The notes under the pieces: generated by a model
The model's database searches: none
What the model saw: only the letters and a program-made list of their open reading frames with translations
What the model was told of the DNA's origin: nothing
From: Pseudarthrobacter sp. MM222
Lineage (GTDB): Bacteria; Actinomycetota; Actinomycetes; Actinomycetales; Micrococcaceae
DNA: 64,000 bases
NCBI RefSeq assembly: GCF_947090775.1
Contig: NZ_OX352321.1
Location: forward strand, 1,612,001-1,676,000
Direction of reading: 5' to 3'
Position numbers and translations under genes: made by a program
In this document: one piece after another, positions 1 through 64,000 of the stretch
Numbering within the stretch: the first letter of the stretch is position 1
How the letters are laid out: each line of letters begins with the position of its first letter

Positions 1-222
1 GTCGGCATCGACCGGTTCATGTCCGAGGCCCGTGCCCTGACCAACTTCACCGGCAACGCCGTGGCCACGGTCCTGATCGGCACCTGGGTCAAGGAGATCG
101 ACGGCGACCAGGTTGAGCGGGTGCTGTCCGGCGAGGAACCGTTCGACGAGCAGACCATGCTGGCTCACGGCATGCACCACGAGGCCGCAGCGCCGGCCCA
201 GCCGGCCCCCGCCACCGCCTGA
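1..222 (+). CDS. Dicarboxylate/amino acid:cation symporter, C-terminal fragment
   Basis: The gene enters from the left edge, so only the last 73 codons are visible. The residues [18 protein letters not shown] match the conserved end of the last membrane region of DctA/GltP-type (DAACS) symporters, which take up C4-dicarboxylates or acidic amino acids with protons or sodium. After that comes an Ala/Pro/His-rich cytoplasmic tail. A strong hairpin terminator lies about 60 bases downstream, so this gene is transcriptionally separate from the parA run. Substrate cannot be decided from this fragment; DctA-type is more likely than glutamate because of the [10 protein letters not shown] segment. Confidence 0.8.
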
Positions 223-283
223 CCTGCGGTAACGCCGTAGCCCCGACGCGGGGCAGCCGGTTAGGCCCGCAGTAGTTCAACAG

Positions 284-324
284 AAAACCGCCCGGACACG
301 CAGAGCGCGTCCGGGCGGTTTTTC
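284..324 (+). terminator. Rho-independent terminator after the symporter gene
   Basis: A perfect 14-bp stem (284-297 with 309-322) encloses an 11-base loop, and the 3' arm ends in a run of T. It sits 62 bases after the symporter stop codon. Confidence 0.85.
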
Positions 325-394
325 GCGCCTCCACAGCAACCCTCGACCTCAACCAGAGGGTCAAGGCTCAAACAATGGCGGCTGTCAAGGTCCG

Positions 395-422
395 TTGAAT
401 ACCGTGTGGGGCGCTGTAACCT
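395..422 (+). promoter_or_regulatory. Candidate promoter for the parA-scpAB run
   Basis: TTGAAT at 395-400 and TAACCT at 417-422 are separated by 16 bases, about 100 bases upstream of parA. The 302-base gap 223-524 therefore holds a terminator, this promoter, an inverted repeat at 440-457 and a 13-bp tandem repeat at 461-486. Confidence 0.45.
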
Positions 423-439
423 TGGGAGGAATAAGATCG

Positions 440-457
440 GCGCTGGAAGTCCAGCGC
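440..457. repeat. Inverted repeat upstream of parA
   Basis: GCGCTGGA (440-447) and TCCAGCGC (450-457) form a perfect 8-bp dyad with a 2-base spacer, just downstream of the putative -10 element. It could be an operator or a leader hairpin. I do not know a matching regulator. Confidence 0.5.
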
Positions 458-460
458 AGG

Positions 461-486
461 TATATCAAGCAGCTATATCAGGCAGT
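461..486. repeat. 13-bp tandem repeat in the parA leader
   Basis: TATATCAAGCAGC (461-473) is followed directly by TATATCAGGCAGT (474-486), with two mismatches. The related sequence AGCATCAAGCA follows at about 491. Function unknown; it lies in the untranslated leader. Confidence 0.5.
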
Positions 487-524
487 CAGCAGCATCAAGC
501 ACCACAATCACCGTCATCGAAAGT

Positions 525-1436
525 GTGGATAGATACGTGAGCAGCGAACAGGGTTCAGCAACTCTGGAAGGCACCGAACTCGATCTGGAAGACGCCGTCA
601 TGGGTCCCACCGGGCGGCCCTACCGCGACTTTCCGGAGCCAGCGCCGCTGTCATCCCACGGCCCTGCACGGGTGATCGCGATGGTCAACCAGAAGGGCGG
701 GGTGGGTAAGACCACGTCCACCATCAACCTCGCCGCCGCCCTGGCCGAATACGGCCGCCGGGTGCTGCTTGTCGACTTCGACCCGCAGGGGGCGCTGTCG
801 GCCGGGCTGGGCATCAACCCCCACGAACTCGATCTCACGGTCTACAACGTCCTGATGGACCGCAAGGTCGATATCCGCGATGCCATCCACAAGACCGGCG
901 TCGAAAACGTGGACCTGCTGCCGGCCAATATCGACCTCTCGGCCGCGGAGGTCCAGCTGGTCAATGAGGTGGCCCGCGAACAGGTGCTTGACCGTGCACT
1001 GAAGAAGGTCGAGGACGATTACGACGTCGTCCTCATTGACTGCCAGCCCTCGCTCGGCCTGCTCACCGTCAACGCGCTGACGGCCGCCCACGGCGTCATC
1101 ATTCCGCTGATCTGCGAGTTCTTCGCCCTGCGCGCGGTGGCTCTACTTGTTGAGACCATCGACAAGGTCCAGGACCGCCTGAACCCGCGGCTGCAGGTCG
1201 ACGGCGTGCTCGCCACCATGTACGACGCCCGCACGCTGCACAGCAGGGAGGTCATCTCCCGCCTTGTGGAGGCCTTCGGCGACAAAGTCTTCGAAACTGT
1301 CATCAAGCGTTCCATCAAGTTTGCCGATGCCACCGTGGCGGCCGAGCCCATCACCAGCTACGCGGGCAACCACATCGGCGCCGACGCCTACCGCAACCTC
1401 GCCAAAGAGCTTATTTCGCGCGGCGGCGCGCCCTAG
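525..1436 (+). CDS. ParA/Soj family ATPase linked to scpA-scpB
   Basis: A 303-residue ATPase of the MinD/ParA superfamily. The deviant Walker A motif KGGVGKTT is at residues 57-64, and Walker A' and B regions follow (VDFDPQGALS, VVLIDCQPSLG). The N-terminal 50 residues are a variable extension. In many actinobacteria a ParA-like gene directly precedes the condensin subunit genes scpA and scpB, as here (8 bases between stop and scpA start). A role in chromosome organisation or segregation is likely. It is not the oriC-linked parA, since no parB is nearby. The GTG at 525 is used here; a GTG at 537 is an equally possible start, because neither has a clear ribosome binding site. Confidence 0.88.
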   Translation: MDRYVSSEQGSATLEGTELDLEDAVMGPTGRPYRDFPEPAPLSSHGPARVIAMVNQKGGVGKTTSTINLAAALAEYGRRVLLVDFDPQGALSAGLGINPHELDLTVYNVLMDRKVDIRDAIHKTGVENVDLLPANIDLSAAEVQLVNEVAREQVLDRALKKVEDDYDVVLIDCQPSLGLLTVNALTAAHGVIIPLICEFFALRAVALLVETIDKVQDRLNPRLQVDGVLATMYDARTLHSREVISRLVEAFGDKVFETVIKRSIKFADATVAAEPITSYAGNHIGADAYRNLAKELISRGGAP

Positions 1437-1444
1437 CCAGGTCC

Positions 1445-2341
1445 GTGGCAGAGGCGGGCGCTCCCACAGCGGAGCTGAATGCACCGGCAGAGCTGAATGC
1501 ACCGGCGGAGCTGGGCAGCGCGGCGGACGCACCGGTGAAGAAACCGGGCTTTGAAGTCCGGCTGGCCAACTTCACCGGCCCCTTCGACCTCCTGCTGGGC
1601 CTGATATCCAAGCACCAGCTGGACATCACCGAAGTGGCCCTCGCCACGGTCACCGATGAATTCATCAGATACATCAAGGGCCTGCAGGCGCTTGGCGAGG
1701 AATGGGCCCTGGATGAGGCCAGCGAATTCCTGGTCATCGCCGCGACCCTGCTGGACCTCAAAGCGGCCCGGCTGCTTCCCGCCGGCGAGGTCGAGGACGA
1801 GGAGGACATCGCGCTGCTGGAAGCCCGTGACCTGATCTTCGCCCGGCTGCTGCAGTACAAGGCCTTCAAGCAGGTCGCCGGCATGATGGGTTCCACGCTC
1901 GAGCTCGAAGGCCGCCGGTTTCCGCGCCAGGTGGCACTCGAGGAGCACTTCTCCGCGCTTCTGCCGGAACTCATCTGGCGGCATACCCCGCAACAGTTCG
2001 CCGCCCTGGCCGAGACGGCGCTCAAGCCCAAGGAAGCCGCCCCGACCGAGGTAGGGCTGGCGCATCTCCACGGAAGCCCCGTCAGCGTCAAGGAGCAGGC
2101 CGAACTGCTCGGCCGCCGCCTGCGGCTGGGCAACCCGCTGACCTTCCGGGCGCTCATCGCCGACGCCGAGTCCTCCCTGGTCGTGGTGGCCCGGTTCCTG
2201 GCGCTGCTGGAGATGTTCCGGGACCGCGCCGTCTCCTTCGACCAGCTGCTGCCGCTGGGGGACCTGACCGTCCACTGGACGGCCGGGTCGGAGATGTGGA
2301 GCAGCGAGAACCTGAGTGAAGAATACGAGGAACAGCCTTGA
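1445..2341 (+). CDS. scpA: Segregation and condensation protein A (kleisin)
   Basis: 298 residues. The sequence FEVRLANFTGPFDLLLGLISKHQLDITEVALA is the classic ScpA N-terminal signature that binds the SMC neck. The C-terminal winged-helix region (about residues 225-290) would bind the SMC head. ScpA bridges the SMC dimer together with ScpB. The first 30 residues carry an in-frame repeat (AELNAP twice, then AELGS), encoded by an 18-bp DNA repeat at 1469-1504. It starts at GTG 1445, and its stop overlaps the TTG start of scpB by 4 bases (TTGA), which suggests translational coupling. Confidence 0.93.
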   Translation: MAEAGAPTAELNAPAELNAPAELGSAADAPVKKPGFEVRLANFTGPFDLLLGLISKHQLDITEVALATVTDEFIRYIKGLQALGEEWALDEASEFLVIAATLLDLKAARLLPAGEVEDEEDIALLEARDLIFARLLQYKAFKQVAGMMGSTLELEGRRFPRQVALEEHFSALLPELIWRHTPQQFAALAETALKPKEAAPTEVGLAHLHGSPVSVKEQAELLGRRLRLGNPLTFRALIADAESSLVVVARFLALLEMFRDRAVSFDQLLPLGDLTVHWTAGSEMWSSENLSEEYEEQP

Positions 2342-3027
2342 GGAACACGCCTTTCGAGCCGGTTCGGACCGAGCCGCCACAGTCCGGGGCCGAGGACGAC
2401 GGCCCGGACCTCGCCAGTCTGCCGGGCGGCGCCCGCGCGGCGCTGGAGGCGGTGCTGATGGTAATCGACGAACCCGCCACTGCCGCCGGGCTGGCGGCGG
2501 GTCTGAATCTGACGGTCGACGTCGTCGAAGGGCTGCTCGCGGACCTGCAGCGGGAGTATAACGGTTATACTGTTAATGCCCCGGATGTGGACGAAGCCAG
2601 CAGCAACGGTTTCAGCTCCACCGCCCGGGGTTTTGAATTGCGGAATATCGCCGGAGGCTGGCGGATCTATTCCCGGGCTGAATTCGCCGATATCGTCGGC
2701 GGTTTCGTACTGGAAGGACAGACGGCCAGGCTGACGCAGGCGGCGCTCGAAACGCTCGCCGTCATCGCTTACCGCCAGCCCGTATCAAGGGCGCGGGTGT
2801 CTGCAATTCGAGGAGTCAACGTTGACTCTGTCGTGCGGACGCTGACGCAGCGGGGGCTGATTGAGGATTCGGGAACAGATCCCGAGTCCGGAGCCATCCT
2901 GTACCGCACGACGTCGTATTTCCTGGAACGTATGGGAATCGGCTCGGTGGCGGAATTACCGCAGCTTTCACCCCATCTTCCGGGGCTCGAAGGTATCGAA
3001 GAGTTCTACGACGCAGGAAGAATGTAG
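2338..3027 (+). CDS. scpB: Segregation and condensation protein B
   Basis: 229 residues with the two winged-helix domains of ScpB. Family features include LEAVLMVIDEPAT near residue 40 and TQAALETLAVIAYRQPVSRARVSAIRGVN in the middle. It dimerises and stabilises the ScpA-SMC complex. The start is TTG at 2338, overlapping the scpA stop codon. The N-terminal 35 residues are a polar extension. The 112-base gap to rluB may carry the ribosome binding site and leader of that gene; no terminator is visible. Confidence 0.92.
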   Translation: MRNTPFEPVRTEPPQSGAEDDGPDLASLPGGARAALEAVLMVIDEPATAAGLAAGLNLTVDVVEGLLADLQREYNGYTVNAPDVDEASSNGFSSTARGFELRNIAGGWRIYSRAEFADIVGGFVLEGQTARLTQAALETLAVIAYRQPVSRARVSAIRGVNVDSVVRTLTQRGLIEDSGTDPESGAILYRTTSYFLERMGIGSVAELPQLSPHLPGLEGIEEFYDAGRM

Positions 3028-3139
3028 GCAGCAAGACTGCCTGCGCACGAGTATCCACGAGGGCAGAAGCATTTTGCCCGAGCTGGCGGGCATTGTCGGG
3101 AGACAAGCAGCGCCGGTCAACACAAACGAAGGACGGGTC

Positions 3140-4429
3140 ATGACACAGGCGGGACGCCAGGGTTCACCACGTAACGGTTCGGGACGCAACGGTGCTGGAA
3201 ACAACAGCGCTGGAAAAAACAGCGCCGGACAAAATTCAGCGCCAGGCTTCGGCCGTGGCGCACAGGGCGCCGGGCGCCCTGCACAAGGCGGCGCCGGCCG
3301 CAATTCCCAGGGCGGCGCAAGCCGCGGCGCGGGAGCCGGTTTCAAGGGCGGGGGAGACCGCCCCTTCAAGCACCCGAAGCCTCGCGAAGAGGCCTTCATC
3401 GATCCGGATCTGCAGGGCCCGGGCGGAGCACCCACCGACCGGCCGGCTTCCGGCGACCGGAAACCCAGCGGCTTTACCGGCAAGGCAGCCGCCCGCAAGC
3501 CCGGCGCCCGGAAGCCCGGCTTCGGCAAGGACCCCGGCACCCCCGGTGCGCTCAAGCCCAAGCCGCGCACCGGCGCACCCAAGACCGCTGCCGCCCGCGC
3601 CTTCGGCAGCGAACGCTTCGGCCAGAACCTCGGCCCCGTGCGCCGGCCGGCCCGCAAGCGCGGACCCCGCGCCGAGGTGCCCCAGTCCGACCTGCATGAC
3701 CAGGACGGCATCCGCCTTCAGAAGGTCATGGCGTCGGCCGGCGTCGCCTCGCGGCGCGTCTGCGAGGAAATGATCGCCGAAGGCCGCGTCGAGGTCGACG
3801 GCCAGGTCGTCACCGAGCTCGGCGTCCGCGTCGATCCGAAGACCGCCGTGGTCCACGTGGACGGACTCCGCATCCAGCTGGACGAGAACATGGTCTACAT
3901 GGTCTTCAACAAGCCCAAGGGTGTCGTCTCCACCATGGAAGACCCGGACGGCCGCCCCTGCATCAGCGACTTCGTCCGCAACAGCCACGGCGAACGGCTC
4001 TTCCACGTGGGCCGGCTCGACGTCGCCACCGAGGGCCTGCTGCTGCTGACAAACGACGGCGAACTCGCCAACCGCCTCACGCACCCCTCCTACGAAGTGC
4101 CCAAGACCTACCTCGTGCAGGTCCGCGGGCCGTTCCCGCAGGGCATCGGCGCCCAGCTCAAGGCCGGCGTTGAACTTGAGGACGGCTTCGCCTCGGTGGA
4201 CTCCTTCAAGCTCGTCGACTCGACTCCGGGCCACGTGCTGATCGAGGTCGTCCTGCACTCGGGCAAGAACCGCATCGTCCGGCGCCTCTTCGACGCCGTC
4301 GGCTTCCCGGTTCTGCGCCTGGTCCGCGTCAAGGTCGGGCCCATTGGCCTGGGAGACCAGCGCCAGGGCAGCATCCGCAACCTCGGCAAGCAGGAAGTCG
4401 GTCACCTGCTGGCATCCGTAGGGCTGTAA
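3140..4429 (+). CDS. Pseudouridine synthase RluB-type with a long disordered N-terminus
   Basis: 429 residues from the ATG at 3140, which has AAGGA (3129-3133) 7 bases upstream; reading the frame further upstream only re-reads the scpB 3' end. Residues about 1-185 are Gly/Asn/Arg/Lys/Pro-rich and low complexity, with repeats such as NSAGKNSAGQNSA and KPGARKPGF. An S4 RNA-binding domain starts at about residue 189 (IRLQKVMASAGVASRR). The RsuA/RluB catalytic domain follows, with GRLDVATEGLLLLTND containing the catalytic Asp. Bacterial RluB modifies U2605 of 23S rRNA (E. coli numbering). The order scpA-scpB-rluB-cmk-der is conserved in Gram-positive bacteria. The extension roughly doubles the family's usual length. 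Confidence 0.88.
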   Translation: MTQAGRQGSPRNGSGRNGAGNNSAGKNSAGQNSAPGFGRGAQGAGRPAQGGAGRNSQGGASRGAGAGFKGGGDRPFKHPKPREEAFIDPDLQGPGGAPTDRPASGDRKPSGFTGKAAARKPGARKPGFGKDPGTPGALKPKPRTGAPKTAAARAFGSERFGQNLGPVRRPARKRGPRAEVPQSDLHDQDGIRLQKVMASAGVASRRVCEEMIAEGRVEVDGQVVTELGVRVDPKTAVVHVDGLRIQLDENMVYMVFNKPKGVVSTMEDPDGRPCISDFVRNSHGERLFHVGRLDVATEGLLLLTNDGELANRLTHPSYEVPKTYLVQVRGPFPQGIGAQLKAGVELEDGFASVDSFKLVDSTPGHVLIEVVLHSGKNRIVRRLFDAVGFPVLRLVRVKVGPIGLGDQRQGSIRNLGKQEVGHLLASVGL

Positions 4430-4433
4430 AGGT

Positions 4434-5543
4434 ATGTCTGCTTTCCGCACCCACGGCCGGGGCCACCTGAATGGCCCGGTCGTGGTCATCGGGACTGGGC
4501 TCCTGGGCACCAGCATCGGGCTGGGGCTGCGGGGCCGCGGCGTGTCCGTGTTCCTCTCCGATCCCTCGCCCACCAACCAGGCCGTCGCCGTCGATATCGG
4601 CGCCGGCCTGCCCTTGGCGCGCCTGGACGCAGAACGGCCTGAACTCGTCGTGGTCGCCGCCCCGCCGGACGTCACTGCGGACGTCGTCGCCCAGGCTTTG
4701 CAGGACTACCCGGACGCGACCGTCGTCGACATCGCCAGCGTCAAGGCGGACATCCAGGCGGAGCTCCGCGGCCGGGGCACAGACCTCGGCCGTTATGTCG
4801 GGACCCACCCCATGGCAGGCCGGGAGAAGTCAGGCCCGGTAGCCGCCCGCGGTGAACTGTTCACCTCGATGCCCTGGGTACTTTGTCCCGCTGCGGAAAC
4901 CTCCCCCGTGGCTTTGCAGGCCGCCCGCGCCCTCGCGACAGACCTTGGCGCCGTCGTATCCGAATTCTCCGCCGAAGAACACGACGAGGCCGTGGCGCTT
5001 GTCTCCCACCTGCCCCAGATCATGTCCTCGCTCGTGGCCAGCCGGCTGCAGGGCACTCCCTTGCACGCGCTGTCCCTCTCCGGGAACGGCCTGCGGGACG
5101 TGACCCGCATCGCCGCGAGCGATCCCACGCTCTGGGTCCAGATCCTGGGTGCGAACGCGGACAAGCTCGTCGGGATCCTGCACGGGGTCCGCGAAGACCT
5201 GAACCGCCTGATCGGCACGCTGGAAAACCCGACCGCCCCCGGCGCCCGGCTTGACCTGGCCCAGCTGATCAGCGAAGGCAACGCCGGGCAGTCCCGGATT
5301 CCGGGCAAGCATGGCGGACCGCCGCAAGCCTACTCCTGGCTGACGGTCCTGGTGGATGACACCCCGGGCCAGATCGCCCGGCTCCTCACGGAGATCGGCG
5401 AGATCGGCGTTAACCTCGAGGACCTCCGCCTGGACCATTCCTCGGGACAGAACGTGGGCATGGTGGAGATCTCCGTCCTGCCCAACAAGCATGACCTATT
5501 AATCGAAGCCCTCAACGACCGCGGATGGCGGGTACTCCAGTAA
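4434..5543 (+). CDS. tyrA: Prephenate dehydrogenase
   Basis: 369 residues. An N-terminal Rossmann fold binds NAD(P) (VVIGTGLLGTSIGLGL, residues about 16-31). The catalytic His lies in GTHPMAGREKSG. A C-terminal ACT domain (TVLVDDTPGQIARLLTEIGEIGVNLEDLRLD, from about residue 304) probably senses tyrosine. The enzyme oxidises and decarboxylates prephenate to 4-hydroxyphenylpyruvate in tyrosine synthesis; arogenate use cannot be excluded. ATG 4434 is only 4 bases after the rluB stop. The stop codon shares a base with the ATG of cmk (TAATG). Confidence 0.92.
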   Translation: MSAFRTHGRGHLNGPVVVIGTGLLGTSIGLGLRGRGVSVFLSDPSPTNQAVAVDIGAGLPLARLDAERPELVVVAAPPDVTADVVAQALQDYPDATVVDIASVKADIQAELRGRGTDLGRYVGTHPMAGREKSGPVAARGELFTSMPWVLCPAAETSPVALQAARALATDLGAVVSEFSAEEHDEAVALVSHLPQIMSSLVASRLQGTPLHALSLSGNGLRDVTRIAASDPTLWVQILGANADKLVGILHGVREDLNRLIGTLENPTAPGARLDLAQLISEGNAGQSRIPGKHGGPPQAYSWLTVLVDDTPGQIARLLTEIGEIGVNLEDLRLDHSSGQNVGMVEISVLPNKHDLLIEALNDRGWRVLQ

Positions 5544-6286
5544 TGACACAGGAAATCATAGAAACGGTGGACGTTGTCCGCCCCGGTAAGAGCCTTGTCG
5601 TGGCGATCGACGGCCCGTCCGGATCGGGCAAGTCCAGCGTCAGCAAGGAAGTCGCGCGGCGGCTCAGGCTTGCCTACCTCGACACCGGCGCCATGTACCG
5701 CGCCCTGACCTGGTTCTGCCTGGATTCCGGCACGGACCTCGAAGACGGCGCCGCGGTTGAGGCCGCAGCGGAGAACCTGCCGCTGGAGATCAGCACAAGC
5801 CCGCAGGACGAGTACGTCCGCGTGGGCGGCGTCGACATTACGCTCGCCATCCGGGAGCCGGAGATCTCCGCGGCCGTGAGTGCCGTGGCCACCACCCTCG
5901 GTGCCCGCACCGAACTGATCCGCCGCCAGCGGGAGATGATCGAACTGCACCACCGCCGCATGGTGGTCGAGGGGCGGGACATCACCACTGTCGTGGCGCC
6001 GCACGCCGAAGTACGGATGCTGCTCACCGCGAGCGAGGAAGCGCGCCTGCGCCGCCGGGGCATCCAGCTGGGCGGCAGCCAGAACGCCGAGCAGCTCGCC
6101 GCCCAGGTGACCCAGCGCGACGCCAAGGACTCCACTGTGGTGAACTTCACGCAGGCCGCCGACGGCGTCGTCACCCTGGACTCCTCGGACCTGGACTTCA
6201 CGCAAACCGTCGACGCCGCCCTCGGCATCGTTGACAGCGTCATCAACCACAAAGTCAGCAACCACAAGGTCACCAACCTTGACTGA
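5543..6286 (+). CDS. cmk: Cytidylate kinase
   Basis: 247 residues. The P-loop is AIDGPSGSGKSS, followed by YLDTGAMYRALTW and the conserved VVEGRDITTVVAPHAEVRMLLTA. It phosphorylates CMP and dCMP to the diphosphates. I use the ATG at 5543, which overlaps the tyrA stop (TAATG); an in-frame ATG at 5525 would add 6 residues inside tyrA. The last residues ([13 protein letters not shown]) are a small repeat. The plsC-type gene starts inside its 3' end. Confidence 0.93.
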   Translation: MTQEIIETVDVVRPGKSLVVAIDGPSGSGKSSVSKEVARRLRLAYLDTGAMYRALTWFCLDSGTDLEDGAAVEAAAENLPLEISTSPQDEYVRVGGVDITLAIREPEISAAVSAVATTLGARTELIRRQREMIELHHRRMVVEGRDITTVVAPHAEVRMLLTASEEARLRRRGIQLGGSQNAEQLAAQVTQRDAKDSTVVNFTQAADGVVTLDSSDLDFTQTVDAALGIVDSVINHKVSNHKVTNLD

Positions 6287-7016
6287 GCCGCAACCGGCAC
6301 TGCCGGGACGGTGGACGACAACCTGGAGCCGGCCCGTGGGCTGGCTCCTGGACCACGTCGTCTACCGCACTTCGGTAACGGGGCGGGCCAACGTCCCGGC
6401 CTCCGGACCGGTGATCTTCGCCGGAAACCACATCAGTTTCCTGGACGGTCCGGTCATGTTCGGCGCCGCACCCCGGCCGATGCACATCCTGGTCAAGAAG
6501 GAACTGTTCACCGGCTTCCTGGGCCGGGTGCTCACCGCCTCGGGCCAGCTCGCCGTTGACCGCGCGGGTGACCGTGCCGCCCTGCACATGGCCCGTCGCG
6601 TGCTCGAGGCCGGCCGCTGCGTCGGCATCCTCCCCGAGGGAACACGGGGGAGCGGCGAAGCCTCCGCCATCAGCAACGGTGTCGCCTGGCTTGCGCTGAA
6701 CTCCGGTGCCACCGTGGTTCCCGTGGCCATCCTCGGCACCAGGGTCAGCGGCGAGGACCTGGATGCCGTTCCCCGCCCGCGCCGGCGGCTGCATGTCAGC
6801 TTCGGCGGAGCCTTGAATGTGAGCCGCCGTCCCGGCGAGACCGGCCGTGATTCAATGGACAGGGCGGGAACCGAGATCCGCGCCGCGCTGGCCCGCCATG
6901 TCCAGGATTCCATCACCGGCAGCGGGCAGCCCTTGCCCGACGCGGATTCCCCGCAAGAACGTCATGAAGCAGTAGCCGGGACGCCGGCAGATCACCACCT
7001 AAGGAATGTGCAATGA
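6279..7016 (+). CDS. Lysophospholipid (1-acylglycerol-3-phosphate) acyltransferase
   Basis: 245 residues from TTG 6279, a start that overlaps the cmk stop by 8 bases. The reading frame extends back to 6231 within cmk, but that part has no family resemblance. The PlsC motif I is NHISFLD (His51, Asp56), and motif III is PEGTRGSGE near residue 125. It transfers an acyl chain to lysophosphatidic acid or a related lipid at the membrane. A cmk-plsC-der order occurs in many actinobacteria and firmicutes. The stop overlaps the ATG of der (ATGA). Confidence 0.85.
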
Positions 7017-8563
7017 GCGATACGACTCAAACCTCCGGCAACTTTGGCGCCGGCGAAGACGAATACACGCCCACCGGCACGGACCAGGTGGCAGAGCATC
7101 TTGCCGCCCTGGACGATGAGGAAGCGGAGATCCGAGCGGCTTCGCTCCGGGCGGGCCTGGACGACTACGATCTCGACGAGGAAGACGCCGCCCTCCTGAG
7201 TGGCCACTACGACGACGAGGACTTCGACGGTCCGGTCAAACTGGATCCCGTCCTCGCCATCATCGGCCGTCCCAACGTGGGCAAGTCCACCCTGGTCAAC
7301 CGCATCCTCGGACGCCGCGAAGCCGTGGTGGAAGACACCCCCGGCGTCACCCGTGACCGCGTCATGTACTCGGCCACCTGGAACGGCCGGAACTTCACCG
7401 TCGTCGACACCGGCGGCTGGGAGCACGACGCCCGCGGCATCCACGCCCGTGTCGCCGAACAGGCCGAGATGGCCGTGGAACTCGCCGACGCCGTGCTGTT
7501 CGTCGTCGACTCCGCCGTCGGCGCGACCGCCACGGACGAAGCCGTCGTGAAGATGCTGCGCAAGTCCAAGAAGCCGGTCATCATTGTGGCCAACAAGGTG
7601 GATGACTTCGCGCAGGAAGCCGACTCGGCCACGCTCTGGGGCCTCGGCTTCGGCGAGCCGTACCCGGTCTCGGCGCTCCACGGCCGCGGCGTTGCCGACC
7701 TGCTGGACCACGTCATGGACACGCTGCCCGAGTTCTCGACCATCGAAGGGCTGGAACGCTCCGGCGGCCCGCGCCGCATCGCGCTAATCGGCCGGCCGAA
7801 CGTCGGCAAGTCCTCGCTGCTGAACAAGCTCGCCGGTTCCGAGCGCGTGGTGGTGGACAACACCGCCGGCACCACCCGGGACCCGGTCGATGAGTTCATT
7901 GAACTCGGCGGCCGCACCTGGCGCTTCGTCGACACCGCCGGCATCCGCCGCCGCCAGCACATGGCTCAGGGCGCCGACTTCTACGCCTCGCTGCGTACCC
8001 AGAGTGCGCTCGAAAAGGCCGAGGTCGCCGTCGTACTGCTCGCCGTGGACGAAGTGCTGAGCGAGCAGGACGTCCGCATCCTGCAGCTGGCCATCGAATC
8101 GGGCCGGGCAATGGTCCTCGCGTTCAACAAGTGGGACCTGCTCGACGACGAACGCCGCACCTACCTGGAGCGGGAGATCGAGCAGGACCTGGCCCACGTG
8201 GCGTGGGCCCCGCGAGTCAACATTTCGGCGCTGACCGGTTGGCACAAGGACAAGCTGGTCCCTGCCCTGGACACCGCGCTGGAAAGCTGGGACAAGCGCA
8301 TTCCGACCGGACGCCTCAACGCGTTCCTGGGCGAACTGGTCGCGGCGCACCCGCACCCGGTCCGCGGCGGCAAGCAGCCCCGCATCCTGTTCGGCACGCA
8401 GGCCTCCAGCCGTCCGCCGAAGTTCGTCCTGTTCACCACCGGTTTCCTGGACCCGGGCTACCGCCGCTTCATCACGCGCCGGCTCCGTGAGACCTTCGGT
8501 TTCGAGGGCACTCCGATCGAGGTCAACATGCGCGTCCGCGAAAAGCGCGGAAAGAAGCGTTAA
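7013..8563 (+). CDS. der: Ribosome-assembly GTPase Der (EngA)
   Basis: 516 residues. There are two GTPase domains in tandem: GRPNVGKST at about residue 85 and GRPNVGKSS at about residue 260. Each has its G3 and G4 motifs (DTGGW, NKVD; DTAGI, NKWD). A KH-like domain follows, ending in a basic tail (REKRGKKR). Der acts in maturation of the 50S subunit. An acidic, low-complexity N-terminal extension of about 75 residues is typical of actinobacterial versions and absent from E. coli. It overlaps the acyltransferase by 4 bases and is the last gene of the run before tRNA-Pro. Confidence 0.95.
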
Positions 8564-8713
8564 TTTCGACACACCTGACCGGTGACGGCTTGAAAATGTC
8601 ACAGGCACCCTCCGGGATCGTGTAAGCTTTTGGAGGTGGTTCGGCCGGACTGCAGAGATGGAATGTCCTGGATATACGGGAGATAACATCGAGGCGGAGA
8701 ACGGCGGAACTGA

Positions 8714-8790
<77 letters not shown>

Positions 8791-8805
8791 ACAAAGACAC
8801 AGGCT

Positions 8806-8842
8806 AAAGGCCGCTTCCGGAGAAATCCGGAGGCGGCCTTTT
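8806..8842. terminator. Bidirectional terminator between tRNA-Pro and adk
   Basis: A 15-bp stem (8806-8820 with 8827-8841, one G-U pair) with a 6-base loop. It is flanked by A-run and T-run, so it can stop transcription from both the tRNA on the plus strand and adk on the minus strand. Confidence 0.85.
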
Positions 8843-8846
8843 GCTG

Positions 8847-9452
8847 TTAACCGGCCGTGGTGGTATCGGGGATGGCCGCGGGGAAAGCTGCGCGGAGCGC
8901 CGCAAGCAGCCGGCCGAAGATCTCATCCTCGCTTCCCATGCCGTCGACGCTCAGGAGGATCCCGCGCCGTGAGTAGGCTGCGGCCACGGGCTCGGTCTCA
9001 TGGTGGTATAGCTCCAGGCGGTGCCGGATCACGTCCTCGGTATCGTCGCTACGTCCGGTCATGGTGGCGCGGTGCAGCAGACGGCGGACGAGTTCGGGAT
9101 CGTCAACCGTCAATTGGAGTGCAACGTCCAGCTCCTGCCCGTTGGCGGCAAGGATGATGTCGAGTTCAGCCAGTTGCGCCGTGTTTCGGGGATACCCGTC
9201 CAAAAGGAACCCGGCCCTGACGTCATCCTGGTTCAGGCGATCACGCACCACCCGGTTCGTCAGGGTGTCGGGCACCAGGTCGCCCGCGTCCAGATGCACG
9301 CTGACTTCCCGGCCGAGCGGCGTCCGGTTCTTCACGTGGTCGCGGAAGACCTCGCCAGTGGACACTCCGGTCATGCCGAGGCGCCGGGACAACCGTTCGG
9401 CCTGGGTGCCCTTGCCGCACCCCGGCGGGCCCATAATCAGCATTCGCATCAT
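8847..9452 (-). CDS. Adenylate kinase, short-LID type
   Basis: 201 residues. The P-loop is MGPPGCGKGTQAERLS, the AMP-binding segment STGEVFRDHVKN, and LLDGYPRNTAQ replaces the usual GFPRT. The short LID has no zinc-binding cysteines. It interconverts 2 ADP with ATP and AMP. The essential actinobacterial adk normally lies between secY and map in the ribosomal protein cluster, so this copy beside a DNA glycosylase is probably a second adenylate kinase or a related nucleotide kinase. It sits 27 bases downstream of the glycosylase on the same strand and is probably co-transcribed with it. The gene symbol is left open because of the unusual location. Confidence 0.82.
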   Translation of the reverse strand: MMRMLIMGPPGCGKGTQAERLSRRLGMTGVSTGEVFRDHVKNRTPLGREVSVHLDAGDLVPDTLTNRVVRDRLNQDDVRAGFLLDGYPRNTAQLAELDIILAANGQELDVALQLTVDDPELVRRLLHRATMTGRSDDTEDVIRHRLELYHHETEPVAAAYSRRGILLSVDGMGSEDEIFGRLLAALRAAFPAAIPDTTTAG

Positions 9453-9479
9453 TGAGACACTCCCTGTTGAGACATCTCC

Positions 9480-10349
9480 CTATTTCAGGAACTTTGACGT
9501 CCGGCGGTCGGCCAGGATCTTTCCCTTCGTCTGGCACGTCGGACAATACTGCAGGGCGGTGTCGGCGAAGGAGACCTCCCGGACCGTGTCCCCGCATACC
9601 GGGCAGGCCTCGCCGGTCCGGGCGTGAACTCTCATGTGGCTGCGCTTGGCGTCCTTGAGTTCCGACGGCGCCTTGCCCTGGGCGTCCTGCAGGGCGGTCC
9701 CCAAAATGCCGTGGATGGCGTCATATAGGCCCTGGACCGCGTTTCGGTCCAGGGACTTGGCAGTCGCGAAGGGTGATGTCCTGGCTGCGTGCAGGATCTC
9801 GTCGCTGTAGGCGTTTCCGATGCCGGCGATCACGCTCTGGCTCCGCAGCAGGCCCTTCACCTGCTGGGAGCTGGACCCAAGGATCTGCACCAGGGTATCG
9901 ACGTCGAATCCTGGACTGAAGGGATCTGGTCCCAGCGCCGCGATGCCGGGAACGTCGTGCGGGTCCCGGACCACATAGACCGCGAGGCCCTTTTTCGTGC
10001 CCGCCTCTGTCAGGTCCACGCCGAGCGGGCCGGACGCGCCGGAGAATGACAGCCGCACCGCGATGGGTCCCTTGCCCATTTTCAGCTGGATGTCAGTGGG
10101 GGTCTCGGTGAAGCGGACCCAGCCGGCCCTCGCCAGGTGGAAAACAAAATACAGCCCGTCGGCCTCCATGCTGATGAACTTGCCGAAGCGGCGGACTCCG
10201 GTCACTGCCCGGCCCTCAAGTTCGGAGAACGGGGGATCGGCCGTCTTGAGCACCGCTACCGAGGCGATCTGGATCTTTGTGACGGCGGCTCCGCGCAGGT
10301 GCTCGTCGAGAAAGTCCGTCAGGGCCGCCACTTCCGGAAGCTCGGGCAT
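9480..10349 (-). CDS. Fpg/Nei-family DNA glycosylase
   Basis: 289 residues. The mature N-terminal PELPE (Pro is the catalytic nucleophile after Met removal, followed by the catalytic Glu) is intact. So are the helix-two-turn-helix (QSVIAGIGNAYSDEILHAARTSP) and the C-terminal zinc finger (CPVC, then CPTC about 16 residues later). The family excises oxidised bases and cuts the DNA backbone. The sequence resembles the actinobacterial Fpg-like subfamily more than canonical MutM, so the exact base preference is uncertain. It is the first gene of a two-gene unit with the downstream adenylate kinase. Confidence 0.85.
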   Translation of the reverse strand: MPELPEVAALTDFLDEHLRGAAVTKIQIASVAVLKTADPPFSELEGRAVTGVRRFGKFISMEADGLYFVFHLARAGWVRFTETPTDIQLKMGKGPIAVRLSFSGASGPLGVDLTEAGTKKGLAVYVVRDPHDVPGIAALGPDPFSPGFDVDTLVQILGSSSQQVKGLLRSQSVIAGIGNAYSDEILHAARTSPFATAKSLDRNAVQGLYDAIHGILGTALQDAQGKAPSELKDAKRSHMRVHARTGEACPVCGDTVREVSFADTALQYCPTCQTKGKILADRRTSKFLK

Positions 10350-10542
10350 GGCTTAGCCTTGATCGGCTTTGCTGTCGAGGCCCCGCACGTCTCTTTTCAG
10401 AACGGCTGCCTGTGCAAGTTCTGTCATGGCACCATCATGGCAGAGTCCTCCCGGGCGCCGGCCGCATCTGCCTATACTTTCAGCGGCGGGCAGTTCGATT
10501 GGCCGCCGTGACATTGGTGATTGACCCGATGAAAGGCCCGTC

Positions 10543-10929
10543 ATGAGCATCATTCCCGAAGAGCTGTCCTACACCGCAGAACACGAGTGGGTTTCGGCCC
10601 CGAACGCCGACGGAGTCGTGCGCGTGGGCATCACCGATTTTGCCCAGGACGCCCTCGGGGACGTCGTCTACGCCCAGATGCCCGAAGTAGGCACCGCGAT
10701 CAAGGCAAACGACGTCGTCGGCGAAGTCGAATCCACCAAGAGTGTGAGCGACATCTACGCCCCCGTCTCGGGCGAAGTGGTGTCCCGGAACGAGTCGCTG
10801 GATACGGATTCGGCCCTGATCAACTCGGATCCGTACGGCGAGGGCTGGCTGATTGAAATCAAGCTGGCCGAGCCCGACGCCGTCGAGTCGCTCCTCAGTG
10901 CGTCGGAGTACGAACAACAGGTAGGCTAA
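10543..10929 (+). CDS. gcvH: Glycine cleavage system H protein
   Basis: 128 residues. The lipoyl-attachment Lys66 lies in GEVESTKSVSDIY, and the N-terminus SYTAEHEWV is the standard H-protein start. The lipoylated arm carries the aminomethyl group between the P, T and L proteins; those genes are not in this window. As in mycobacteria and corynebacteria, gcvH is separated from the other gcv genes and stands ahead of an FHA protein and a MerR regulator, both in the same orientation. ATG 10543 follows a short A/G-rich leader (GATGAAAGGCCCGTC). Confidence 0.95.
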   Translation: MSIIPEELSYTAEHEWVSAPNADGVVRVGITDFAQDALGDVVYAQMPEVGTAIKANDVVGEVESTKSVSDIYAPVSGEVVSRNESLDTDSALINSDPYGEGWLIEIKLAEPDAVESLLSASEYEQQVG

Positions 10930-11061
10930 AGGAAACGGTCTACGGGCCGGGCCGTTGCAATTAGATCGACGGCCCGCCCGGGGCCGTACCGGATCTGCCA
11001 GGCATTTCCGGACGGCATGCGTTGTTTGCAGGCGGGACACCTGCAACGAATGGAGGATTCA

Positions 11062-11538
11062 ATGTTTGGGCACGAACGGAACGCCACAGGTGACCGTCGC
11101 GGCGCGCGTGGAGTGAAAGCTTCGGAGACCACGTCGATCAACCTCACCCCGGTGCGCGACGAACCCACCATCCCTCCGAAGGTTTCCGCCGACGAGCGGA
11201 CGGCCGTCGAGTCGTTGCCGTTTGGTTCCGCCCTGCTGATCGCCCACTCCGGGCCGAATAGCGGCGCACGCTTCCTGCTGGATTCAGATATCACGACGGC
11301 GGGCCGCCACCCGGACGCCGATATTTTCCTCGACGACGTCACGGTTTCACGCCGCCACGTCGAATTCCGCCGCACGGCACGCAGCTTCGAAGTTGTGGAC
11401 ACCGGAAGCTTGAACGGCACTTACGTAAATCATGACCGCGTCGACAGCGTTGAGCTGAAGTCCGGCAACGAAGTGCAGATCGGGAAGTTCCGCCTCACCT
11501 TCTACCTGAGCCCTGCCCGCGCAGCAGGCAACAACTGA
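11062..11538 (+). CDS. FHA-domain protein of the GarA/OdhI type
   Basis: 158 residues from ATG 11062, preceded by GGAGGA (11052-11057). The N-terminal tail contains ETTSINLTP, corresponding to the ETTS phospho-switch motif of GarA/OdhI. The FHA domain (about residues 63-145) contains GRHPDADIFLDDVTVSRRHVEF and SLNGTYVN. In relatives the unphosphorylated protein inhibits 2-oxoglutarate dehydrogenase and regulates glutamate metabolism. PknB/PknG-type kinases phosphorylate the tail, after which it folds onto its own FHA domain. Its position between gcvH and the MerR gene is the conserved actinobacterial arrangement. In-frame starts at 11017 and 11050 lack a ribosome binding site. Confidence 0.9.
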   Translation: MFGHERNATGDRRGARGVKASETTSINLTPVRDEPTIPPKVSADERTAVESLPFGSALLIAHSGPNSGARFLLDSDITTAGRHPDADIFLDDVTVSRRHVEFRRTARSFEVVDTGSLNGTYVNHDRVDSVELKSGNEVQIGKFRLTFYLSPARAAGNN

Positions 11539-11555
11539 TTCCGGGGTAGCTGCCT

Positions 11556-12278
11556 GTGGCAATGGCACAAGCGGAACGGCGCGGACCCCAGGTCCTGAAC
11601 ATCGGGGAAGTCCTGGCTCAACTGAGCGACGATTTCCCTAACATGACCGCGTCGAAGATCCGGTTCCTTGAGGAAAAGGGCCTCATCAACCCGCAGCGGA
11701 CACCCGCCGGGTACCGGCAGTACGCGGAGAGCGACGTCGAGCGCCTGCGCTTCGTGCTGTCCTTGCAGCGCGACCAATACCTCCCGCTGAAGGTCATCAA
11801 GGACTACCTTGACGCGATCGACCGCGGCGAACGCCCGGACAACCTGCCCCCGGGCGTCACGGTCTCTCCACGGATCGTGTCCGCGGAACTGGCCTCCGAG
11901 CTGCAGAACCGGGTGCGGCGGCTGAGCGAAGAACAGCTCCGCACCGAGTCCGGTGCCAGCGTTCCCCTGCTTGAGTCGCTGTTGAGCTATGGCCTGATCG
12001 GACACGTCAACGGCAAGTTCGACGAAAATGCCCTCCAGGTGGCCCGCGCCTGCGTGCAGTTGGAGACCCACGGCCTGGAACCACGTCACCTGCGGCCCTT
12101 CCAGGCAGCCGCCGACCGTGAATTCGGCCTCGTGGAGCGTGCGGTGGCGACCCTGACCTCGCGGAAGGACGCCGCCTCCCAGGCCCGCGCCGCCGAGGCT
12201 GCGCGGGAACTTAGCGAGCTGTGCCTCTCGCTGCACCGGGCCCTGGTCCAGGACCGCATTTCGAGAATGGACATCTGA
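11556..12278 (+). CDS. ftsR: MerR-family transcriptional regulator, FtsR-type
   Basis: 240 residues. An N-terminal winged helix-turn-helix of the MerR class (LNIGEVLAQLSDDFPNMTASKIRFLEEKGLI, then TPAGYRQYAESDVERL) is followed by a long helical C-terminal region. No cysteine-based metal site is seen. Synteny (gcvH, FHA protein, this gene, bifunctional nuclease, second MerR gene) equals the locus of Corynebacterium FtsR, which is reported to activate ftsZ. That makes the dyad in front of ftsZ at 49809-49829 a candidate target. Start GTG 11556; ATG 11562 is an alternative. Its stop overlaps the ATG of the next gene (TGATG). Confidence 0.85.
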   Translation: MAMAQAERRGPQVLNIGEVLAQLSDDFPNMTASKIRFLEEKGLINPQRTPAGYRQYAESDVERLRFVLSLQRDQYLPLKVIKDYLDAIDRGERPDNLPPGVTVSPRIVSAELASELQNRVRRLSEEQLRTESGASVPLLESLLSYGLIGHVNGKFDENALQVARACVQLETHGLEPRHLRPFQAAADREFGLVERAVATLTSRKDAASQARAAEAARELSELCLSLHRALVQDRISRMDI

Positions 12279-12781
12279 TGATCGAGGTGGAGATTGTAGG
12301 CGTGCGGATCGAGTTGCCGTCCAACCAGCCGCTGGTCCTGCTTAAGGAGATCCACGGGGAACGCCACGTGCCGATCTGGATCGGCACCCCGGAAGCCAGC
12401 GCCATTGCCCTGGCCCAGCAGGGTGTGGTCCCGCCGCGGCCCATGACCCACGACCTGCTGGTGGACGTCGTGGAGTCCCTGGGGCACAACATCGTCAGTG
12501 TCAACATCGTGGCGGTGGAAGACAACATCTTCTATGGCCAGCTCCAGTTCGAGAACGGCACCACCGTCAGCTCCCGGGCGTCCGATGCGCTGGCCCTCGC
12601 GCTGCGCGCAAAATGCCGGATCTGGTGCGCCGACGCCGTCATGGACGAGGCCGGCGTCCGCATCACCGAACACGACGAGGGCGAGGATACCCACCCCGGC
12701 CCGGCCGTGGATGAAGAAGGCGAGCTGCGGCGCTTCCGCGAGTTCCTCGACGACGTCGAACCCGAGGACTTCGCCGGCTGA
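12278..12781 (+). CDS. Bifunctional nuclease family protein (DUF151/BFN)
   Basis: 167 residues. The core (MIEVEIVGVRIELPSNQPLVLLKEIHGERHVPIWIGTPEASAIALAQQGV, then RPMTHDLLVDVVESLG) is the complete DUF151 fold. An acidic C-terminal tail of about 40 residues follows. Plant and bacterial members have DNase/RNase activity in vitro; the cellular role in actinobacteria is not settled. It starts at ATG 12278, sharing one base with the stop of the ftsR-type gene, so the two are translationally coupled. Confidence 0.88.
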   Translation: MIEVEIVGVRIELPSNQPLVLLKEIHGERHVPIWIGTPEASAIALAQQGVVPPRPMTHDLLVDVVESLGHNIVSVNIVAVEDNIFYGQLQFENGTTVSSRASDALALALRAKCRIWCADAVMDEAGVRITEHDEGEDTHPGPAVDEEGELRRFREFLDDVEPEDFAG

Positions 12782-12856
12782 GCCGGTAACAGCCTCCGTT
12801 AAGGTTAAAGTCGAGGATGAAACTTTCGACACGCCCCCCGAATAAGCCGAACGTCT

Positions 12857-12885
12857 TTGACCTTGGGCTTCGGCGGGCCTAACGT
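12857..12885 (+). promoter_or_regulatory. Candidate promoter for the second MerR gene
   Basis: TTGACC (12857-12862), a 17-base spacer and TAACGT (12880-12885) make a good sigma-70-type promoter. Transcription would start near 12892, giving an unusually long leader of about 160 bases before GTG 13053. Confidence 0.55.
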
Positions 12886-12938
12886 CGGAGGTACAAGTTC
12901 CCATTGCATACAACAGCCGCGCAAGTCACACTGGAATG

Positions 12939-13017
12939 TGCAGCCCGGCTAATTACACGGATGATCTTTGCTCCGTGTGTTGGTAACTCAGCCGGTCAGC
13001 TGACCGGTGATGCTGCA
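12939..13017 (+). ncRNA. Possible structured leader RNA upstream of the second MerR gene
   Basis: The leader can fold as a three-way junction. The closing stem is TGCAGC (12939-12944) with GCTGCA (13012-13017). One arm uses GGCT/AGCC plus ACACGG (12955-12960) with CCGTGT (12973-12978). A second arm comes from the perfect 16-bp palindrome CCGGTCAGCTGACCGG (12992-13007). The ribosome binding site AAGGAGG (13040-13046) lies 23 bases further on. At DNA level the palindrome could instead be an operator. I recognise no known riboswitch family. Confidence 0.4.
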
Positions 13018-13052
13018 CCTTCCCTCGGGGAGCCATGACAAGGAGGATCCAC

Positions 13053-13649
13053 GTGAGTCCGAAAGGCGAAGCGGGCGAGCTCAAGCACCCCTCGACGGCT
13101 GGCGTAGCCGTACCCGCCAGCGGTGCCCAGGGTCTGCTGTTCACCGAGGATCTTCCCGTCCTGGACGAAGACGCGGGCTATCGCGGGCCCACCGCTTGCA
13201 AGGCCGCCGGCATCACCTACCGCCAACTGGACTACTGGGCCCGGACCGGGCTCGTTGAACCCGCCGTGCGCGGTGCCGCCGGATCGGGCTCGCAGCGGCT
13301 CTATGGCTTCCGGGACATCCTGGTCCTCAAAGTCGTCAAGCGGCTCCTGGATACGGGCGTCTCACTCCAGCAAATCCGCACGGCCGTTGAACACCTGCGC
13401 GAACGTGGCGTCGAGGATCTGGCCCAGATCACGCTGATGAGCGACGGCGCCAGCGTCTATGAGTGCACCTCGGCTGACGAGGTCATCGATCTCGTGCAGG
13501 GCGGACAGGGAGTCTTTGGTATTGCCGTGGGCAGGGTCTGGCGTGAAGTCGAGGGCAGCCTCGCGGCGCTTCCCAGCGAACACGCCGCGGTCCAGTCCTT
13601 CCCCGACGACGAACTCAGCAAGCGCCGGGCCACCCGTAAGACCGGCTGA
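13053..13649 (+). CDS. MerR-family transcriptional regulator (second of the locus)
   Basis: 198 residues from GTG 13053, chosen because AAGGAGG (13040-13046) is ideally spaced; the ATG at 13035 lies upstream of that site. The MerR helix-turn-helix covers about residues 45-115 (GYRGPTACKAAGITYRQLDYWARTGLVEP, SGSQRLYGFRDILVLKVVKRLLDTGVSLQQI). A C-terminal domain of unknown ligand follows. It corresponds to the Rv1830-type regulator that closes the gcvH-garA locus in mycobacteria. It has its own promoter and long leader, so it may be regulated separately from the upstream four genes. Confidence 0.87.
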   Translation: MSPKGEAGELKHPSTAGVAVPASGAQGLLFTEDLPVLDEDAGYRGPTACKAAGITYRQLDYWARTGLVEPAVRGAAGSGSQRLYGFRDILVLKVVKRLLDTGVSLQQIRTAVEHLRERGVEDLAQITLMSDGASVYECTSADEVIDLVQGGQGVFGIAVGRVWREVEGSLAALPSEHAAVQSFPDDELSKRRATRKTG

Positions 13650-13674
13650 CCTGGATAACCCAGACACACACAGC

Positions 13675-13708
13675 AAAGGCCGCCTTCTTTCGGAAGGCGG
13701 CCTTTGTT
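13675..13708. terminator. Terminator between the MerR gene and the convergent ParA gene
   Basis: A perfect 13-bp stem (13675-13687 with 13693-13705) and a 5-base loop, with A-run on the left and T-rich sequence on the right. It can serve both strands. Confidence 0.85.
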
Positions 13709-13756
13709 GTCTGTCCCCGGCTGCTGCCTGTCCAGGCGCAGATGCCGGAAGCGGGC

Positions 13757-14578
13757 CTAACGCTGGCTGCGGTTGCGGACGCTGCCGGTGGACTTCAGCA
13801 GGCTCGCCAGCAGCGCATCGAACAGCGCCGCGGCGTTCTTTGCCGAGTCGCCGGGCCAGTGGTGAATGGAGTGGGCAGCGCCCTGGATCTGCTGCCAGTT
13901 GGCCTGTTCCGGGATGTGCGGGGCGAGAAGCAGGTCACCGAACATGGACTGCATCTCCGACAGCCTGAAGGTGTGCTCGGCGGAACCGCTGCGCACCCGG
14001 TTGGCGACAATGCCCGCAGGGGTCAGGTTCGGGGCGAATTCCTTGCGGAACAGCTGGATCGCCCGCATCGTGCGCTCCGTGCCGGCAACGGAGAAAAGCC
14101 CGGGTTCTGCCACCAGGGTGACTTTGTCGCTGGCGGACCAGGCCATCCTGGTGAGTCCGTTCAGTGACGGCGGGCAGTCAACCAGAACCAGCTCGTAGCC
14201 GCTGGCTCCGGCCAGCACCGCGGAGAGCCGGCGCAGGTCGCGGCGGCCAAGGTCCGGCCGGTCGTAGATGCCGGTGTAGGCGGAACCGACGGCAACATCC
14301 AGTACGGCGGGGGCGGAGCCGTTGTTTCCCGCCCGCTCCACCCAGCCGCTGGGAACGACGTTCTCGGCCAGGCGCGCGCGCCGGGGTGCCTTGAGCATCC
14401 TGCCGATATCCAGCTGGTCCGTCGGCCGGACTCCTAGGGCAGTGCTCGCATCCGCATGGGGGTCAAGGTCGACGACGAGGGTGGGGATGCCGGCGGCCAT
14501 CGCTGCGGACGCCAATCCGGTGGTCACCGATGTCTTACCGACACCGCCTTTGAGGCTGCTGATGCTGACTACTTGCAC
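13757..14578 (-). CDS. Orphan ParA-family ATPase
   Basis: 273 residues from GTG (14578), giving the start VQVVSISSLKGGVGKTS; a TTG at 14590 would add 4 residues. The Walker A variant is KGGVGKTS, followed by VVDLDPHADASTALG and VLVDCPPSLNGLTR. No ParB, parS-like site or McdB-like partner lies beside it. ParA-like proteins of this kind in actinobacteria (PldP of Corynebacterium is one) affect division-site placement, and others position cargo. Which role applies here is unknown. It is transcribed away from the pyruvate carboxylase gene and convergent with the MerR gene. Confidence 0.85.
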   Translation of the reverse strand: MQVVSISSLKGGVGKTSVTTGLASAAMAAGIPTLVVDLDPHADASTALGVRPTDQLDIGRMLKAPRRARLAENVVPSGWVERAGNNGSAPAVLDVAVGSAYTGIYDRPDLGRRDLRRLSAVLAGASGYELVLVDCPPSLNGLTRMAWSASDKVTLVAEPGLFSVAGTERTMRAIQLFRKEFAPNLTPAGIVANRVRSGSAEHTFRLSEMQSMFGDLLLAPHIPEQANWQQIQGAAHSIHHWPGDSAKNAAALFDALLASLLKSTGSVRNRSQR

Positions 14579-14762
14579 GTGAAAAACCAATACCTAACGC
14601 CGGTTGCCGGGACGGGGTCCTGCCGGCTCCTGCGTTCTAAGGAGCCGGGGCGAGCATGCGCCACCCACACCCTCATCATATGTTGACCGTCCGTCGATTC
14701 CAGTCTCATCGGGTGGAGGGGCGGCAGATCGTCCGGAAGCACTCGCCGGCCGGCCGGCGGTC

Positions 14763-14793
14763 TTGCGCGCAGGGGTCCTACGTGACGCATAAT
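14763..14793 (+). promoter_or_regulatory. Candidate promoter upstream of pyc
   Basis: TTGCGC (14763-14768) and CATAAT (14788-14793) are 19 bases apart, about 95 bases before the pyc start. The spacing is long, so this is a weak call. The rest of the 309-base divergent gap (14579-14887) shows no gene. Confidence 0.3.
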
Positions 14794-14887
14794 GCTGTGA
14801 TGGTGGCCACAATGATTTGTGTTTGGCTACGCCGGTCTTAGACACTGTGAGCACTTACCGATACGCCCGCAATGATGCAGGAGAAGT

Positions 14888-17800
14888 ATGTTTTCCAAGA
14901 TTCTGGTGGCCAACCGCGGCGAAATCGCGATCCGTGCCTTCCGCGCCGGCTACGAGCTCGGCGCCAAGACTGTAGCCGTGTTCCCCAACGAGGACCGTAA
15001 TTCGATCCACCGCCAGAAGGCCGACGAGGCGTATCTGATCGGCGAAGAGGGCCATCCGGTCCGGGCATACCTCGACGTCGACGAGGTAGTGCGTGTGGCC
15101 AAGGAGTCCGGGGCCGATGCCATCTACCCCGGTTACGGTTTCCTCTCCGAGAACCCGCGCCTGGCGCGGGCCGCTGCCGAAGCCGGCATCACCTTCGTGG
15201 GTCCGCCCGCTGAGGTGCTGGAACTGGCCGGCAACAAGGTGGCCGCCCTTGAGGCTGCCCGCAAGGCCGGCGTCCCCGTCCTGAAGTCCAGCCAGCCGTC
15301 CAAGGACCTCGACGAACTCATCGCCGCAGCCGACGAGATCGGCTTCCCCATCTTCGCCAAGGCCGTTGCCGGCGGCGGAGGCCGCGGGATGCGGCGCGTG
15401 GATACCCGGGAGGGCCTGCCCGAGGCCCTGAAGGCGGCAATGCGTGAAGCAGACGCCGCCTTTGGTGACCCTACGATGTTCCTCGAACAGGCCGTGCTGC
15501 GCCCCCGGCACATCGAGGTCCAGATCCTGGCCGACGCCGAGGGCAACGTCATGCACCTCTTCGAGCGTGACTGTTCCATCCAGCGCCGCCACCAGAAGGT
15601 CATCGAAATCGCCCCGGCACCGAACCTGGACGAAGGCATCCGGCAGGCGCTCTACCGCGACGCCGTGAAGTTCGCCAAGGCGCTGAACTACGTCAACGCC
15701 GGCACCGTAGAGTTCCTGGTCGACACGGTCGGGGAGCGCGCCGGCCAGCACGTGTTCATCGAAATGAACCCGCGCATCCAAGTCGAGCACACCGTGACGG
15801 AGGAAGTGACCGACGTCGACCTCGTCCAGGCCCAGCTGCGCATCGCCGCCGGCGAGACCCTCGCGGACCTGGGCCTCTCGCAGGAGACCGTCCAGCTCAA
15901 GGGCGCAGCCCTGCAGTGCCGCATCACCACCGAGGACCCCGCCAACGGCTTCCGGCCCGACGTCGGCAAGATCACCGGCTACCGCTCCGCCGGTGGCGCC
16001 GGTGTCCGGCTCGACGGCGGCACCGTCTACTCGGGTGCCGAGATCAGCCCCCACTTCGACTCGATGCTGGTCAAGCTCACCTGCCGCGGCCGCGACTACC
16101 CGGCCGCCGTGGCCCGGGCCCGCCGCGCCTTGGCGGAGTTCCGCATCCGCGGGGTGTCCACCAACATCTCCTTCCTCCAGGCCGTGCTCGACGATGCCGA
16201 CTTTGTGGCCGGCAACGTGGCCACCTCGTTCATTGACGAACGCCCCCAGCTGCTGAAGGCCCGGGTCTCCGCGGACCGCGGCACCAAGTTGCTGACCTGG
16301 CTTGCCGAGGTCACCGTCAACAAGCCCAACGGCGAGCTCACGGTCCACAGCGACCCCGCCGACAAGCTGCCCGCGACGGACGACTCCGCGGCCCCGTCAG
16401 GCTCCCGCCAGCGGCTCCAGGAACTGGGACCGGAAGCGTTTGCCCAGGCCCTGCGGGCCCAGGACGCCGTGGCCGTCACGGACACGACGTTCCGGGACGC
16501 GCACCAGTCCCTGCTTGCCACCCGGGTCCGGACCCGCGACCTGGTGGCGGCCGGCCCTGCCGTGTCCAAACTCCTCCCGGAACTGCTCTCCGTCGAGGCC
16601 TGGGGCGGCGCTACGTACGACGTCGCCCTCCGGTTCCTGGGCGAAGACCCCTGGGACCGCCTGGCCGCGCTGCGCAAGGCGCTGCCGAACGTCTGCCTGC
16701 AGATGCTCCTGCGCGGCCGCAACACCGTGGGCTACACGCCGTACCCGGAAGAGGTCACGGTCGCATTCGTTAATGAGGCCGCCGCAACGGGCATCGACAT
16801 CTTCCGCATTTTCGACGCCCTCAACGATGTCAACCAGATGGCCCCGGCCATCCGGGCCGTCCGCGACACAGGCACTGCCGTCGCGGAGGTCGCCCTGTGC
16901 TACACGGCGGACATGCTGGATCCCGACGAAAAGCTCTACACCCTCGACTACTACCTCGAGCTGGCCCAGAGGATCGTCGACGCCGGCGCGCACATCCTGG
17001 CCATCAAGGACATGGCCGGGCTGCTGCGCCCGGCGGCCGCCGCGCGCCTTGTCGGTGCCCTGCGCGAACGGTTCGACCTTCCCGTCCACCTGCACACCCA
17101 CGACACCGCAGGCGGCCAGCTGGCCACACTGCTGGCTGCCGTGGACGCCGGCGTGGACGCGGTGGACGTGGCGTCGGCCTCGCTCGCCGGCACCACCAGC
17201 CAGCCGTCGGCCTCGGCGCTCGTGGCCGCGCTGGCCCACACCCCGCGCGACACCGGACTGAGCCTCGCGAACGTGTGCGCGCTGGAGCCCTACTGGGAAG
17301 CCGTGCGGCGGGTCTATGCACCCTTCGAGTCCGGCCTGCCGGGCCCCACGGGACGCGTCTACCAGCACGAGATCCCCGGTGGCCAGCTCTCCAACCTGCG
17401 CCAGCAGGCAATGGCGCTGGGCCTCGGAGAGCGGTTCGAAGCCATCGAGGACATGTACACGGCGGCGGACCGGATCCTTGGCCGGCTCGTGAAGGTGACG
17501 CCGTCCTCGAAGGTAGTTGGCGACCTCGCCCTGCACCTCGTCGGCCTCAATGCCGATCCCGCGGACTTCAACGAGAACCCGCAGAAGTACGACATCCCGG
17601 ACTCGGTGATCGGATTCCTCTCCGGCGAACTGGGCGACCCGCCCGGGGGCTGGCCGGAACCCTTCCGCACCAAGGCGCTGCAGGGCCGCACCGTCAAGGT
17701 CCGCGACGTCGAGCTCAGTGCCGAGGACAGCGCCGCGCTGGGCTCCGATTCCAAAACGCGGCAGCAGACCCTCAACCGGCTGCTCTTCGCGGGTCCGACC

Positions 17801-18283
17801 AAGGACTACCTGAAGAGCGTCGAAACGTACGGCAACCTCTCGGTGCTGGACACGCGCGACTACCTCTTCGGGCTGCAGCGCGGCGCGGAACATGAGATCG
17901 AGCTGGAGAAGGGCGTCCGCCTGATCGCCTCGCTCGAAGCGGTTTCCGAACCGGACGAGAAGGGCATGCGCACCGTCATGTGCACCCTCAACGGCCAGTC
18001 CCGCCCGGTGGTGGTCCGCGACCGTTCCGTGGTCAGCAATGTCAAGGCGGCCGAACGCGCCGACGCCACCCAGCCGGGCCAGGTGGCTGCCCCCTTCGCG
18101 GGTGCCGTCACCCTGACTGTCAAGACCGGTGACACGGTCAAGGCAGGCGACACCGTCGCCACGATCGAGGCCATGAAGATGGAAGCCTCGATCACGACGC
18201 CGGTGGCCGGCACCGTGTCGCGGCTCGCCATCAGCGCCGTGGAACAGGTCCAGGGCGGGGACCTGCTCCTGGTCGTCGAGTAA
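14888..18283 (+). CDS. pyc: Pyruvate carboxylase
   Basis: 1131 residues, the full length of the single-chain enzyme. Domains in order: biotin carboxylase (about 1-455, ATP-grasp, with KAVAGGGGRGMR and EMNPRIQVEHTVTEEVTDVD), carboxyltransferase (about 475-1000, with DTTFRDAHQSLLATR and metal-binding HLHTHDTAGG), and a biotin carrier domain with the biotinylated Lys1097 in EAMKMEAS, 34 residues from the end. It carboxylates pyruvate to oxaloacetate (anaplerosis). ATG 14888 has AGGAGA 4-5 bases upstream. A strong terminator follows. Confidence 0.97.
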   Translation: MFSKILVANRGEIAIRAFRAGYELGAKTVAVFPNEDRNSIHRQKADEAYLIGEEGHPVRAYLDVDEVVRVAKESGADAIYPGYGFLSENPRLARAAAEAGITFVGPPAEVLELAGNKVAALEAARKAGVPVLKSSQPSKDLDELIAAADEIGFPIFAKAVAGGGGRGMRRVDTREGLPEALKAAMREADAAFGDPTMFLEQAVLRPRHIEVQILADAEGNVMHLFERDCSIQRRHQKVIEIAPAPNLDEGIRQALYRDAVKFAKALNYVNAGTVEFLVDTVGERAGQHVFIEMNPRIQVEHTVTEEVTDVDLVQAQLRIAAGETLADLGLSQETVQLKGAALQCRITTEDPANGFRPDVGKITGYRSAGGAGVRLDGGTVYSGAEISPHFDSMLVKLTCRGRDYPAAVARARRALAEFRIRGVSTNISFLQAVLDDADFVAGNVATSFIDERPQLLKARVSADRGTKLLTWLAEVTVNKPNGELTVHSDPADKLPATDDSAAPSGSRQRLQELGPEAFAQALRAQDAVAVTDTTFRDAHQSLLATRVRTRDLVAAGPAVSKLLPELLSVEAWGGATYDVALRFLGEDPWDRLAALRKALPNVCLQMLLRGRNTVGYTPYPEEVTVAFVNEAAATGIDIFRIFDALNDVNQMAPAIRAVRDTGTAVAEVALCYTADMLDPDEKLYTLDYYLELAQRIVDAGAHILAIKDMAGLLRPAAAARLVGALRERFDLPVHLHTHDTAGGQLATLLAAVDAGVDAVDVASASLAGTTSQPSASALVAALAHTPRDTGLSLANVCALEPYWEAVRRVYAPFESGLPGPTGRVYQHEIPGGQLSNLRQQAMALGLGERFEAIEDMYTAADRILGRLVKVTPSSKVVGDLALHLVGLNADPADFNENPQKYDIPDSVIGFLSGELGDPPGGWPEPFRTKALQGRTVKVRDVELSAEDSAALGSDSKTRQQTLNRLLFAGPTKDYLKSVETYGNLSVLDTRDYLFGLQRGAEHEIELEKGVRLIASLEAVSEPDEKGMRTVMCTLNGQSRPVVVRDRSVVSNVKAAERADATQPGQVAAPFAGAVTLTVKTGDTVKAGDTVATIEAMKMEASITTPVAGTVSRLAISAVEQVQGGDLLLVVE

Positions 18284-18326
18284 CGGGGGCCTGAACACCG
18301 GGCTCCGGCCCGGAGCTGGACGAAAA

Positions 18327-18363
18327 AAGGGGACCCTCCGCCGGTGTGGCGGAGGGTCCCCTT
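18327..18363. terminator. Bidirectional terminator between pyc and the acyl-CoA ligase gene
   Basis: A perfect 16-bp stem (18327-18342 with 18348-18363), loop GGTGT, preceded by a run of A. It lies between two convergent stop codons. Confidence 0.9.
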
Positions 18364-18373
18364 GCTGGTGTCT

Positions 18374-20194
18374 TTACGCGTGGGTGGGACGCGGGGAGCT
18401 GTACATCTCCTCGATCACGTCCTCGAAGTCCTTCATGACCTGGGCCCGCTTGACCTTCATGGACGGCGTCAGGTGGCCGGAAGCCTCGGTGAAATCGGCC
18501 GGCACAATGCGGAATGACTTGATGGCTTCGGCCTGCGATACCGACTGGTTGGCGGAATTGATGAGCTCCTGCACCGCGGCCTTGATGACCGCGTTGCCGG
18601 TCGCCTCAGCGAGGCTGGTCGACGCGGGCAGGCCGTGGCGGTTCAGCCAGCCGGGCAGGGCCTCCTCGTCGAGGGTGACGAGGGCGCCGATGAACGGGCG
18701 GTTGTCGCCGACCACGAGCACCTGGGAGACGAGCGCGTCGGCGCGGATCTGGTCCTCGAGCAGGGCAGGCACGACGTTCTTGCCGCCGGCGGTGACGATG
18801 ATTTCCTTCTTGCGGCCCGTGATGGTCAGGAACCCCTGCTCGTCCAGCTGGCCGATGTCGCCGGTGCGCAGCCAGCCGTCCTCGAAAGCGTCCCCGGAGA
18901 GGTCGTCACGCTGGTAGTAGCCGTGCATGACGCACACGCCCTTGGCGAGGATTTCGCCGTCGTCCGCGATCCGGACGGCGTTCCCGGGAATCGGGGCGCC
19001 GACGGTGCCGATCCGGATCAGCTCCGGCGTGTTCACCGTGACCGGGGCCGTGGTCTCGGTGAGGCCGTAGCCTTCCAGGATCTGCATGCCGATGCCCTGG
19101 AAGAAGTGCCCGAGGCGTTCGCCCAGCGGGCCGCCGCCGGAAACGGCGTGCGCCACGTGCCCGCCCATCGCGGCGCGGAGCTTGCCATAGACGAGCTTGT
19201 CGAACACCGCGTGCTTGACCTTGAGCCCGAGGCCGACTTTGCCGCTCTGCCGGGCCCGCGAGTACTCAATCGCGGTGTCCGCGGCGCGGTGGAAAATGGC
19301 ACCCTTGCCGCCGTCTTCGGCCTTGGTCAGGGCCGAGTTATAGACCTTCTCGAAGACCCGCGGTACCGCGAGGATGAAGGTGGGCTGGTAGCTCTGCAGG
19401 TCCGGCAGCAGGTGCTTGATGTCCGGGGTGTGCGCGACGGTGACGCCGGCCGCCACCGCCAGCACCGAGATGAAGCGCGCGAAGACGTGCGCCAGCGGCA
19501 GGAACATGATCGTCTTGGCAGTTTCGTTCACCACGAGGCCGAGCGAGGTGGCCAGCACGTTCTCGGAGAGCTCCACGAAGTTGCCGTGCGTCAGTTCGCA
19601 GCCTTTGGGGCGGCCAGTGGTGCCGGAGGTGTAGATGATCGTGGCGATGTCTGTCAGGCCCGCCGTGCTGCGCCGGGCTTCCAGCTCTTCGTCGCTGATC
19701 CCCGCGCCCGCCGCACGGACCTCATCCAGGCCGGTGCCCTCGAGTTGCCAGACGTGCGCCAGCGAGGTCAGGCCTTCGGACGTCGCGGCCTGGCGGATGA
19801 TGTCCTCGTGGTGGGCGGATTCGCCGAAGGCGGCCACGGCGCCCGAGTCACCCAGGTTCCAGGCGACCTGGGACGGGGAGGAGGTCTCGTAGATGGGAAC
19901 CGACACGGCGCCGGCAAACCAGATGGCGAAGTCGATGAGCGCCCATTCATACCGGGTGCGGGACATGATGCCGACCCTGTCGCCGGCGGCGACGCCGCTG
20001 GCCATCAGGCCCTTGGCGAGCAGTGACACGTCGGCCATGAAATCAGTGGCCCGGACGTCCTGCCACTGGCCCGCAGCATCAAGGCGAGAGAACAGGGCCG
20101 GATTCGACGCCTTGGCGGCCTGGCGCAGCACCAAGTCCGTGACGTTCCATTCCGGGGGGACGATCACCTGTGGCGGGACACTGATTTCTCGCAC
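18374..20194 (-). CDS. Long-chain fatty acid-CoA ligase (FadD15-like)
   Basis: 606 residues from GTG (complement of 20194), which has AGAGGAG 5 bases upstream; an in-frame ATG at 20215 would add 7 residues but would lie in front of that site. It is an ANL-superfamily adenylating enzyme. The P-loop-like motif is IIYTSGTTGRPKG, then EGYGLTETTAPVTVN, DGWLRTGDIG and the C-terminal hinge GRKKEIIVTAGGKNV. It activates fatty acids to acyl-CoA through acyl-AMP. The KCELTHGN / MFLPLAHVFAR segments resemble the FadD15/acyl-CoA synthetase group found in all actinobacteria. It is a single-gene unit, divergent from the glucokinase gene. Confidence 0.9.
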   Translation of the reverse strand: MREISVPPQVIVPPEWNVTDLVLRQAAKASNPALFSRLDAAGQWQDVRATDFMADVSLLAKGLMASGVAAGDRVGIMSRTRYEWALIDFAIWFAGAVSVPIYETSSPSQVAWNLGDSGAVAAFGESAHHEDIIRQAATSEGLTSLAHVWQLEGTGLDEVRAAGAGISDEELEARRSTAGLTDIATIIYTSGTTGRPKGCELTHGNFVELSENVLATSLGLVVNETAKTIMFLPLAHVFARFISVLAVAAGVTVAHTPDIKHLLPDLQSYQPTFILAVPRVFEKVYNSALTKAEDGGKGAIFHRAADTAIEYSRARQSGKVGLGLKVKHAVFDKLVYGKLRAAMGGHVAHAVSGGGPLGERLGHFFQGIGMQILEGYGLTETTAPVTVNTPELIRIGTVGAPIPGNAVRIADDGEILAKGVCVMHGYYQRDDLSGDAFEDGWLRTGDIGQLDEQGFLTITGRKKEIIVTAGGKNVVPALLEDQIRADALVSQVLVVGDNRPFIGALVTLDEEALPGWLNRHGLPASTSLAEATGNAVIKAAVQELINSANQSVSQAEAIKSFRIVPADFTEASGHLTPSMKVKRAQVMKDFEDVIEEMYSSPRPTHA

Positions 20195-20362
20195 GATAGC
20201 TCCTCTGATATCCATAGACCCGCAGCGGGTATTGCTAAGCCTAGTATGTGGCTGCGCCGATTGTGTCCCGTACCACTACTCGCCGGTAACTTTATGGTTA
20301 AACAGGTCTCGACCGGCAGCGCCTTGGACCGGGAGGTCCGCGGAATCGGGCCGCCCGGCGAA

Positions 20363-20368
20363 TAGAAT
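20363..20368 (+). promoter_or_regulatory. -10 element next to the glucokinase start
   Basis: TAGAAT lies 8 bases before ATG 20377. The transcript would have almost no leader. Confidence 0.45.
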
Positions 20369-20376
20369 ATGGAACC

Positions 20377-21480
20377 ATGCACACACCGATGCCCGGCCCG
20401 CAGCCCGCCCCCTACCGCAGGCCTGCCGCCTGGCGGCGACGGATCCGGGACGGCGCGGCCGCGGGAACCGCTGGAGCCGTCGCGGGGCAGGGGCTGCGTG
20501 AGCACCTGAGGCTCGGGCGGAAAGGTCTCGCCATCGGCGTGGACATCGGCGGCACCAAAGTCGCGGCCGGGGTGGTCGACGCCGAGGGCAGGATCCTGAG
20601 CCAGGCCAGGCGCTCGACCCCGGGCAATGACCCCCGGGCAGTGGAACAGGTCATCGTGGAACTCGTCGAGGAACTGGGCCGGGGGCACCGGATCTGGTCC
20701 GTCGGGATCGGTGCCGCCGGCTGGATGGACCTCGACGGCGGGACGGTGCTGTTCAGCCCGCACCTGGCCTGGCGCAATGAGCCGTTGCGGGACAATCTGC
20801 AGCGGCTGCTGCGCCGTCCCGTGCTGCTGACCAACGACGCCGATGCGGCCGGCTGGGCGGAGTGGCGCTTCGGGGCCGGGCGGGGGGAGAACCGGCTGGT
20901 CTGCATCACGCTTGGCACCGGCATCGGAGGCGCGATGGTGATTGACGGTCGGCTGGAGCGCGGCCGCTTTGGCGTGGCGGGGGAATTCGGCCACCAGATC
21001 ATTCTGCCCGGGGGCCACCGGTGCGAATGCGGCAACCGCGGCTGCTGGGAACAGTACGCCTCCGGCAATGCGCTCGGCCGGGAGGCCCGCGAGCTGGCGG
21101 CCGCCAACTCGCCGGTGGCCCAGGAGCTGCTCAAGGCCGTGGACGGCCGGGTGGACAGCATCACGGGCGTGATCGTCACGGATCTGGCCAAGGCCGGGGA
21201 TCCCACGTCACGCGAACTCCTGGAAGAGGTTGGCGAGTGGCTCGGGCTGGGGCTGGCGAACCTGGCCGCAGCGCTGGATCCGGGAACCTTCGTCATCGGC
21301 GGCGGCCTCTGCGACGCCGGCGAGCTGCTCGTGGCACCGGCCCGGAAAGCCTTCGCCAGGAACCTGACCGGACGGGGGTTCCGTCCGGCGGCGCGGATCG
21401 AACTCGCGGCGCTCGGTCCCAATGCCGGCCTGATCGGGGCAGCGGACCTGTCCCGGGTCAGCAGCCGCATGCACAGCTAA
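20377..21480 (+). CDS. ROK-family glucokinase
   Basis: 367 residues. The ATP-binding motif is AIGVDIGGTKVAAGVVD (about residues 52-68), the catalytic region NDADAAGWAEWRFG, ITLGTGIGGAMV, and the ROK zinc motif HRCECGNRGCWEQYASG (one His and three Cys). Polyphosphate-dependent or ATP glucokinases of actinobacteria belong here. Phosphorylation of glucose is the most likely reaction, although ROK repressors and fructokinases share the fold; no helix-turn-helix is present, so an enzyme is favoured. A basic N-terminal extension of about 48 residues is unusual for the family. Start ATG 20377 has a -10 element close by. Confidence 0.85.
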   Translation: MHTPMPGPQPAPYRRPAAWRRRIRDGAAAGTAGAVAGQGLREHLRLGRKGLAIGVDIGGTKVAAGVVDAEGRILSQARRSTPGNDPRAVEQVIVELVEELGRGHRIWSVGIGAAGWMDLDGGTVLFSPHLAWRNEPLRDNLQRLLRRPVLLTNDADAAGWAEWRFGAGRGENRLVCITLGTGIGGAMVIDGRLERGRFGVAGEFGHQIILPGGHRCECGNRGCWEQYASGNALGREARELAAANSPVAQELLKAVDGRVDSITGVIVTDLAKAGDPTSRELLEEVGEWLGLGLANLAAALDPGTFVIGGGLCDAGELLVAPARKAFARNLTGRGFRPAARIELAALGPNAGLIGAADLSRVSSRMHS

Positions 21481-21537
21481 GGCGCCCGGAGAGCTAAGGC
21501 AACAGCGCGGCAACAGCACAGCCAGGGAGGACCCGTT

Positions 21538-22116
21538 CTAGACGCGGGCGCCGTCGTCGTGCTCGTCCTTCTCGCCCGGAAGCTTCATGATCAAAAAAAC
21601 CACCGACGCTGCAAAGGCCGCGACGATACCCAGGATGGCCATCAGCGGGGCGGAGCGCCAGAACATGGCGGACATCAGGAGGGCGATCGGGCCGCCGACG
21701 GCGCCCAGCCAGGCCAGCACTGTCATCGGGTCCGCGCCGGCCAGGCTGGGCGGCTCCTCCGGCACGAAGGCACCGTCATCGTCGTCGGCCTCGTAGTCCC
21801 GGGGCCCGGCCAAAGCCTCCGGATCGTCAGCAGAATCCCGGGCGGAGGAGCCCGGGCCCGGCCCGCCTGTTGGGTCCGGCGTTCGGGCAAGCCGTTCCTT
21901 GGCGGAGAGCTCGATAGGCGGGGCTCCGGAGAGTCCCAGGGGGTCGAAGTCGCTGAACGGCCGGGCCGGAGCGGCGTCCCCGGCGGGGTCGCCGGCTGCT
22001 TTGTCCTTCGGGTCTGCCGGGCCGGGGCCGCCTTCAAGCCTGGCCACAAGGTCCAGCCAGACGGCGTCGTCCTGGTTGGCCCCTGAATCCGGCGAGGTGG
22101 GGTCCGGTCTAGTCAT
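21538..22116 (-). CDS. Small membrane protein of unknown function
   Basis: 192 residues from ATG (complement of 22116). Residues 1-120 are acidic, Pro/Asp/Gly-rich and probably disordered. Two hydrophobic helices follow (MTVLAWLGAVGGPIALLMSAMFW and APLMAILGIVAAFAASVVFLIM), then a short charged tail (KLPGEKDEHDDGARV). I recognise no named family. Its start overlaps the stop of the upstream hydrolase gene by 8 bases, so it is translationally coupled to the esterase pair and probably acts with it or is only co-expressed. Confidence 0.75.
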   Translation of the reverse strand: MTRPDPTSPDSGANQDDAVWLDLVARLEGGPGPADPKDKAAGDPAGDAAPARPFSDFDPLGLSGAPPIELSAKERLARTPDPTGGPGPGSSARDSADDPEALAGPRDYEADDDDGAFVPEEPPSLAGADPMTVLAWLGAVGGPIALLMSAMFWRSAPLMAILGIVAAFAASVVFLIMKLPGEKDEHDDGARV

Positions 22117-22912
22117 CTGCCGTGTCCTTTGGGCTAGCGTGGGCCGCGTCCGGCGTGCCGGCGGCAACTGCCGAGCGGATAAACTCCGCCGAGCCGCGGA
22201 AGATCTCGGGCGCATCGTTGTCCATGGTAGCCACGTGGTAGCTGTTTTCGAGCCGGATGACCTCCAGCGGGGCGTGGGTCAGCCCCCGGCGCAGCGCCAG
22301 CATGCTCGAATCGGAGACCACATGGTCCACGGCGGAGCGGTAGACCCGGACCGGCGCGGTGATCCGTGGCAGCAGCCGCACCGTGTCCTTGAACATCTTG
22401 TTGAGCTCATGCGCGGCGGCCACCGGGGTGCGGGGATAGGCGCCCTCATTGATCCCTTCCTTGAGGATGTCGTTGGCGATGGCCGGTGTGCTCTTGAGCA
22501 CGAGCTTGAGGATGCCGGCCAGCGGGGCGCGGGGGTCGTCAATCACGAGACCGGGATTCACCACCACGACGCCGGCCACGGGACGGGTGGCAGCGATCCG
22601 GAGCGCCAGGGCACCGCCCATGGACAAGCCGGCTACAACGATGTGCTCGCACTCGTCCGCCAGGTCGAGGTACGCCGCGTCGAGGGCGCCGTGCCAGTCC
22701 TGCCACCGAGTGCGGGCCAACTCCTGCCAGCTTGTGCCATGGCCGGGGAGCAAGGGCATCCGTACGGCGTAGCCGGCGTCGGCCAGGGACCGTGCCCAGT
22801 CCCGGACGCCGTGCGGACTGCCGGTGAAGCCGTGGGACAGCACGACGCCGGTCCGGGGGCCAGCGCCGGTGAACTGGGCGCTGAACGGCGTATGGTCGGG
22901 GCTTGTGCTCAT
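22109..22912 (-). CDS. Alpha/beta hydrolase (carboxylesterase-like), second of a tandem pair
   Basis: 267 residues. The oxyanion segment is VLSHGFTGSPHGVRDWA, the nucleophile elbow GLSMGG holds the catalytic Ser (about residue 97), and the C-terminal SYHVATMDND holds the catalytic His. The architecture fits small carboxylesterases and monoacylglycerol lipases (Est30-like). It is clearly paralogous to the upstream gene and overlaps it by 4 bases (ATGA). The substrate is unknown; short acyl esters or lysolipids are plausible given the two acyltransferase/ligase genes nearby. Confidence 0.87.
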   Translation of the reverse strand: MSTSPDHTPFSAQFTGAGPRTGVVLSHGFTGSPHGVRDWARSLADAGYAVRMPLLPGHGTSWQELARTRWQDWHGALDAAYLDLADECEHIVVAGLSMGGALALRIAATRPVAGVVVVNPGLVIDDPRAPLAGILKLVLKSTPAIANDILKEGINEGAYPRTPVAAAHELNKMFKDTVRLLPRITAPVRVYRSAVDHVVSDSSMLALRRGLTHAPLEVIRLENSYHVATMDNDAPEIFRGSAEFIRSAVAAGTPDAAHASPKDTADD

Positions 22913-23727
22913 GGGCTCTCCGGTGCTGTTGTGGCCGACGGCGGGGAAGCCGACGCGGACGCTGCGGCTGCGTGCCGCAGGAAGAATCGGCTGGAATGTT
23001 CAAAGATCAGCGGCGCATCGACGTCGAGCGTGGCCACGTGGCCGCTGTTCCGCAGCGGGACCACCTCCACGTCGCGGGAGCCAAGACGGCGCCGGAGCAG
23101 CTCCAGGGAGGACGGCGGGACCACGATGTCCGTGTCCGACTTGAAGACAAGGGCCGGGGCCTCGACGCCCGGGAGCTCCCTTACTGTGGCCCGGAACAGT
23201 CGGCTCAGCTGGTGGACGGCCGCCAGCGGTGTCAGTGAGTAGTCGCCGTCCTCGGTGGGCGCCGCCGTCGGGTTCTGTTCCTGGACCGGGACCGTGGTCC
23301 GCTGCAGGTACTTCAGCAACCCGATGTACCGCACCCTGCGGTCGTAGAAGCTCAGCCCCGGGTTGACGACGGCGACTCCGGCGACCTGATGCCGGGCCGC
23401 GGCGTGCAGGGCGATGGTGCCGCCCATGGAGAGCCCCGCTACGAAGCACTCCCGGGTTTCCGCGGCCAGTTCCTGGTATGCGGTTTCGAAGGCGGTGTAC
23501 CAGTCCTGCCAGCTGTGGCGGGCAAGGTCGCGCCAATCGGTGCCGTGGCCGGGCAGCAGCGGAACGGACACGGCGAAGCCCTGGTCGGCCAGATGTTGGG
23601 CCCAGGGAAGGATGCTGAGGGGGCTGCCGGTGAAGCCGTGGCAGATCGCCACCCCGATGCCCGCGTTGGCGCCGTGGCCGGGGTAGCTGAACGCTGCGGG
23701 CGCCAGGGGAGTGCTGCTTCCGGTCAT
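22909..23727 (-). CDS. Alpha/beta hydrolase (carboxylesterase-like), first of a tandem pair
   Basis: 272 residues. It has the same layout as its downstream paralogue: AICHGFTGSPLSILPWAQ, LPGHGTDWRDLARHSWQDWY, GLSMGG with the nucleophile, and NSGHVATLDVDAP with the catalytic His. It is first in a three-gene unit on the minus strand (hydrolase, hydrolase, membrane protein) with overlapping starts and stops. It is divergent from the acyltransferase gene, from which it is separated by about 110 bases. Confidence 0.87.
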   Translation of the reverse strand: MTGSSTPLAPAAFSYPGHGANAGIGVAICHGFTGSPLSILPWAQHLADQGFAVSVPLLPGHGTDWRDLARHSWQDWYTAFETAYQELAAETRECFVAGLSMGGTIALHAAARHQVAGVAVVNPGLSFYDRRVRYIGLLKYLQRTTVPVQEQNPTAAPTEDGDYSLTPLAAVHQLSRLFRATVRELPGVEAPALVFKSDTDIVVPPSSLELLRRRLGSRDVEVVPLRNSGHVATLDVDAPLIFEHSSRFFLRHAAAASASASPPSATTAPESP

Positions 23728-23837
23728 GTGCCCATGGTGTCACTGTTCGGCGCAAAACTCACTAGAGTAGGGTGTCATTGAAGTGCTGGCCGGACCCGAC
23801 GAAGGGCCCGCCGGACGCCTTCCGGAGAGGTACACCC

Positions 23838-24578
23838 GTGTTTTATTGGTTCATGAAGACGTTCGTTCTCGGGCCGGTGCTGAAGACGCTGTTCCGGCCC
23901 TGGGTCAAGGGCCTGGATAACGTTCCCGGCGAGGGCGCGGCCATCATCGCCTCGAACCACCTCTCCTTCTCGGATTCCATTTTCATGCCCCTCATGGTGC
24001 CCCGCCCCGTTGTGTTCCTGGCAAAATCCGAGTACTTCACCGGCAAGGGAATCAAGGGCAAACTGACGGCGGCCTTTTTCCGGCTGACCAACCAACTGCC
24101 GATGGACCGTTCCGGGGGAGCGGCCTCGGCCCAGTCGCTCGACGCGGGCATGGCCGTGCTGAAGAACGGCTCGCTCCTGGGGATCTATCCCGAAGGCACC
24201 CGCAGCCCGGACGCGCGGCTGTACCGCGGCAAGGTAGGCGTGGCACGGCTGGCCCTGCAGGCACGGGTCCCGGTGGTCCCGGTGGCCATGATCGGAACGG
24301 ACAAGGTCCAGCCCATCGGCAAGCGGGTGCCCAATATCCGGCGCATCGGGATGATCTTCGGAGAGCCGCTCGACTTCAGCCGTTACTACGGCATGGAAGA
24401 TGACCGGCTGATCCAGCGATCTGTCACTGACGAGATCATGTATGCCCTGATGCGGCTCTCCGGCCAGGAATACGTGGACGAATACGCCGCCGCCGTCAAG
24501 CTTCGGCTAGCCGGAAAAGTAACCGGAAAGCCTGAAGACGGAGCTAAGGGCGACAGGGCAACACCCGGTAGTGTGTGA
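23838..24578 (+). CDS. 1-acyl-sn-glycerol-3-phosphate acyltransferase
   Basis: 246 residues from GTG 23838, which has GGAGAGG (23824-23830) 7 bases upstream. The in-frame GTG at 23772 lies only 3 bases after a -10-like TAGAGT and would probably be cut off by the transcription start. Motif I is NHLSFSDS, motif III is YPEGTRSPDARLYRG, and the membrane-proximal start VFYWFMKTFVLGPVLK is typical. It acylates lysophosphatidic acid in phospholipid synthesis. It is the second PlsC-type gene of the window and is not closely similar to the one at 6279-7016. Confidence 0.88.
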   Translation: MFYWFMKTFVLGPVLKTLFRPWVKGLDNVPGEGAAIIASNHLSFSDSIFMPLMVPRPVVFLAKSEYFTGKGIKGKLTAAFFRLTNQLPMDRSGGAASAQSLDAGMAVLKNGSLLGIYPEGTRSPDARLYRGKVGVARLALQARVPVVPVAMIGTDKVQPIGKRVPNIRRIGMIFGEPLDFSRYYGMEDDRLIQRSVTDEIMYALMRLSGQEYVDEYAAAVKLRLAGKVTGKPEDGAKGDRATPGSV

Positions 24579-24630
24579 CGGCCTCCGGGCGGTCAATGAC
24601 GGACGGCTCCAGGGAACCCTCGCAGGCAAC

Positions 24631-24636
24631 TATCCT
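24631..24636 (+). promoter_or_regulatory. -10 element giving a leaderless aroG transcript
   Basis: TATCCT lies exactly 6 bases before GTG 24643, and no ribosome binding site is present. Confidence 0.5.
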
Positions 24637-24642
24637 TAGAGT

Positions 24643-26034
24643 GTGACTGAGCTATCTGCGCCTTCGGCCTTTTCCCTGACCAGCACCGCCCAGAGCGGTG
24701 CAGCCAACTATCCCGGCCTGGACCGCTGGCGGGACCTGCCGGCCTCCCAGCAGCCGAGCTGGTCGGACCAGGCAGTCTTCGAAGCCTCGGTCAAGGAGCT
24801 CTCCGTCCTGCCGCCGCTTGTCTTCGCGGGTGAAGTGGACATCCTGCGGGAGCGGCTCGCGGCTGCGGCACAGGGCAAGGCGTTCCTGCTCCAGGGCGGC
24901 GACTGCGCGGAAACGTTCGAGGCCGCCACGGCCGACAAGATCAGCGCCCGCGTCCGCACCATCCTCCAGATGGCCGTCGTCCTGACGTACGGTGCGGCCA
25001 TGCCGGTCATCAAGATGGGACGCATGGCGGGCCAGTTCGCCAAGCCGCGCTCCTCCAACGACGAGACCCGCGACGGCGTGACGCTGCCGGCGTACCGCGG
25101 CGACATCGTCAACGGCTACGACTTCACCCCCGAGACCCGCGCGCACGACGCCAGCCGGATGCTCAAGGCGTACCACACCTCCGCCTCCACCCTGAACCTG
25201 ATCCGGGCCTTCACCCAGGGCGGTTTCGCTGACCTGCGCCTGGTGCACCAGTGGAACAAGGGCTTCACGGAGAACCCGGCGCACGCCCGCTACGAGTCGC
25301 TGGCGCGGGACATTGACCGGGCCATCAAGTTCATGGCCTCCTGCGGGGCCGATTTCGAAGCGCTGAAGCGCGTCGAGTTCTACGCCAGCCACGAGGCGCT
25401 GCTGCTGGACTACGAGCGCGCCCTCACCCGGATCGATTCGCGGACCGGTTTCCCGTACGACACCTCCGCGCACTTCCTCTGGATCGGCGAGCGGACCCGC
25501 GAGCTGGACAACGCGCACGTCGACTTCCTCTCCCGCGTGCGCAACCCGATCGGTGTGAAGCTGGGCCCGTCCACGAGCGGCGACGACGCCCTGCGGCTGA
25601 TCGACAAACTGGATCCGGACCGCGAGCCGGGCCGCCTGACCTTCATCACCCGGATGGGGGCGGCTAATATCCGCGAGAAGCTGCCGCGCGTGGTGGAGCG
25701 CGTGACCGCCTCCGGCGCCCAGGTCCTGTGGGTCACCGACCCGATGCACGGCAACACGGTCACCTCGCCCAACGGCTACAAGACCCGAAACTTCGACGAC
25801 GTCATCGATGAGGTGCGCGGCTTCTTCGAGGTCCACCACGCCCTCGGCACCGTCCCGGGCGGACTGCACGTGGAGATGACCGGCGACGACGTGGCCGAGT
25901 GCCTCGGCGGTGCCGACCCGGTGGACCAGGAGTCCTTCCTGGACCGCTACGAATCCGTCTGCGATCCCCGGCTGAACCACATGCAGTCCCTTGAAATGGC
26001 CTTCCTGGTGGCAGGGGCCCTGTCCAAGCGCTGA
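24643..26034 (+). CDS. aroG: Class II 3-deoxy-7-phosphoheptulonate (DAHP) synthase
   Basis: 463 residues. It has the class II (plant-type) signature: FLLQGGDCAETFEA with metal-binding Cys88, KMGRMAGQFAKPRS, and near the C-terminus WVTDPMHGNT and HVEMTGDDVAECLGG. It condenses phosphoenolpyruvate and erythrose 4-phosphate, the first step of the shikimate pathway. In mycobacteria the same enzyme lies next to the pknL locus, as here. The start is GTG 24643, six bases after a -10 element, so it is probably leaderless. A strong terminator follows, facing the convergent kinase gene. Confidence 0.95.
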   Translation: MTELSAPSAFSLTSTAQSGAANYPGLDRWRDLPASQQPSWSDQAVFEASVKELSVLPPLVFAGEVDILRERLAAAAQGKAFLLQGGDCAETFEAATADKISARVRTILQMAVVLTYGAAMPVIKMGRMAGQFAKPRSSNDETRDGVTLPAYRGDIVNGYDFTPETRAHDASRMLKAYHTSASTLNLIRAFTQGGFADLRLVHQWNKGFTENPAHARYESLARDIDRAIKFMASCGADFEALKRVEFYASHEALLLDYERALTRIDSRTGFPYDTSAHFLWIGERTRELDNAHVDFLSRVRNPIGVKLGPSTSGDDALRLIDKLDPDREPGRLTFITRMGAANIREKLPRVVERVTASGAQVLWVTDPMHGNTVTSPNGYKTRNFDDVIDEVRGFFEVHHALGTVPGGLHVEMTGDDVAECLGGADPVDQESFLDRYESVCDPRLNHMQSLEMAFLVAGALSKR

Positions 26035-26052
26035 GGGTTTCCAGCAAGGAAC

Positions 26053-26099
26053 CGGCCCCTGATGTTCGGCAATGCCGAGCGTCGGGGGCCGATTTTTTT
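26053..26099. terminator. Terminator between aroG and the PASTA kinase gene
   Basis: An 18-bp stem (26053-26070 with 26074-26091, some G-U pairs), a 3-base loop, then seven T residues. It lies between convergent genes but has the T-run only for the plus strand. Confidence 0.88.
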
Positions 26100-26110
26100 G
26101 GCTGAGTGAA

Positions 26111-28285
26111 TCACGTGACCGTGATGGTGATTACCGAACCCTCGGGCTCCAGCCCCACCTTGTCCTGACCGGCAACAATGCCGAGCACGGGTTCACCGAA
26201 CGCGTACTTCACTTCGACCTCGAATCCGGCATCTCTGAGCACCTTCTCTGCATCCTTTTCGGACATCCGGAATACCGCTGGAACCTGGACCAATTTCGGC
26301 CCCTTGGAAATGGTGAGCGTGACGGCGCCGCCCTTGGTCAGGTTCCCGGACGCCGGGTCCTGGGCCAACACGGAGCCCTTGGGGACCCTGCGGTCATTGA
26401 CGGTCTCCGGGGAGATCACGGCCTTGAGTCCGGCTGTTTCCAAGGCCTTCACCGCGTCCTCCTGCTCCTGGCCGCGGACATCCGGAACCGGGATGGGCTG
26501 CGGTCCCTTGGAGACGGTCAGCTCCACCGGAGTGCCGTGCTTCGCGGGAGTGCCGTTGGCGGGGGCCTGGGCCAGGACGGTTCCGGCGGCCGCGGATTCG
26601 TCGAATGTCTCTGTGATCTTGCCCAAGGCCATCCCGGCACCGTTGAGCGCTGTTTTGGCTTCGTCCAGGGTCTTCCCGGTCAGCTCCGGCAGCGGGAACA
26701 GCTCGGGCCCTTTGGAGACGGCGAGGGACACTGTCTGGAACTTGCGGATGACCTCTCCGGCATCGGGTTCTGATCCGACGACGAGCCCCGGCAAGACGTT
26801 GTCGTCATAGACATCATCCTCGGTGGTGAACTGGAAGCCGGCGGTTTTCAGTACTTGCCGCGCTTCCGCCACGGTCTTGTTGGCCAGTTGCGGAATCGTC
26901 CCCGGGGAGCCGGGGCCCATCCCGAAGAACCAGCCGGCGCCGGCGGCGAGCAGCGCGGCAAGAACCAGCAGCAGGATCCACAGCAGCCCCCGGCGTCGGG
27001 GATTGCCCGCACGCAGGCTCCGGACGGGGGTGGCCGCGGCGCGCAGGCGTGCCTTCTCCTCATCGCGGTCCAGCTTGCGCTGGGTGCGCTTGCTGGCGGG
27101 ACCCGCCGCTGGGCCAGGACCGTCGTCGCCGTACGAGTCGGCGCCGTAGGTGTCCCGGTCCGGAACCTCGTCCGGGGCGGAGAGCGGGCCGTAGGCCGGG
27201 CGCCGCGGAGCCGCGGACATCACCGTGGTGGGATTGCTGCCGCGGGAGATGATTTCGGTGGGCCGTTGGGTCCCGCCGAGCACCTCGGTCCGGGAATGCG
27301 GGTCTCCGTCGTCCGCGGGCTCGTTCGGGACAACGTTCCCGCGGCCGCCCTCAGGGGGGCGGCCGACGGCGGGCGGGCCGGGCGGCGGAGGCACGGCGGG
27401 GAGAATCGGATGCGCCGCCGGAGGCTGGAGATCGAGTTCGGCGTCGCTCAGGTTGGTCCTGATGTGCCGGAGTTCGGACAGCAGCGTGTTTCCATCCACG
27501 GGCCGTTTGTCCGGATCGTTCGCGGTGCACCACTGCACCAGCTCATCGAGTTCCTCGGCCAGGCCCGGGACCAGCTCCGAGGGGGCACCCACGGTTGAGT
27601 TGACATGCTGGTAGGCCACCTGGATGGGCACCTCGCCGTCGAAGGGCTGCCGGCCGGTGATCATCTCGTACAGCATGATGCCGACGGAGTAGATGTCGCT
27701 GCGGGCGTCGGCCTGCTTTCCCAGAACCAGTTCGGGGGAGAGATACGCCACCGTACCGATCAGGGCTCCCGTGCTGGTGGAAGTGGAGATTGCCCGGGCA
27801 AGTCCGAAGTCCCCGACCTTGATCCGGCCGTCGTCGGCGATGAGCACGTTTTCGGGCTTGATGTCCCGGTGGATCAGGCCGGCGGCATGGGCGGCACCGA
27901 GTCCTTCCACCACGGGGGCGATCAGGGCCAGGGCGAGGCGCGGCGGAAGCGCACCTCTTTGCTTGAGAACGTCCCGCAGGGTGTGGCCCTTGATGTACTC
28001 CATGACGAGGTACGCGATCCGGCCGTCCTCGCCCTGGTCGAGGACCCCGACGACGTGAGGGTGGGACAGCCGGGCCGCCGCCTTGGCCTCGCGCCCGAGG
28101 CGGTCCAGGAACTGGGGGTCTCCGGCGAGGTGCGGGTGCAGCACCTTGAGGGCCACATCGCGCTCGAGCCGGCGGTCCGTAGCCAGATAGACGGTGGACA
28201 TGCCGCCGCTGGCCAATCTGGACTGGATCAGGTACCGGCCATCCACCAAGGTGCCAACGAGAGGGTCCGACGTGTTTTCCTGCAC
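26111..28285 (-). CDS. pknL: Membrane Ser/Thr protein kinase with four PASTA domains (PknL-type locus)
   Basis: 724 residues. The kinase domain covers residues about 17-275: glycine loop LASGGMSTVYLA, Lys47, catalytic HRDIKPEN with Asp141, DFG at 159-161, and a Thr/Ser-rich activation loop (ISTSTSTGALIGT). A Pro-rich linker (290-430) leads to one membrane helix (433-453). Four extracellular PASTA repeats follow, each ending VSKGPE/Q or similar, except the last. PASTA repeats bind peptidoglycan fragments. The neighbourhood (aroG, kinase, Rv2175c-like gene, polyprenyl synthetase) equals the mycobacterial pknL locus, hence the symbol. M. tuberculosis PknL is described without PASTA repeats, so this protein looks like a PknB/PknL hybrid; the symbol is tentative. 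Confidence 0.9.
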   Translation of the reverse strand: MQENTSDPLVGTLVDGRYLIQSRLASGGMSTVYLATDRRLERDVALKVLHPHLAGDPQFLDRLGREAKAAARLSHPHVVGVLDQGEDGRIAYLVMEYIKGHTLRDVLKQRGALPPRLALALIAPVVEGLGAAHAAGLIHRDIKPENVLIADDGRIKVGDFGLARAISTSTSTGALIGTVAYLSPELVLGKQADARSDIYSVGIMLYEMITGRQPFDGEVPIQVAYQHVNSTVGAPSELVPGLAEELDELVQWCTANDPDKRPVDGNTLLSELRHIRTNLSDAELDLQPPAAHPILPAVPPPPGPPAVGRPPEGGRGNVVPNEPADDGDPHSRTEVLGGTQRPTEIISRGSNPTTVMSAAPRRPAYGPLSAPDEVPDRDTYGADSYGDDGPGPAAGPASKRTQRKLDRDEEKARLRAAATPVRSLRAGNPRRRGLLWILLLVLAALLAAGAGWFFGMGPGSPGTIPQLANKTVAEARQVLKTAGFQFTTEDDVYDDNVLPGLVVGSEPDAGEVIRKFQTVSLAVSKGPELFPLPELTGKTLDEAKTALNGAGMALGKITETFDESAAAGTVLAQAPANGTPAKHGTPVELTVSKGPQPIPVPDVRGQEQEDAVKALETAGLKAVISPETVNDRRVPKGSVLAQDPASGNLTKGGAVTLTISKGPKLVQVPAVFRMSEKDAEKVLRDAGFEVEVKYAFGEPVLGIVAGQDKVGLEPEGSVITITVT

Positions 28286-28311
28286 CTTACGATCCTAAAC
28301 GTTGCACGGAA

Positions 28312-28344
28312 ACGGGCCCGGATCAACATGAGATCCGGACCCGT
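28312..28344. terminator. Imperfect hairpin downstream of the LysM/transglycosylase gene
   Basis: Arms 28312-28324 and 28332-28344 (one mismatch) form a hairpin about 80 bases after the transglycosylase stop on the minus strand, followed by T-rich sequence on that strand. A second short hairpin lies at about 28364-28384. A weak terminator call. Confidence 0.4.
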
Positions 28345-28421
28345 ATCGTTATCCTTCATGGAGCCCCGGCAGAAACGCCGGGGGGCCGCTCCGTCTCTAT
28401 CCTGTGGACCTGTCCCGGGAC

Positions 28422-29810
28422 CTAGCCGAAGTTCTGCTGGTGGGCCTTGATGGAGGCCACATACTGCTTGGTGTCCTCGAACATCCCGTTGGTGCTGACC
28501 GAATACTGGCCCTGGTAGTAGCCTGCGATCGCGTTGTCCAGGTCGCTGCTGGTGCGGACCAGTTGGCGGATGATGGCGACGCCGGCGGTGGCGTTGTCGT
28601 AGGGGTCCAGCAGGTTCAGCTGGCGGCCCACGAGGTCAGATGCCCACTCGCCCGAAGACGGGATCACCTGCATGGTGCCGATGGCGTTGGCGGGGGACAC
28701 CGCGCGCTGGTCGAAACCCGACTCCTGATGGGCGAAGGCCAGTGCCAGGGAGGAATCCACGCCCATCCGGCGGGCCGTATCGGCCACGATGGCTTTCATC
28801 TGCTCCCGGCTCGGGACCGGGGCGGCGTTGAGCAAGGCCTTGTTCTGGTTGGCCGAGCTGACCACCGCTTCCGGGTAGGTGAAGCCAAGGAAGGTGCTGG
28901 GCACCAGCGGAGTCACCGTCGCCGGAGGCTGGCTCGGCGCCGGAGTCTGGCTCGAAGCCGGTGCGATGGACCCACCGGCAAGCACCAGCTTCTGGCCGGG
29001 GTAGATGATGGTGCTCATGGTCAGCCGGTTGGCGGAGAGGATGTCGGCGAGCTTGACGCCATTCCGGGCTGCGATTCCCGAGAGCGTGTCGCCGGTCTTG
29101 ATGGTGTACGAACCCGAGGCGGGTGCGGCCGGGGTGGCCGCCGGAGTCGCAGCCGGCGCCACCGGAGCCGGGGCTGCCGGGGCGGGGGCTGTGCCGCCGG
29201 AGCCGAGCTGGATTTTCTGGCCCGGGTAGATGATGGAGCCCATGTTCAGGCCGTTCCATCCGAAGACCTCGGAGAGCTGGACGCCATGCCGGGCTGCGAT
29301 CGCGCCCAGGGTGTCGCCCGGCTTCACGGTGTAGGAACTACCGGTGGATGCCGGTGCGCTCGGCTGTGCCGCCGGAGCCTCTGCCGGTGCGTCCCCGCCA
29401 AGCTTGATCTTCTGCCCCGGGTAGATGATGGTGTTGGCCTGCAGGTTGTTCAGGGACAGCACGGCGTTCGTGTCCAGGCCGAACTTCCCGGCGATTCCGC
29501 TGATGGTGTCGCCGCGCTCGATGGTGTACTCGGCCGGGGCCGAGGCCTGGGCCGGACGCATTGAACTCGGGATGGCCGCCGAGACCGAGCTGGACGGAAT
29601 GCGGGCGGACACCAGCTGGGTTGCGGCCTGGGCCTGGGCGCGCATGGCCGCGGCCAGGGTGGCCGGGATGGACCGGGTGCGGGACTCCGCTGACGCCGGC
29701 TGGGCAACCGCCAGGGAGGAAAGGACGACTGCGGGAAGGGCCGCCGTCGTCGCCGCAATCAATGGCAGGCTGGGCCGCGCCGGGTGCTTCGGCGAACGGA
29801 ACGTCGTCAT
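28422..29810 (-). CDS. Secreted LysM-repeat lytic transglycosylase
   Basis: 462 residues. A signal peptide (about 1-41, ending PASA|E) is followed by an Ala/Ser-rich stretch. Three LysM domains (about 95-138, 158-202, 228-275) come next, each starting like YTIERGDTISGIA and ending IIYPGQK and joined by Ala/Pro linkers. The C-terminal lysozyme-like transglycosylase domain (about 330-462) has ALAFAHQESGFDQRAVSPANAIGTMQV, where Glu is catalytic. It cleaves glycan strands of peptidoglycan outside the cell. RBS-like AGAGGATC precedes the ATG. Just upstream lies an array of seven 9-bp repeats. It lies beside, and in the same direction as, the PASTA kinase gene. Confidence 0.9.
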   Translation of the reverse strand: MTTFRSPKHPARPSLPLIAATTAALPAVVLSSLAVAQPASAESRTRSIPATLAAAMRAQAQAATQLVSARIPSSSVSAAIPSSMRPAQASAPAEYTIERGDTISGIAGKFGLDTNAVLSLNNLQANTIIYPGQKIKLGGDAPAEAPAAQPSAPASTGSSYTVKPGDTLGAIAARHGVQLSEVFGWNGLNMGSIIYPGQKIQLGSGGTAPAPAAPAPVAPAATPAATPAAPASGSYTIKTGDTLSGIAARNGVKLADILSANRLTMSTIIYPGQKLVLAGGSIAPASSQTPAPSQPPATVTPLVPSTFLGFTYPEAVVSSANQNKALLNAAPVPSREQMKAIVADTARRMGVDSSLALAFAHQESGFDQRAVSPANAIGTMQVIPSSGEWASDLVGRQLNLLDPYDNATAGVAIIRQLVRTSSDLDNAIAGYYQGQYSVSTNGMFEDTKQYVASIKAHQQNFG

Positions 29811-29853
29811 GGGAAAGATCCTCTTCTCAGCGGCGAACGCTGCGGGTCAGGCC

Positions 29854-29916
29854 GGTGTTACTGGCGTTACCAGTGTGACCAATGTTAATGCTGTTACAAA
29901 TGTGATCTATGTGAAT
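29854..29916 (-). promoter_or_regulatory. Array of seven 9-bp direct repeats (MtrA-like sites) before the transglycosylase gene
   Basis: Seven contiguous 9-base units on the plus strand: GGTGTTACT, GGCGTTACC, AGTGTGACC, AATGTTAAT, GCTGTTACA, AATGTGATC, TATGTGAAT. On the minus strand, which is the gene's direction, each contains a GTAACA/GTCACA-like core. The array ends 44 bases upstream of the start codon. Direct repeats of such cores with 9-base phasing are what the response regulator MtrA is known to bind at wall-hydrolase genes in other actinobacteria. The rest of the 333-base gap 29811-30143 shows no gene. Confidence 0.6.
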
Positions 29917-30143
29917 CTCTCATGAATTGGTGGTTAGCACAAGAACAGTCGGACATTATGCAAACAAACACTTCGGGAGTGTCGGGCAGAATGTGCTGAT
30001 TAATAGGGCCTTGATTCGGGACGGCATTACAAGGGTCCTTTGGCCGTGGTGGCCCTCGGGTGTCCGCACGAGGCCCGGGGCGGCGGCAGTTGGCGCCGGG
30101 CCACGACTAGGCGCAGAAGCATCCGCCATGGCAATCTTGATCC

Positions 30144-30497
30144 GTGAGTACTGTAGAAAGCCTTGTGGGCGAATGGCTGCCCCTGCCCGATGTTGCCCAG
30201 CTTCTGAATGTTTCCATTACGAAGGTCCACGCGCTCCTCGATGAACGTGCCCTGGCGGCCCTGCGGATCGGTGACCGGCGGATTCGTTCGGTGCCCGCGG
30301 CATTCATCCAGGACGGCCACGCGGTGGAGAGCCTTAAGGGCACCGTTGTGGTCCTGTCGGACGCAGGTTACTCGGACGAGGAACTCATCACCTGGCTCTT
30401 CACTCCGGACGAGTCGCTCCGCGGGCGCCCGATCGACGCCCTCCGCGAAGGGCGCAAGACGGAGATCCGCCGCCGGGCACAGTCCCTGGCCTGGTAG
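30144..30497 (+). CDS. Rv2175c-like DNA-binding protein
   Basis: 117 residues. An N-terminal helix-turn-helix of the excisionase/MerR-like type (WLPLPDVAQLLNVSITKVHALLDERALAALRIGDRRIRSVPAAFI) is followed by a conserved C-terminal region (GTVVVLSDAGYSDEELITWLFTPDESLRGRPIDALREGRKTEIRRRAQ). In M. tuberculosis, Rv2175c is a substrate of PknL, and phosphorylation abolishes its DNA binding. The kinase gene in this window makes the same partnership likely. No ribosome binding site is seen; a -10-like CAATCT ends 6 bases before GTG 30144, so a leaderless transcript is possible. Confidence 0.85.
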   Translation: MSTVESLVGEWLPLPDVAQLLNVSITKVHALLDERALAALRIGDRRIRSVPAAFIQDGHAVESLKGTVVVLSDAGYSDEELITWLFTPDESLRGRPIDALREGRKTEIRRRAQSLAW

Positions 30498-30560
30498 CAC
30501 GCATTTTCCCCGGCGAGTCTGCGGACCCGCCGGGGGCAGCCCGGTCCCCTTGGAGGCGTG

Positions 30561-31655
30561 TCAGGCCGTTCGGCTGACCGTGGCCTCGGCCAGCTTGCGC
30601 AGCGCGGTCTTGGGCAGCTCCTCCAGCGGCAGCAGATCGAGGGCCGCGAAGGCCGCGCGTCCGAACTCCTCAATCAACACCTCTGTGGCGTGCAGTGCGC
30701 CGCAGTCAACGATGATGCGGCGGATTTCGTCGATGTCCGCCTCATCCAGCTCGGGGTTCCCCAGCCGGGCATCGATGAACGCCGATTCGGCCGGCGTGGC
30801 CTGGTCCAGGGCAAACGCCACCAGGACAGTACGCTTTCCCTCGCGCAGATCATCCCCGGCAGGCTTGCCGGTAGTGACCGGGTCGCCGAAGACGCCCAGC
30901 ACGTCGTCCCGAAGCTGGAAGGCCTCGCCCAGCGGGAGGGCAAAGGCCGAATAGCCGCGAAGCAGCTCGTCCGACGCGCCGGCCAGCGCCCCGCCCAGGG
31001 CCAGGGGGTGCTCGGTGGAGTACTTCGCGGACTTGAAGCGGATGATCGACTGTGCCCGGCTGACAGCGCCGGCCCGGTCCCGCCGCGGTCCGGCAACCTC
31101 TTCCAGGATGTCCAGGTACTGACCGGCCATGACCTCTGCACGCATCAGGTTGAAGATCAGCCGTGCCCGGCTGCCCGAAGCGGCCCGCTCCCCGATTTCC
31201 GTGAACGACTCCTCGCTGAAGGACAAGCACAGGTCTCCGGTGAGGATGGCCGCCGCGTGGCCGAACCGTTCCCGGTCCAGCGCCCAGCCCTGGGTCTCGT
31301 GGAGGTCGCTGAAGCGCCGGTGCACACTGGGCCCGCCTCGGCGCGTGTCGGAGCGGTCAATGATGTCGTCGTGAATGAGGGCGGCGGCCTGGAACAGTTC
31401 CAGGGCCGACCCGGCTGTGACCACTTCGCCGGCGCCGGGCTCCCCGCCCGCCCCGCGCCAGCCCCAGTAGCACATGAGTGCCCGCAACCTCTTGCCGCCG
31501 GTGACCAGGTTGGAGATGGAGCCCATCAGCGGATCGATGTCCTGGGAGATGGAGGACATGACGGCCTGGCGGGTGGACAGGAAATCGGTGAGCTTGCCCG
31601 CGACGGCGGCTACGTAGCCCGTCTGCTCGACGCGCAGCTGCTCCGCGAGAGTCAC
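30561..31655 (-). CDS. Polyprenyl (geranylgeranyl-type) diphosphate synthase
   Basis: 364 residues. The first Asp-rich motif is LIHDDIIDRSDTRRG and the second is FQLRDDVLGVFGD; GGKRLRALMCYWGW binds isopentenyl diphosphate. It adds isopentenyl units in all-trans configuration, making geranyl, farnesyl or geranylgeranyl diphosphate for carotenoid, menaquinone or lipid carrier routes. It corresponds to IdsA-type enzymes next to the mycobacterial pknL locus. The GTG start (complement of 31655) overlaps the stop of the lipoprotein gene by 4 bases (GTGA), so the two are co-translated. A hairpin (30509-30536) lies between its stop and the convergent Rv2175c-like gene. Confidence 0.9.
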   Translation of the reverse strand: MTLAEQLRVEQTGYVAAVAGKLTDFLSTRQAVMSSISQDIDPLMGSISNLVTGGKRLRALMCYWGWRGAGGEPGAGEVVTAGSALELFQAAALIHDDIIDRSDTRRGGPSVHRRFSDLHETQGWALDRERFGHAAAILTGDLCLSFSEESFTEIGERAASGSRARLIFNLMRAEVMAGQYLDILEEVAGPRRDRAGAVSRAQSIIRFKSAKYSTEHPLALGGALAGASDELLRGYSAFALPLGEAFQLRDDVLGVFGDPVTTGKPAGDDLREGKRTVLVAFALDQATPAESAFIDARLGNPELDEADIDEIRRIIVDCGALHATEVLIEEFGRAAFAALDLLPLEELPKTALRKLAEATVSRTA

Positions 31656-32182
31656 TTGACGGACTCGGCAGCGACGTTCGCGCCGATTGTGAAGGTTGAG
31701 ACGCCGGCGGTTTCCACCACGGAAATGTTGACCGTCTCGTTGTCACCGCGCAGGAAATCCTTGGACGGGACGGAGCCCACGGTCTCGCCCGGGACGGCTT
31801 TGAAGCCCTGAGCCTCCAGTTGCGCCGTGTAAAAGGCCAGGACGTTGGCGGCCGGGGCCGGAATGCTGCCGACCAGTGCCACCGTGGCAGGCGCGGTCGT
31901 CTTGTCGAAACTGCTGGAGACCACCTTTGCGCCGGGCATCAGCGGCAACAGCTGCTGCGGGAATCCCGGAACCAGGGCCCCTACCGTGGCCGAGGTGCCG
32001 GGTTCGGCGGAAGGACTGGGCGGGGCCGTGGTGGTCGGCGGCGCGGTCGAGGCGACGGCAGGGGCTGACGGGGCGGTCGAGGAAGCGGTCCCCGGGGCGG
32101 GCGTGCAGGCGGCCAGGGCCATTAGGGTGCCAGCCGCAAAAACGGCAACCGCAGCACGTTTGCGCTCTCCAAAAACCTTCAC
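31652..32182 (-). CDS. Putative lipoprotein
   Basis: 176 residues from GTG (complement of 32182), chosen because AGGAGGA (complement of 32191-32197) lies 8 bases upstream. The N-terminus KVFGERKRAAVAVFAAGTLMALAAC is a lipoprotein signal with Cys26 as the lipidated residue. A Thr/Pro/Ser/Ala-rich linker (about 27-65) is followed by a compact C-terminal domain of about 110 residues with two similar halves (VVSSSFDKTTAPATVALVG..., NISVVETAGVSTFTIG). No family is recognised. It is the first gene of a pair with the polyprenyl synthase and shares a divergent promoter region with dinB. Confidence 0.8.
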   Translation of the reverse strand: MKVFGERKRAAVAVFAAGTLMALAACTPAPGTASSTAPSAPAVASTAPPTTTAPPSPSAEPGTSATVGALVPGFPQQLLPLMPGAKVVSSSFDKTTAPATVALVGSIPAPAANVLAFYTAQLEAQGFKAVPGETVGSVPSKDFLRGDNETVNISVVETAGVSTFTIGANVAAESVK

Positions 32183-32243
32183 AGGGACTTTCCTCCTGGT
32201 GTTGACGCCGGATTCAGCCTCCAGTTTAGTCAGTACCGGGGCA

Positions 32244-32249
32244 TAGGAT
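32244..32249 (+). promoter_or_regulatory. -10 element giving a leaderless dinB transcript
   Basis: TAGGAT ends 7 bases before GTG 32257. No SOS-type operator is visible nearby. Confidence 0.45.
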
Positions 32250-32256
32250 TGATGCC

Positions 32257-33483
32257 GTGGGGCCGGACCAGGATAAACAGCAGCTTGAAGCGAGCCTTCG
32301 CGAACTCCGGCGCAGCAGTATCCTGCACGTGGACATGGACGCCTTCTTCGTCTCGGTGGAGCTGCGCAGCCGGCCAAACCTCAAGGGCAAGCCCGTCATC
32401 GTTGGGTACCCCGCGGACCGGTCCGTCGTGCTTTCCGCTTCCTACGAAGCCCGCAAGTTCGGCGTGCGCTCAGCGATGCCGATGGTGGTCGCGGCGCGCA
32501 TGTGCCCCTCGGCCGTCATCATCGAGCCGCGCCACAAGCTGTACTACGAGGTGTCCGGCCAGATCATGGCCATCTTCGGCTCGATCACCGATCTGGTGGA
32601 ACCGCTGAGCGTGGATGAGGCTTTCCTCGACGTCGGCGGAGCAATCCGCCGGCTGGGCCCGCCCCGGGAGATCGGCGAGCTCATCAGGACCCGGGTCCAT
32701 GCGGAACTGGGGATCACGGCGTCCGTGGGGATCGCGGCCAGCAAGTTCGTGGCCAAGATCGCCTCCACCCGGTGCAAGCCAGACGGCCTGCTGCTGATCG
32801 GGCCGGACGAGACGGTGCCTTATCTCCACAGCCTGCCGGTGAGCGCCCTCTGGGGCGTCGGCGCCAAGACCGTTGAGGTGCTGGCCAGGATGGGAATCCG
32901 CACCGTGGCGGACGTCGCCGCCTCGCCGCTGCCGTCGCTTCGGAAGGCACTCGGTGCCTCCGGCGAACACGTCTACAACCTGTCCTGGGGGATCGATCCC
33001 CGTCCGGTAACCCCGGTGCGGCTGGAAAAAAGCATCGGGGCGGAAGAGACTTTCGCGGTGGACACGGCCGATGACGCGCTGCTGCACCGGGAACTGCTGC
33101 GCCTGTCGCACCGCACCGCCGAGCGGCTCCGCAGCGCCGGCATGCACGCCCGTACCGTTGCCCTCAAGCTGCGGTATGCGGATTTCTCCACCATTACCCG
33201 CAGCCGGACGGTGGGCACCCCGATCGACAGCGCCCAGCTGCTCTATGCCGTGGCAGTGCAGCTCCTGGAATCCGTTGGGGACCGGCCGATGACGGTCCGG
33301 CTGGTCGGCATCCGGGCCGAGCAGCTGGAGGAAGCGGCGCAGGCACCGCTGCAATTGAGCCTGGACCGCCGGGACGACAACTGGCGCGCAGCCGAGCAGG
33401 CCCTGGACGCCGTGACCCGAAAATTCGGAACAAAATCAGTGCTGCCCGCCCGACTCCTGGACCCCGGCCGGGATGCCGGCTGA
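32257..33483 (+). CDS. dinB: DNA polymerase IV
   Basis: 408 residues, Y-family. Catalytic motifs are ILHVDMDAFFVSVE and LSVDEAFLDVGG. The thumb/helix-hairpin-helix region is LWGVGAKTVEVLARMGIRTVADV, and a little-finger domain follows. It performs error-prone translesion synthesis. It has no obvious C-terminal beta-clamp motif of the QxDLF type; LQLSLDR near residue 367 may serve. Start GTG 32257 has no ribosome binding site, but a -10 element sits directly upstream. It is divergent from the lipoprotein gene. Confidence 0.93.
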   Translation: MGPDQDKQQLEASLRELRRSSILHVDMDAFFVSVELRSRPNLKGKPVIVGYPADRSVVLSASYEARKFGVRSAMPMVVAARMCPSAVIIEPRHKLYYEVSGQIMAIFGSITDLVEPLSVDEAFLDVGGAIRRLGPPREIGELIRTRVHAELGITASVGIAASKFVAKIASTRCKPDGLLLIGPDETVPYLHSLPVSALWGVGAKTVEVLARMGIRTVADVAASPLPSLRKALGASGEHVYNLSWGIDPRPVTPVRLEKSIGAEETFAVDTADDALLHRELLRLSHRTAERLRSAGMHARTVALKLRYADFSTITRSRTVGTPIDSAQLLYAVAVQLLESVGDRPMTVRLVGIRAEQLEEAAQAPLQLSLDRRDDNWRAAEQALDAVTRKFGTKSVLPARLLDPGRDAG

Positions 33484-33771
33484 CAACCCGCCTCACAGGT
33501 AGCAGTTCCGGCGTGCGGACTGGTTCAGCGTCTTTCAGAACTGCCCGCAACAAACTATCCTTATATATACAAAGTTTGGAACGACTGGAACGAGCGTTCG
33601 GGCTGATGCGTGACCAGCAGAACTCCCAAAAGGGACCGAGGAACACCCCGTGGGGACGCCCCGATTCGGCCAATGACGGCGAACGGGAACCTCTCCGGAA
33701 TCCCGGTCGTTATGGGTTTAGGGACACTGGCCACGTCAAGTCTGGACGTTGGCCGACTTAAGGAGGTCGTG

Positions 33772-34146
33772 ATGCCGCTCTCGGAGCACGAACAGAAGTT
33801 GCTTGAGCAACTTGAGAAGCAGCTGCATGAGGACGATCCCAAGTTCGCCAGCTCAATGGGCTCGGATCCGGGACGTTCATGGTCTACCCGCCACCTGGTG
33901 ATTGGGGTGCTGGCCACACTGGCGGGCGTCCTGCTCCTGCTGGTTGGGGTGACCATCCAGAGCATTCCGGTCGGGGTACTGGGATTTGTGGTAATGGGAG
34001 CGGGCGTCTACTTCGCGACCATGCGCAGCTCCGTTCCCGGTAAGGGCAAGTCCGGTGGAACCGCAGGAAAGCCCGGGAAGTCACGGAGTTCATTCATGAG
34101 CAACCTGGAGGAACGCTGGGACGAACGGCACCGGGGGGACCCCTAG
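33772..34146 (+). CDS. DUF3040 membrane protein
   Basis: 124 residues from ATG 33772, with AGGAGG at 33761-33766. The opening MPLSEHEQKLLEQLEKQLHEDDPKFASSM is the DUF3040 signature. Two membrane helices follow (LVIGVLATLAGVLLLLVGVTIQ and IPVGVLGFVVMGAGVYFATM), then a basic Gly/Lys-rich tail. Members are commonly encoded just upstream of mraZ in actinobacteria; function unknown. The 288-base gap before it (33484-33771) has an AT-rich TTATATATAC patch at 33561-33570 that may be a promoter, and no convincing gene. Confidence 0.85.
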   Translation: MPLSEHEQKLLEQLEKQLHEDDPKFASSMGSDPGRSWSTRHLVIGVLATLAGVLLLLVGVTIQSIPVGVLGFVVMGAGVYFATMRSSVPGKGKSGGTAGKPGKSRSSFMSNLEERWDERHRGDP

Positions 34147-34207
34147 GGACTCCGACGTCGGGAACCGCCTCCATTCCCCACCACCTTGGCAACCCGGAGG
34201 CACCAAG

Positions 34208-34230
34208 AGACCCGCTTCGGCGGGTCTTTT
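34208..34230 (+). terminator. Terminator after the DUF3040 gene
   Basis: An 8-bp stem AGACCCGC/GCGGGTCT (34208-34215 with 34220-34227) with a TTCG tetraloop, followed by T residues. It separates the DUF3040 gene from mraZ. Confidence 0.85.
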
Positions 34231-34429
34231 GCCGTTAAACGGGGCGATTTGGCAGTTCCTAGCACTCCGGAACCCCGCGACCGGCCCGGTTCGCGGACAC
34301 GCCCCGGAACTCCGGGCCGCCGGACCCCAAATTTCCTCCACTTTGCACCACCGGGTGCGATTCCTTGCCCCGGCGGGGGACGGAACCGCTCTGCTGCCCC
34401 TAAAAGAGTCAAATATCCGCCGCGTGTCG

Positions 34430-34460
34430 TTGACTGTGGAGGGATGTGGAGTAATGTGGA
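34430..34460 (+). promoter_or_regulatory. mraZ promoter overlaid by three MraZ-type boxes
   Basis: TTGACT (34430-34435) and TAATGT (34452-34457), 16 bases apart, form a promoter. Three exact TGTGGA repeats begin at 34435, 34445 and 34455, spaced 10 bases, so all lie over the promoter. MraZ proteins bind short G-rich direct repeats at this spacing and repress their own operon. The upstream part of the 380-base gap 34147-34526 holds only a terminator and GC-rich sequence without a gene. Confidence 0.7.
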
Positions 34461-34526
34461 GGACGTAAGAGGGTAGTGGCAGCACAGGGGACGTTGGGCT
34501 TCCTACGATCAGACAGGCGGTGGGCC

Positions 34527-34955
34527 GTGTTTCTCGGCACACATTCGCCACGTCTGGACGAAAAGGGCCGGATCATCCTTCCCGCCAAGTTCCGCGAGGA
34601 ACTGGCCGGCGGGCTGGTTCTCACAAGGGGCCAGGAGCGTTGCATCTACGTCTTCAGTGAGGCGGAATTCGGTCGGGTTCACGAGCAGATGCGGGAGGCG
34701 CCAATCTCCAACAAGCAGGCGCGTGACTACATCCGGGTTTTTCTCTCTGGAGCCTCAGACGAGGTACCTGACAAGCAGGGGCGCGTGACGATTCCGCAGG
34801 CGCTCCGGGAATACGCAGGACTCGGCAGGGAACTGGCCGTTATCGGTGCCGGAACCCGAGCGGAGATCTGGGACGCCCAAGCCTGGAATGAGTACCTGGC
34901 CGAAAAGGAAACAGCCTTCTCGGAGACCGACGACGCCATACCGGGAATCCTCTAG
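34527..34955 (+). CDS. mraZ: Transcriptional regulator MraZ
   Basis: 142 residues from GTG 34527, giving the usual start [25 protein letters not shown]; a GTG at 34476 would add 17 residues not found in the family and would come very close to the promoter. It has two SpoVT-AbrB-like halves, each with a DxKGR motif ([20 protein letters not shown]). It forms a ring that binds repeats upstream of its own gene and represses the dcw operon. 192 bases separate it from rsmH. Confidence 0.93.
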
Positions 34956-35147
34956 CTCCCGGCGACCACCAGCACGCCATGTTTCTTGATCGAGATCTCC
35001 AGCCGCCCATCCGGCTGTTCACCTGGCTCACTTCCCCGGAGCCAGGCGGACGCAGGGTAGGCGCGGATGGGGATCTGGATTAAGAAGCCGTACGCGCGGC
35101 AGCGCAGCGAACACCCGGAAGCCCCCCGACAAGGAAAGGACGCAGGC

Positions 35148-36143
35148 ATGACTGACTCACACTCCAAGCCCACGTCCGAACGCCATGTACCGGTCCTCAA
35201 GGACCGGTGCATTAATTTGTTGGCACCTGCTTTCGAGGCCGCCCGTGGCCGCGGCGAAACCCCGGTGGTCATCGACGCCACGCTCGGCATGGGCGGGCAT
35301 TCCGAAGCCATGCTCCAGCGGTTTCCGGATCTCCACCTGATCGGCATCGACCGTGACGAGGAAGCACTGGCCCTGGCGGGGGAGCGGCTCAAGCCCTTCG
35401 CCGATCGTATTGACCTGGTCCACGCCGTGTACGACGAAATCCCGGAGGTCGTGGAGGACCTTGGCTTCAGCCAGGTCCACGGCGTCCTGATGGATCTGGG
35501 CGTCTCCTCCCTTCAGCTCGACGAGCGGGAACGCGGCTTCGCGTACTCTTTTGACGCCCCGCTCGATATGCGGATGGACACCAGCCGGGGCCAGACCGCC
35601 GCCGACGTCGTCAACAACTACAGCGAAGAGGACCTCGTCCGGATCATCCGGAAGTGGGGGGAAGAGAAGTTCGCCGGCCGGATCGCCAACCGGATTGTCA
35701 GCGCCCGCGCCGCGAAGCCCTTCGCCACCACCGGTGAGCTTGTCGAGCAGATCCGCGGGGTTGTCCCGGCCGGTGCCGCGAAGACCGGGGGACACCCTGC
35801 CAAGCGCACGTTCCAGGCGCTCCGGATCGAGGTCAACGAGGAACTCGATGTGCTGGAGCGCGCGATCCCCGCGGCAGTCAACGCCATCGCCGTCACCGGC
35901 CGCGTCGTCGTGATGTCCTACCACTCGCTCGAGGACAAGATCGTCAAAGGCTTCTTCCAGGCCGGCTCCAAATCCTCCGCCCCGCTGGGGTTCCCGGTGG
36001 AGCTCGAGGAGCACAAGGCCGAACTGAAGACCCTCACGAAGGGCACGGAGGTGCCCACCGCCGCCGAAATCGCCGAAAACCCGCGCGCAGCTTCCGCCAG
36101 GCTCCGCGCCGTGGAACGCATCAGAGCCAGGAGAGACGCATGA
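35148..36143 (+). CDS. rsmH: 16S rRNA (cytosine1402-N4)-methyltransferase
   Basis: 331 residues from ATG 35148, with AAGGAAAGGA (35131-35140) upstream. The opening [16 protein letters not shown] site [45 protein letters not shown] and C-terminal [13 protein letters not shown] are all MraW/RsmH hallmarks. It methylates C1402 in the ribosomal P site. Its stop overlaps the ftsL start by 4 bases. The 192-base gap 34956-35147 before it contains no recognisable gene. Confidence 0.95.
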
Positions 36144-36820
36144 GCACCGCCGCCGTCAACCGATACCCCGCGTCCACCGGCGCTACCGCCCGGGCCCTGC
36201 CCGGGCTGAACCCGGGTCCGGCCCGCAAGGCCCGCACTCCGCTTGCACTGGTCCGTTCAGTTCCGCGAAAGCGCCGCGCCCCGTTTGTGGTGCTGTGCTT
36301 CGGCATCCTCGCAGTGGCGCTGATGGTGGTGCTGGTCCTCAACATCTCGGTGTCCAGCGCGCAGTACCAGCTGGTCCAGCTTCGGAGCGACCAGCTGACC
36401 CTGACCAAGCAGAACCAGGACCTCACCCAGCAGGTGCAGAACTTCGACGCCCCCCAGAACCTGGCCGCCAAAGCGACCGAGCTCGGCATGGTCGCTTCCA
36501 CGGGCAAGGGCCAGATTGACTTGTCCACCCTCAGCGTCACGGGCAAGGCCAAGGCCGCGGTGAAGGGCGACGCCCCGGGCGCCGTCATCGCCGCGCCCGC
36601 CGTCGCAGGCCAGCTCACCGTCGTCCCGCCCCCCACCAGCAACGAGCCACTCGTGAACCGCAAACCCGTGGCCGACGTTCCGGCAGCAGCTGCAGCCCCC
36701 GCCACGGCGGCGGATCGCACGGCGGCGAAACCCGCCGCGCCGGCAGCCGCAGCCGAACCTGCCGTCGAACTCCATGGCGGATCCGTCCCGCCCCCCGCCC
36801 AGAGGGTTCCGGGACAGTAA
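36140..36820 (+). CDS. ftsL: FtsL-like septum protein
   Basis: 226 residues. A basic cytoplasmic N-terminus (about 1-48) leads to one membrane helix ([21 protein letters not shown], about 50-70). A short coiled coil follows ([29 protein letters not shown]). Last comes a long Ala/Pro-rich tail (about 130-226), which makes the protein roughly twice the usual size. FtsL works with FtsQ and DivIC as a scaffold activating FtsW-FtsI. The position between rsmH and ftsI is diagnostic, and the low similarity is normal for the family. Confidence 0.85.
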
Positions 36821-36860
36821 CCAGGTCGAACACCAGCCAGGCAAGCAGCAAGGAAACATC

Positions 36861-38657
36861 GTGGCGCAGAAAACCCGCAAGGCACGCAAGGCTAAAGTGC
36901 CGAGCGCCACACGCAGGCTGCGGCTCGGACTCGGCCTCATGCTCACGCTCCTGCTCGTCGTCGGCGGCAAGCTCTTCCTCGTCCAGGGACTCGACGTCGG
37001 TGGCATGGCCGAGGCGGCACTGAACAACCGCCTCACACCGATAGAACTCCCGGCTGAACGCGGCAGCATTCTGGACTCCGCCGGCACCGTGCTGGCCAGC
37101 AGCGTGATCCGGTACAACATCGTGGTCGACCAGACCGTCAACACCAAGACCGAGTCGTTCCCACGGCTCGACGAGGGCAAAGACGAGATCGTCAAGGTCT
37201 CCCGGGAGCAGGGCATCACCGAGCTCGCCGGGCTGCTGGGCATGGACCGGAACGACGTCCGGGACGCCCTCACCGGCACCAAGCGGTACTACATCGTGGC
37301 CAAGGACCTGAAGCCGGACATCGAGGACCGGATCTCCAAACTGCAGATCCCCGGGCTCGTGAGCGAAGGGACCAGCAAGCGCGTCTACCCGAACGGGGCC
37401 GTTGCCGGCGGAATTGTGGGTTTCCTGCGGGATGGCACCACCGGCCAGGCCGGGCTCGAGCAGACCCAGGATGAGATCCTCAAGGGCACGCCCGGCAAGC
37501 GGCTCTTCGAGATCGGCGCGGACGGCCTGCGGATCCCGGTAGGTGTGGACCAGTTGACCCCGGCCGTGAACGGCAAGGACATCAAGCTCACGCTTAACTC
37601 GGATCTCCAGTATTTCGCGCAGCAGGCGATCCAAAGCCAGCGGGACAAGCTCGGCGCCGAATGGGGCGTCATCATCATCTCGGACATCAAAACCGGCAAC
37701 ATCATCACGATGGCGGACACCAACACCCCGGATCCCAACGACCCCGGAAAGTCCGCCCCGGAGGACCGCGGCGTGCGGGCAGTCACCGCCGCCTATGAGC
37801 CCGGGTCGGTAGAGAAGATGATTACCGCCTCGGCGCTGATCGAGGAGGGCAAGTCCAGCCCGCTCGACACGTTCACCATTCCGCCGACATACACGGTGGA
37901 CGGCCAGACCTTCAGCGACGCCTTTGTCCACGGCACCGAGCAGCGGACCCTGGCCGGCATCCTGGGCTGGTCCATGAACACCGGAACCGTCATGGCCGGG
38001 CAGCGGCTGAGCAAGGACCAGCGCCACGACTGGCTGCAGAAGTTTGGCATCGGGGAAGCCCCTCAGATCGGTCTTCCGGCCGAAGCCACCGGCATCCTGA
38101 CCCCGGCCGACGAGTGGGACGGCCGGCAGGAATACACGGTGCTGTTCGGGCAAGGCGTCTCCCAGTCCACGCTCCAGACCGTCCGCGCCTTCCAGACCAT
38201 TGCCAATGGCGGCGTGATGCTCCAGCCGCGGCTGATCGACAGCTACATCAACCCTGACGGCACCGAGGAAAAGGTCCCGGCGCAGGAGCCGCGGCAGGTC
38301 GTGTCCCAGGACACGGCCAAGCAGGTCCGCGACATCCTCGAAAGTGCCGTGACAGAGGGCCAGATCAAGGAGGCCGGCATCGACGGCTACCGGGTGGGCG
38401 CGAAGACCGGCACATCCCAGTCGCCGTGCGATGACGGCAAATCGGGGTTCTGCGGTTTCACCGCCTCCATGGTGGGGATGGCGCCGATGGACGATCCGCG
38501 GTTTATTGTTGGAGTAGTCCTGCAACGGCCCAAGGGTGATATCTACGGCATCTCGAATGGCCCGGTATTCCGCTCGGTGATGGGTCAGACGCTGCGGACG
38601 TTCAACGTCCAGCCGTCCACCGGGGAGCCCGCCCGGCTGCCGCAGTTCGCCAAGTAG
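36861..38657 (+). CDS. ftsI: Division-specific penicillin-binding protein (PBP3/FtsI)
   Basis: 598 residues from GTG 36861, preceded by AAGGA (36850-36854). An ATG at 36774 would add 29 residues and lies within ftsL. One membrane helix (LGLGLMLTLLLVVGGKLFLVQ) is followed by a class B dimerisation domain (ELPAERGSILDSAG). The transpeptidase domain has SxxK (PGSVEKM), SxN (WSMNTG) and KTGT (AKTGTSQ). Class B enzymes cross-link septal peptidoglycan with FtsW. Two cysteines (SPCDDGKSGFCGF) just after KTGT could form a disulphide. No PASTA domains follow, in contrast to many actinobacterial and Gram-positive PBPs. Confidence 0.94.
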   Translation: MAQKTRKARKAKVPSATRRLRLGLGLMLTLLLVVGGKLFLVQGLDVGGMAEAALNNRLTPIELPAERGSILDSAGTVLASSVIRYNIVVDQTVNTKTESFPRLDEGKDEIVKVSREQGITELAGLLGMDRNDVRDALTGTKRYYIVAKDLKPDIEDRISKLQIPGLVSEGTSKRVYPNGAVAGGIVGFLRDGTTGQAGLEQTQDEILKGTPGKRLFEIGADGLRIPVGVDQLTPAVNGKDIKLTLNSDLQYFAQQAIQSQRDKLGAEWGVIIISDIKTGNIITMADTNTPDPNDPGKSAPEDRGVRAVTAAYEPGSVEKMITASALIEEGKSSPLDTFTIPPTYTVDGQTFSDAFVHGTEQRTLAGILGWSMNTGTVMAGQRLSKDQRHDWLQKFGIGEAPQIGLPAEATGILTPADEWDGRQEYTVLFGQGVSQSTLQTVRAFQTIANGGVMLQPRLIDSYINPDGTEEKVPAQEPRQVVSQDTAKQVRDILESAVTEGQIKEAGIDGYRVGAKTGTSQSPCDDGKSGFCGFTASMVGMAPMDDPRFIVGVVLQRPKGDIYGISNGPVFRSVMGQTLRTFNVQPSTGEPARLPQFAK

Positions 38658-38758
38658 CGCCCGCACCACCCAGCACTCAGTACCCATACGACGCCTGCGG
38701 GCCGGAGCATCCTCCGTGCGCAGCACCAGATCCACTCGCACCACAAACGGAGATTCCC

Positions 38759-40417
38759 TTGTCAGAGCTCAACGCCCCAGAGAATTCCGCCGCGCCGTCC
38801 GGCCCGGATTCCACCTCGGCTTTCCGGCCCACTGCCGTCGCCGCCGTGCCGTTGGCAACCATCGGGCAGTCATTCGGCGTCACCGTTCCCGGCGCGTCCG
38901 GCACGGTGGAGGTCACCGGAATCTCCCTGAACTCCCGCAGTGTCCAGCAGGGCGACCTGTACGTCGCCCTGCCGGGTGCCACCCGGCACGGCGCGGACTT
39001 TGTCTCCGAAGCGGTGGAAGCCGGGGCCGCTGCAGTGCTCACTGACGACGCCGGCGCGCGGCTGCTGGCGCTCTCGAACGACATCTCCGTCCCGGTACTG
39101 CTGGCCGCGGAACCCCGCAGCCTGGTCGGCCGCCTGTCCGCCCTGATCTACCAGGGCCAGACCGGCGACGCCGCCTCGCCGGCCCTCTTCGGCGTCACCG
39201 GCACCAATGGCAAGACGACGACCACCTATTTCATCAACGCCCTGCTGGGTGCCCTCGGCCAGAAGACCGGCCTGATCGGGACCATCGAGATCCTCGCGGG
39301 CGGGGAGCCGATCCCAAGCCTGCTTACGACGCCGGAATCCACCGATGTCCATGCCCTGCTGGCCCTCATGCGCGAACGCGGCCTTGACGCCGCGTCGATG
39401 GAGGTCTCCTCGCACGCCGTTTCCTTCCACCGCGTGGACGGCGTCGTGTTCGACGTCGTTGGCTTCACCAACCTGACCCAGGACCACCTGGACCTGCACG
39501 GCAGCATGGAGGAGTACTTCCAGACCAAGGCCCGGCTGTTCACGGCAGAGCGCGCCGGCGCCGCGGTGATCACCGTCGACGACGAGTGGGGCCGGAGGCT
39601 CGCGGCGTCGGCCGGAGTTCCGGTCACCACCCTCTCCACCGCGCCGCCGGCAGCCGAGGTCGACGGGGGAACCGCAGCGGACTGGACGGTCACCGGTCAG
39701 TCGCCGCAGGGGCTGGGGACCGACTTCACCCTGCAGCACCGGAACGGTACCGCCCTGCGCGTGCACACCGGCCTTCCGGGCGGCTTCAACGTGGCCAACG
39801 CCGCACTCGCCACGGTCATGGTGCTCGCGGGCGGGCACGACGCCGGCGCGGTGCAGGCCGCCCTCGACGCCAAGGATCCTTTCACGGTTGCGGTTCCGGG
39901 CCGCATGCAGCTCATCTCCACCGCACCCGCCGCGGTGGTCGACTTCGCCCACAACCCCGATGCCCTGGCCCGCGCCCTCGAAGCCGTCCGCTCGCCTGTT
40001 CCGGGCTCCAAGGTGATCGTCGTCTTCGGCGCCACCGGTCAGCGCGACCAGAGCAAGCGCCCGGCGATGGGCGCCATCGCCGCCCGGCTCGCGGACACCG
40101 TCATTGTCAGCGACGACGACCCGCACGACGAGGATGCTGCGGGCATCCGCTCGGACGTTCTGGCCGGAGCCCTCGAGGCCAAGAACCGTGAGGGCCTGGG
40201 GTGCACGGTTGTCGAGGTCTTCCCACGCGACGCCGCCATCCGGAGGGCCGTTGAGCTCGCCGGGGCGGAGGACACCATCCTGGTCGCGGGGCGGGGCCAT
40301 GAAGTGTGGCAGGAAGTCAAGGGTGTCAATTTCGCCCTCGACGACAGGGTGGAGCTCCGCTCCGCCTTGACAGCACGGGGATTCACCGTTCTCCAAGACC
40401 AGCGGATAGAGTCCTAA
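38759..40417 (+). CDS. murE: UDP-MurNAc-tripeptide synthetase, probably L-lysine-adding
   Basis: 552 residues from TTG 38759, with CGGAG (38748-38752) upstream. Mur-ligase ATP site [14 protein letters not shown], then SMEVSSHAV and DFAHNPDAL. The motif that recognises the third amino acid reads DDPH (residues 453-456) where diaminopimelate enzymes have DNPR. Loss of the Arg points to L-lysine, as in the A3alpha wall of Arthrobacter relatives. It adds the third residue to UDP-MurNAc-L-Ala-D-Glu in the cytoplasm. It lies about 100 bases after ftsI and 6 bases before murF. Confidence 0.94.
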   Translation: MSELNAPENSAAPSGPDSTSAFRPTAVAAVPLATIGQSFGVTVPGASGTVEVTGISLNSRSVQQGDLYVALPGATRHGADFVSEAVEAGAAAVLTDDAGARLLALSNDISVPVLLAAEPRSLVGRLSALIYQGQTGDAASPALFGVTGTNGKTTTTYFINALLGALGQKTGLIGTIEILAGGEPIPSLLTTPESTDVHALLALMRERGLDAASMEVSSHAVSFHRVDGVVFDVVGFTNLTQDHLDLHGSMEEYFQTKARLFTAERAGAAVITVDDEWGRRLAASAGVPVTTLSTAPPAAEVDGGTAADWTVTGQSPQGLGTDFTLQHRNGTALRVHTGLPGGFNVANAALATVMVLAGGHDAGAVQAALDAKDPFTVAVPGRMQLISTAPAAVVDFAHNPDALARALEAVRSPVPGSKVIVVFGATGQRDQSKRPAMGAIAARLADTVIVSDDDPHDEDAAGIRSDVLAGALEAKNREGLGCTVVEVFPRDAAIRRAVELAGAEDTILVAGRGHEVWQEVKGVNFALDDRVELRSALTARGFTVLQDQRIES

Positions 40418-40423
40418 ACCGAG

Positions 40424-42013
40424 ATGATTGCACTTACAGCGGCGGAAATCGCCGACATAACCAACGGCCGGCTGGCTGCTGAACCGGGCATCACGCCCGG
40501 CTCCGTGGTAACCGACTCCCGTGAAGCCGCAGCGGGTTCCCTCTACGTGGCGAAGCCAGGCGAGGCGGCCGACGGACACGACTTCGTGGGCGCCGCCTTC
40601 GAACGCGGCGCAGTTCTGGCCCTTGTGGAGCACGACGTCGCCGACGCCGACGGCCGGAACTACCCGGCCGTCGTCGTCCAGGACTCCGTCCTCGCCATGG
40701 GGGCCCTCGCCGCCGAGACAGTCCGCAGGATCCGGGCCCGCCGGAACGCCGAAGGCGCACCGCTGACCGTCATCGGCATCACCGGATCCGCGGGTAAGAC
40801 CACCACCAAGGACCTGCTGGCCGGCATCCTCACCGCCGGCAGCGACGGCGACAACGGCTCTGGAGCCAAGACGGTCGCCCCGCAGGGCTCCTACAACGGC
40901 GAGGTCGGCGTTCCACTGACCGTGTTCAAAGCGGGCTTTGACACCCGCTACCTCGTGATCGAGATGGGCGCCACCGGTGTCGGACACATCCGCTACCTCG
41001 CGGACATGGTCCGCCCCGACATCGGCGTGGTACTTGGCGTCGGCACAGCGCACGCCGGCGAATTCGGTGGAGTGGAGAACATCGTCATCGCCAAGGGCGA
41101 ACTCGTCGAGGCCCTCCCGGCCGAAGGCACCGCGATCCTGAACCTGGACGACGCCCGCGTCGCCGGCATGGCTGAGCGTACCGGCGCCGCCGTTCTCGGC
41201 TACTCCGCCCAGCCCGCCCGCGCCGGCCGTCCCGGCGAAGCCGGTACATACAGAGCCGGTGCCGAGCATGTCCGGGCCGAAGGCGTTGAACTGAACGTTT
41301 CCGGAAACCCCGAGTTTGAGCTCTTCCTGCCGGGCGACACCGCCGGCCACCACGTCAGCTCACGGCTGATCGGGGCCCACCACATCAGCAACCTGCTGGC
41401 AGCGGCAGCAGCAGCCCACGCCGCCGGCATCGCCCCGGCAGCGATCGCCGCCTCGCTGAGCGCGCAGACAGCTGCGAGCCGGTGGCGGATGGAACGCACC
41501 GAGCGGGCCGACGGCGTCACCATCATCAACGATGCCTACAACGCGAACCCGGAATCCATGCGGGCAGCCCTGCGGACCCTCGCCGACCTCGGCCGGGGCC
41601 GCCGGACCTGGGCGGTGCTTGGCGCCATGCTCGAGCTGGGCCCGGACTCCATCCGCGAGCACATGGCCGTCGGCACCCAGGTGGTCCGGCTCAACATCTC
41701 CCGGCTGGTGGTGGTGGGCAGGGAAGCGCGGTCGCTCTACGTGTCCGCGGTCAACGAAGGATCCTGGGGCGACGAATGCGTCTTCACCGAGTCCGCCGAC
41801 GAGGCCTACGAGCTCCTGCAGGCCGAACTCCAGCCGGGGGACCTCGTGCTCTTCAAGTCCTCGAACAGCATCGGGCTGCGCCACCTGGGCGATCGGATAG
41901 CATTGCCTCCACAAGCCCCGGGCGGCCCCGCCGCCGGCGCTGCTGCCCATGCCGCCGAATCCGCGGCTGGAAAACCGGCCGGAACCGCCACTGAAGGGAG
42001 TGCGCTGCTGTGA
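40424..42013 (+). CDS. murF: UDP-MurNAc-tripeptide-D-alanyl-D-alanine ligase
   Basis: 529 residues. Mur-ligase ATP site [16 protein letters not shown], then [25 protein letters not shown] and [11 protein letters not shown]. It adds D-Ala-D-Ala to the UDP-MurNAc tripeptide. The C-terminal 35 residues are an Ala/Gly/Pro-rich tail. Its stop overlaps the GTG start of mraY (GTGA). Confidence 0.95.
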
Positions 42014-43119
42014 TTGCACTGCTGATGGGCTCCGGCCTGGCCCTGCTCTTTGCCCTCGTGGGCACCCCGCTGTTCATCCGGCTCCTGGTCCACAAGAGCT
42101 ACGGGCAGTTCATCCGCGATGACGGCCCCACCACGCACCACACCAAGCGCGGCACCCCCACCATGGGCGGCACCATCGTGGTGCTCGCTGTCCTCGCCAG
42201 CTACGGGCTGACCCACCTGATCATGTGGATGATCAACCCGGCCTCACCGGGCCCCTCCGCCTCGGCACTGCTCCTGCTGTTCCTCATGGTCGGTATGGGG
42301 TTCGTCGGATTCCTCGACGACTTCATCAAGATCTCCAAGCAGCGCAGCCTCGGCCTGGACGTCAAAGCCAAGCTGATCCTGCAGGCCGCCGTCGGGATCG
42401 CGTTTGCCGTCCTGGTGCTGCAGTTCCCCGACGAAAATGGGCTCACCCCGGCGTCCACCCAGATCTCCCTGGTCCGCGACATCCCGTGGCTGAACCTGGC
42501 GTTCGGCGGAACCGTGCTCGGCGCCATCCTGTTCGTGCTCTGGTCGAACCTGATCGTCACTGCGGCGACCAACGGCGTGAACCTCACCGACGGCCTCGAC
42601 GGGCTCGCCGCCGGTGCCTCCATCATGGTGTTCGGGGCCTACACCCTGATAGGTATCTGGCAGAGCAACCAGGCCTGCGGCTCCCCGCGGCAGGCCGGCA
42701 GCGGCTGCTATTCCGTCCGCGACCCGCTGGACCTTGCCCTGCTCGCTGCCATCCTCAGCGCCGCCCTGGTGGGCTTCCTCTGGTGGAACACCTCACCGGC
42801 GAAAATCTTCATGGGAGACACCGGATCGCTGGCCATCGGCGGCGCCGTCGCCGGCTTCGCGATCCTCTCCCGGACCGAACTGCTGCTCGGCTTCATTGGC
42901 GGCCTGTTCGTCCTGATCACCTTGTCCGTCATCATCCAGGTCGGCTATTTCAAGATCACCAAGGGAAAGCGGTTCTTCAAAATGGCCCCGCTCCAGCACC
43001 ACTTTGAACTTAAGGGCTGGGCGGAAGTCACCGTCGTTGTCCGGTTCTGGATCCTCTGCGGGCTGTTCGTCGCCGCGGGGCTCGGAATCTTCTACGCCGA
43101 ATGGGTGGTGCTCCTGTGA
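42010..43119 (+). CDS. mraY: Phospho-N-acetylmuramoyl-pentapeptide transferase
   Basis: 369 residues, about ten membrane helices. Family motifs are [21 protein letters not shown], the catalytic GFLDDFIK and [12 protein letters not shown], and [10 protein letters not shown] near the C-terminus. It transfers phospho-MurNAc-pentapeptide to undecaprenyl phosphate, forming lipid I at the inner face of the membrane. It overlaps murF and murD by 4 bases each. Confidence 0.96.
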
Positions 43120-44702
43120 CCGGCCCCATTCCCGCAGCGCTCACCACGTCACCCCGGCTGAAGGACCTGGTTAGCTGGGATTCGGCTTGGACCGGCCTGC
43201 GCGTGGTCGTGACCGGCATCGGCGTCTCCGGCTTCGCCGCCGCCGACACCCTGATCGAACTCGGCGCCCGGGTGGTGGTGGTGGACGCCGCCACCAGCCC
43301 GAAGGCGCATGCGCAGGCGGACACGCTCCGGATCGTCGGCGCCGTGGACGTGCTGCTGGGCGAGGAAGCCGTCCTCACGGTTCCCAAGATCGACGGCGAA
43401 AAACCGGATCTGATCGTCACCTCACCGGGCTGGCGGCCGGACCAGTCGTTGCTGGCATCCGCCGCACGGGCGCACATCCCTGTCTGGGGCGACGTCGAAC
43501 TCGCCTGGCGGGTCCGCGAACGCCAAGGCCGCAAGACCGCGGACTGGCTGACCATCACCGGCACCAACGGCAAAACGACCACGGTGGGCCTGACCGAGTC
43601 CATGCTGCAGGCCGCCGGGCTCAAGGCCCTCGCCGTCGGCAACGTCGGCACGCCGATCCTGGACGCCCTCCGGGACCCGGTGGAATACGACGTCCTCGCC
43701 GTCGAACTCTCAAGCTTCCAGCTGCACTGGAGCCACTCCGTGTCGCCGGTCGCCAGTGTGTGCCTCAACGTCGCCGAAGACCATGTGGACTGGCACGGCT
43801 CCTACGCCTCCTACCTGGCCGACAAGGCGAAGGTCTACGAGAACACCCAAAAGGCGTGCGTCTACAACGCGGAGCAGGTCGAAACCGAACGCATGGTGGA
43901 GGAAGCGGAAGTAGTGGAGGGGTGCCGAGCCGTGGGCTTCACCACGCTTACCCCGGCGATCAGCATGGTCGGCGTCGTGGAAGGGCTCCTGGTGGACCGC
44001 GCGTTCATCGCCGAACGCAAGGACAGCGCCGTGGAGCTGGCCCCCATCGCCGACTTGGGCCCGGTGGCCCCCCGGCACATGGTGGCCAACGCCCTCGCCG
44101 CCGCCGCCCTGGTCCGGGCCTACGGGGTGGAGCCCTCCGCGGTCCGCCAGGGCCTGCTGAACCACCTGCCGGGCGACCACCGTATCCAAGTCGTCGCCCG
44201 CCACGACGGCGTGCTCTGGATCAACGACTCCAAGGCCACCAATCCCCATGCGGCGGCCGCCTCCTTGTCCACGTTCGACCACGTCGTCTGGATCGCCGGC
44301 GGGCTTTCCAAAGGCGTCAACTACGACGCGCTGGTCCGGGAGCAGGCCAAGCGGCTCAAGGCAGTGGTGCTGATCGGTACCGACTCCGGCGACCTCCTGT
44401 CCGCGCTGCAGCGACACGCGCCGGATGTCCCCGTGATCGGGCCGGCGAAGGGCCAGACTGAAGACGTGCAGACTGCCGGACCGGCCCATGCCGACGCAGG
44501 CCCACCGCCGATTTTTGGTGAGACTGTGATGGCCCAGGCCGTCGCCGCGGCCGCGCAGCTGGCCGCTTCGGGGGACACTGTGCTGCTGGCCCCGGCGGCT
44601 GCATCCATGGATCAGTTCTCTTCCTACGCTCACCGTGGCGACGCCTTCATCGAAGCTGTCCGCGAGCTCGTGGAAGGGCAGGCTCAGACCAGCGAGGAGT
44701 AA
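43116..44702 (+). CDS. murD: UDP-MurNAc-L-alanine:D-glutamate ligase
   Basis: 528 residues from GTG 43116, which overlaps the mraY stop (GTGA). An upstream in-frame start at 43101 would lie inside mraY. The N-terminal Rossmann domain has [17 protein letters not shown]. The ATP site is [13 protein letters not shown], then [10 protein letters not shown] and [15 protein letters not shown]. It adds D-glutamate to UDP-MurNAc-L-Ala. The stop is 2 bases before the ftsW ATG. Confidence 0.95.
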
Positions 44703-44704
44703 CA

Positions 44705-46240
44705 ATGGTCAGCACGCCCACACGCACCCCGGCCAAGCCCGGCGCCGCCCAGTCCCCATCCGGGAAAGCACCCGGTGCGCCGGGCCAGGCCGCCGGACCG
44801 GTGCCCGCCAAGCGGCTCTCGCCCCTGGGCAGGGCCCGCGGCTGGTCGCGGGGATTCTGGTCCGCGCTGGAAGGCACGGGCAAGTCCCGCAACGGCTCGA
44901 CGTATTACCTGATCCTCGGCGCCACGCTGGCACTGACCGCAATCGGGATTCTGATGGTGCTTTCGGCTTCCAGCGTGGAGGCCATCGCGGCGGGGGAGTC
45001 GCCCTACTCGGCTGCCATGAAGCAGGGCATGTTCGCCGCCATCGGGCTCTTCTGCATGTTCCTGCTCTCGCGGGTCAATGTCGTCTGGCTCAAGCGGTTC
45101 GCGTGGCTGGCAATTCTCCTGGCGCTGGCCCTGCTCGTCCTGGTGCTCCTGATGGGGCGCAGCGCCCTGGGCAACAAAAACTGGATCGACATCGGACCCT
45201 TCACGTTCCAGCCATCCGAGGCGGCCAAACTGGCCCTTGCGCTCTGGATGGCCACGGTACTCGGCGCCAAGGCCAAGCTCCTGAGCCAGTCCAAGCACGC
45301 ACTGATTCCCGTTGGCCCGGTCGCGGCGCTCGTCATCGGGCTCATCCTCGCCGGCAACGACCTCGGTACGGCCATGATCGTCATGATGATCACCGCCGCG
45401 GCACTCTTCTTCGCAGGAGTCCGGCTCTACATCTTCGGCATCGGCGGGATCGTACTCGGCGCCGCCACGGCCGTGCTGGCCATCACCAGCCCCAACCGCG
45501 TCTGCCGCATCCTGTCCTGGACCGGCCAGACCTGCGCCGACGGCTCGGACCTGAACTACCAGTCGACCAACGGCCTCTACGGTCTCGCCTCCGGCGGGTG
45601 GTTCGGGGTGGGGCTGGGGCAGAGCCGGCAGAAGTACAGCTGGATTCCGGAGGCCCACAACGACTTCATCTTCGCCATCATCGGCGAGGAACTCGGCCTG
45701 ATCGGCACCCTCGTCGTCCTGGTCCTGTTCGGTATCCTGGGTACCGCCATTTACCGCGTCGTCGTGGCGCAGAAGGACATGTTCCACCGGGTCCTTGCCG
45801 GGACCATCATGGTCTGGCTGCTCGGCCAGGCCACCGTCAACATGGCGGTCGTCACCGGCCTGGCTCCCGTGGTGGGCATCCCGTTGCCGTTCATTTCCTA
45901 CGGCGGCTCGGCCCTCCTGATGTCGCTCTGCGCCATCGGCGTAGTCTTGTCTCTGGCCCGGGCGCAGATGGCGCCCGGCATGCAGCCCAAGGGGATGTTC
46001 CGGTTCGGCCCGGCCGGCCTCGCCAGATCCCTTCGAAAAAGAGCCGCTGCCCGGGCCGCCCGGAACGCGGACACCGCACCATCCAGCCCCGCCCCGCAGC
46101 ATGGGGCACCGAAGACCGCGGCGCCGTCCTATCCCGCGCCGGCCAATCCTGCGCTGACGAATCCTGCGCCGAAGAATCCGGCAGCCAGGAATCCGGCCCG
46201 GAACCCAGCACCCAAGAACCCAGCACGAAAGCGGAAATAA
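44705..46240 (+). CDS. ftsW: Peptidoglycan polymerase FtsW (SEDS family)
   Basis: 511 residues. A Pro/Ala-rich cytoplasmic start is followed by about ten membrane helices. SEDS motifs include GNKNWIDIGPFTFQPSEAAKLAL, NDLGTAMIV, IPEAHNDFIFAIIGEELGL and GIPLPFISYGGSALL. With FtsI it polymerises septal glycan from lipid II. The last 70 residues form a basic Asn-Pro-Ala repeat tail (NPALTNPAPKNPAARNPARNPAPKNPARKRK in overlapping pieces), encoded by imperfect 15-bp repeats. AGGAG in the murD stop region serves as ribosome binding site. Confidence 0.95.
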   Translation: MVSTPTRTPAKPGAAQSPSGKAPGAPGQAAGPVPAKRLSPLGRARGWSRGFWSALEGTGKSRNGSTYYLILGATLALTAIGILMVLSASSVEAIAAGESPYSAAMKQGMFAAIGLFCMFLLSRVNVVWLKRFAWLAILLALALLVLVLLMGRSALGNKNWIDIGPFTFQPSEAAKLALALWMATVLGAKAKLLSQSKHALIPVGPVAALVIGLILAGNDLGTAMIVMMITAAALFFAGVRLYIFGIGGIVLGAATAVLAITSPNRVCRILSWTGQTCADGSDLNYQSTNGLYGLASGGWFGVGLGQSRQKYSWIPEAHNDFIFAIIGEELGLIGTLVVLVLFGILGTAIYRVVVAQKDMFHRVLAGTIMVWLLGQATVNMAVVTGLAPVVGIPLPFISYGGSALLMSLCAIGVVLSLARAQMAPGMQPKGMFRFGPAGLARSLRKRAAARAARNADTAPSSPAPQHGAPKTAAPSYPAPANPALTNPAPKNPAARNPARNPAPKNPARKRK

Positions 46241-46246
46241 GCCTTC

Positions 46247-47389
46247 ATGAGTACCGAGTCGCCCTTGTCCGTCGTCCTCGCCGGCGGCGGAACAGCCGGG
46301 CACATCAGCCCGCTCCTCGCCATCGCGCACGCGATCCGGGAAGCCCGTCCCGGCGCCCGGCTCCTCGCCGTCGGCACCCCCAACGGGATGGAGGCCCGGC
46401 TGGTACCGGCCGCAGGGGTGGATCTCGCCACCATCAGTCGGGTCCCTTTTCCCCGCAAACCGTCGCTTGACCTGCTCCGGCTACCCGGCCGGCTCGCCGG
46501 TGCCGTGAAGCAGGCCGGGGTGATCCTCGACGAGGCCCGAGCCGATGTGCTCGTGGGCGTCGGCGGATACGTCTGCACGCCCATGTACCTCGCCGCCCGG
46601 CGACGGAACATTCCGATCGTTGTCCATGAAGCCAATACCCGGCCGGGACTCGCGAACCGCGTGGGGGCGCGGCTTGGCGCACGAGTCGCCGTCGCCTTCG
46701 CCGGCACCAGGCTCCCCGGAGCCCTCCACGTCGGCATGCCCATGCGCCGGGAGGTCTCCGGCCTGGACCGTGCGGCGGCCAGGGCGGCTGCCCGGACCGC
46801 GCTCGGCCTCGATCCGCGGCAGCCCACGCTCATCGTCACCGGCGGCTCCTCGGGAGCCCAGAGCATCAACCGGACCATCGCGGCTTCCGTCAGTGCCCTC
46901 GCCGAAGCCGGGATCCAGACCCTGCACCTCACCGGGCGGGACAAGTCAGTCCACGATGCCGACGGCAAGCCGCTCGCGGCACCCGGGTACCGGCAGGTGG
47001 AATACGTGGACGGGATGGAATCGGTCTACGCCGCCGCCGATCTGCTGCTGGCCCGCGCCGGAGCTGCGACTGTCTGTGAGGTGGCCGCCGTCGGCGTGCC
47101 CGCGGTGTTCGTGCCGCTCCCGATCGGCAACGGCGAGCAGGCCCTCAATGCCGCCGGACTGGTGGACGCCGGCGGCGCCCTGATCGTGGCGGACAACGCG
47201 TTCACCCCGGAGTGGGTGCGCCGGAACATCATCCCGCTGCTCCTGGACGGCGGGCGGCTTTCCGGGATGGCAACCAGCGCCGGGGAGCTCGGCATTCGCG
47301 ACGCAGACCGGCGGATGGCCGATCTCGTCCTCGAAGCGGCAGCGTCGTCGAAGGCAGCCTCTTCGAAACAGCACAGCAGGAAGCGGTAA
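46247..47389 (+). CDS. murG: UDP-GlcNAc:lipid I N-acetylglucosamine transferase
   Basis: 380 residues. GT-B fold glycosyltransferase with the two glycine-rich loops ([14 protein letters not shown], and [12 protein letters not shown] in the C-domain) and [13 protein letters not shown]. The donor-site region is [33 protein letters not shown]. It makes lipid II from lipid I at the membrane. The start is 6 bases after ftsW and the stop 4 bases before murC. Confidence 0.95.
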
Positions 47390-47393
47390 CGCC

Positions 47394-48820
47394 ATGACCC
47401 AGCACCAAAACCAGCCGGAGCCGCAGGCCGTGCGCCCGCAGGAGTCCCTCGGCAGGGTCCACTTCATCGGCATCGGCGGAGTGGGCATGTCCGCCGTCGC
47501 CCGCATCCTGGTGGCCCGCGGCCTCCCGGTCAGCGGCTCCGACGCCAAGGACCTCCCGGTCATGTCCGAGCTCGCCGCCGCCGGTGCCCGGATCCACGTC
47601 GGCTACGCCGCCGCCAACCTCGGCGACGCGCAAACCGTCGTGGCCGGTTCAGCGATCCGTCCGGACAACCCCGAACTGGCCGCGGCACGGTCCGCCGGGC
47701 TGCCCGTGCTGCACCGGTCCGAGGCGCTGGCATCCACAATGGCGGACGACGTCGTCGTGACCGTTGCCGGCACGCATGGAAAATCCACCACGACGTCGAT
47801 GGTTACCGTTCTGCTGCAGGGCGCCGGACTCGATCCGTCCTTCGCGATCGGCGCCAACGTCCCGGCGCTGGGCGTCAATGCCGCCTCCGGCAGCTCGCGC
47901 ATCTTCGTCGCCGAGGCCGACGAGTCCGATGGGTCCTTCCTGAACTACCGCCCGCAGATCGCGGTGGTCACCAACGTCGAGCCCGACCACCTGGACCACT
48001 ACGGCACCGCCGAAGCCGTCTACGCCTCCTTCGACCGCTTCACCGAACTGCTGCCCGCCGACGGCGTCCTGGTGGCCTGCGCGGACGACGACGGCGCCAG
48101 GGCCCTGGCCCGGCGCACGCTCGAGCGGGGCAACACCCGGGTGGTCCTTTACGGCACCGCCGACGACGCCGAAGTGAAGCTGCACGACGGGGGTCCCGGC
48201 GATGTCCGGATCGAAACCGCCGGGGGCCGGTTCGGCGTCGACCTGCAGGTTCCCGGCCGGCACAACGCGCTCAACGCCGCCGCGGCGTTCGCCGTCGCGC
48301 TGGAACTCGGCGTCGATCCCGGGGCCGCGGCCGGAGCCCTCGCGCACTTTTCAGGGGCGTCGCGGCGCTTCGAGTTCAAGGGTGCGGGCCGCGGCGTGCG
48401 CGTCTACGACGACTACGCGCATCACCCCACCGAGGTCCGCGCCGCGCTGTCCGCCGCCCGCTCCGTAGCCGGCGGGCACAAGGTGCATGTGCTCTTCCAG
48501 CCGCACCTGTTTTCCCGGACCCGCGAATTCGCCCGCGACTTCGCCGAAGCGCTCACCGCCGCGGACACGGCGCTGGTGCTGGACATCTATCCGGCTCGTG
48601 AGGACCCCATCCCCGGCGTCAGCAGCCAGCTGATCGCCGAACACCTGGGCCCGGGGGCCGGCTCGTGGGCCCGGGCGCGGACGCTGTTCAGGCCCTTGTG
48701 GCCGCGGCATCCCCCGGCGACATCGTGCTGACGGCCGGAGCCGGCGATGTCACCGCCTACGGCCCGCTCATCGTAGAAGCCCTGGCCGGGACACCGGAAT
48801 CCGGAGCAGCCGGTGGCTAG
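47394..48820 (+). CDS. murC: UDP-MurNAc:L-alanine ligase, with an apparent frameshift near the 3' end
   Basis: The open frame from ATG 47394 runs to 48731 (445 codons), but its last ~27 residues (from AGSWARARTLFRP) do not look like MurC. In another frame, from 48659 to the TAG at 48818-48820, the expected end appears: RLVGPGADAVQALVAA, then SPGDIVLTAGAGDVTAYGP, then LIVEAL. Adding one G to the run of five at 48653-48657 joins both into a 475-residue protein of normal length that overlaps ftsQ by 8 bases, as the neighbouring genes do. Otherwise intact: GIGGVGMSA, VAGTHGKSTTTS, EADESDGSF, YDDYAHHPTEV. MurC is essential, so a sequencing error is the simplest explanation. Confidence 0.9.
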
Positions 48821-49691
48821 CACCCGCCGCCCCACGTACAAGGCCGGCGTCCGCCGGTCAGATCCGGACCGTCCGGGCGGAATGCCGGCGGACGTCATTT
48901 CGGCGTCGAAGGCCGAACCCGCGCCGGGCAGCCGTGCCGTTGCCTCCGGTGCTCCTGACAAGCAGCAGGACAACATTCTGTCCTTCCCGGAGCCCAAGGC
49001 CAAGCGGCGGAAAAGGATCGTCCTGAGCACCCTCGGAGTTCTGGCGGCGCTCGTCGCGGCGATCGTTCTGGCGGCCGTCTACACTCCGGTGCTGGCGTTG
49101 CGGACCGTCACCGTGGAGGGCACAAAGCTACTCAGCGCGGAACAGGTGCAGGCGGCACTGGCGCCGCTGGAGGGGAAGCCGCTGCCACAGATCAGCGACG
49201 CGGACGTCACGGCCCTGCTCCAGCCGCTTGTCCAGATCAAGGCGGTGACCACCCAAGCGCGCCCGCCCGCCACGCTGGCGGTCCGCATCACCGAGCGCGT
49301 CCCGGTGGCCAAGCTCAAGCAGGGGAACGGCCTGCAACTGGTGGACGCCGAGGGCATCCCGCTCAGTGCCACCACGGAGGACGCTTCGGTGGCGCTTCCC
49401 GTCATTGACGCCGGCGAGGGCGTCCTGGCTCCGGAGCTGTTCCACGCCATTACGGGGGTGCTGGGCGCTCTTCCGGCAGACGTGCTCGCCAAGCTTTCCG
49501 ACGCGTCAGCAAAGTCCGCGGACGCCGTCGAACTTAAACTTGTTGACGGGCAGACTATCATCTGGGGAAACGCGGGGGAGAAGGAACTCAAGGCACGGGT
49601 CCTGGCCGCCCTCCTTAAGGTTCCCGCCGACCCGAAAAACCCGGTGCGGATCTACGATGTCAGCGTGCCCCGGCACCCTGTCACCCGCTAG
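48813..49691 (+). CDS. ftsQ: Cell division protein FtsQ/DivIB
   Basis: 292 residues from GTG 48813. A cytoplasmic polar N-terminus (about 1-67) is followed by one membrane helix (IVLSTLGVLAALVAAIVLAAVYTPVLAL). A POTRA domain (LRTVTVEGTKLLSAEQVQAALAPLEGKPL) and the FtsQ beta domain (LAVRITERVPVAKLK) come next. It scaffolds the divisome with FtsL and DivIC. Its start overlaps the frame-corrected murC stop. The 205-base gap to ftsZ carries promoter-like sequence. Confidence 0.92.
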   Translation: MASTRRPTYKAGVRRSDPDRPGGMPADVISASKAEPAPGSRAVASGAPDKQQDNILSFPEPKAKRRKRIVLSTLGVLAALVAAIVLAAVYTPVLALRTVTVEGTKLLSAEQVQAALAPLEGKPLPQISDADVTALLQPLVQIKAVTTQARPPATLAVRITERVPVAKLKQGNGLQLVDAEGIPLSATTEDASVALPVIDAGEGVLAPELFHAITGVLGALPADVLAKLSDASAKSADAVELKLVDGQTIIWGNAGEKELKARVLAALLKVPADPKNPVRIYDVSVPRHPVTR

Positions 49692-49796
49692 CGTCCGGAC
49701 GCACCACATTTTTTATTTGGCCGGTATTCCCGCGACACGCGGCCCCGGTTATTGAATGTCCCCTACATAGGAAATACCGTTCCAGACATGAGTTAC

Positions 49797-49829
49797 TTGA
49801 CATAACTATAACCTTCAACTCGAAGGTTA
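49797..49829 (+). promoter_or_regulatory. ftsZ promoter region with an 8-bp dyad (candidate FtsR/MerR operator)
   Basis: TTGACA (49797-49802) is followed by the perfect inverted repeat TAACCTTC (49809-49816) / GAAGGTTA (49822-49829), with a 5-base spacer. A dyad just behind the -35 element is where MerR-family activators bind. No good -10 hexamer stands at the normal distance, as expected for an activator-dependent promoter. The ftsZ start is 68 bases further on. Confidence 0.5.
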
Positions 49830-49896
49830 ACGTTCAAGGCTTCAAGTCCGACTCCAATCAGTTTTCGCAATAGAACACGAACAAGGGACACGTAAC

Positions 49897-51117
49897 GTGG
49901 CAGCTCCGCAGAATTACTTGGCCGTCATCAAGGTCGTCGGCATCGGCGGCGGTGGCGTGAACGCAGTCAACCGCATGATCGAAGTCGGCCTCCGCGGCGT
50001 CGAGTTCATCGCCATCAACACCGATGCCCAGGCATTGCTGATGAGCGATGCCGACGTCAAGCTCGACGTCGGCCGCGAGCTGACCCGCGGGCTGGGTGCC
50101 GGGGCGAACCCTGAGGTCGGCAAGCAGGCTGCCGAGGACCACGCCGACGAGATCGAAGAGGTCATCCGCGGCGCAGACATGGTCTTCGTGACCGCCGGCG
50201 AGGGCGGCGGCACCGGAACCGGCGGCGCACCCGTCGTGGCGCGCATCGCCCGCTCGCTCGGCGCGCTGACCATCGGCGTCGTCACCCGGCCCTTCACCTT
50301 CGAAGGCCGCCGCCGCGCCGGCTCCGCCGAGGCCGGCATCGACGCCCTCCGCGACGAAGTCGACACCCTGATCGTCATCCCGAATGACCGCCTGCTCTCC
50401 ATCAGCGACCGCAACGTCTCCGTCCTTGACGCGTTCCGTTCCGCCGACCAGGTCCTGCTGTCCGGTGTCCAGGGCATCACCGACCTGATCACCACCCCTG
50501 GCCTGATCAACCTCGACTTTGCCGACGTCAAGTCGGTCATGCAGGGTGCCGGTTCGGCACTGATGGGCATCGGCTCGGCACGCGGCGAAGACCGTGCCGT
50601 CAAGGCCGCGGAGCTCGCCATCGCCTCGCCCCTGCTCGAAGCCTCCATCGACGGCGCACACGGCGTCCTGCTGTCCATCCAGGGCGGCTCGGACCTCGGC
50701 CTGTTCGAGATTAACGAAGCGGCCCGCCTGGTCCAGGAGGTAGCCCACCCGGAGGCCAACATCATCTTCGGCGCCGTCATCGACGACGCCCTCGGTGACG
50801 AAGCCCGCGTCACGGTCATCGCAGCCGGCTTCGACGACGTCAAGGCCACCTCGCCGTCCATGGACCAGTCACTGCCGCAGACCGCGCCGCAGCGCCCGGC
50901 AGCCCCGGCCCCGGCGCCCGCGCAGGCACCCGCCTCGGCCCACGTCCAGCCGCTGCACGCAACGGTCGGAGCGTCCGGCCTCGGCGGCTGGGGCCAGCAG
51001 CGCCCGTCCGCGGTGCCGGCGGACTCCGGATTCGACGTCGACCTGCCCTCCGTTGTGGAACCGGATCTGTCCGGCCGCCACTCGGATGACCTGGATGTCC
51101 CCGACTTCCTGAAGTAA
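49897..51117 (+). CDS. ftsZ: Cell division protein FtsZ
   Basis: 406 residues. Tubulin signature [26 protein letters not shown] at the N-terminus, and the T7 loop [11 protein letters not shown]. It assembles the GTP-dependent Z-ring. A variable Ala/Pro/Gln linker (about 325-375) leads to the conserved C-terminal peptide [10 protein letters not shown], the likely docking site for SepF and FtsW. Start GTG 49897 lies after an A-rich leader (ACAAGGGACACGTAAC). Its own terminator follows at 51125-51164, so ftsZ can be transcribed alone. Confidence 0.97.
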
Positions 51118-51124
51118 GGTCCCG

Positions 51125-51167
51125 AAGCACCATGGCACTGCCGGTTGGCAGTGCCATGGTGCTTTCT
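51125..51167 (+). terminator. Strong terminator after ftsZ
   Basis: An 18-bp perfect stem (51125-51142 with 51147-51164), GGTT loop, followed by TTC. It lies 8 bases after the ftsZ stop codon. Confidence 0.85.
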
Positions 51168-51217
51168 CGTAGGATCGAAGTCCGGTACAAGAGTTTGGCG
51201 GCGATTTGGGGTTTCGA

Positions 51218-51982
51218 GTGTTTTCGTGGCGGGCGGAAGTCCGGCCTGGCGTGTGGGTTGCTTTCAGCAACGCCGCCGCCGGCAATCTGGCACTTCATGT
51301 CGGCGACGATCCGGCGGACGTCCGGCGCCGCCGGCGCGAACTTGAACGGGCCGCGGGCCTGGGCGCCCGTGGTTTCCAGTACATGAACCAGGCTCATGGC
51401 AGCGAGGTCGCCACCATCGATCCCGCTCCAGCCATTCCTGTCCCGACGGCGGATGCCATGGTGTCCCGCGGCGCCGCCCTGGCCGTGATGGTCGCGGATT
51501 GCGTCCCCGTGGTCCTGGTGGGCAGCGCCGCCGGGGGAGAGCCGGTGCTCGGCGTCGTGCACGCCGGCCGGCCCGGCGTCGCCTCCGGAGTGGTTTCCGC
51601 CGCGGTGGCCCGGATGCGGGAGCTCGGAGCCGACGAGATCAGCGCGTGGATCGGGCCCTCCGTCTGCGGCCGGTGCTACGAGGTTCCGGCCGACATGCGG
51701 GCTGAGGTTGGGACGATCGTCCCCGGGACCTGGTGCGAGACCTCCCGCGGGACGCCCGGACTGGACCTGCCGGCCGGAGTCCGCCACCAGCTGGAAGCAG
51801 CCGGCGTGGCCGTCGAGTACTCCGGCGGCTGCACCCTCGAAGACGACGAACTGTTCTCCTACCGCCGCGACCCCCACACCGGACGGTTCGCCGGCCTGGT
51901 CTGGACCGGTTCCGGGGACAGGACTGAGTTCGCTGACAGGACTGAGTTCGCTGACAAGACGGTGGCGGGCATCGATGACTGA
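51218..51982 (+). CDS. pgeF: Peptidoglycan editing factor PgeF (YlmD/YfiH family)
   Basis: 254 residues from GTG 51218 (GGGG 6 bases upstream); TTG 51206 is an alternative that adds 4 residues. The family core is present: QYMNQAHGSEVATID, VMVADCVPVVLVG, VVHAGRPGVASGVV, and AWIGPSVCGRCYEVP, which give a Cys/His metal or catalytic site (Cys, His residues in each motif). PgeF removes wrong amino acids, such as L-Ser at position 1, from UDP-MurNAc. Close to the C-terminus DRTEFA occurs twice, from an 18-bp tandem DNA repeat (51917-51952). The stop overlaps the yggS start by 8 bases. A TAGGAT -10-like element at 51170-51175 may start this transcript. Confidence 0.87.
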   Translation: MFSWRAEVRPGVWVAFSNAAAGNLALHVGDDPADVRRRRRELERAAGLGARGFQYMNQAHGSEVATIDPAPAIPVPTADAMVSRGAALAVMVADCVPVVLVGSAAGGEPVLGVVHAGRPGVASGVVSAAVARMRELGADEISAWIGPSVCGRCYEVPADMRAEVGTIVPGTWCETSRGTPGLDLPAGVRHQLEAAGVAVEYSGGCTLEDDELFSYRRDPHTGRFAGLVWTGSGDRTEFADRTEFADKTVAGIDD

Positions 51983-52703
51983 GCAGTCCGATCCCCGGCT
52001 GGCGCAGCTCCGGGAGCGCCTCGCCGCCGTCCGGCAACGGATCGACGGCGCCGTCGCGGCTGCCGGGAGGCAGGACGCGGCGCCGCAGCTAATAGTCGTC
52101 ACCAAGTTCCACCCCGCCGAGGACGTTCGGCGGCTTGCGTCACTGGGCATCACCGACGTCGGCGAAAACCGGGACCAGGAAGCCGCGGACAAGGCGGCCG
52201 GACTCGGCGACCTTGGACTCCGCTGGCACTTCATCGGACAGCTCCAAAGCAACAAGGCCAAGTCCGTCGTGAAGTACGCCTCCGCCGTGCACTCCGTTGA
52301 CAGGCCCCAGCTCGCCGGGGCCCTGGCGAAAGCCATGGCCGCCGAACACGAGCGCACCGGACGCGGGCCGCTTGACTGCTACATCCAGGTCAGCCTCGAC
52401 GACGACGCCGACGGGCACCGGGGCGGCGCGCTCCCTGCGGACGTCCCCGTGCTGGCGGAGCGGCTGGCAGGCGCCGACGGGCTTCGGCTCGCAGGCGTCA
52501 TGGCGGTAGCCCCGCTCGGCGCGGATCCGGTCCGCGCGTTCGAGAAGCTTGCACGAATCTCGGCCCGGCTGACGGACGTGTATCCGGACGCTACCGGCAT
52601 TTCCGCGGGCATGAGCCAGGACCTCGAAGCGGCCATCCGATCCGGTGCGACACACCTTCGCATTGGCTCCGATATTCTCGGTCCGCGTCCGGCGTTGCGG
52701 TAG
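51975..52703 (+). CDS. PLP-binding protein YggS/YlmE (PLPBP family)
   Basis: 242 residues from ATG 51975. The N-terminal segment RLAAVRQRIDGAVAAAGR leads to the PLP lysine in LIVVTKFHPAEDV. Further conserved parts are DVGENRDQEAADKA, WHFIGQLQSNKAK and SAGMSQDLEAAIRSGATHLRIGSDILG. It is a pyridoxal-phosphate carrier that keeps PLP and amino-acid pools balanced, not an enzyme with a known reaction. In Gram-positive bacteria it stands between ftsZ and sepF, as here. Confidence 0.92.
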   Translation: MTEQSDPRLAQLRERLAAVRQRIDGAVAAAGRQDAAPQLIVVTKFHPAEDVRRLASLGITDVGENRDQEAADKAAGLGDLGLRWHFIGQLQSNKAKSVVKYASAVHSVDRPQLAGALAKAMAAEHERTGRGPLDCYIQVSLDDDADGHRGGALPADVPVLAERLAGADGLRLAGVMAVAPLGADPVRAFEKLARISARLTDVYPDATGISAGMSQDLEAAIRSGATHLRIGSDILGPRPALR

Positions 52704-52792
52704 GTTCAACGTATTGGAAGGTAATGGCGGGAATTCCAAGGCTGTCAGGTCATTTTGAGCGGCCCGCTTACGGACACGATTAGGAGTCGACC

Positions 52793-53323
52793 ATGGCTGG
52801 CGCTCTGCGCAAGACAATGATCTATCTTGGGCTCGCCGATGGCGAGGAACACTACGAGTCTGAGCACCCCAAACCGCACAAGGACGAGGACGATTCCATG
52901 GAGCACGACCGCGAGGAGCGCCGTGCGCCGGCGCCTGTCCGCGAGGTCCCCAGGGAAGAGCCCCACGCCGCTGAAGAGGAATATCGCGCACCTGTGACAC
53001 CCATTAAGCGAGCGGCCTCGAGCCGCGAAGAACACACCGGACTGCGGCAGATCACCACGATCCACCCGCGCTCCTACAACGATGCCAAGCTCATCGGTGA
53101 AAGCTTCCGCGACGGCATCCCCGTCATCATGAACGTCACAGACATGGGAGAAGCGGACGCCAAGCGGCTCGTCGACTTCTCCGCAGGACTGGTTTTCGGC
53201 TTGCGGGGCAGCATCGAACGCGTCACGAACAAGGTGTTCCTGCTGTCGCCGTCGTACGTTGAAGTCATCGGCGATGACAAGAAGATCAGCGAGACCCAGG
53301 CCAGCTTCTTCAACCAGAGCTAG
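52793..53323 (+). CDS. sepF: Cell division protein SepF
   Basis: 176 residues. An amphipathic N-terminal membrane anchor ([14 protein letters not shown]) is followed by a charged, disordered region with many Glu, Arg and His (about 20-75). The C-terminal SepF fold (about 85-170) contains [31 protein letters not shown] and [29 protein letters not shown]. It tethers FtsZ to the membrane. It is essential in actinobacteria, which lack FtsA; no ftsA gene is found in this cluster. A short gap (52704-52792) precedes it. Confidence 0.94.
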
Positions 53324-53459
53324 TACAGGATTTCTTCATTGATGCCAGGCAGGGACACCTGTCTGGCATCCGTGCTGAATTATCCGTGTTGAAATAGAGG
53401 CGTAACCATCCCAAGGACACTGCGGTATCCGGAATGAACATGGAGATATGAGTTAACTC

Positions 53460-53768
53460 ATGGGAATCGTTTTCGGACTTGTCTATCTCGCGCTGCTGTT
53501 CTTCTTCGTGGCCCTGATTGTCCGGCTGGTTTTTGACTGGGTCCAGATGTTCGCGCGGAGCTGGCGGCCGCGCGGAGTGGCCCTGGTGGCCGCGCACGCT
53601 GTGTATTCCATCACAGACAGGCCCCTCAAACTGCTCCGGCGCCTCATCCCGCCGCTGCGGCTGGGTGGAATCTCCCTGGACCTCGGCTTCCTGCTGCTGT
53701 TCATTGCCGTGTCGGTGGCCATGGCTGTCGCCAAGAGCCTCGTCTACGCCCAGCCCATAACCGCCTAA
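53460..53768 (+). CDS. YggT-family membrane protein (YlmG)
   Basis: 102 residues with two membrane helices (IVFGLVYLALLFFFVALIVRLVFDW, and LDLGFLLLFIAVSVAMAVAKSLVYA). The middle segment VYSITDRPLKLLRRLIPPLRLGGISLDL is the family signature. Between sepF and divIVA it is conserved in Gram-positive bacteria and cyanobacteria and linked to division or membrane organisation; biochemical function unknown. The gap before it (53324-53459) holds no gene. Confidence 0.87.
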   Translation: MGIVFGLVYLALLFFFVALIVRLVFDWVQMFARSWRPRGVALVAAHAVYSITDRPLKLLRRLIPPLRLGGISLDLGFLLLFIAVSVAMAVAKSLVYAQPITA

Positions 53769-53815
53769 CGGGGCGGCGGATCCAGTCCGCGACCAAACTG
53801 ATAGAAAACTCCGGT

Positions 53816-53857
53816 TTGACACCGCGGTGTTGAATTAGAGTAACCAGACCATATTTA
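53816..53857 (+). promoter_or_regulatory. Candidate divIVA promoter region
   Basis: TTGACA (53816-53821), with TAGAGT at 53836-53841 as a possible -10 although the spacing is only 14. A second pair, TTGAAT (53830-53835) and TATTTA (53852-53857), has a 16-base spacer. Which is used is unclear. The spacing of the second pair is better. Confidence 0.4.
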
Positions 53858-53916
53858 GGTACCGTAGTTTGACGGCCGAAAGGCCTACTGACTAACTAGA
53901 CCAACGAGGTGACCAG

Positions 53917-54615
53917 ATGGCTTTGACGCCAGAAGACGTTGTCAACAAGCGCTTTCAGCCGACCAAGTTCCGCGAAGGCTACGACCAGGATGAAGTTGAT
54001 GACTTCCTGGACGAGATCGTCGTCGAACTGCGACGCCTGAACCAGGAGAACGACGAGCTGCGCAAGAAGCTCGCCGAACTCAGCGCCGGCACGCCTGCCA
54101 GCTCCACCGCCGCGGCTCCCGTGGTTGAAAAGGTGCCGGCTCCCGTCAAGGCCGACAAGGATAAAGAAGACCGCGCCAAGGCAGAAGCCGAGGCCAAGGC
54201 AAAGGCGGCCGCAGAAGCTGCCAAGAAGAAGGAAGCCGAGCAGGCTGCCAAGGCAGCCCAGGCCGCCGCCCCGGCACCGGCCGCCACTCCGGCCTCGGAG
54301 TCCGCAGCCGGCCTGCTCGCAATGGCGCAGCAGATGCACGACAAGCACATCGCTGACGGCGAGCAGCAGCGCGACAAAATTATCGCTGAGGCCCAGATTG
54401 AGGCCAGCAGCCTTGTCAACGATGCCCAGGAAAAGTCCCGCAAGATCCTGGGCGCCCTCGAGCAGCAGCGCTCCGTGCTGGAGCGCAAGGTCGAACAGCT
54501 CCGCGGCTTCGAGCGCGACTACCGCTCCCGCCTGAAGGCCTACATCGAAGGCCAGCTGCGCGACCTGGATGCCCGTGGTTCGGTGGCGGCCCCCGAGGTC
54601 GAAGCTACCAGCTAG
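53917..54615 (+). CDS. divIVA: DivIVA/Wag31 polar growth protein
   Basis: 232 residues. The N-terminal domain MALTPEDVVNKRFQPTKFREGYDQDEVDDFLDEIVVELRRL is the conserved membrane-curvature-sensing part. A coiled coil follows (LNQENDELRKKLAEL). Next are a long Ala/Lys/Glu-rich segment (about 60-130) and a second coiled coil (AQIEASSLVNDAQEKSRKILGALEQQRSVLERKVEQLRGFERDY). It gathers at poles and septa and directs wall synthesis in actinobacteria. GAGGTGACCAG before ATG 53917 is the ribosome binding site. A terminator follows. Confidence 0.94.
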   Translation: MALTPEDVVNKRFQPTKFREGYDQDEVDDFLDEIVVELRRLNQENDELRKKLAELSAGTPASSTAAAPVVEKVPAPVKADKDKEDRAKAEAEAKAKAAAEAAKKKEAEQAAKAAQAAAPAPAATPASESAAGLLAMAQQMHDKHIADGEQQRDKIIAEAQIEASSLVNDAQEKSRKILGALEQQRSVLERKVEQLRGFERDYRSRLKAYIEGQLRDLDARGSVAAPEVEATS

Positions 54616-54634
54616 CTATTAAGCAAGTATTCTG

Positions 54635-54673
54635 AAAGCCGGTGGCTGAGGATTCCTCGGCCGCCGGCTTTTG
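54635..54673 (+). terminator. Terminator after divIVA
   Basis: A 17-bp stem (54635-54651 with 54655-54671, one wobble pair), 3-base loop ATT, then T residues. It lies 19 bases after the divIVA stop. Confidence 0.88.
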
Positions 54674-54754
54674 GCATTAACCGCCACAATCCGTGGCCTG
54701 CCCGCCCCGGCAGTACGCCCCCAGTCCCAGCACTGGCTCCCGAACGAAAGCCCT

Positions 54755-55324
54755 ATGACTGACGCCCCAACCCCTGATGCCACGTCGCCTGCGCAGGCAG
54801 CGCACCCCAAGCCCCGCCGGGCGCTGCTGCTCTCGGTGTTCTCCGGACTTGCAGTGTTCGCGTACGCATTCGACCAGCTGACCAAGCTCTGGGTCACCAG
54901 CACCATGGTCGAGGGCGAGCGGATCCCGGTGCTGCCCCCGTTGCTGCACTGGTACTACATCCGCAATTCCGGGGCGGCCTTTTCCATCGGCGAAAACATC
55001 ACATGGGTCTTCACCATCATCATGGCCGCCGTGTCAGTGGCCATCCTGCTCCAGCTGCGGAAGCTGGGCTCGGTCTGGTGGGCACTGGCGCTTGGCCTGC
55101 TGCTGGGCGGCGCCCTGGGAAACCTCACCGACCGGCTGTTCCGGGAGCCTTCCTTCGCCATGGGCCACGTGGTGGACTTCATCCAGCTCCCCAATTTCGC
55201 GATCTTCAACATTGCCGATTCCGCCGTCGTGTCCTCCGTTGTGATCATCTGCCTGCTCACCCTGAGGGGCATCGCCCTCGACGGCTCGCACCACCAGAAG
55301 GTACCGGTACAGCAGAATGACTGA
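54755..55324 (+). CDS. lspA: Lipoprotein signal peptidase II
   Basis: 189 residues from ATG 54755; the frame is open back to 54671, but that part lies over the end of the divIVA terminator. Four membrane helices. The two catalytic aspartates are in [12 protein letters not shown] and [12 protein letters not shown], and [14 protein letters not shown] is the other family motif. It cleaves the signal peptides of prolipoproteins such as the one encoded at 31652-32182. Its stop overlaps the start of the RluA-family gene by 8 bases, the usual actinobacterial lspA-rluD arrangement. Confidence 0.94.
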
Positions 55325-56273
55325 TGACATAGTGATCGACTCCGCGGCACCCCGGCACTTCGTGGTGCCGGACGACCTTGCCGGCACCCGGGTGGACGCC
55401 GGCCTGGCGAAGCTGATGGACATTTCCCGTTCCCAGGCCGCCACGCTCATCGCCGAAGGCAATGTGACGTGCAACGGCAAGCCCGTCGGCAAATCCCTCA
55501 AGCTCAGCGCCGGCGCGGTCCTCGACGCCGTCGTCCCGGAACGGCGGGACCCCCTGGAAGTCGTGGAGGAAGTAGTGGAAGACCTGTTGATCCTGTTGGA
55601 CGATGACGAGTTCGTCGTTCTCGACAAACCGGTGGGCGTTGCGGCACACCCCTCACCGGGCTGGGTGGGCCCGACCGTCGTCGGCGGGCTCGCCGGCGCG
55701 GGCTACCGGATCTCGACCTCCGGGTCGCCCGAGCGGGCCGGTATCGTCCACCGGCTCGACGTCGGTACCTCCGGGGTCATGGTGGTCGCCAAGACCGAAA
55801 ACGCCTACACCGCCCTGAAGCGCGCGTTCAAGGAACGCACCGTGGACAAGGTGTACCACGCCGTCGTCCAGGGCCTCCCGGACCCGCTGGCGGGCACCAT
55901 CGACGCGCCGATCGGCCGGCACCCGGGCCACGACTGGCGGTTCGCCGTGATCGAGGACGGCCGCGATTCCATCACCCACTACGAGGTCCTCGAAGCATTC
56001 GGCAAGGCCTCACTCGTGGAGGTGCACCTGGAAACGGGACGTACCCACCAGATCCGGGTGCACTTTTCTGCCCTCCGGCACCCCTGCGCCGGAGACCTGA
56101 CCTACGGTGCCGATCCGCGGCTCGCCGCGACCCTGGGACTGACACGGCAGTGGCTGCACGCCCGCGCGCTGTCCTTCGACCACCCCCGGACGGGGGAGCG
56201 CGTCTCGGTCACCAGTGAGTACCCGCAGGACCTGCGCTATGCCCTGGAAGTCCTCGAATCCGGACAGGCCTGA
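55317..56273 (+). CDS. RluA/RluD-family pseudouridine synthase
   Basis: 318 residues. An S4 domain ([30 protein letters not shown]) is followed by the catalytic domain with [18 protein letters not shown], whose Asp is the nucleophile. Later [13 protein letters not shown] is present. RluD modifies helix 69 of 23S rRNA; that substrate is inferred from family and context. It overlaps lspA by 8 bases and is probably co-translated. Confidence 0.92.
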
Positions 56274-56310
56274 CCGTGCGTGCCTGGCAGCACGGGGCCA
56301 GCGACGGCAC

Positions 56311-56316
56311 TAGAAT
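56311..56316 (+). promoter_or_regulatory. -10 element giving a leaderless dnaE transcript
   Basis: TAGAAT lies 6 bases before GTG 56323. No ribosome binding site is present. Confidence 0.55.
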
Positions 56317-56322
56317 AGTCCG

Positions 56323-59300
56323 GTGACTTCCAGCAACGACTCGTTTGTCCATCTCCACAACCACACCGAGTACTCGATGCTGGACGGCGCCGCCCGGCTC
56401 GGCGAGTTGTTCGATGAAACCGAGCGGCTGGGCATGCCCGCACTGGCCACGACGGACCACGGCTACCTCTTCGGCGCTTTCGACTTCTGGAAGAGGGCCA
56501 CCGACAAGGGCATCAAGCCGATTATCGGCGTCGAGGCGTATGTGACGCCGGGAACCGCGCGCACCGACAAGAGCCGGGTCCGCTGGGGCGAGGAGAACCA
56601 GCGGAAGGACGACATCTCCGGCGGCGGCTCCTACACGCACATGACGCTGCTCAGCTACAACAACAAGGGCATGCGGAACCTCTTCCGTGCCTCTTCGATC
56701 GCCTCCTTGGACTCAGTCTTCGGCAAATGGCCCCGGCTGGACCGTGAGCTGCTGAACACGTACTCCGAGGGTTTGATCGCCACCACCGGTTGCCCGTCCG
56801 GTGAGGTCCAGACGAGGCTCCGGCTGGGGCAGTACCGGGAAGCCGTCGAGGCGGCCGCCGAGTTCCGGGACATTTTCGGTGCCGAGAACTACTTCTGCGA
56901 ACTCATGGACCATGGCCTGGACATCGAGCGGCGCGTCACGGGTGACCTGCTGCGCCTGGCCAAGGAACTGAACATCCCGCTGGTTGCCACCAACGACCTC
57001 CACTACACGCACGAGCACGACGCGAAGGCGCACGAGGCCCTGCTGGCCATCCAGTCGGGGTCCACCCTGCTGGAGCCGACATACGACAACGGCGGCTCGC
57101 GGTTCGCCTTCTCGGGCAGCGGGTACTACCTGAAGTCACCGCAGGAAATGCGGGAGCTGTTCCGGGACCACCCGGAGGCGTGCGACAACACGCTCCTGAT
57201 CGCCGAGCGTTGTGAAGTCTCGTTCAATACCGGCGCCAACTACATGCCCCGGTTCCCCTGCCCGGAGGGGGAGGATGAGACGTCCTGGCTGGTCAAGGAA
57301 GTCGACAAGGGGCTCCGCTACCGCTATCCCCAGGGCATCCCGGACAAGGTGCGCACCCAGGCCGACTACGAACTCGGCGTCATCAACTCCATGGGTTTCC
57401 CGGGCTACTTCCTCGTGGTGGCCGACTTCATCAACTGGGCCAAGAACAACGGCATCCGGGTGGGTCCCGGACGTGGCTCGGGGGCCGGGTCCATGGTGGC
57501 CTATGCCATGCGCATCACCGACCTCGATCCGCTGCACCACGGCCTGATCTTCGAGCGCTTCCTCAACCCGGACCGCGTCTCCATGCCCGACTTCGACGTC
57601 GACTTCGATGACCGCCGCCGCTCCGAGGTGATCGACTACGTCACGCGCAAGTACGGCGACGAACGTGTCGCGATGATTGTCACCTACGGAACCATCAAGA
57701 CCAAGCAGGCGCTCAAGGACTCCTCGCGCGTGCTGGGCTACCCGTTCAGCATGGGCGAGACGCTCACCAAGGCGTTGCCGCCGGCCGTGATGGCCAAGGA
57801 CATTCCGCTCGCGGACATCCAGAACAAGGACTCCAAGCGGTACAGCGAGGCCGGTGACTTCCGGCAGCTGATCGCCACCGACCCGGAAGCCGCCAAGGTC
57901 TTCGAAACGGCGCTCGGCATCGAGGGGCTGAAACGCCAGTGGGGTGTCCACGCGGCAGGCGTGATCATGTCCTCGGACCCGATCATCGACGTCATCCCCG
58001 TCATGCGCCGCTTCCAGGACGGCCAGGTCATCACCCAGTTCGACTATCCGACGTCCGAGGGCCTCGGCCTGATCAAGATGGACTTCCTCGGCCTTCGAAA
58101 CCTCACGATCATTTCCGACGCCCTGGAAAACATCAAGATGAACCGTGGCGTGGACCTGGACCTCGAATCCCTGGCCCTCGACGACGCCCCGTCCTACGAA
58201 CTGCTGGCCCGCGGCGACACCCTGGGTGTGTTCCAGCTCGACGGCGGGCCGATGCGCTCCCTGCTCAAGCTCATGAAGCCTGACAACTTCGAAGACATCT
58301 CCGCCGTGCTGGCCCTCTACCGGCCGGGCCCCATGGGCGCCAACGCCCACACCGACTACGCCCTGCGCAAGAACAAGATCCAGGACGTCATCCCGATCCA
58401 CCCGGAGCTGGAGGAACCGCTCGCGGAAATCCTGGGCGGGACCTACGGGCTGATCGTGTACCAGGAGCAGGTCATGGCCGTGGCGCAGAAGCTCGCCGGC
58501 TACACCCTCGGCCAGGCCGATATCCTGCGCCGCGCCATGGGCAAGAAGAAGAAATCCGAGCTGGACAAGCAGTTCGCCGGCTTCTCCCAGGGCATGCAGG
58601 ACAACGGCTACTCGATGGCCGCGGTCAAGACCCTCTGGGACATCCTGCTGCCGTTCTCGGACTACGCCTTCAACAAGGCGCACTCGGCCGCCTACGGCGT
58701 GATCTCCTACTGGACCGCGTACCTGAAGGCGCACTACGCGCCGGAATACATGGCGGCCCTGCTTACCAGCGTCGGAGACGACAAGGACAAGTCGGCGATC
58801 TACCTCAACGAATGCCGGCGCATGGGCATCACCGTGCTCCCGCCGGACGTCAACGAGTCGGCGCTCAACTTCACGCCGGTCGGCACCGACATCCGCTTCG
58901 GCATGGGCGCCATCCGCAACGTCGGCGTCAACGTCGTCGAGGCAATGGTGGCGGCGCGGGAGAAGGAAGGCGCCTACACGTCCTTCAAGGATTACCTCAT
59001 GAAGGTCCCCGCGGTGGTGTGCAACAAGCGCACCATTGAATCCCTGATCAAGGCGGGCGCCTTCGATTCCCTCGGGCATCACCGGCGCGCCCTGGCCATG
59101 GTCCACGAAGAAGCGATCGACTCGGTCATCACGCTCAAGCGCAATGAGGCGATCGGGCAGTTCGACCTCTTCGCCGGTTTCGACGAAGCCGAATCAGAGG
59201 CGTCCCTGAGCATCGAGATCCCCGACCTGCCCGAATGGGAGAAGAAGGACAAGCTCTCGTTCGAACGCGACATGCTCGGCCTGTACGTCTCGGACCACCC

Positions 59301-59880
59301 GCTGCAGGGGCTCGAAGGGCTCCTGAGCCAGCACGCGGACCAGTCCATCACCTCGCTCATCGCCGAGGACGGACCGCACGACGGCGCCATTGTCACCATC
59401 GCGGGCATGATCACCTCGCTGAGCCGCCGGATCGCGAAAGCCAGCGGCAACGCCTACGCCCGCGCGGAGATCGAGGACCTCGGCGGTTCCGTGGAAGTCA
59501 TGTTCTTCGGCCAGGTCTACGGGCCCATCGCCTCGGTGCTGGCCGAGGACCTGATCGTGGTGGTCAAGGGCCGGCTGCAGCGCCGCGACGACGGCGCCGT
59601 CGCGCTGAACTGCATGGAACTCTCCGTCCCCGACCTCAGCGAGGGCCTGAACGGGCCCCTGGTGATCACCATGCAGACGCACAAGGCAACCGAAGCCGTG
59701 GTGACCGAACTGGGCGACGTGCTCAGGACGCACCGCGGCAAGTCCGAGGTCCGCCTGCACCTGCAGGGCGACTCCCGGGTGGAGGTCATGGGCCTGCCCG
59801 TGCACCTGCGCGTCAACCCGAGCCCCTCCCTGTTCGGCGACTTGAAGGTGCTCCTCGGCCCGACCTGCCTGGACAGCTGA
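56323..59880 (+). CDS. dnaE: DNA polymerase III alpha subunit (replicative, DnaE1-type)
   Basis: 1185 residues from GTG 56323. N-terminal PHP domain with the metal ligands of FVHLHNHTEYSMLDGAA and TTDHGYLFGAF. The polymerase core has GPGRGSGAGSMVAYAM and the catalytic aspartates in PDFDVDFDDRRR (about residue 423). Then YQEQVMAVAQKLAGYTLGQADILRRAMGKKKK, the helix-hairpin-helix and OB-fold (TIAGMITSLSRRIAK), and the C-terminal tau-binding region. The PHP metal-binding residues look intact, so intrinsic proofreading is possible as in other actinobacterial DnaE1. It is monocistronic, convergent with the flavin reductase gene after 19 bases. Confidence 0.97.
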   Translation: MTSSNDSFVHLHNHTEYSMLDGAARLGELFDETERLGMPALATTDHGYLFGAFDFWKRATDKGIKPIIGVEAYVTPGTARTDKSRVRWGEENQRKDDISGGGSYTHMTLLSYNNKGMRNLFRASSIASLDSVFGKWPRLDRELLNTYSEGLIATTGCPSGEVQTRLRLGQYREAVEAAAEFRDIFGAENYFCELMDHGLDIERRVTGDLLRLAKELNIPLVATNDLHYTHEHDAKAHEALLAIQSGSTLLEPTYDNGGSRFAFSGSGYYLKSPQEMRELFRDHPEACDNTLLIAERCEVSFNTGANYMPRFPCPEGEDETSWLVKEVDKGLRYRYPQGIPDKVRTQADYELGVINSMGFPGYFLVVADFINWAKNNGIRVGPGRGSGAGSMVAYAMRITDLDPLHHGLIFERFLNPDRVSMPDFDVDFDDRRRSEVIDYVTRKYGDERVAMIVTYGTIKTKQALKDSSRVLGYPFSMGETLTKALPPAVMAKDIPLADIQNKDSKRYSEAGDFRQLIATDPEAAKVFETALGIEGLKRQWGVHAAGVIMSSDPIIDVIPVMRRFQDGQVITQFDYPTSEGLGLIKMDFLGLRNLTIISDALENIKMNRGVDLDLESLALDDAPSYELLARGDTLGVFQLDGGPMRSLLKLMKPDNFEDISAVLALYRPGPMGANAHTDYALRKNKIQDVIPIHPELEEPLAEILGGTYGLIVYQEQVMAVAQKLAGYTLGQADILRRAMGKKKKSELDKQFAGFSQGMQDNGYSMAAVKTLWDILLPFSDYAFNKAHSAAYGVISYWTAYLKAHYAPEYMAALLTSVGDDKDKSAIYLNECRRMGITVLPPDVNESALNFTPVGTDIRFGMGAIRNVGVNVVEAMVAAREKEGAYTSFKDYLMKVPAVVCNKRTIESLIKAGAFDSLGHHRRALAMVHEEAIDSVITLKRNEAIGQFDLFAGFDEAESEASLSIEIPDLPEWEKKDKLSFERDMLGLYVSDHPLQGLEGLLSQHADQSITSLIAEDGPHDGAIVTIAGMITSLSRRIAKASGNAYARAEIEDLGGSVEVMFFGQVYGPIASVLAEDLIVVVKGRLQRRDDGAVALNCMELSVPDLSEGLNGPLVITMQTHKATEAVVTELGDVLRTHRGKSEVRLHLQGDSRVEVMGLPVHLRVNPSPSLFGDLKVLLGPTCLDS

Positions 59881-59899
59881 CGCCTGTGTCTGGTGAGGG

Positions 59900-60400
59900 T
59901 CAGATCTCGTAGTCCAGCGGGACGGGCTGGCTGTAGGCGCCGGAGTGGTAGAGCAGGGGAGCGCCGTCGTCGCCGACCTCGCCTTCCACCACCTCGACCA
60001 CCACCACCGCGTTGTTCTCGAAGGAGAGCCGCATCTGGACCTTGCCGATCAGCCAGCCAGCGACGTCCTTTAACACGGGGACCTCGTGGGGCCCCAGCTC
60101 CCAGTGGTCGCCTTCGAACCGGTTCCGGGTCCTGGCGAAACGGTCGGCCAGGTCCTGGTTCTCCAGCCCGAGCATATGCACGCCGATGTAGGTGGTATTG
60201 GCCACCGCCGGCCAGGAACTGGACGTGCGCGCCATGTTGAAGGTGAACCGAGGGGGCTTGGCCGACAGCGAGGCCACCGAGGTCGCGGTGAAACCGAAGG
60301 GCACGCCGTTGTAGTTGGCGGTGATGATCGCCACCCCTGCCGCATGCCGGCGGAACATTTCCTTGAACGTTCCTTCGAAGGCTCCGTCATCTGAGGCCAC
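59900..60400 (-). CDS. Flavin reductase family (FMN-binding) protein
   Basis: 166 residues starting at GTG (complement of 60400). The flavin-binding fold of this family is seen in FRRHAAGVAIITANYNGVPFGFTATSVASLSAKPPRFTFNMARTSSSW, then FEGDHWELGPHEVPVLKDVAGWLIGKV. Such proteins reduce FMN or FAD with NAD(P)H for a partner monooxygenase, or act alone. No monooxygenase gene lies next to it, so the partner is unknown. The strand and isolation suggest its own promoter. Confidence 0.85.
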   Translation of the reverse strand: MASDDGAFEGTFKEMFRRHAAGVAIITANYNGVPFGFTATSVASLSAKPPRFTFNMARTSSSWPAVANTTYIGVHMLGLENQDLADRFARTRNRFEGDHWELGPHEVPVLKDVAGWLIGKVQMRLSFENNAVVVVEVVEGEVGDDGAPLLYHSGAYSQPVPLDYEI

Positions 60401-60552
60401 TGCGATCCAACTCCCTGCTGCACGTGCGGAAAATGTCTACCCTGCCAGCGTATGGCTCCCCGGACAGGCCGCGGTACTTGTTTACCCGCCGCCGTCATGG
60501 ACCGTCATCCGGGGCCGGGCGGCGCCACGCGCGCGGCCGGCCCAAAGCTTGT

Positions 60553-60558
60553 TAAGGT
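60553..60558 (+). promoter_or_regulatory. -10 element before the hypothetical membrane protein
   Basis: TAAGGT ends 7 bases before ATG 60566, so this gene also appears leaderless. Confidence 0.4.
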
Positions 60559-60565
60559 TTGTTGC

Positions 60566-61132
60566 ATGACACAGCCAGCAGTACCCGTCCCGGTCCAGCG
60601 GTCGAACGACGGCGGGGATGGTCCCGCGCCACAGGACCGGGAGCATGGGGCCGGCGGGTCAGGCCTGCGCAGGGCAACAGCCATCGCCGCTGTCGGAGTG
60701 CCGGTGGGATTGCTCTGGTGGGTGCTGGCGCCCTCCGGGCTGAACGCCCTCTCGGGCGACCCTGCGCTTCGCAACGGCAGCAATCTGGAGACGTGGCTCC
60801 CACGGGACCTGGTGCTGGCCGGGCTGTTCCTGCTTGCCGGCTGCATCGCCGGAGCGCTGGCGTCCGGCACGAAGCATCAGGAGCCGTCGTCCAGGGACGT
60901 CGTCCTGGCGGTCGCTGCCGGGGCGGCGGGAGCGCTCCTTGCCTGGGGAACCGGCGTGCTGTGCGGCCTCTGGTGGGGCACGGAGGACGCCTCCACCAAC
61001 GCCAGCATCGCGTTTTCACTGCGTTCCTATGCCGTCCTGGCGATCTGGCCCGCGGCCATCGCTGTGTCCATCTTCGCCGGCAGGCTCTTCGCCGCCCCGC
61101 GGAAGCCGTCGTCCGGGGAACCCGCGGCGTAA
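60566..61132 (+). CDS. Four-helix membrane protein of unknown function
   Basis: 188 residues from ATG 60566. After a 35-residue polar N-terminus there are four hydrophobic segments: ATAIAAVGVPVGLLWWVLAPSGL, DLVLAGLFLLAGCIAGALA, VVLAVAAGAAGALLAWGTGVL and YAVLAIWPAAIAVSIFAG. I recognise no named family, though actinobacterial DUF2567-like proteins upstream of hisD have this layout. The next gene, hisD, starts 40 bases later, from its own -10 element. Confidence 0.75.
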   Translation: MTQPAVPVPVQRSNDGGDGPAPQDREHGAGGSGLRRATAIAAVGVPVGLLWWVLAPSGLNALSGDPALRNGSNLETWLPRDLVLAGLFLLAGCIAGALASGTKHQEPSSRDVVLAVAAGAAGALLAWGTGVLCGLWWGTEDASTNASIAFSLRSYAVLAIWPAAIAVSIFAGRLFAAPRKPSSGEPAA

Positions 61133-61160
61133 CAGCGACCGGCGGACGCGGGCCGGCGCG

Positions 61161-61166
61161 TAAAAT
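61161..61166 (+). promoter_or_regulatory. -10 element giving a leaderless hisD transcript
   Basis: TAAAAT lies exactly 6 bases before GTG 61173 and there is no ribosome binding site. Confidence 0.55.
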
Positions 61167-61172
61167 GGACGG

Positions 61173-62561
61173 GTGACCTTTACACCTGAGAGCCCTGTTC
61201 CCGCAGCCGCAGCCGACCTCACTTTCCGCACCGTCGACCTGCGTGGCCGGCGGCTGTCCCTTGCCGGGCTCCGCGCCGCGGTGCCGCGGGCGCAGACCGG
61301 CACCATGGCCGACGCCGAAGAGAAGGTCCTCAGCATCATCGCGGCGGTCCGCAGCCGCGGCCTCGAAGCCCTCCGTGAACTGGCGCTGACGTTCGACGGC
61401 GTCGAGCAGGTGCATCCGCGGGTCCCGGCCGAGGCCTTGCAGGCAGCGTTGGCCGGCCTCGATCCCGCGGTGCGGGCAGCACTGGAAGAGTCCATCCGGC
61501 GGGCACGCCGTTTCGCAGACGCCCAGCGTCCGGCGGGCACCGACGTCGAACTCGGCGACGGCGCAGTAGTCAGCCAGAACTGGGTCCCGGTGGGCCGGGT
61601 GGGTCTCTACGTGCCCGGTGGGCTGGCGGTGTACCCGTCCTCGGTGATCATGAACGTAGTACCGGCACTGGCGGCCGGCGTCGAGTCCATTGCGCTGGCA
61701 TCACCGCCGCAAAAAGACTTCGGCGGCCTCCCGCACCCCACCATCCTGGCGGCCGCATGCCTGCTCGGCATCGAGGAGGTCTACGCGATTGGCGGCGCCC
61801 AGGCCATTGCCGCGTTCGCCTACGGCATCCCGGCCTCCGGGGCGGATTCGGAGCCCGATGCCGGACTGGACCCCGTGGATGTGGTCACCGGTCCGGGCAA
61901 CATCTTCGTCGCCACGGCCAAACGCCTTGTGAAGGGCGTCGTGGGGATCGATTCCGAAGCCGGCACCACCGAAATCGCCATCCTGGCCGATGCCACCGCC
62001 CGGGCGGACCTCGTCGCCGCGGACCTGATCAGCCAGGCCGAGCACGATCCCAAGGCAGCCTCCGTGCTCATCACCGATTCCGAGGAGCTCGCGGCAGCCG
62101 TCCGCGAGGAGCTGGAGCGCCAGGCAGCCGGGACCAAGCACGGCGCCCGGGTCCGCGAGGCCCTCTCCGGCCCGCAGTCCGGCGTTGTCCTGGTGGACGA
62201 CCTGGAACAGGGGATCGCCGCCTGTGACGCCTACGCCGCGGAGCACCTGGAAATCATGACGGCGGACGCCGCCGGCGTGGCCGCGCGGATCCGGAACGCC
62301 GGGGCTATTTTCGTCGGCGACTACAGCCCCGTCAGCTTGGGCGACTACTGTGCGGGGTCCAACCACGTGCTGCCGACCAGCGGCACCGCAGCCTTCTCCT
62401 CCGGACTAAACGTCACGACTTTCCTGCGTGCCATTCAGGTGATCAACTACAGCCGCGCGGCGCTGGAGCAGGTCAGCGCCCACATCGTGAGCCTGGCGGG
62501 GGCCGAAGACCTGCCAGCCCACGGCGAGGCGGTCACGGCGCGGTTCGGAAACGGCGCCTGA
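61173..62561 (+). CDS. hisD: Histidinol dehydrogenase
   Basis: 462 residues. NAD-binding region [23 protein letters not shown], zinc/active-site region [41 protein letters not shown], catalytic His in AEHLEIM, and [23 protein letters not shown] near the C-terminus. It oxidises L-histidinol to histidine in two NAD-dependent steps. hisD is separated here from the rest of the his genes, at least within this window. The nrdR operator pair begins directly after its stop codon. Confidence 0.95.
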
Positions 62562-62609
62562 CCACTACATGTAGTAATTACAGGCTTGTTATTCAGCTAC
62601 ATCTAGTCG
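62562..62609. promoter_or_regulatory. Pair of NrdR boxes over the nrdR promoter
   Basis: Two 16-base boxes start at 62562 and 62594, 32 bases apart. Their cores are CTACATGTAG (part of a perfect 12-bp palindrome, 62564-62575) and CTACATCTAG. Paired boxes three helical turns apart are the known NrdR arrangement. A promoter TTGTTA (62586-62591) / TAAACT (62610-62615), spacing 18, overlaps the second box. Autoregulation is therefore likely. Confidence 0.65.
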
Positions 62610-62668
62610 TAAACTGATGGTGCCAGCCGGCGGCCGGCGACCTTTTTTGCGACAGGGGAGGAAAAGAC

Positions 62669-63160
62669 GTGTATTGCCCGTTTTGCCGTAACCCTGACTC
62701 CCGCGTGGTGGACAGCCGGATCGCCGACGACGGCTCAGCCATCCGGCGCCGTCGGCAGTGCCCCGAGTGCGGCCGGCGGTTTACCACAGTGGAGACCACC
62801 AGCCTCACGGTGATCAAGCGCTCCGGCGTCGGTGAGCCGTTCAGCCGCAGCAAGGTCATCAATGGCGTCCGGAAAGCCTGCCAGGGCCGCCCCGTGACCG
62901 AAGACGACCTCGCCCTGCTGGCGCAGGAAGTCGAAGAGGCCATCCGCGCCTCAGGCGCGGCGGAAATCGAGGCCCACGAGGTTGGTCTCGCCATCCTGAA
63001 CCCGCTGCAGAAGCTGGACGAGGTGGCCTACCTGCGGTTTGCAAGTGTGTACCAGGCCTTTGAATCCCTCGAGGACTTTGAAGCAGCCATCTCGCTGCTG
63101 CGCCACGAGGCCGGCGCCAAGGGCCTGGAGGGCAAAAGCTCCCAGAAGAGCCCGCTCTAG
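62669..63160 (+). CDS. nrdR: Transcriptional repressor NrdR
   Basis: 163 residues from GTG 62669, with GGGGAGGAAAAG upstream. The zinc ribbon has CPFC (residues 3-6) and CPEC (31-34), with [20 protein letters not shown] between them. An ATP-cone domain (about 50-140) starts [26 protein letters not shown]. It represses ribonucleotide reductase genes in response to ATP/dATP binding. The reductase genes are not in this window. Paired boxes upstream suggest it controls itself. Confidence 0.95.
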
Positions 63161-63245
63161 GCCCCGATCCCGGGAGCCGGACCAACAGACTCCGGTGGTG
63201 GCAACGGAGGGGAAGCCGCGGCCACCACCGGCACCACGTAGTCAG

Positions 63246-64000
63246 CTATCTGCCGCCGGACACCGGCAGCACAGCGCCGGTGATGTACCCGGCTTCGGCA
63301 GACAGCAGCCACAGCACGGCGGCCGCGACCTCGTCCGGCTCCGCCCCACGGCCCATCGGAATGGTGGAGTTCAGCCGCTCCACCCGGTCCGGCATCCCCG
63401 CGGCCGCATGCAACCCGGTTTTGGTGCTCCCGGGGGCCACGCAGTTCACCCGGATGCCCTGCGCCGCCACCTCCGCCGCCAGGCCCACTGTCAGCACGTC
63501 AACCGCGCCCTTCGACGCCGCGTAATGCACCCACGTTCCGGGTGAGCCGGCCTTCGTCGCGGTGGAGGAGATATTGATGATGGAGCCGCCGGGGCCGCCC
63601 CGGTCCCGGCTGAGCCGCCGCACGGCCTCCTGGCAGACAAAGATCAGTCCGGCCGCGTTCACCTCGAGGACCCGCCGGACCGTGGCCGCGGGCACCTCCA
63701 CGAGGGGCCCGATCAGGTTTCCGGTGATCCCGGCATTGTTGACGACGGCGGCCAGCGGACCCAGCACTTGCGCGGCGTCGAACAAGGCCGCCACGGCGTC
63801 GGGGTCGCCCACGTCCGCCTCAACGGCCAGCGCCGAACCGCCGCCGGTGACGATGGCGCCGACCACCGCGGCGGCACCGTCGGCGTCGGCGGAATAGTTG
63901 ACGACGACGGCGTAACCGGCGCGGGCGGCCCGCAGGGCAATCGCCGCGCCTATGCCGCGGCTGCCGCCGGTAACGATGACGACATCCGGGCCGGAGACGC
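63246..64000 (-). CDS. Short-chain dehydrogenase/reductase, 5' end beyond the window
   Basis: At least 251 residues, with the first codons outside the right edge. The nucleotide site is VIVTGGSRGIGAAIAL, the catalytic region NNAG, SSTATKAGSPG and YAASK. Then come GIRVNCVAPGSTKTGLHAA and the C-terminal SAEAGYITGAVLPVSGGR. Classical SDR with glucose-dehydrogenase/FabG-like layout, probably NADP-dependent. Substrate cannot be told. Its 3' end faces nrdR across about 85 bases. Confidence 0.87.
   Translation of the reverse strand, partial: VSGPDVVIVTGGSRGIGAAIALRAARAGYAVVVNYSADADGAAAVVGAIVTGGGSALAVEADVGDPDAVAALFDAAQVLGPLAAVVNNAGITGNLIGPLVEVPAATVRRVLEVNAAGLIFVCQEAVRRLSRDRGGPGGSIINISSTATKAGSPGTWVHYAASKGAVDVLTVGLAAEVAAQGIRVNCVAPGSTKTGLHAAAGMPDRVERLNSTIPMGRGAEPDEVAAAVLWLLSAEAGYITGAVLPVSGGR

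Follow-up and report, generated by a model that had tools for sequence, protein, structure and literature searches.

A conserved array of 9-bp repeats upstream of a LysM-transglycosylase gene in Pseudarthrobacter: a putative wall-hydrolase operator with a candidate binder of the Rv2175c family

Wall hydrolases need tight restraint, and the locus described here raised the question of which protein would exert it through a run of short repeats in front of a hydrolase gene. In the excerpts of the literature consulted, the actinobacterial regulator linked to wall hydrolases was MtrA. The repeats were found at positions 29854-29916 of the window, that is, of the whole stretch of 64,000 nucleotides from Pseudarthrobacter sp. 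MM222 (contig NZ_OX352321.1, positions 1,612,001 to 1,676,000) that was analysed, and consisted of seven gapless 9-bp units: GGTGTTACT, GGCGTTACC, AGTGTGACC, AATGTTAAT, GCTGTTACA, AATGTGATC and TATGTGAAT. On the minus strand, which was also the strand of the adjacent gene, the units had the form NNTMACANN, with unit 1 at 29908-29916 and unit 7, the closest to the gene, at 29854-29862. The gene (28422..29810, minus strand) encoded a transglycosylase of 462 aa in which Pfam recognized three LysM domains and an SLT domain, and it was preceded by a likely ribosome-binding site (GAAGAGGAT, 29818..29826, minus strand). The preliminary description had placed the array 44 bases from the start codon; by our count the gap was 43 bases (29811-29853).

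The array was real and was not produced by chance. All seven units carried T-A/C-A-C (TMAC) at unit positions 3-6 on the gene strand, which gave a score of 28/28, whereas the 64-kb window, shuffled 200 times with its dinucleotides preserved, never scored above 22. Thus, the seven tandem units first reported upstream of the LysM/transglycosylase gene were borne out. Tandem Repeats Finder with a minimum score of 30 did not list the 9-bp array; its repetition was confined to the core of the units.

Conservation in relatives had been set beforehand as one of the points on which the reading of the array would stand or fall, and it was borne out. A search for relatives of the LysM gene succeeded in 53 of 59 genomes, and in 141 of the 149 genomes of the family. 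Among periods from 7 to 13, 9 bp was the unique best one in all 76 named loci of the Arthrobacter group that were used (80 were fetched, less the truncated L326, L342, L359 and L364), the median score being 22/24 at 9 bp and 13-15 at the other periods. Across the family, the same was true of 34 of 40 upstream regions. The six misses were L113, L114, L118 (a tie), L128, L131 and L133, and an array was visible by eye in both L128 and L133, the latter with a 1-bp slip. Across the order, 9 bp was the unique best period in 11 of 20 loci.

The units were conserved unevenly along their length. When units 2-6 were pooled, position 6 was C in 100% of the cases among 30 rows from the genus and in 93% among 29 rows from other genera, while the spacer positions varied and positions 8 and 9 were nearly free outside the genus; the pooled consensus was AGTMACA. 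These unit statistics did not include the loci that lacked an anchor (L010, L098, L113, L114, L115, L124 and L131) or had a first step of 10 bp (L118, L119 and L133), and L025, truncated at its 5' end, was excluded from the genus set. Units that kept three or more of the four core letters followed one another without a break in runs of 5-8 in 26 of the 30 genus rows and in runs of 1-7 in 32 rows from other genera. Since the core was kept and the spacers were variable, it was the phase and the core that were selected rather than the whole sequence.

The upstream end of the array coincided with sequences that looked like a promoter. The final T of a -10-like hexamer, GAGATT (29914..29919, minus strand), was at the same time the core T of unit 1, and a -35-like TTGTGC (29937..29942, minus strand) was located 17 bp upstream of the hexamer. 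Among 62 anchored loci, the hexamer at the start of the array was GAGATT in 31, TAAATT in 16, TAGATT in 9, TAAGTT in 4, and GATATT and GACATT in one each; in other genera, most anchored loci had TAAATT, TAGATT or TAAGTT. TTGT was present 15-17 bp upstream of the hexamer in 49 of the 62 loci. The two elements together resembled a promoter with its -10 hexamer fused to unit 1, and a putative transcription start could be placed accordingly. In four loci of a related family, f19 (L090, L093, L094 and L095), the array was located just upstream of a -35-like TTGAC(A/T) and not over the -10 element, a placement that suggested a shift from repression to activation. Across the family loci, the start codon was about 65 to 260 bases away from the array, with the match start as the reference point. 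Fusion to the hexamer, the f19 placement and this variable distance favoured control at the level of transcription.

The same type of site recurred at other genes. A sequence-only profile built from 27 arrays was searched in 297 genomes of the order at E values up to 0.05 per genome, and it matched in 140 of them, where about 15 chance matches were expected at this limit. Both a LysM relative and an Rv2175c gene were present in 22 of the 30 profile loci returned. We examined 29 matches away from the LysM gene (8 among the loci returned, 17 out of 20 that were fetched and 4 from the window's own genome), and 16 of them adjoined a gene for a wall enzyme or peptidase: ten NlpC/P60 (by coordinates or Pfam), one M23, four GH25 (three by Pfam and one by eye) and one zinc peptidase. 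The other 13 comprised one match upstream of rsmH in family f7, two before related small secreted proteins and ten with no assigned gene. Genomes of families f7 and f20 had arrays at genes other than LysM, either rsmH or NlpC/P60. In the window's own genome (G000), the LysM array scored 49.2 bits and the second-best match (17.8 bits, E 0.011) was upstream of an NlpC/P60 gene. Arrays at the non-LysM hydrolase genes were shorter than the LysM array and occurred in either orientation. At the NlpC/P60 promoters the array ran against the gene and at LysM with it, and this reversal fits a DNA element better than an RNA one. Taken by its sequence and distribution, the array had the appearance of an operator in DNA that serves a regulon of peptidoglycan hydrolases, and it was probably the landing site of a shared regulator.

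Several further loci deserved mention. No 9-bp array was found in the window's own genome at the paralogous LysM-SLT gene (L156), rpf (L160) or a third LysM gene (L163); the paralogous LysM-SLT gene at G000:C1:630315-631460, 64% identical over the SLT part, was without such an array upstream. At L206 in family f7, a strong 9-bp array of the GTCACA type preceded rsmH (MraW family) by 86-156 bp, the range depending on the choice of the start codon, hinting that cell-division genes could belong to the regulon in f7. Short 9-bp arrays were also located directly before a small secreted protein at L247 (G000:C1:783491-783525) and at L235, and the protein at L247 contained a repeated APGWWPDAKPQ-like motif.

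A candidate for the shared regulator was encoded next to the array. The gene divergent from LysM-SLT (30144..30497, plus strand) specified a protein of 117 aa with the Rv2175c winged-helix domain (PF21531, 41 bits) and C-terminal domain (PF18367, 101 bits), both above the cut-off, which made it a member of the Rv2175c family; its named close relatives were mainly from Arthrobacter. The protein matched the PDB entry 2kfs with E=1e-15. Its AlphaFold model had a pLDDT of 88.5, and among the Foldseek matches listed 2kfs was the sole one with E <= 0.001; BldC was not among the matches listed (Foldseek/VIA). Behind the LysM-SLT gene was a gene for a Ser/Thr kinase with four PASTA stretches (26111..28285, minus strand; PF00069, NF033483), in a position like that of PknL and possibly the source of an upstream signal. 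According to the part of a review consulted, Rv2175c of M. tuberculosis is a winged-helix DNA-binding protein, and a phosphomimic of its PknL site abolishes binding. The two systems are alike in that an Rv2175c-family protein and a PASTA kinase share one cluster. They differ in that the phosphorylated N-terminal extension is described, in the excerpt consulted, as unique to M. tuberculosis, and in that the 9-bp pair is rare at Rv2175c loci outside the family, as shown below. The excerpts named no target genes of the M. tuberculosis protein. Because the M. tuberculosis kinase site is not shared, the kinase link is not directly transferable, and our confidence in the Rv2175c readings was lowered.

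The distribution of Rv2175c provided a further line of evidence. In 18 of 20 order loci (the others being the truncated L082 and L089, which had no LysM match), a LysM-gene relative and Rv2175c were both found and were divergent; this pairing reflected shared descent and was weak as evidence for the binder. A search of the 149 family genomes located Rv2175c in 143, and all six misses were the genomes of a single genus, g118 (6/6). These six genomes had an NlpC/P60 homologue with a shared N-terminus, probably an orthologue, and 9 bp was the best period upstream of it in none of them, whereas among 19 Rv2175c-positive genomes of the family it was so in 14. The 19 remained from 26 Rv2175c-positive family genomes after seven had no placeable full-length NlpC/P60 gene (four of genus g109, G252, G253 and G263); the five without a unique 9-bp best period were L260, L264 (tied), L284, L286 and L287 (tied). 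When RTMAC pairs were counted by period, the g118 NlpC/P60 promoters contained none at 9 bp, three at 11 bp (one each in 3 of 6 genomes) and three at 14 bp. By comparison, 20 Rv2175c-positive NlpC/P60 promoters (17 from the family and L255, L257, L262 and L266 from outside it, less dropped ones) contained nine pairs at 9 bp, ten at 18 bp and one at 11 bp. Genus g118 could thus be viewed as a natural Rv2175c knock-out, but it was a single clade, and absence of the array at this one gene was therefore possibly one evolutionary event.

The gene was also found without the array. Genus g109 (L136-L143) kept Rv2175c, while a LysM homologue and an adjacent array were missing from all eight loci, and the array profile had no match in any of the four g109 genomes searched. 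An alignment with two of the g109 Rv2175c proteins (L136 and L141) suggested that their wing segment, between the strands, is altered. At Rv2175c loci outside the family, a 9-bp RTMAC pair was present in the stretch read in 2 of 28 cases, both from family f47; for the truncated L054 and L055, this stretch may not be the promoter. Autoregulation of Rv2175c as the main role of the array was rejected on these grounds (8/8 g109 loci without an array and 26/28 outside loci without a 9-bp pair).

The most serious rival binder was MtrA itself, as the preliminary description had proposed; mtrA was presumably present in this genome, as we would expect of actinobacteria in general. The array would then be an unusual MtrA site, on which phosphorylated MtrA or another OmpR-family regulator, perhaps as a multimer, bound RTMACA half-sites in a 9-bp register. 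A conserved array in front of a wall-hydrolase gene and its (A/G)TMACA core indeed agreed with MtrA sites of Mycobacterium, Corynebacterium and Streptomyces, which share the half-site RTMAC(A) or GTNAC (TMAC in 7/7 units here) and wall-hydrolase targets. From the published excerpts consulted, rpf2 of C. glutamicum and mycobacterial ripAB are under MtrA control, one paper presents the site in mycobacteria as the 9-base motif GTCACAgcg in direct repeat, and T1 and C4 are the key bases of the half-site in S. venezuelae; T3 and C6 were conserved in the array. The excerpt on Dietzia MtrA reports a different, TCG-rich motif (PMC9599347). The spacing did not agree. The same kind of excerpts give a period of 11 bp in three species (8+3 in C. 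glutamicum, 6+5 in S. coelicolor and 7+4, or 9-mers separated by 2, in M. tuberculosis), and two further descriptions give periods of 10-13 bp, so that the notion of MtrA repeats phased at 9 bases could not be upheld (background on the regulators and sites: PMC5650626, PMC6265350, PMC3353115, PMC13189361, PMC5859096, PMC4601284; further background: PMC11963761, PMC10609481, PMC6151718, PMC12338722, PMC6683498). Moreover, MtrA sites comprise two half-sites, compared to up to 8 units in the array.

The promoters of the family itself allowed the two spacings to be compared. Upstream of rpf (30 family loci, L164-L193), we counted 19 RTMAC pairs at 11 bp in 15 of the 30 loci, a single pair at 9 bp, zero at 10 bp and no more than two at each of the other periods between 6 and 20; this 11-bp repeat was probably an MtrA site. 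Upstream of the LysM gene (69 loci), the 9-bp period accounted for 78 pairs (37 loci), the 18-bp period for 64 and the 11-bp period for 13 (12 loci). Ten of these 13 were within arrays and, judged by eye, arose from units with T at position 5; the C at position 8 that would complete the pair was hardly more frequent in such units (18/49) than in the other units (76/236). In g118, which was without the 9-bp phase at NlpC/P60, the one rpf locus read (L191) still had two 11-bp RTMAC pairs. One half-site at two spacings within a single family therefore pointed to two binders or two modes of binding, against the premise of MtrA phased at 9 bases. Thus, MtrA as the binder was possible but not favoured, and the reading that the array is an MtrA site appeared unlikely to us, although it had to be taken seriously.

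Another possibility was a filament formed by a different small winged-helix protein of the excisionase/BldC type, or by some other regulator. In the sources as excerpted, BldC, a winged-helix protein, binds cooperatively in head-to-tail order, each protomer taking up 9 bp, at Streptomyces targets such as whiI and smeA-sffA. Its operators resemble the array in being tandem 9-bp direct repeats of variable copy number, two or more of which were also present here. They differ in the form of the unit, AATTXXXX(C) as opposed to NNTMACANN, and in number, with 2-4 repeats in the examples consulted as opposed to up to 8 units. Compared with AATTXXXX(C), pooled units 2-6 had C at position 6 in 93-100% and A/T at position 7 in 89-98% of the cases, but positions 8, 9 and 1 were not uniformly A/T. 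The window's genome encoded four HTH_17 proteins, of which two, of 70 and 71 aa (at L033 and L035), were scanned. The 70-aa protein clearly belonged to TIGR01764 and weakly resembled Gp37 and the BldC structures 6ama/6amk, but its BldC score of 22.3 bits fell short of the cut-off of 77. The 71-aa protein had no BldC match. BldC itself was therefore rejected for these two of the four proteins. No link between genes of the L033/L035 type and the arrays was found, and we considered it doubtful that a protein of this kind was the binder.

It was very improbable that the array acted in RNA, as a 9-nt repeat in the 5' leader recognized by an RNA-binding protein or acting in translation. Units 2-7 would indeed be downstream of the predicted transcription start in this family, but the reversed orientation at the NlpC/P60 gene, the position upstream of the -35-like element in the four f19 loci and the variable distance to the start codon all argued against it, and a scan of 28000-32000 against Rfam returned zero matches. 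A leader peptide was rejected by eye, since stops were present in two gene-strand frames here and in the third frame of the congener L004. Slippage is a known source of tandem repeats, but a functionless repeat of this or a chance origin was barely credible given the score far above the shuffles, a core kept across genera while the spacers varied, and the recurrence at other hydrolase genes.

We therefore return to the Rv2175c-family protein, which remained the leading candidate for the binder. The reading that we prefer, tentatively and at somewhat less than an even chance, is that the array is a cooperative operator of a wall-hydrolase regulon, most likely bound by the divergently encoded Rv2175c-family protein, which the PASTA kinase may control. 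One DNA-binding subunit would occupy each 9-bp unit of this extended operator, and adjacent subunits would contact each other head to tail, as BldC does, so that binding would be cooperative along an array of up to 8 units. The array begins on the last base of the -10-like hexamer and covers the predicted transcription start; the bound filament would thus block the promoter, and repression would be relieved once the protein left the array. In the four f19 loci with the array upstream of the -35-like TTGAC, binding there could activate. Sites of the same type at other peptidoglycan-hydrolase genes would extend this control to a regulon. The weakest step, and a guess, is that the kinase of the same cluster may control the binder as PknL does its M. 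tuberculosis homologue. A single regulator of many wall-remodelling genes would have a parallel in WalRK of Firmicutes, although WalRK belongs to a different protein family and uses different sites.

A bolder version of this scheme would cast Rv2175c-family proteins as the master regulators that govern a regulon of peptidoglycan hydrolases in much of the order. They would form a head-to-tail coat on 9-bp arrays from which a wall-sensing PASTA kinase would remove them, and MtrA would act alongside through its 11-bp sites; we regarded this version as rather unlikely. In the literature excerpts consulted, Rv2175c-family proteins appeared only as orphan DNA-binding kinase substrates, and the titles and abstract openings searched in the open-licence PMC literature mentioned neither Rv2175c target genes nor a 9-bp hydrolase operator. 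The array represented a real and conserved operator class, apparently undescribed within that literature. If it is indeed a second class, separable from the MtrA sites and with a spacing of its own, it would reveal another layer of control over wall hydrolases. The Rv2175c family, and perhaps PASTA-kinase signalling with it, would gain a testable set of genes, and the contrast between 9 bp and 11 bp within one family offers a ready test of how spacing determines the choice of protein.
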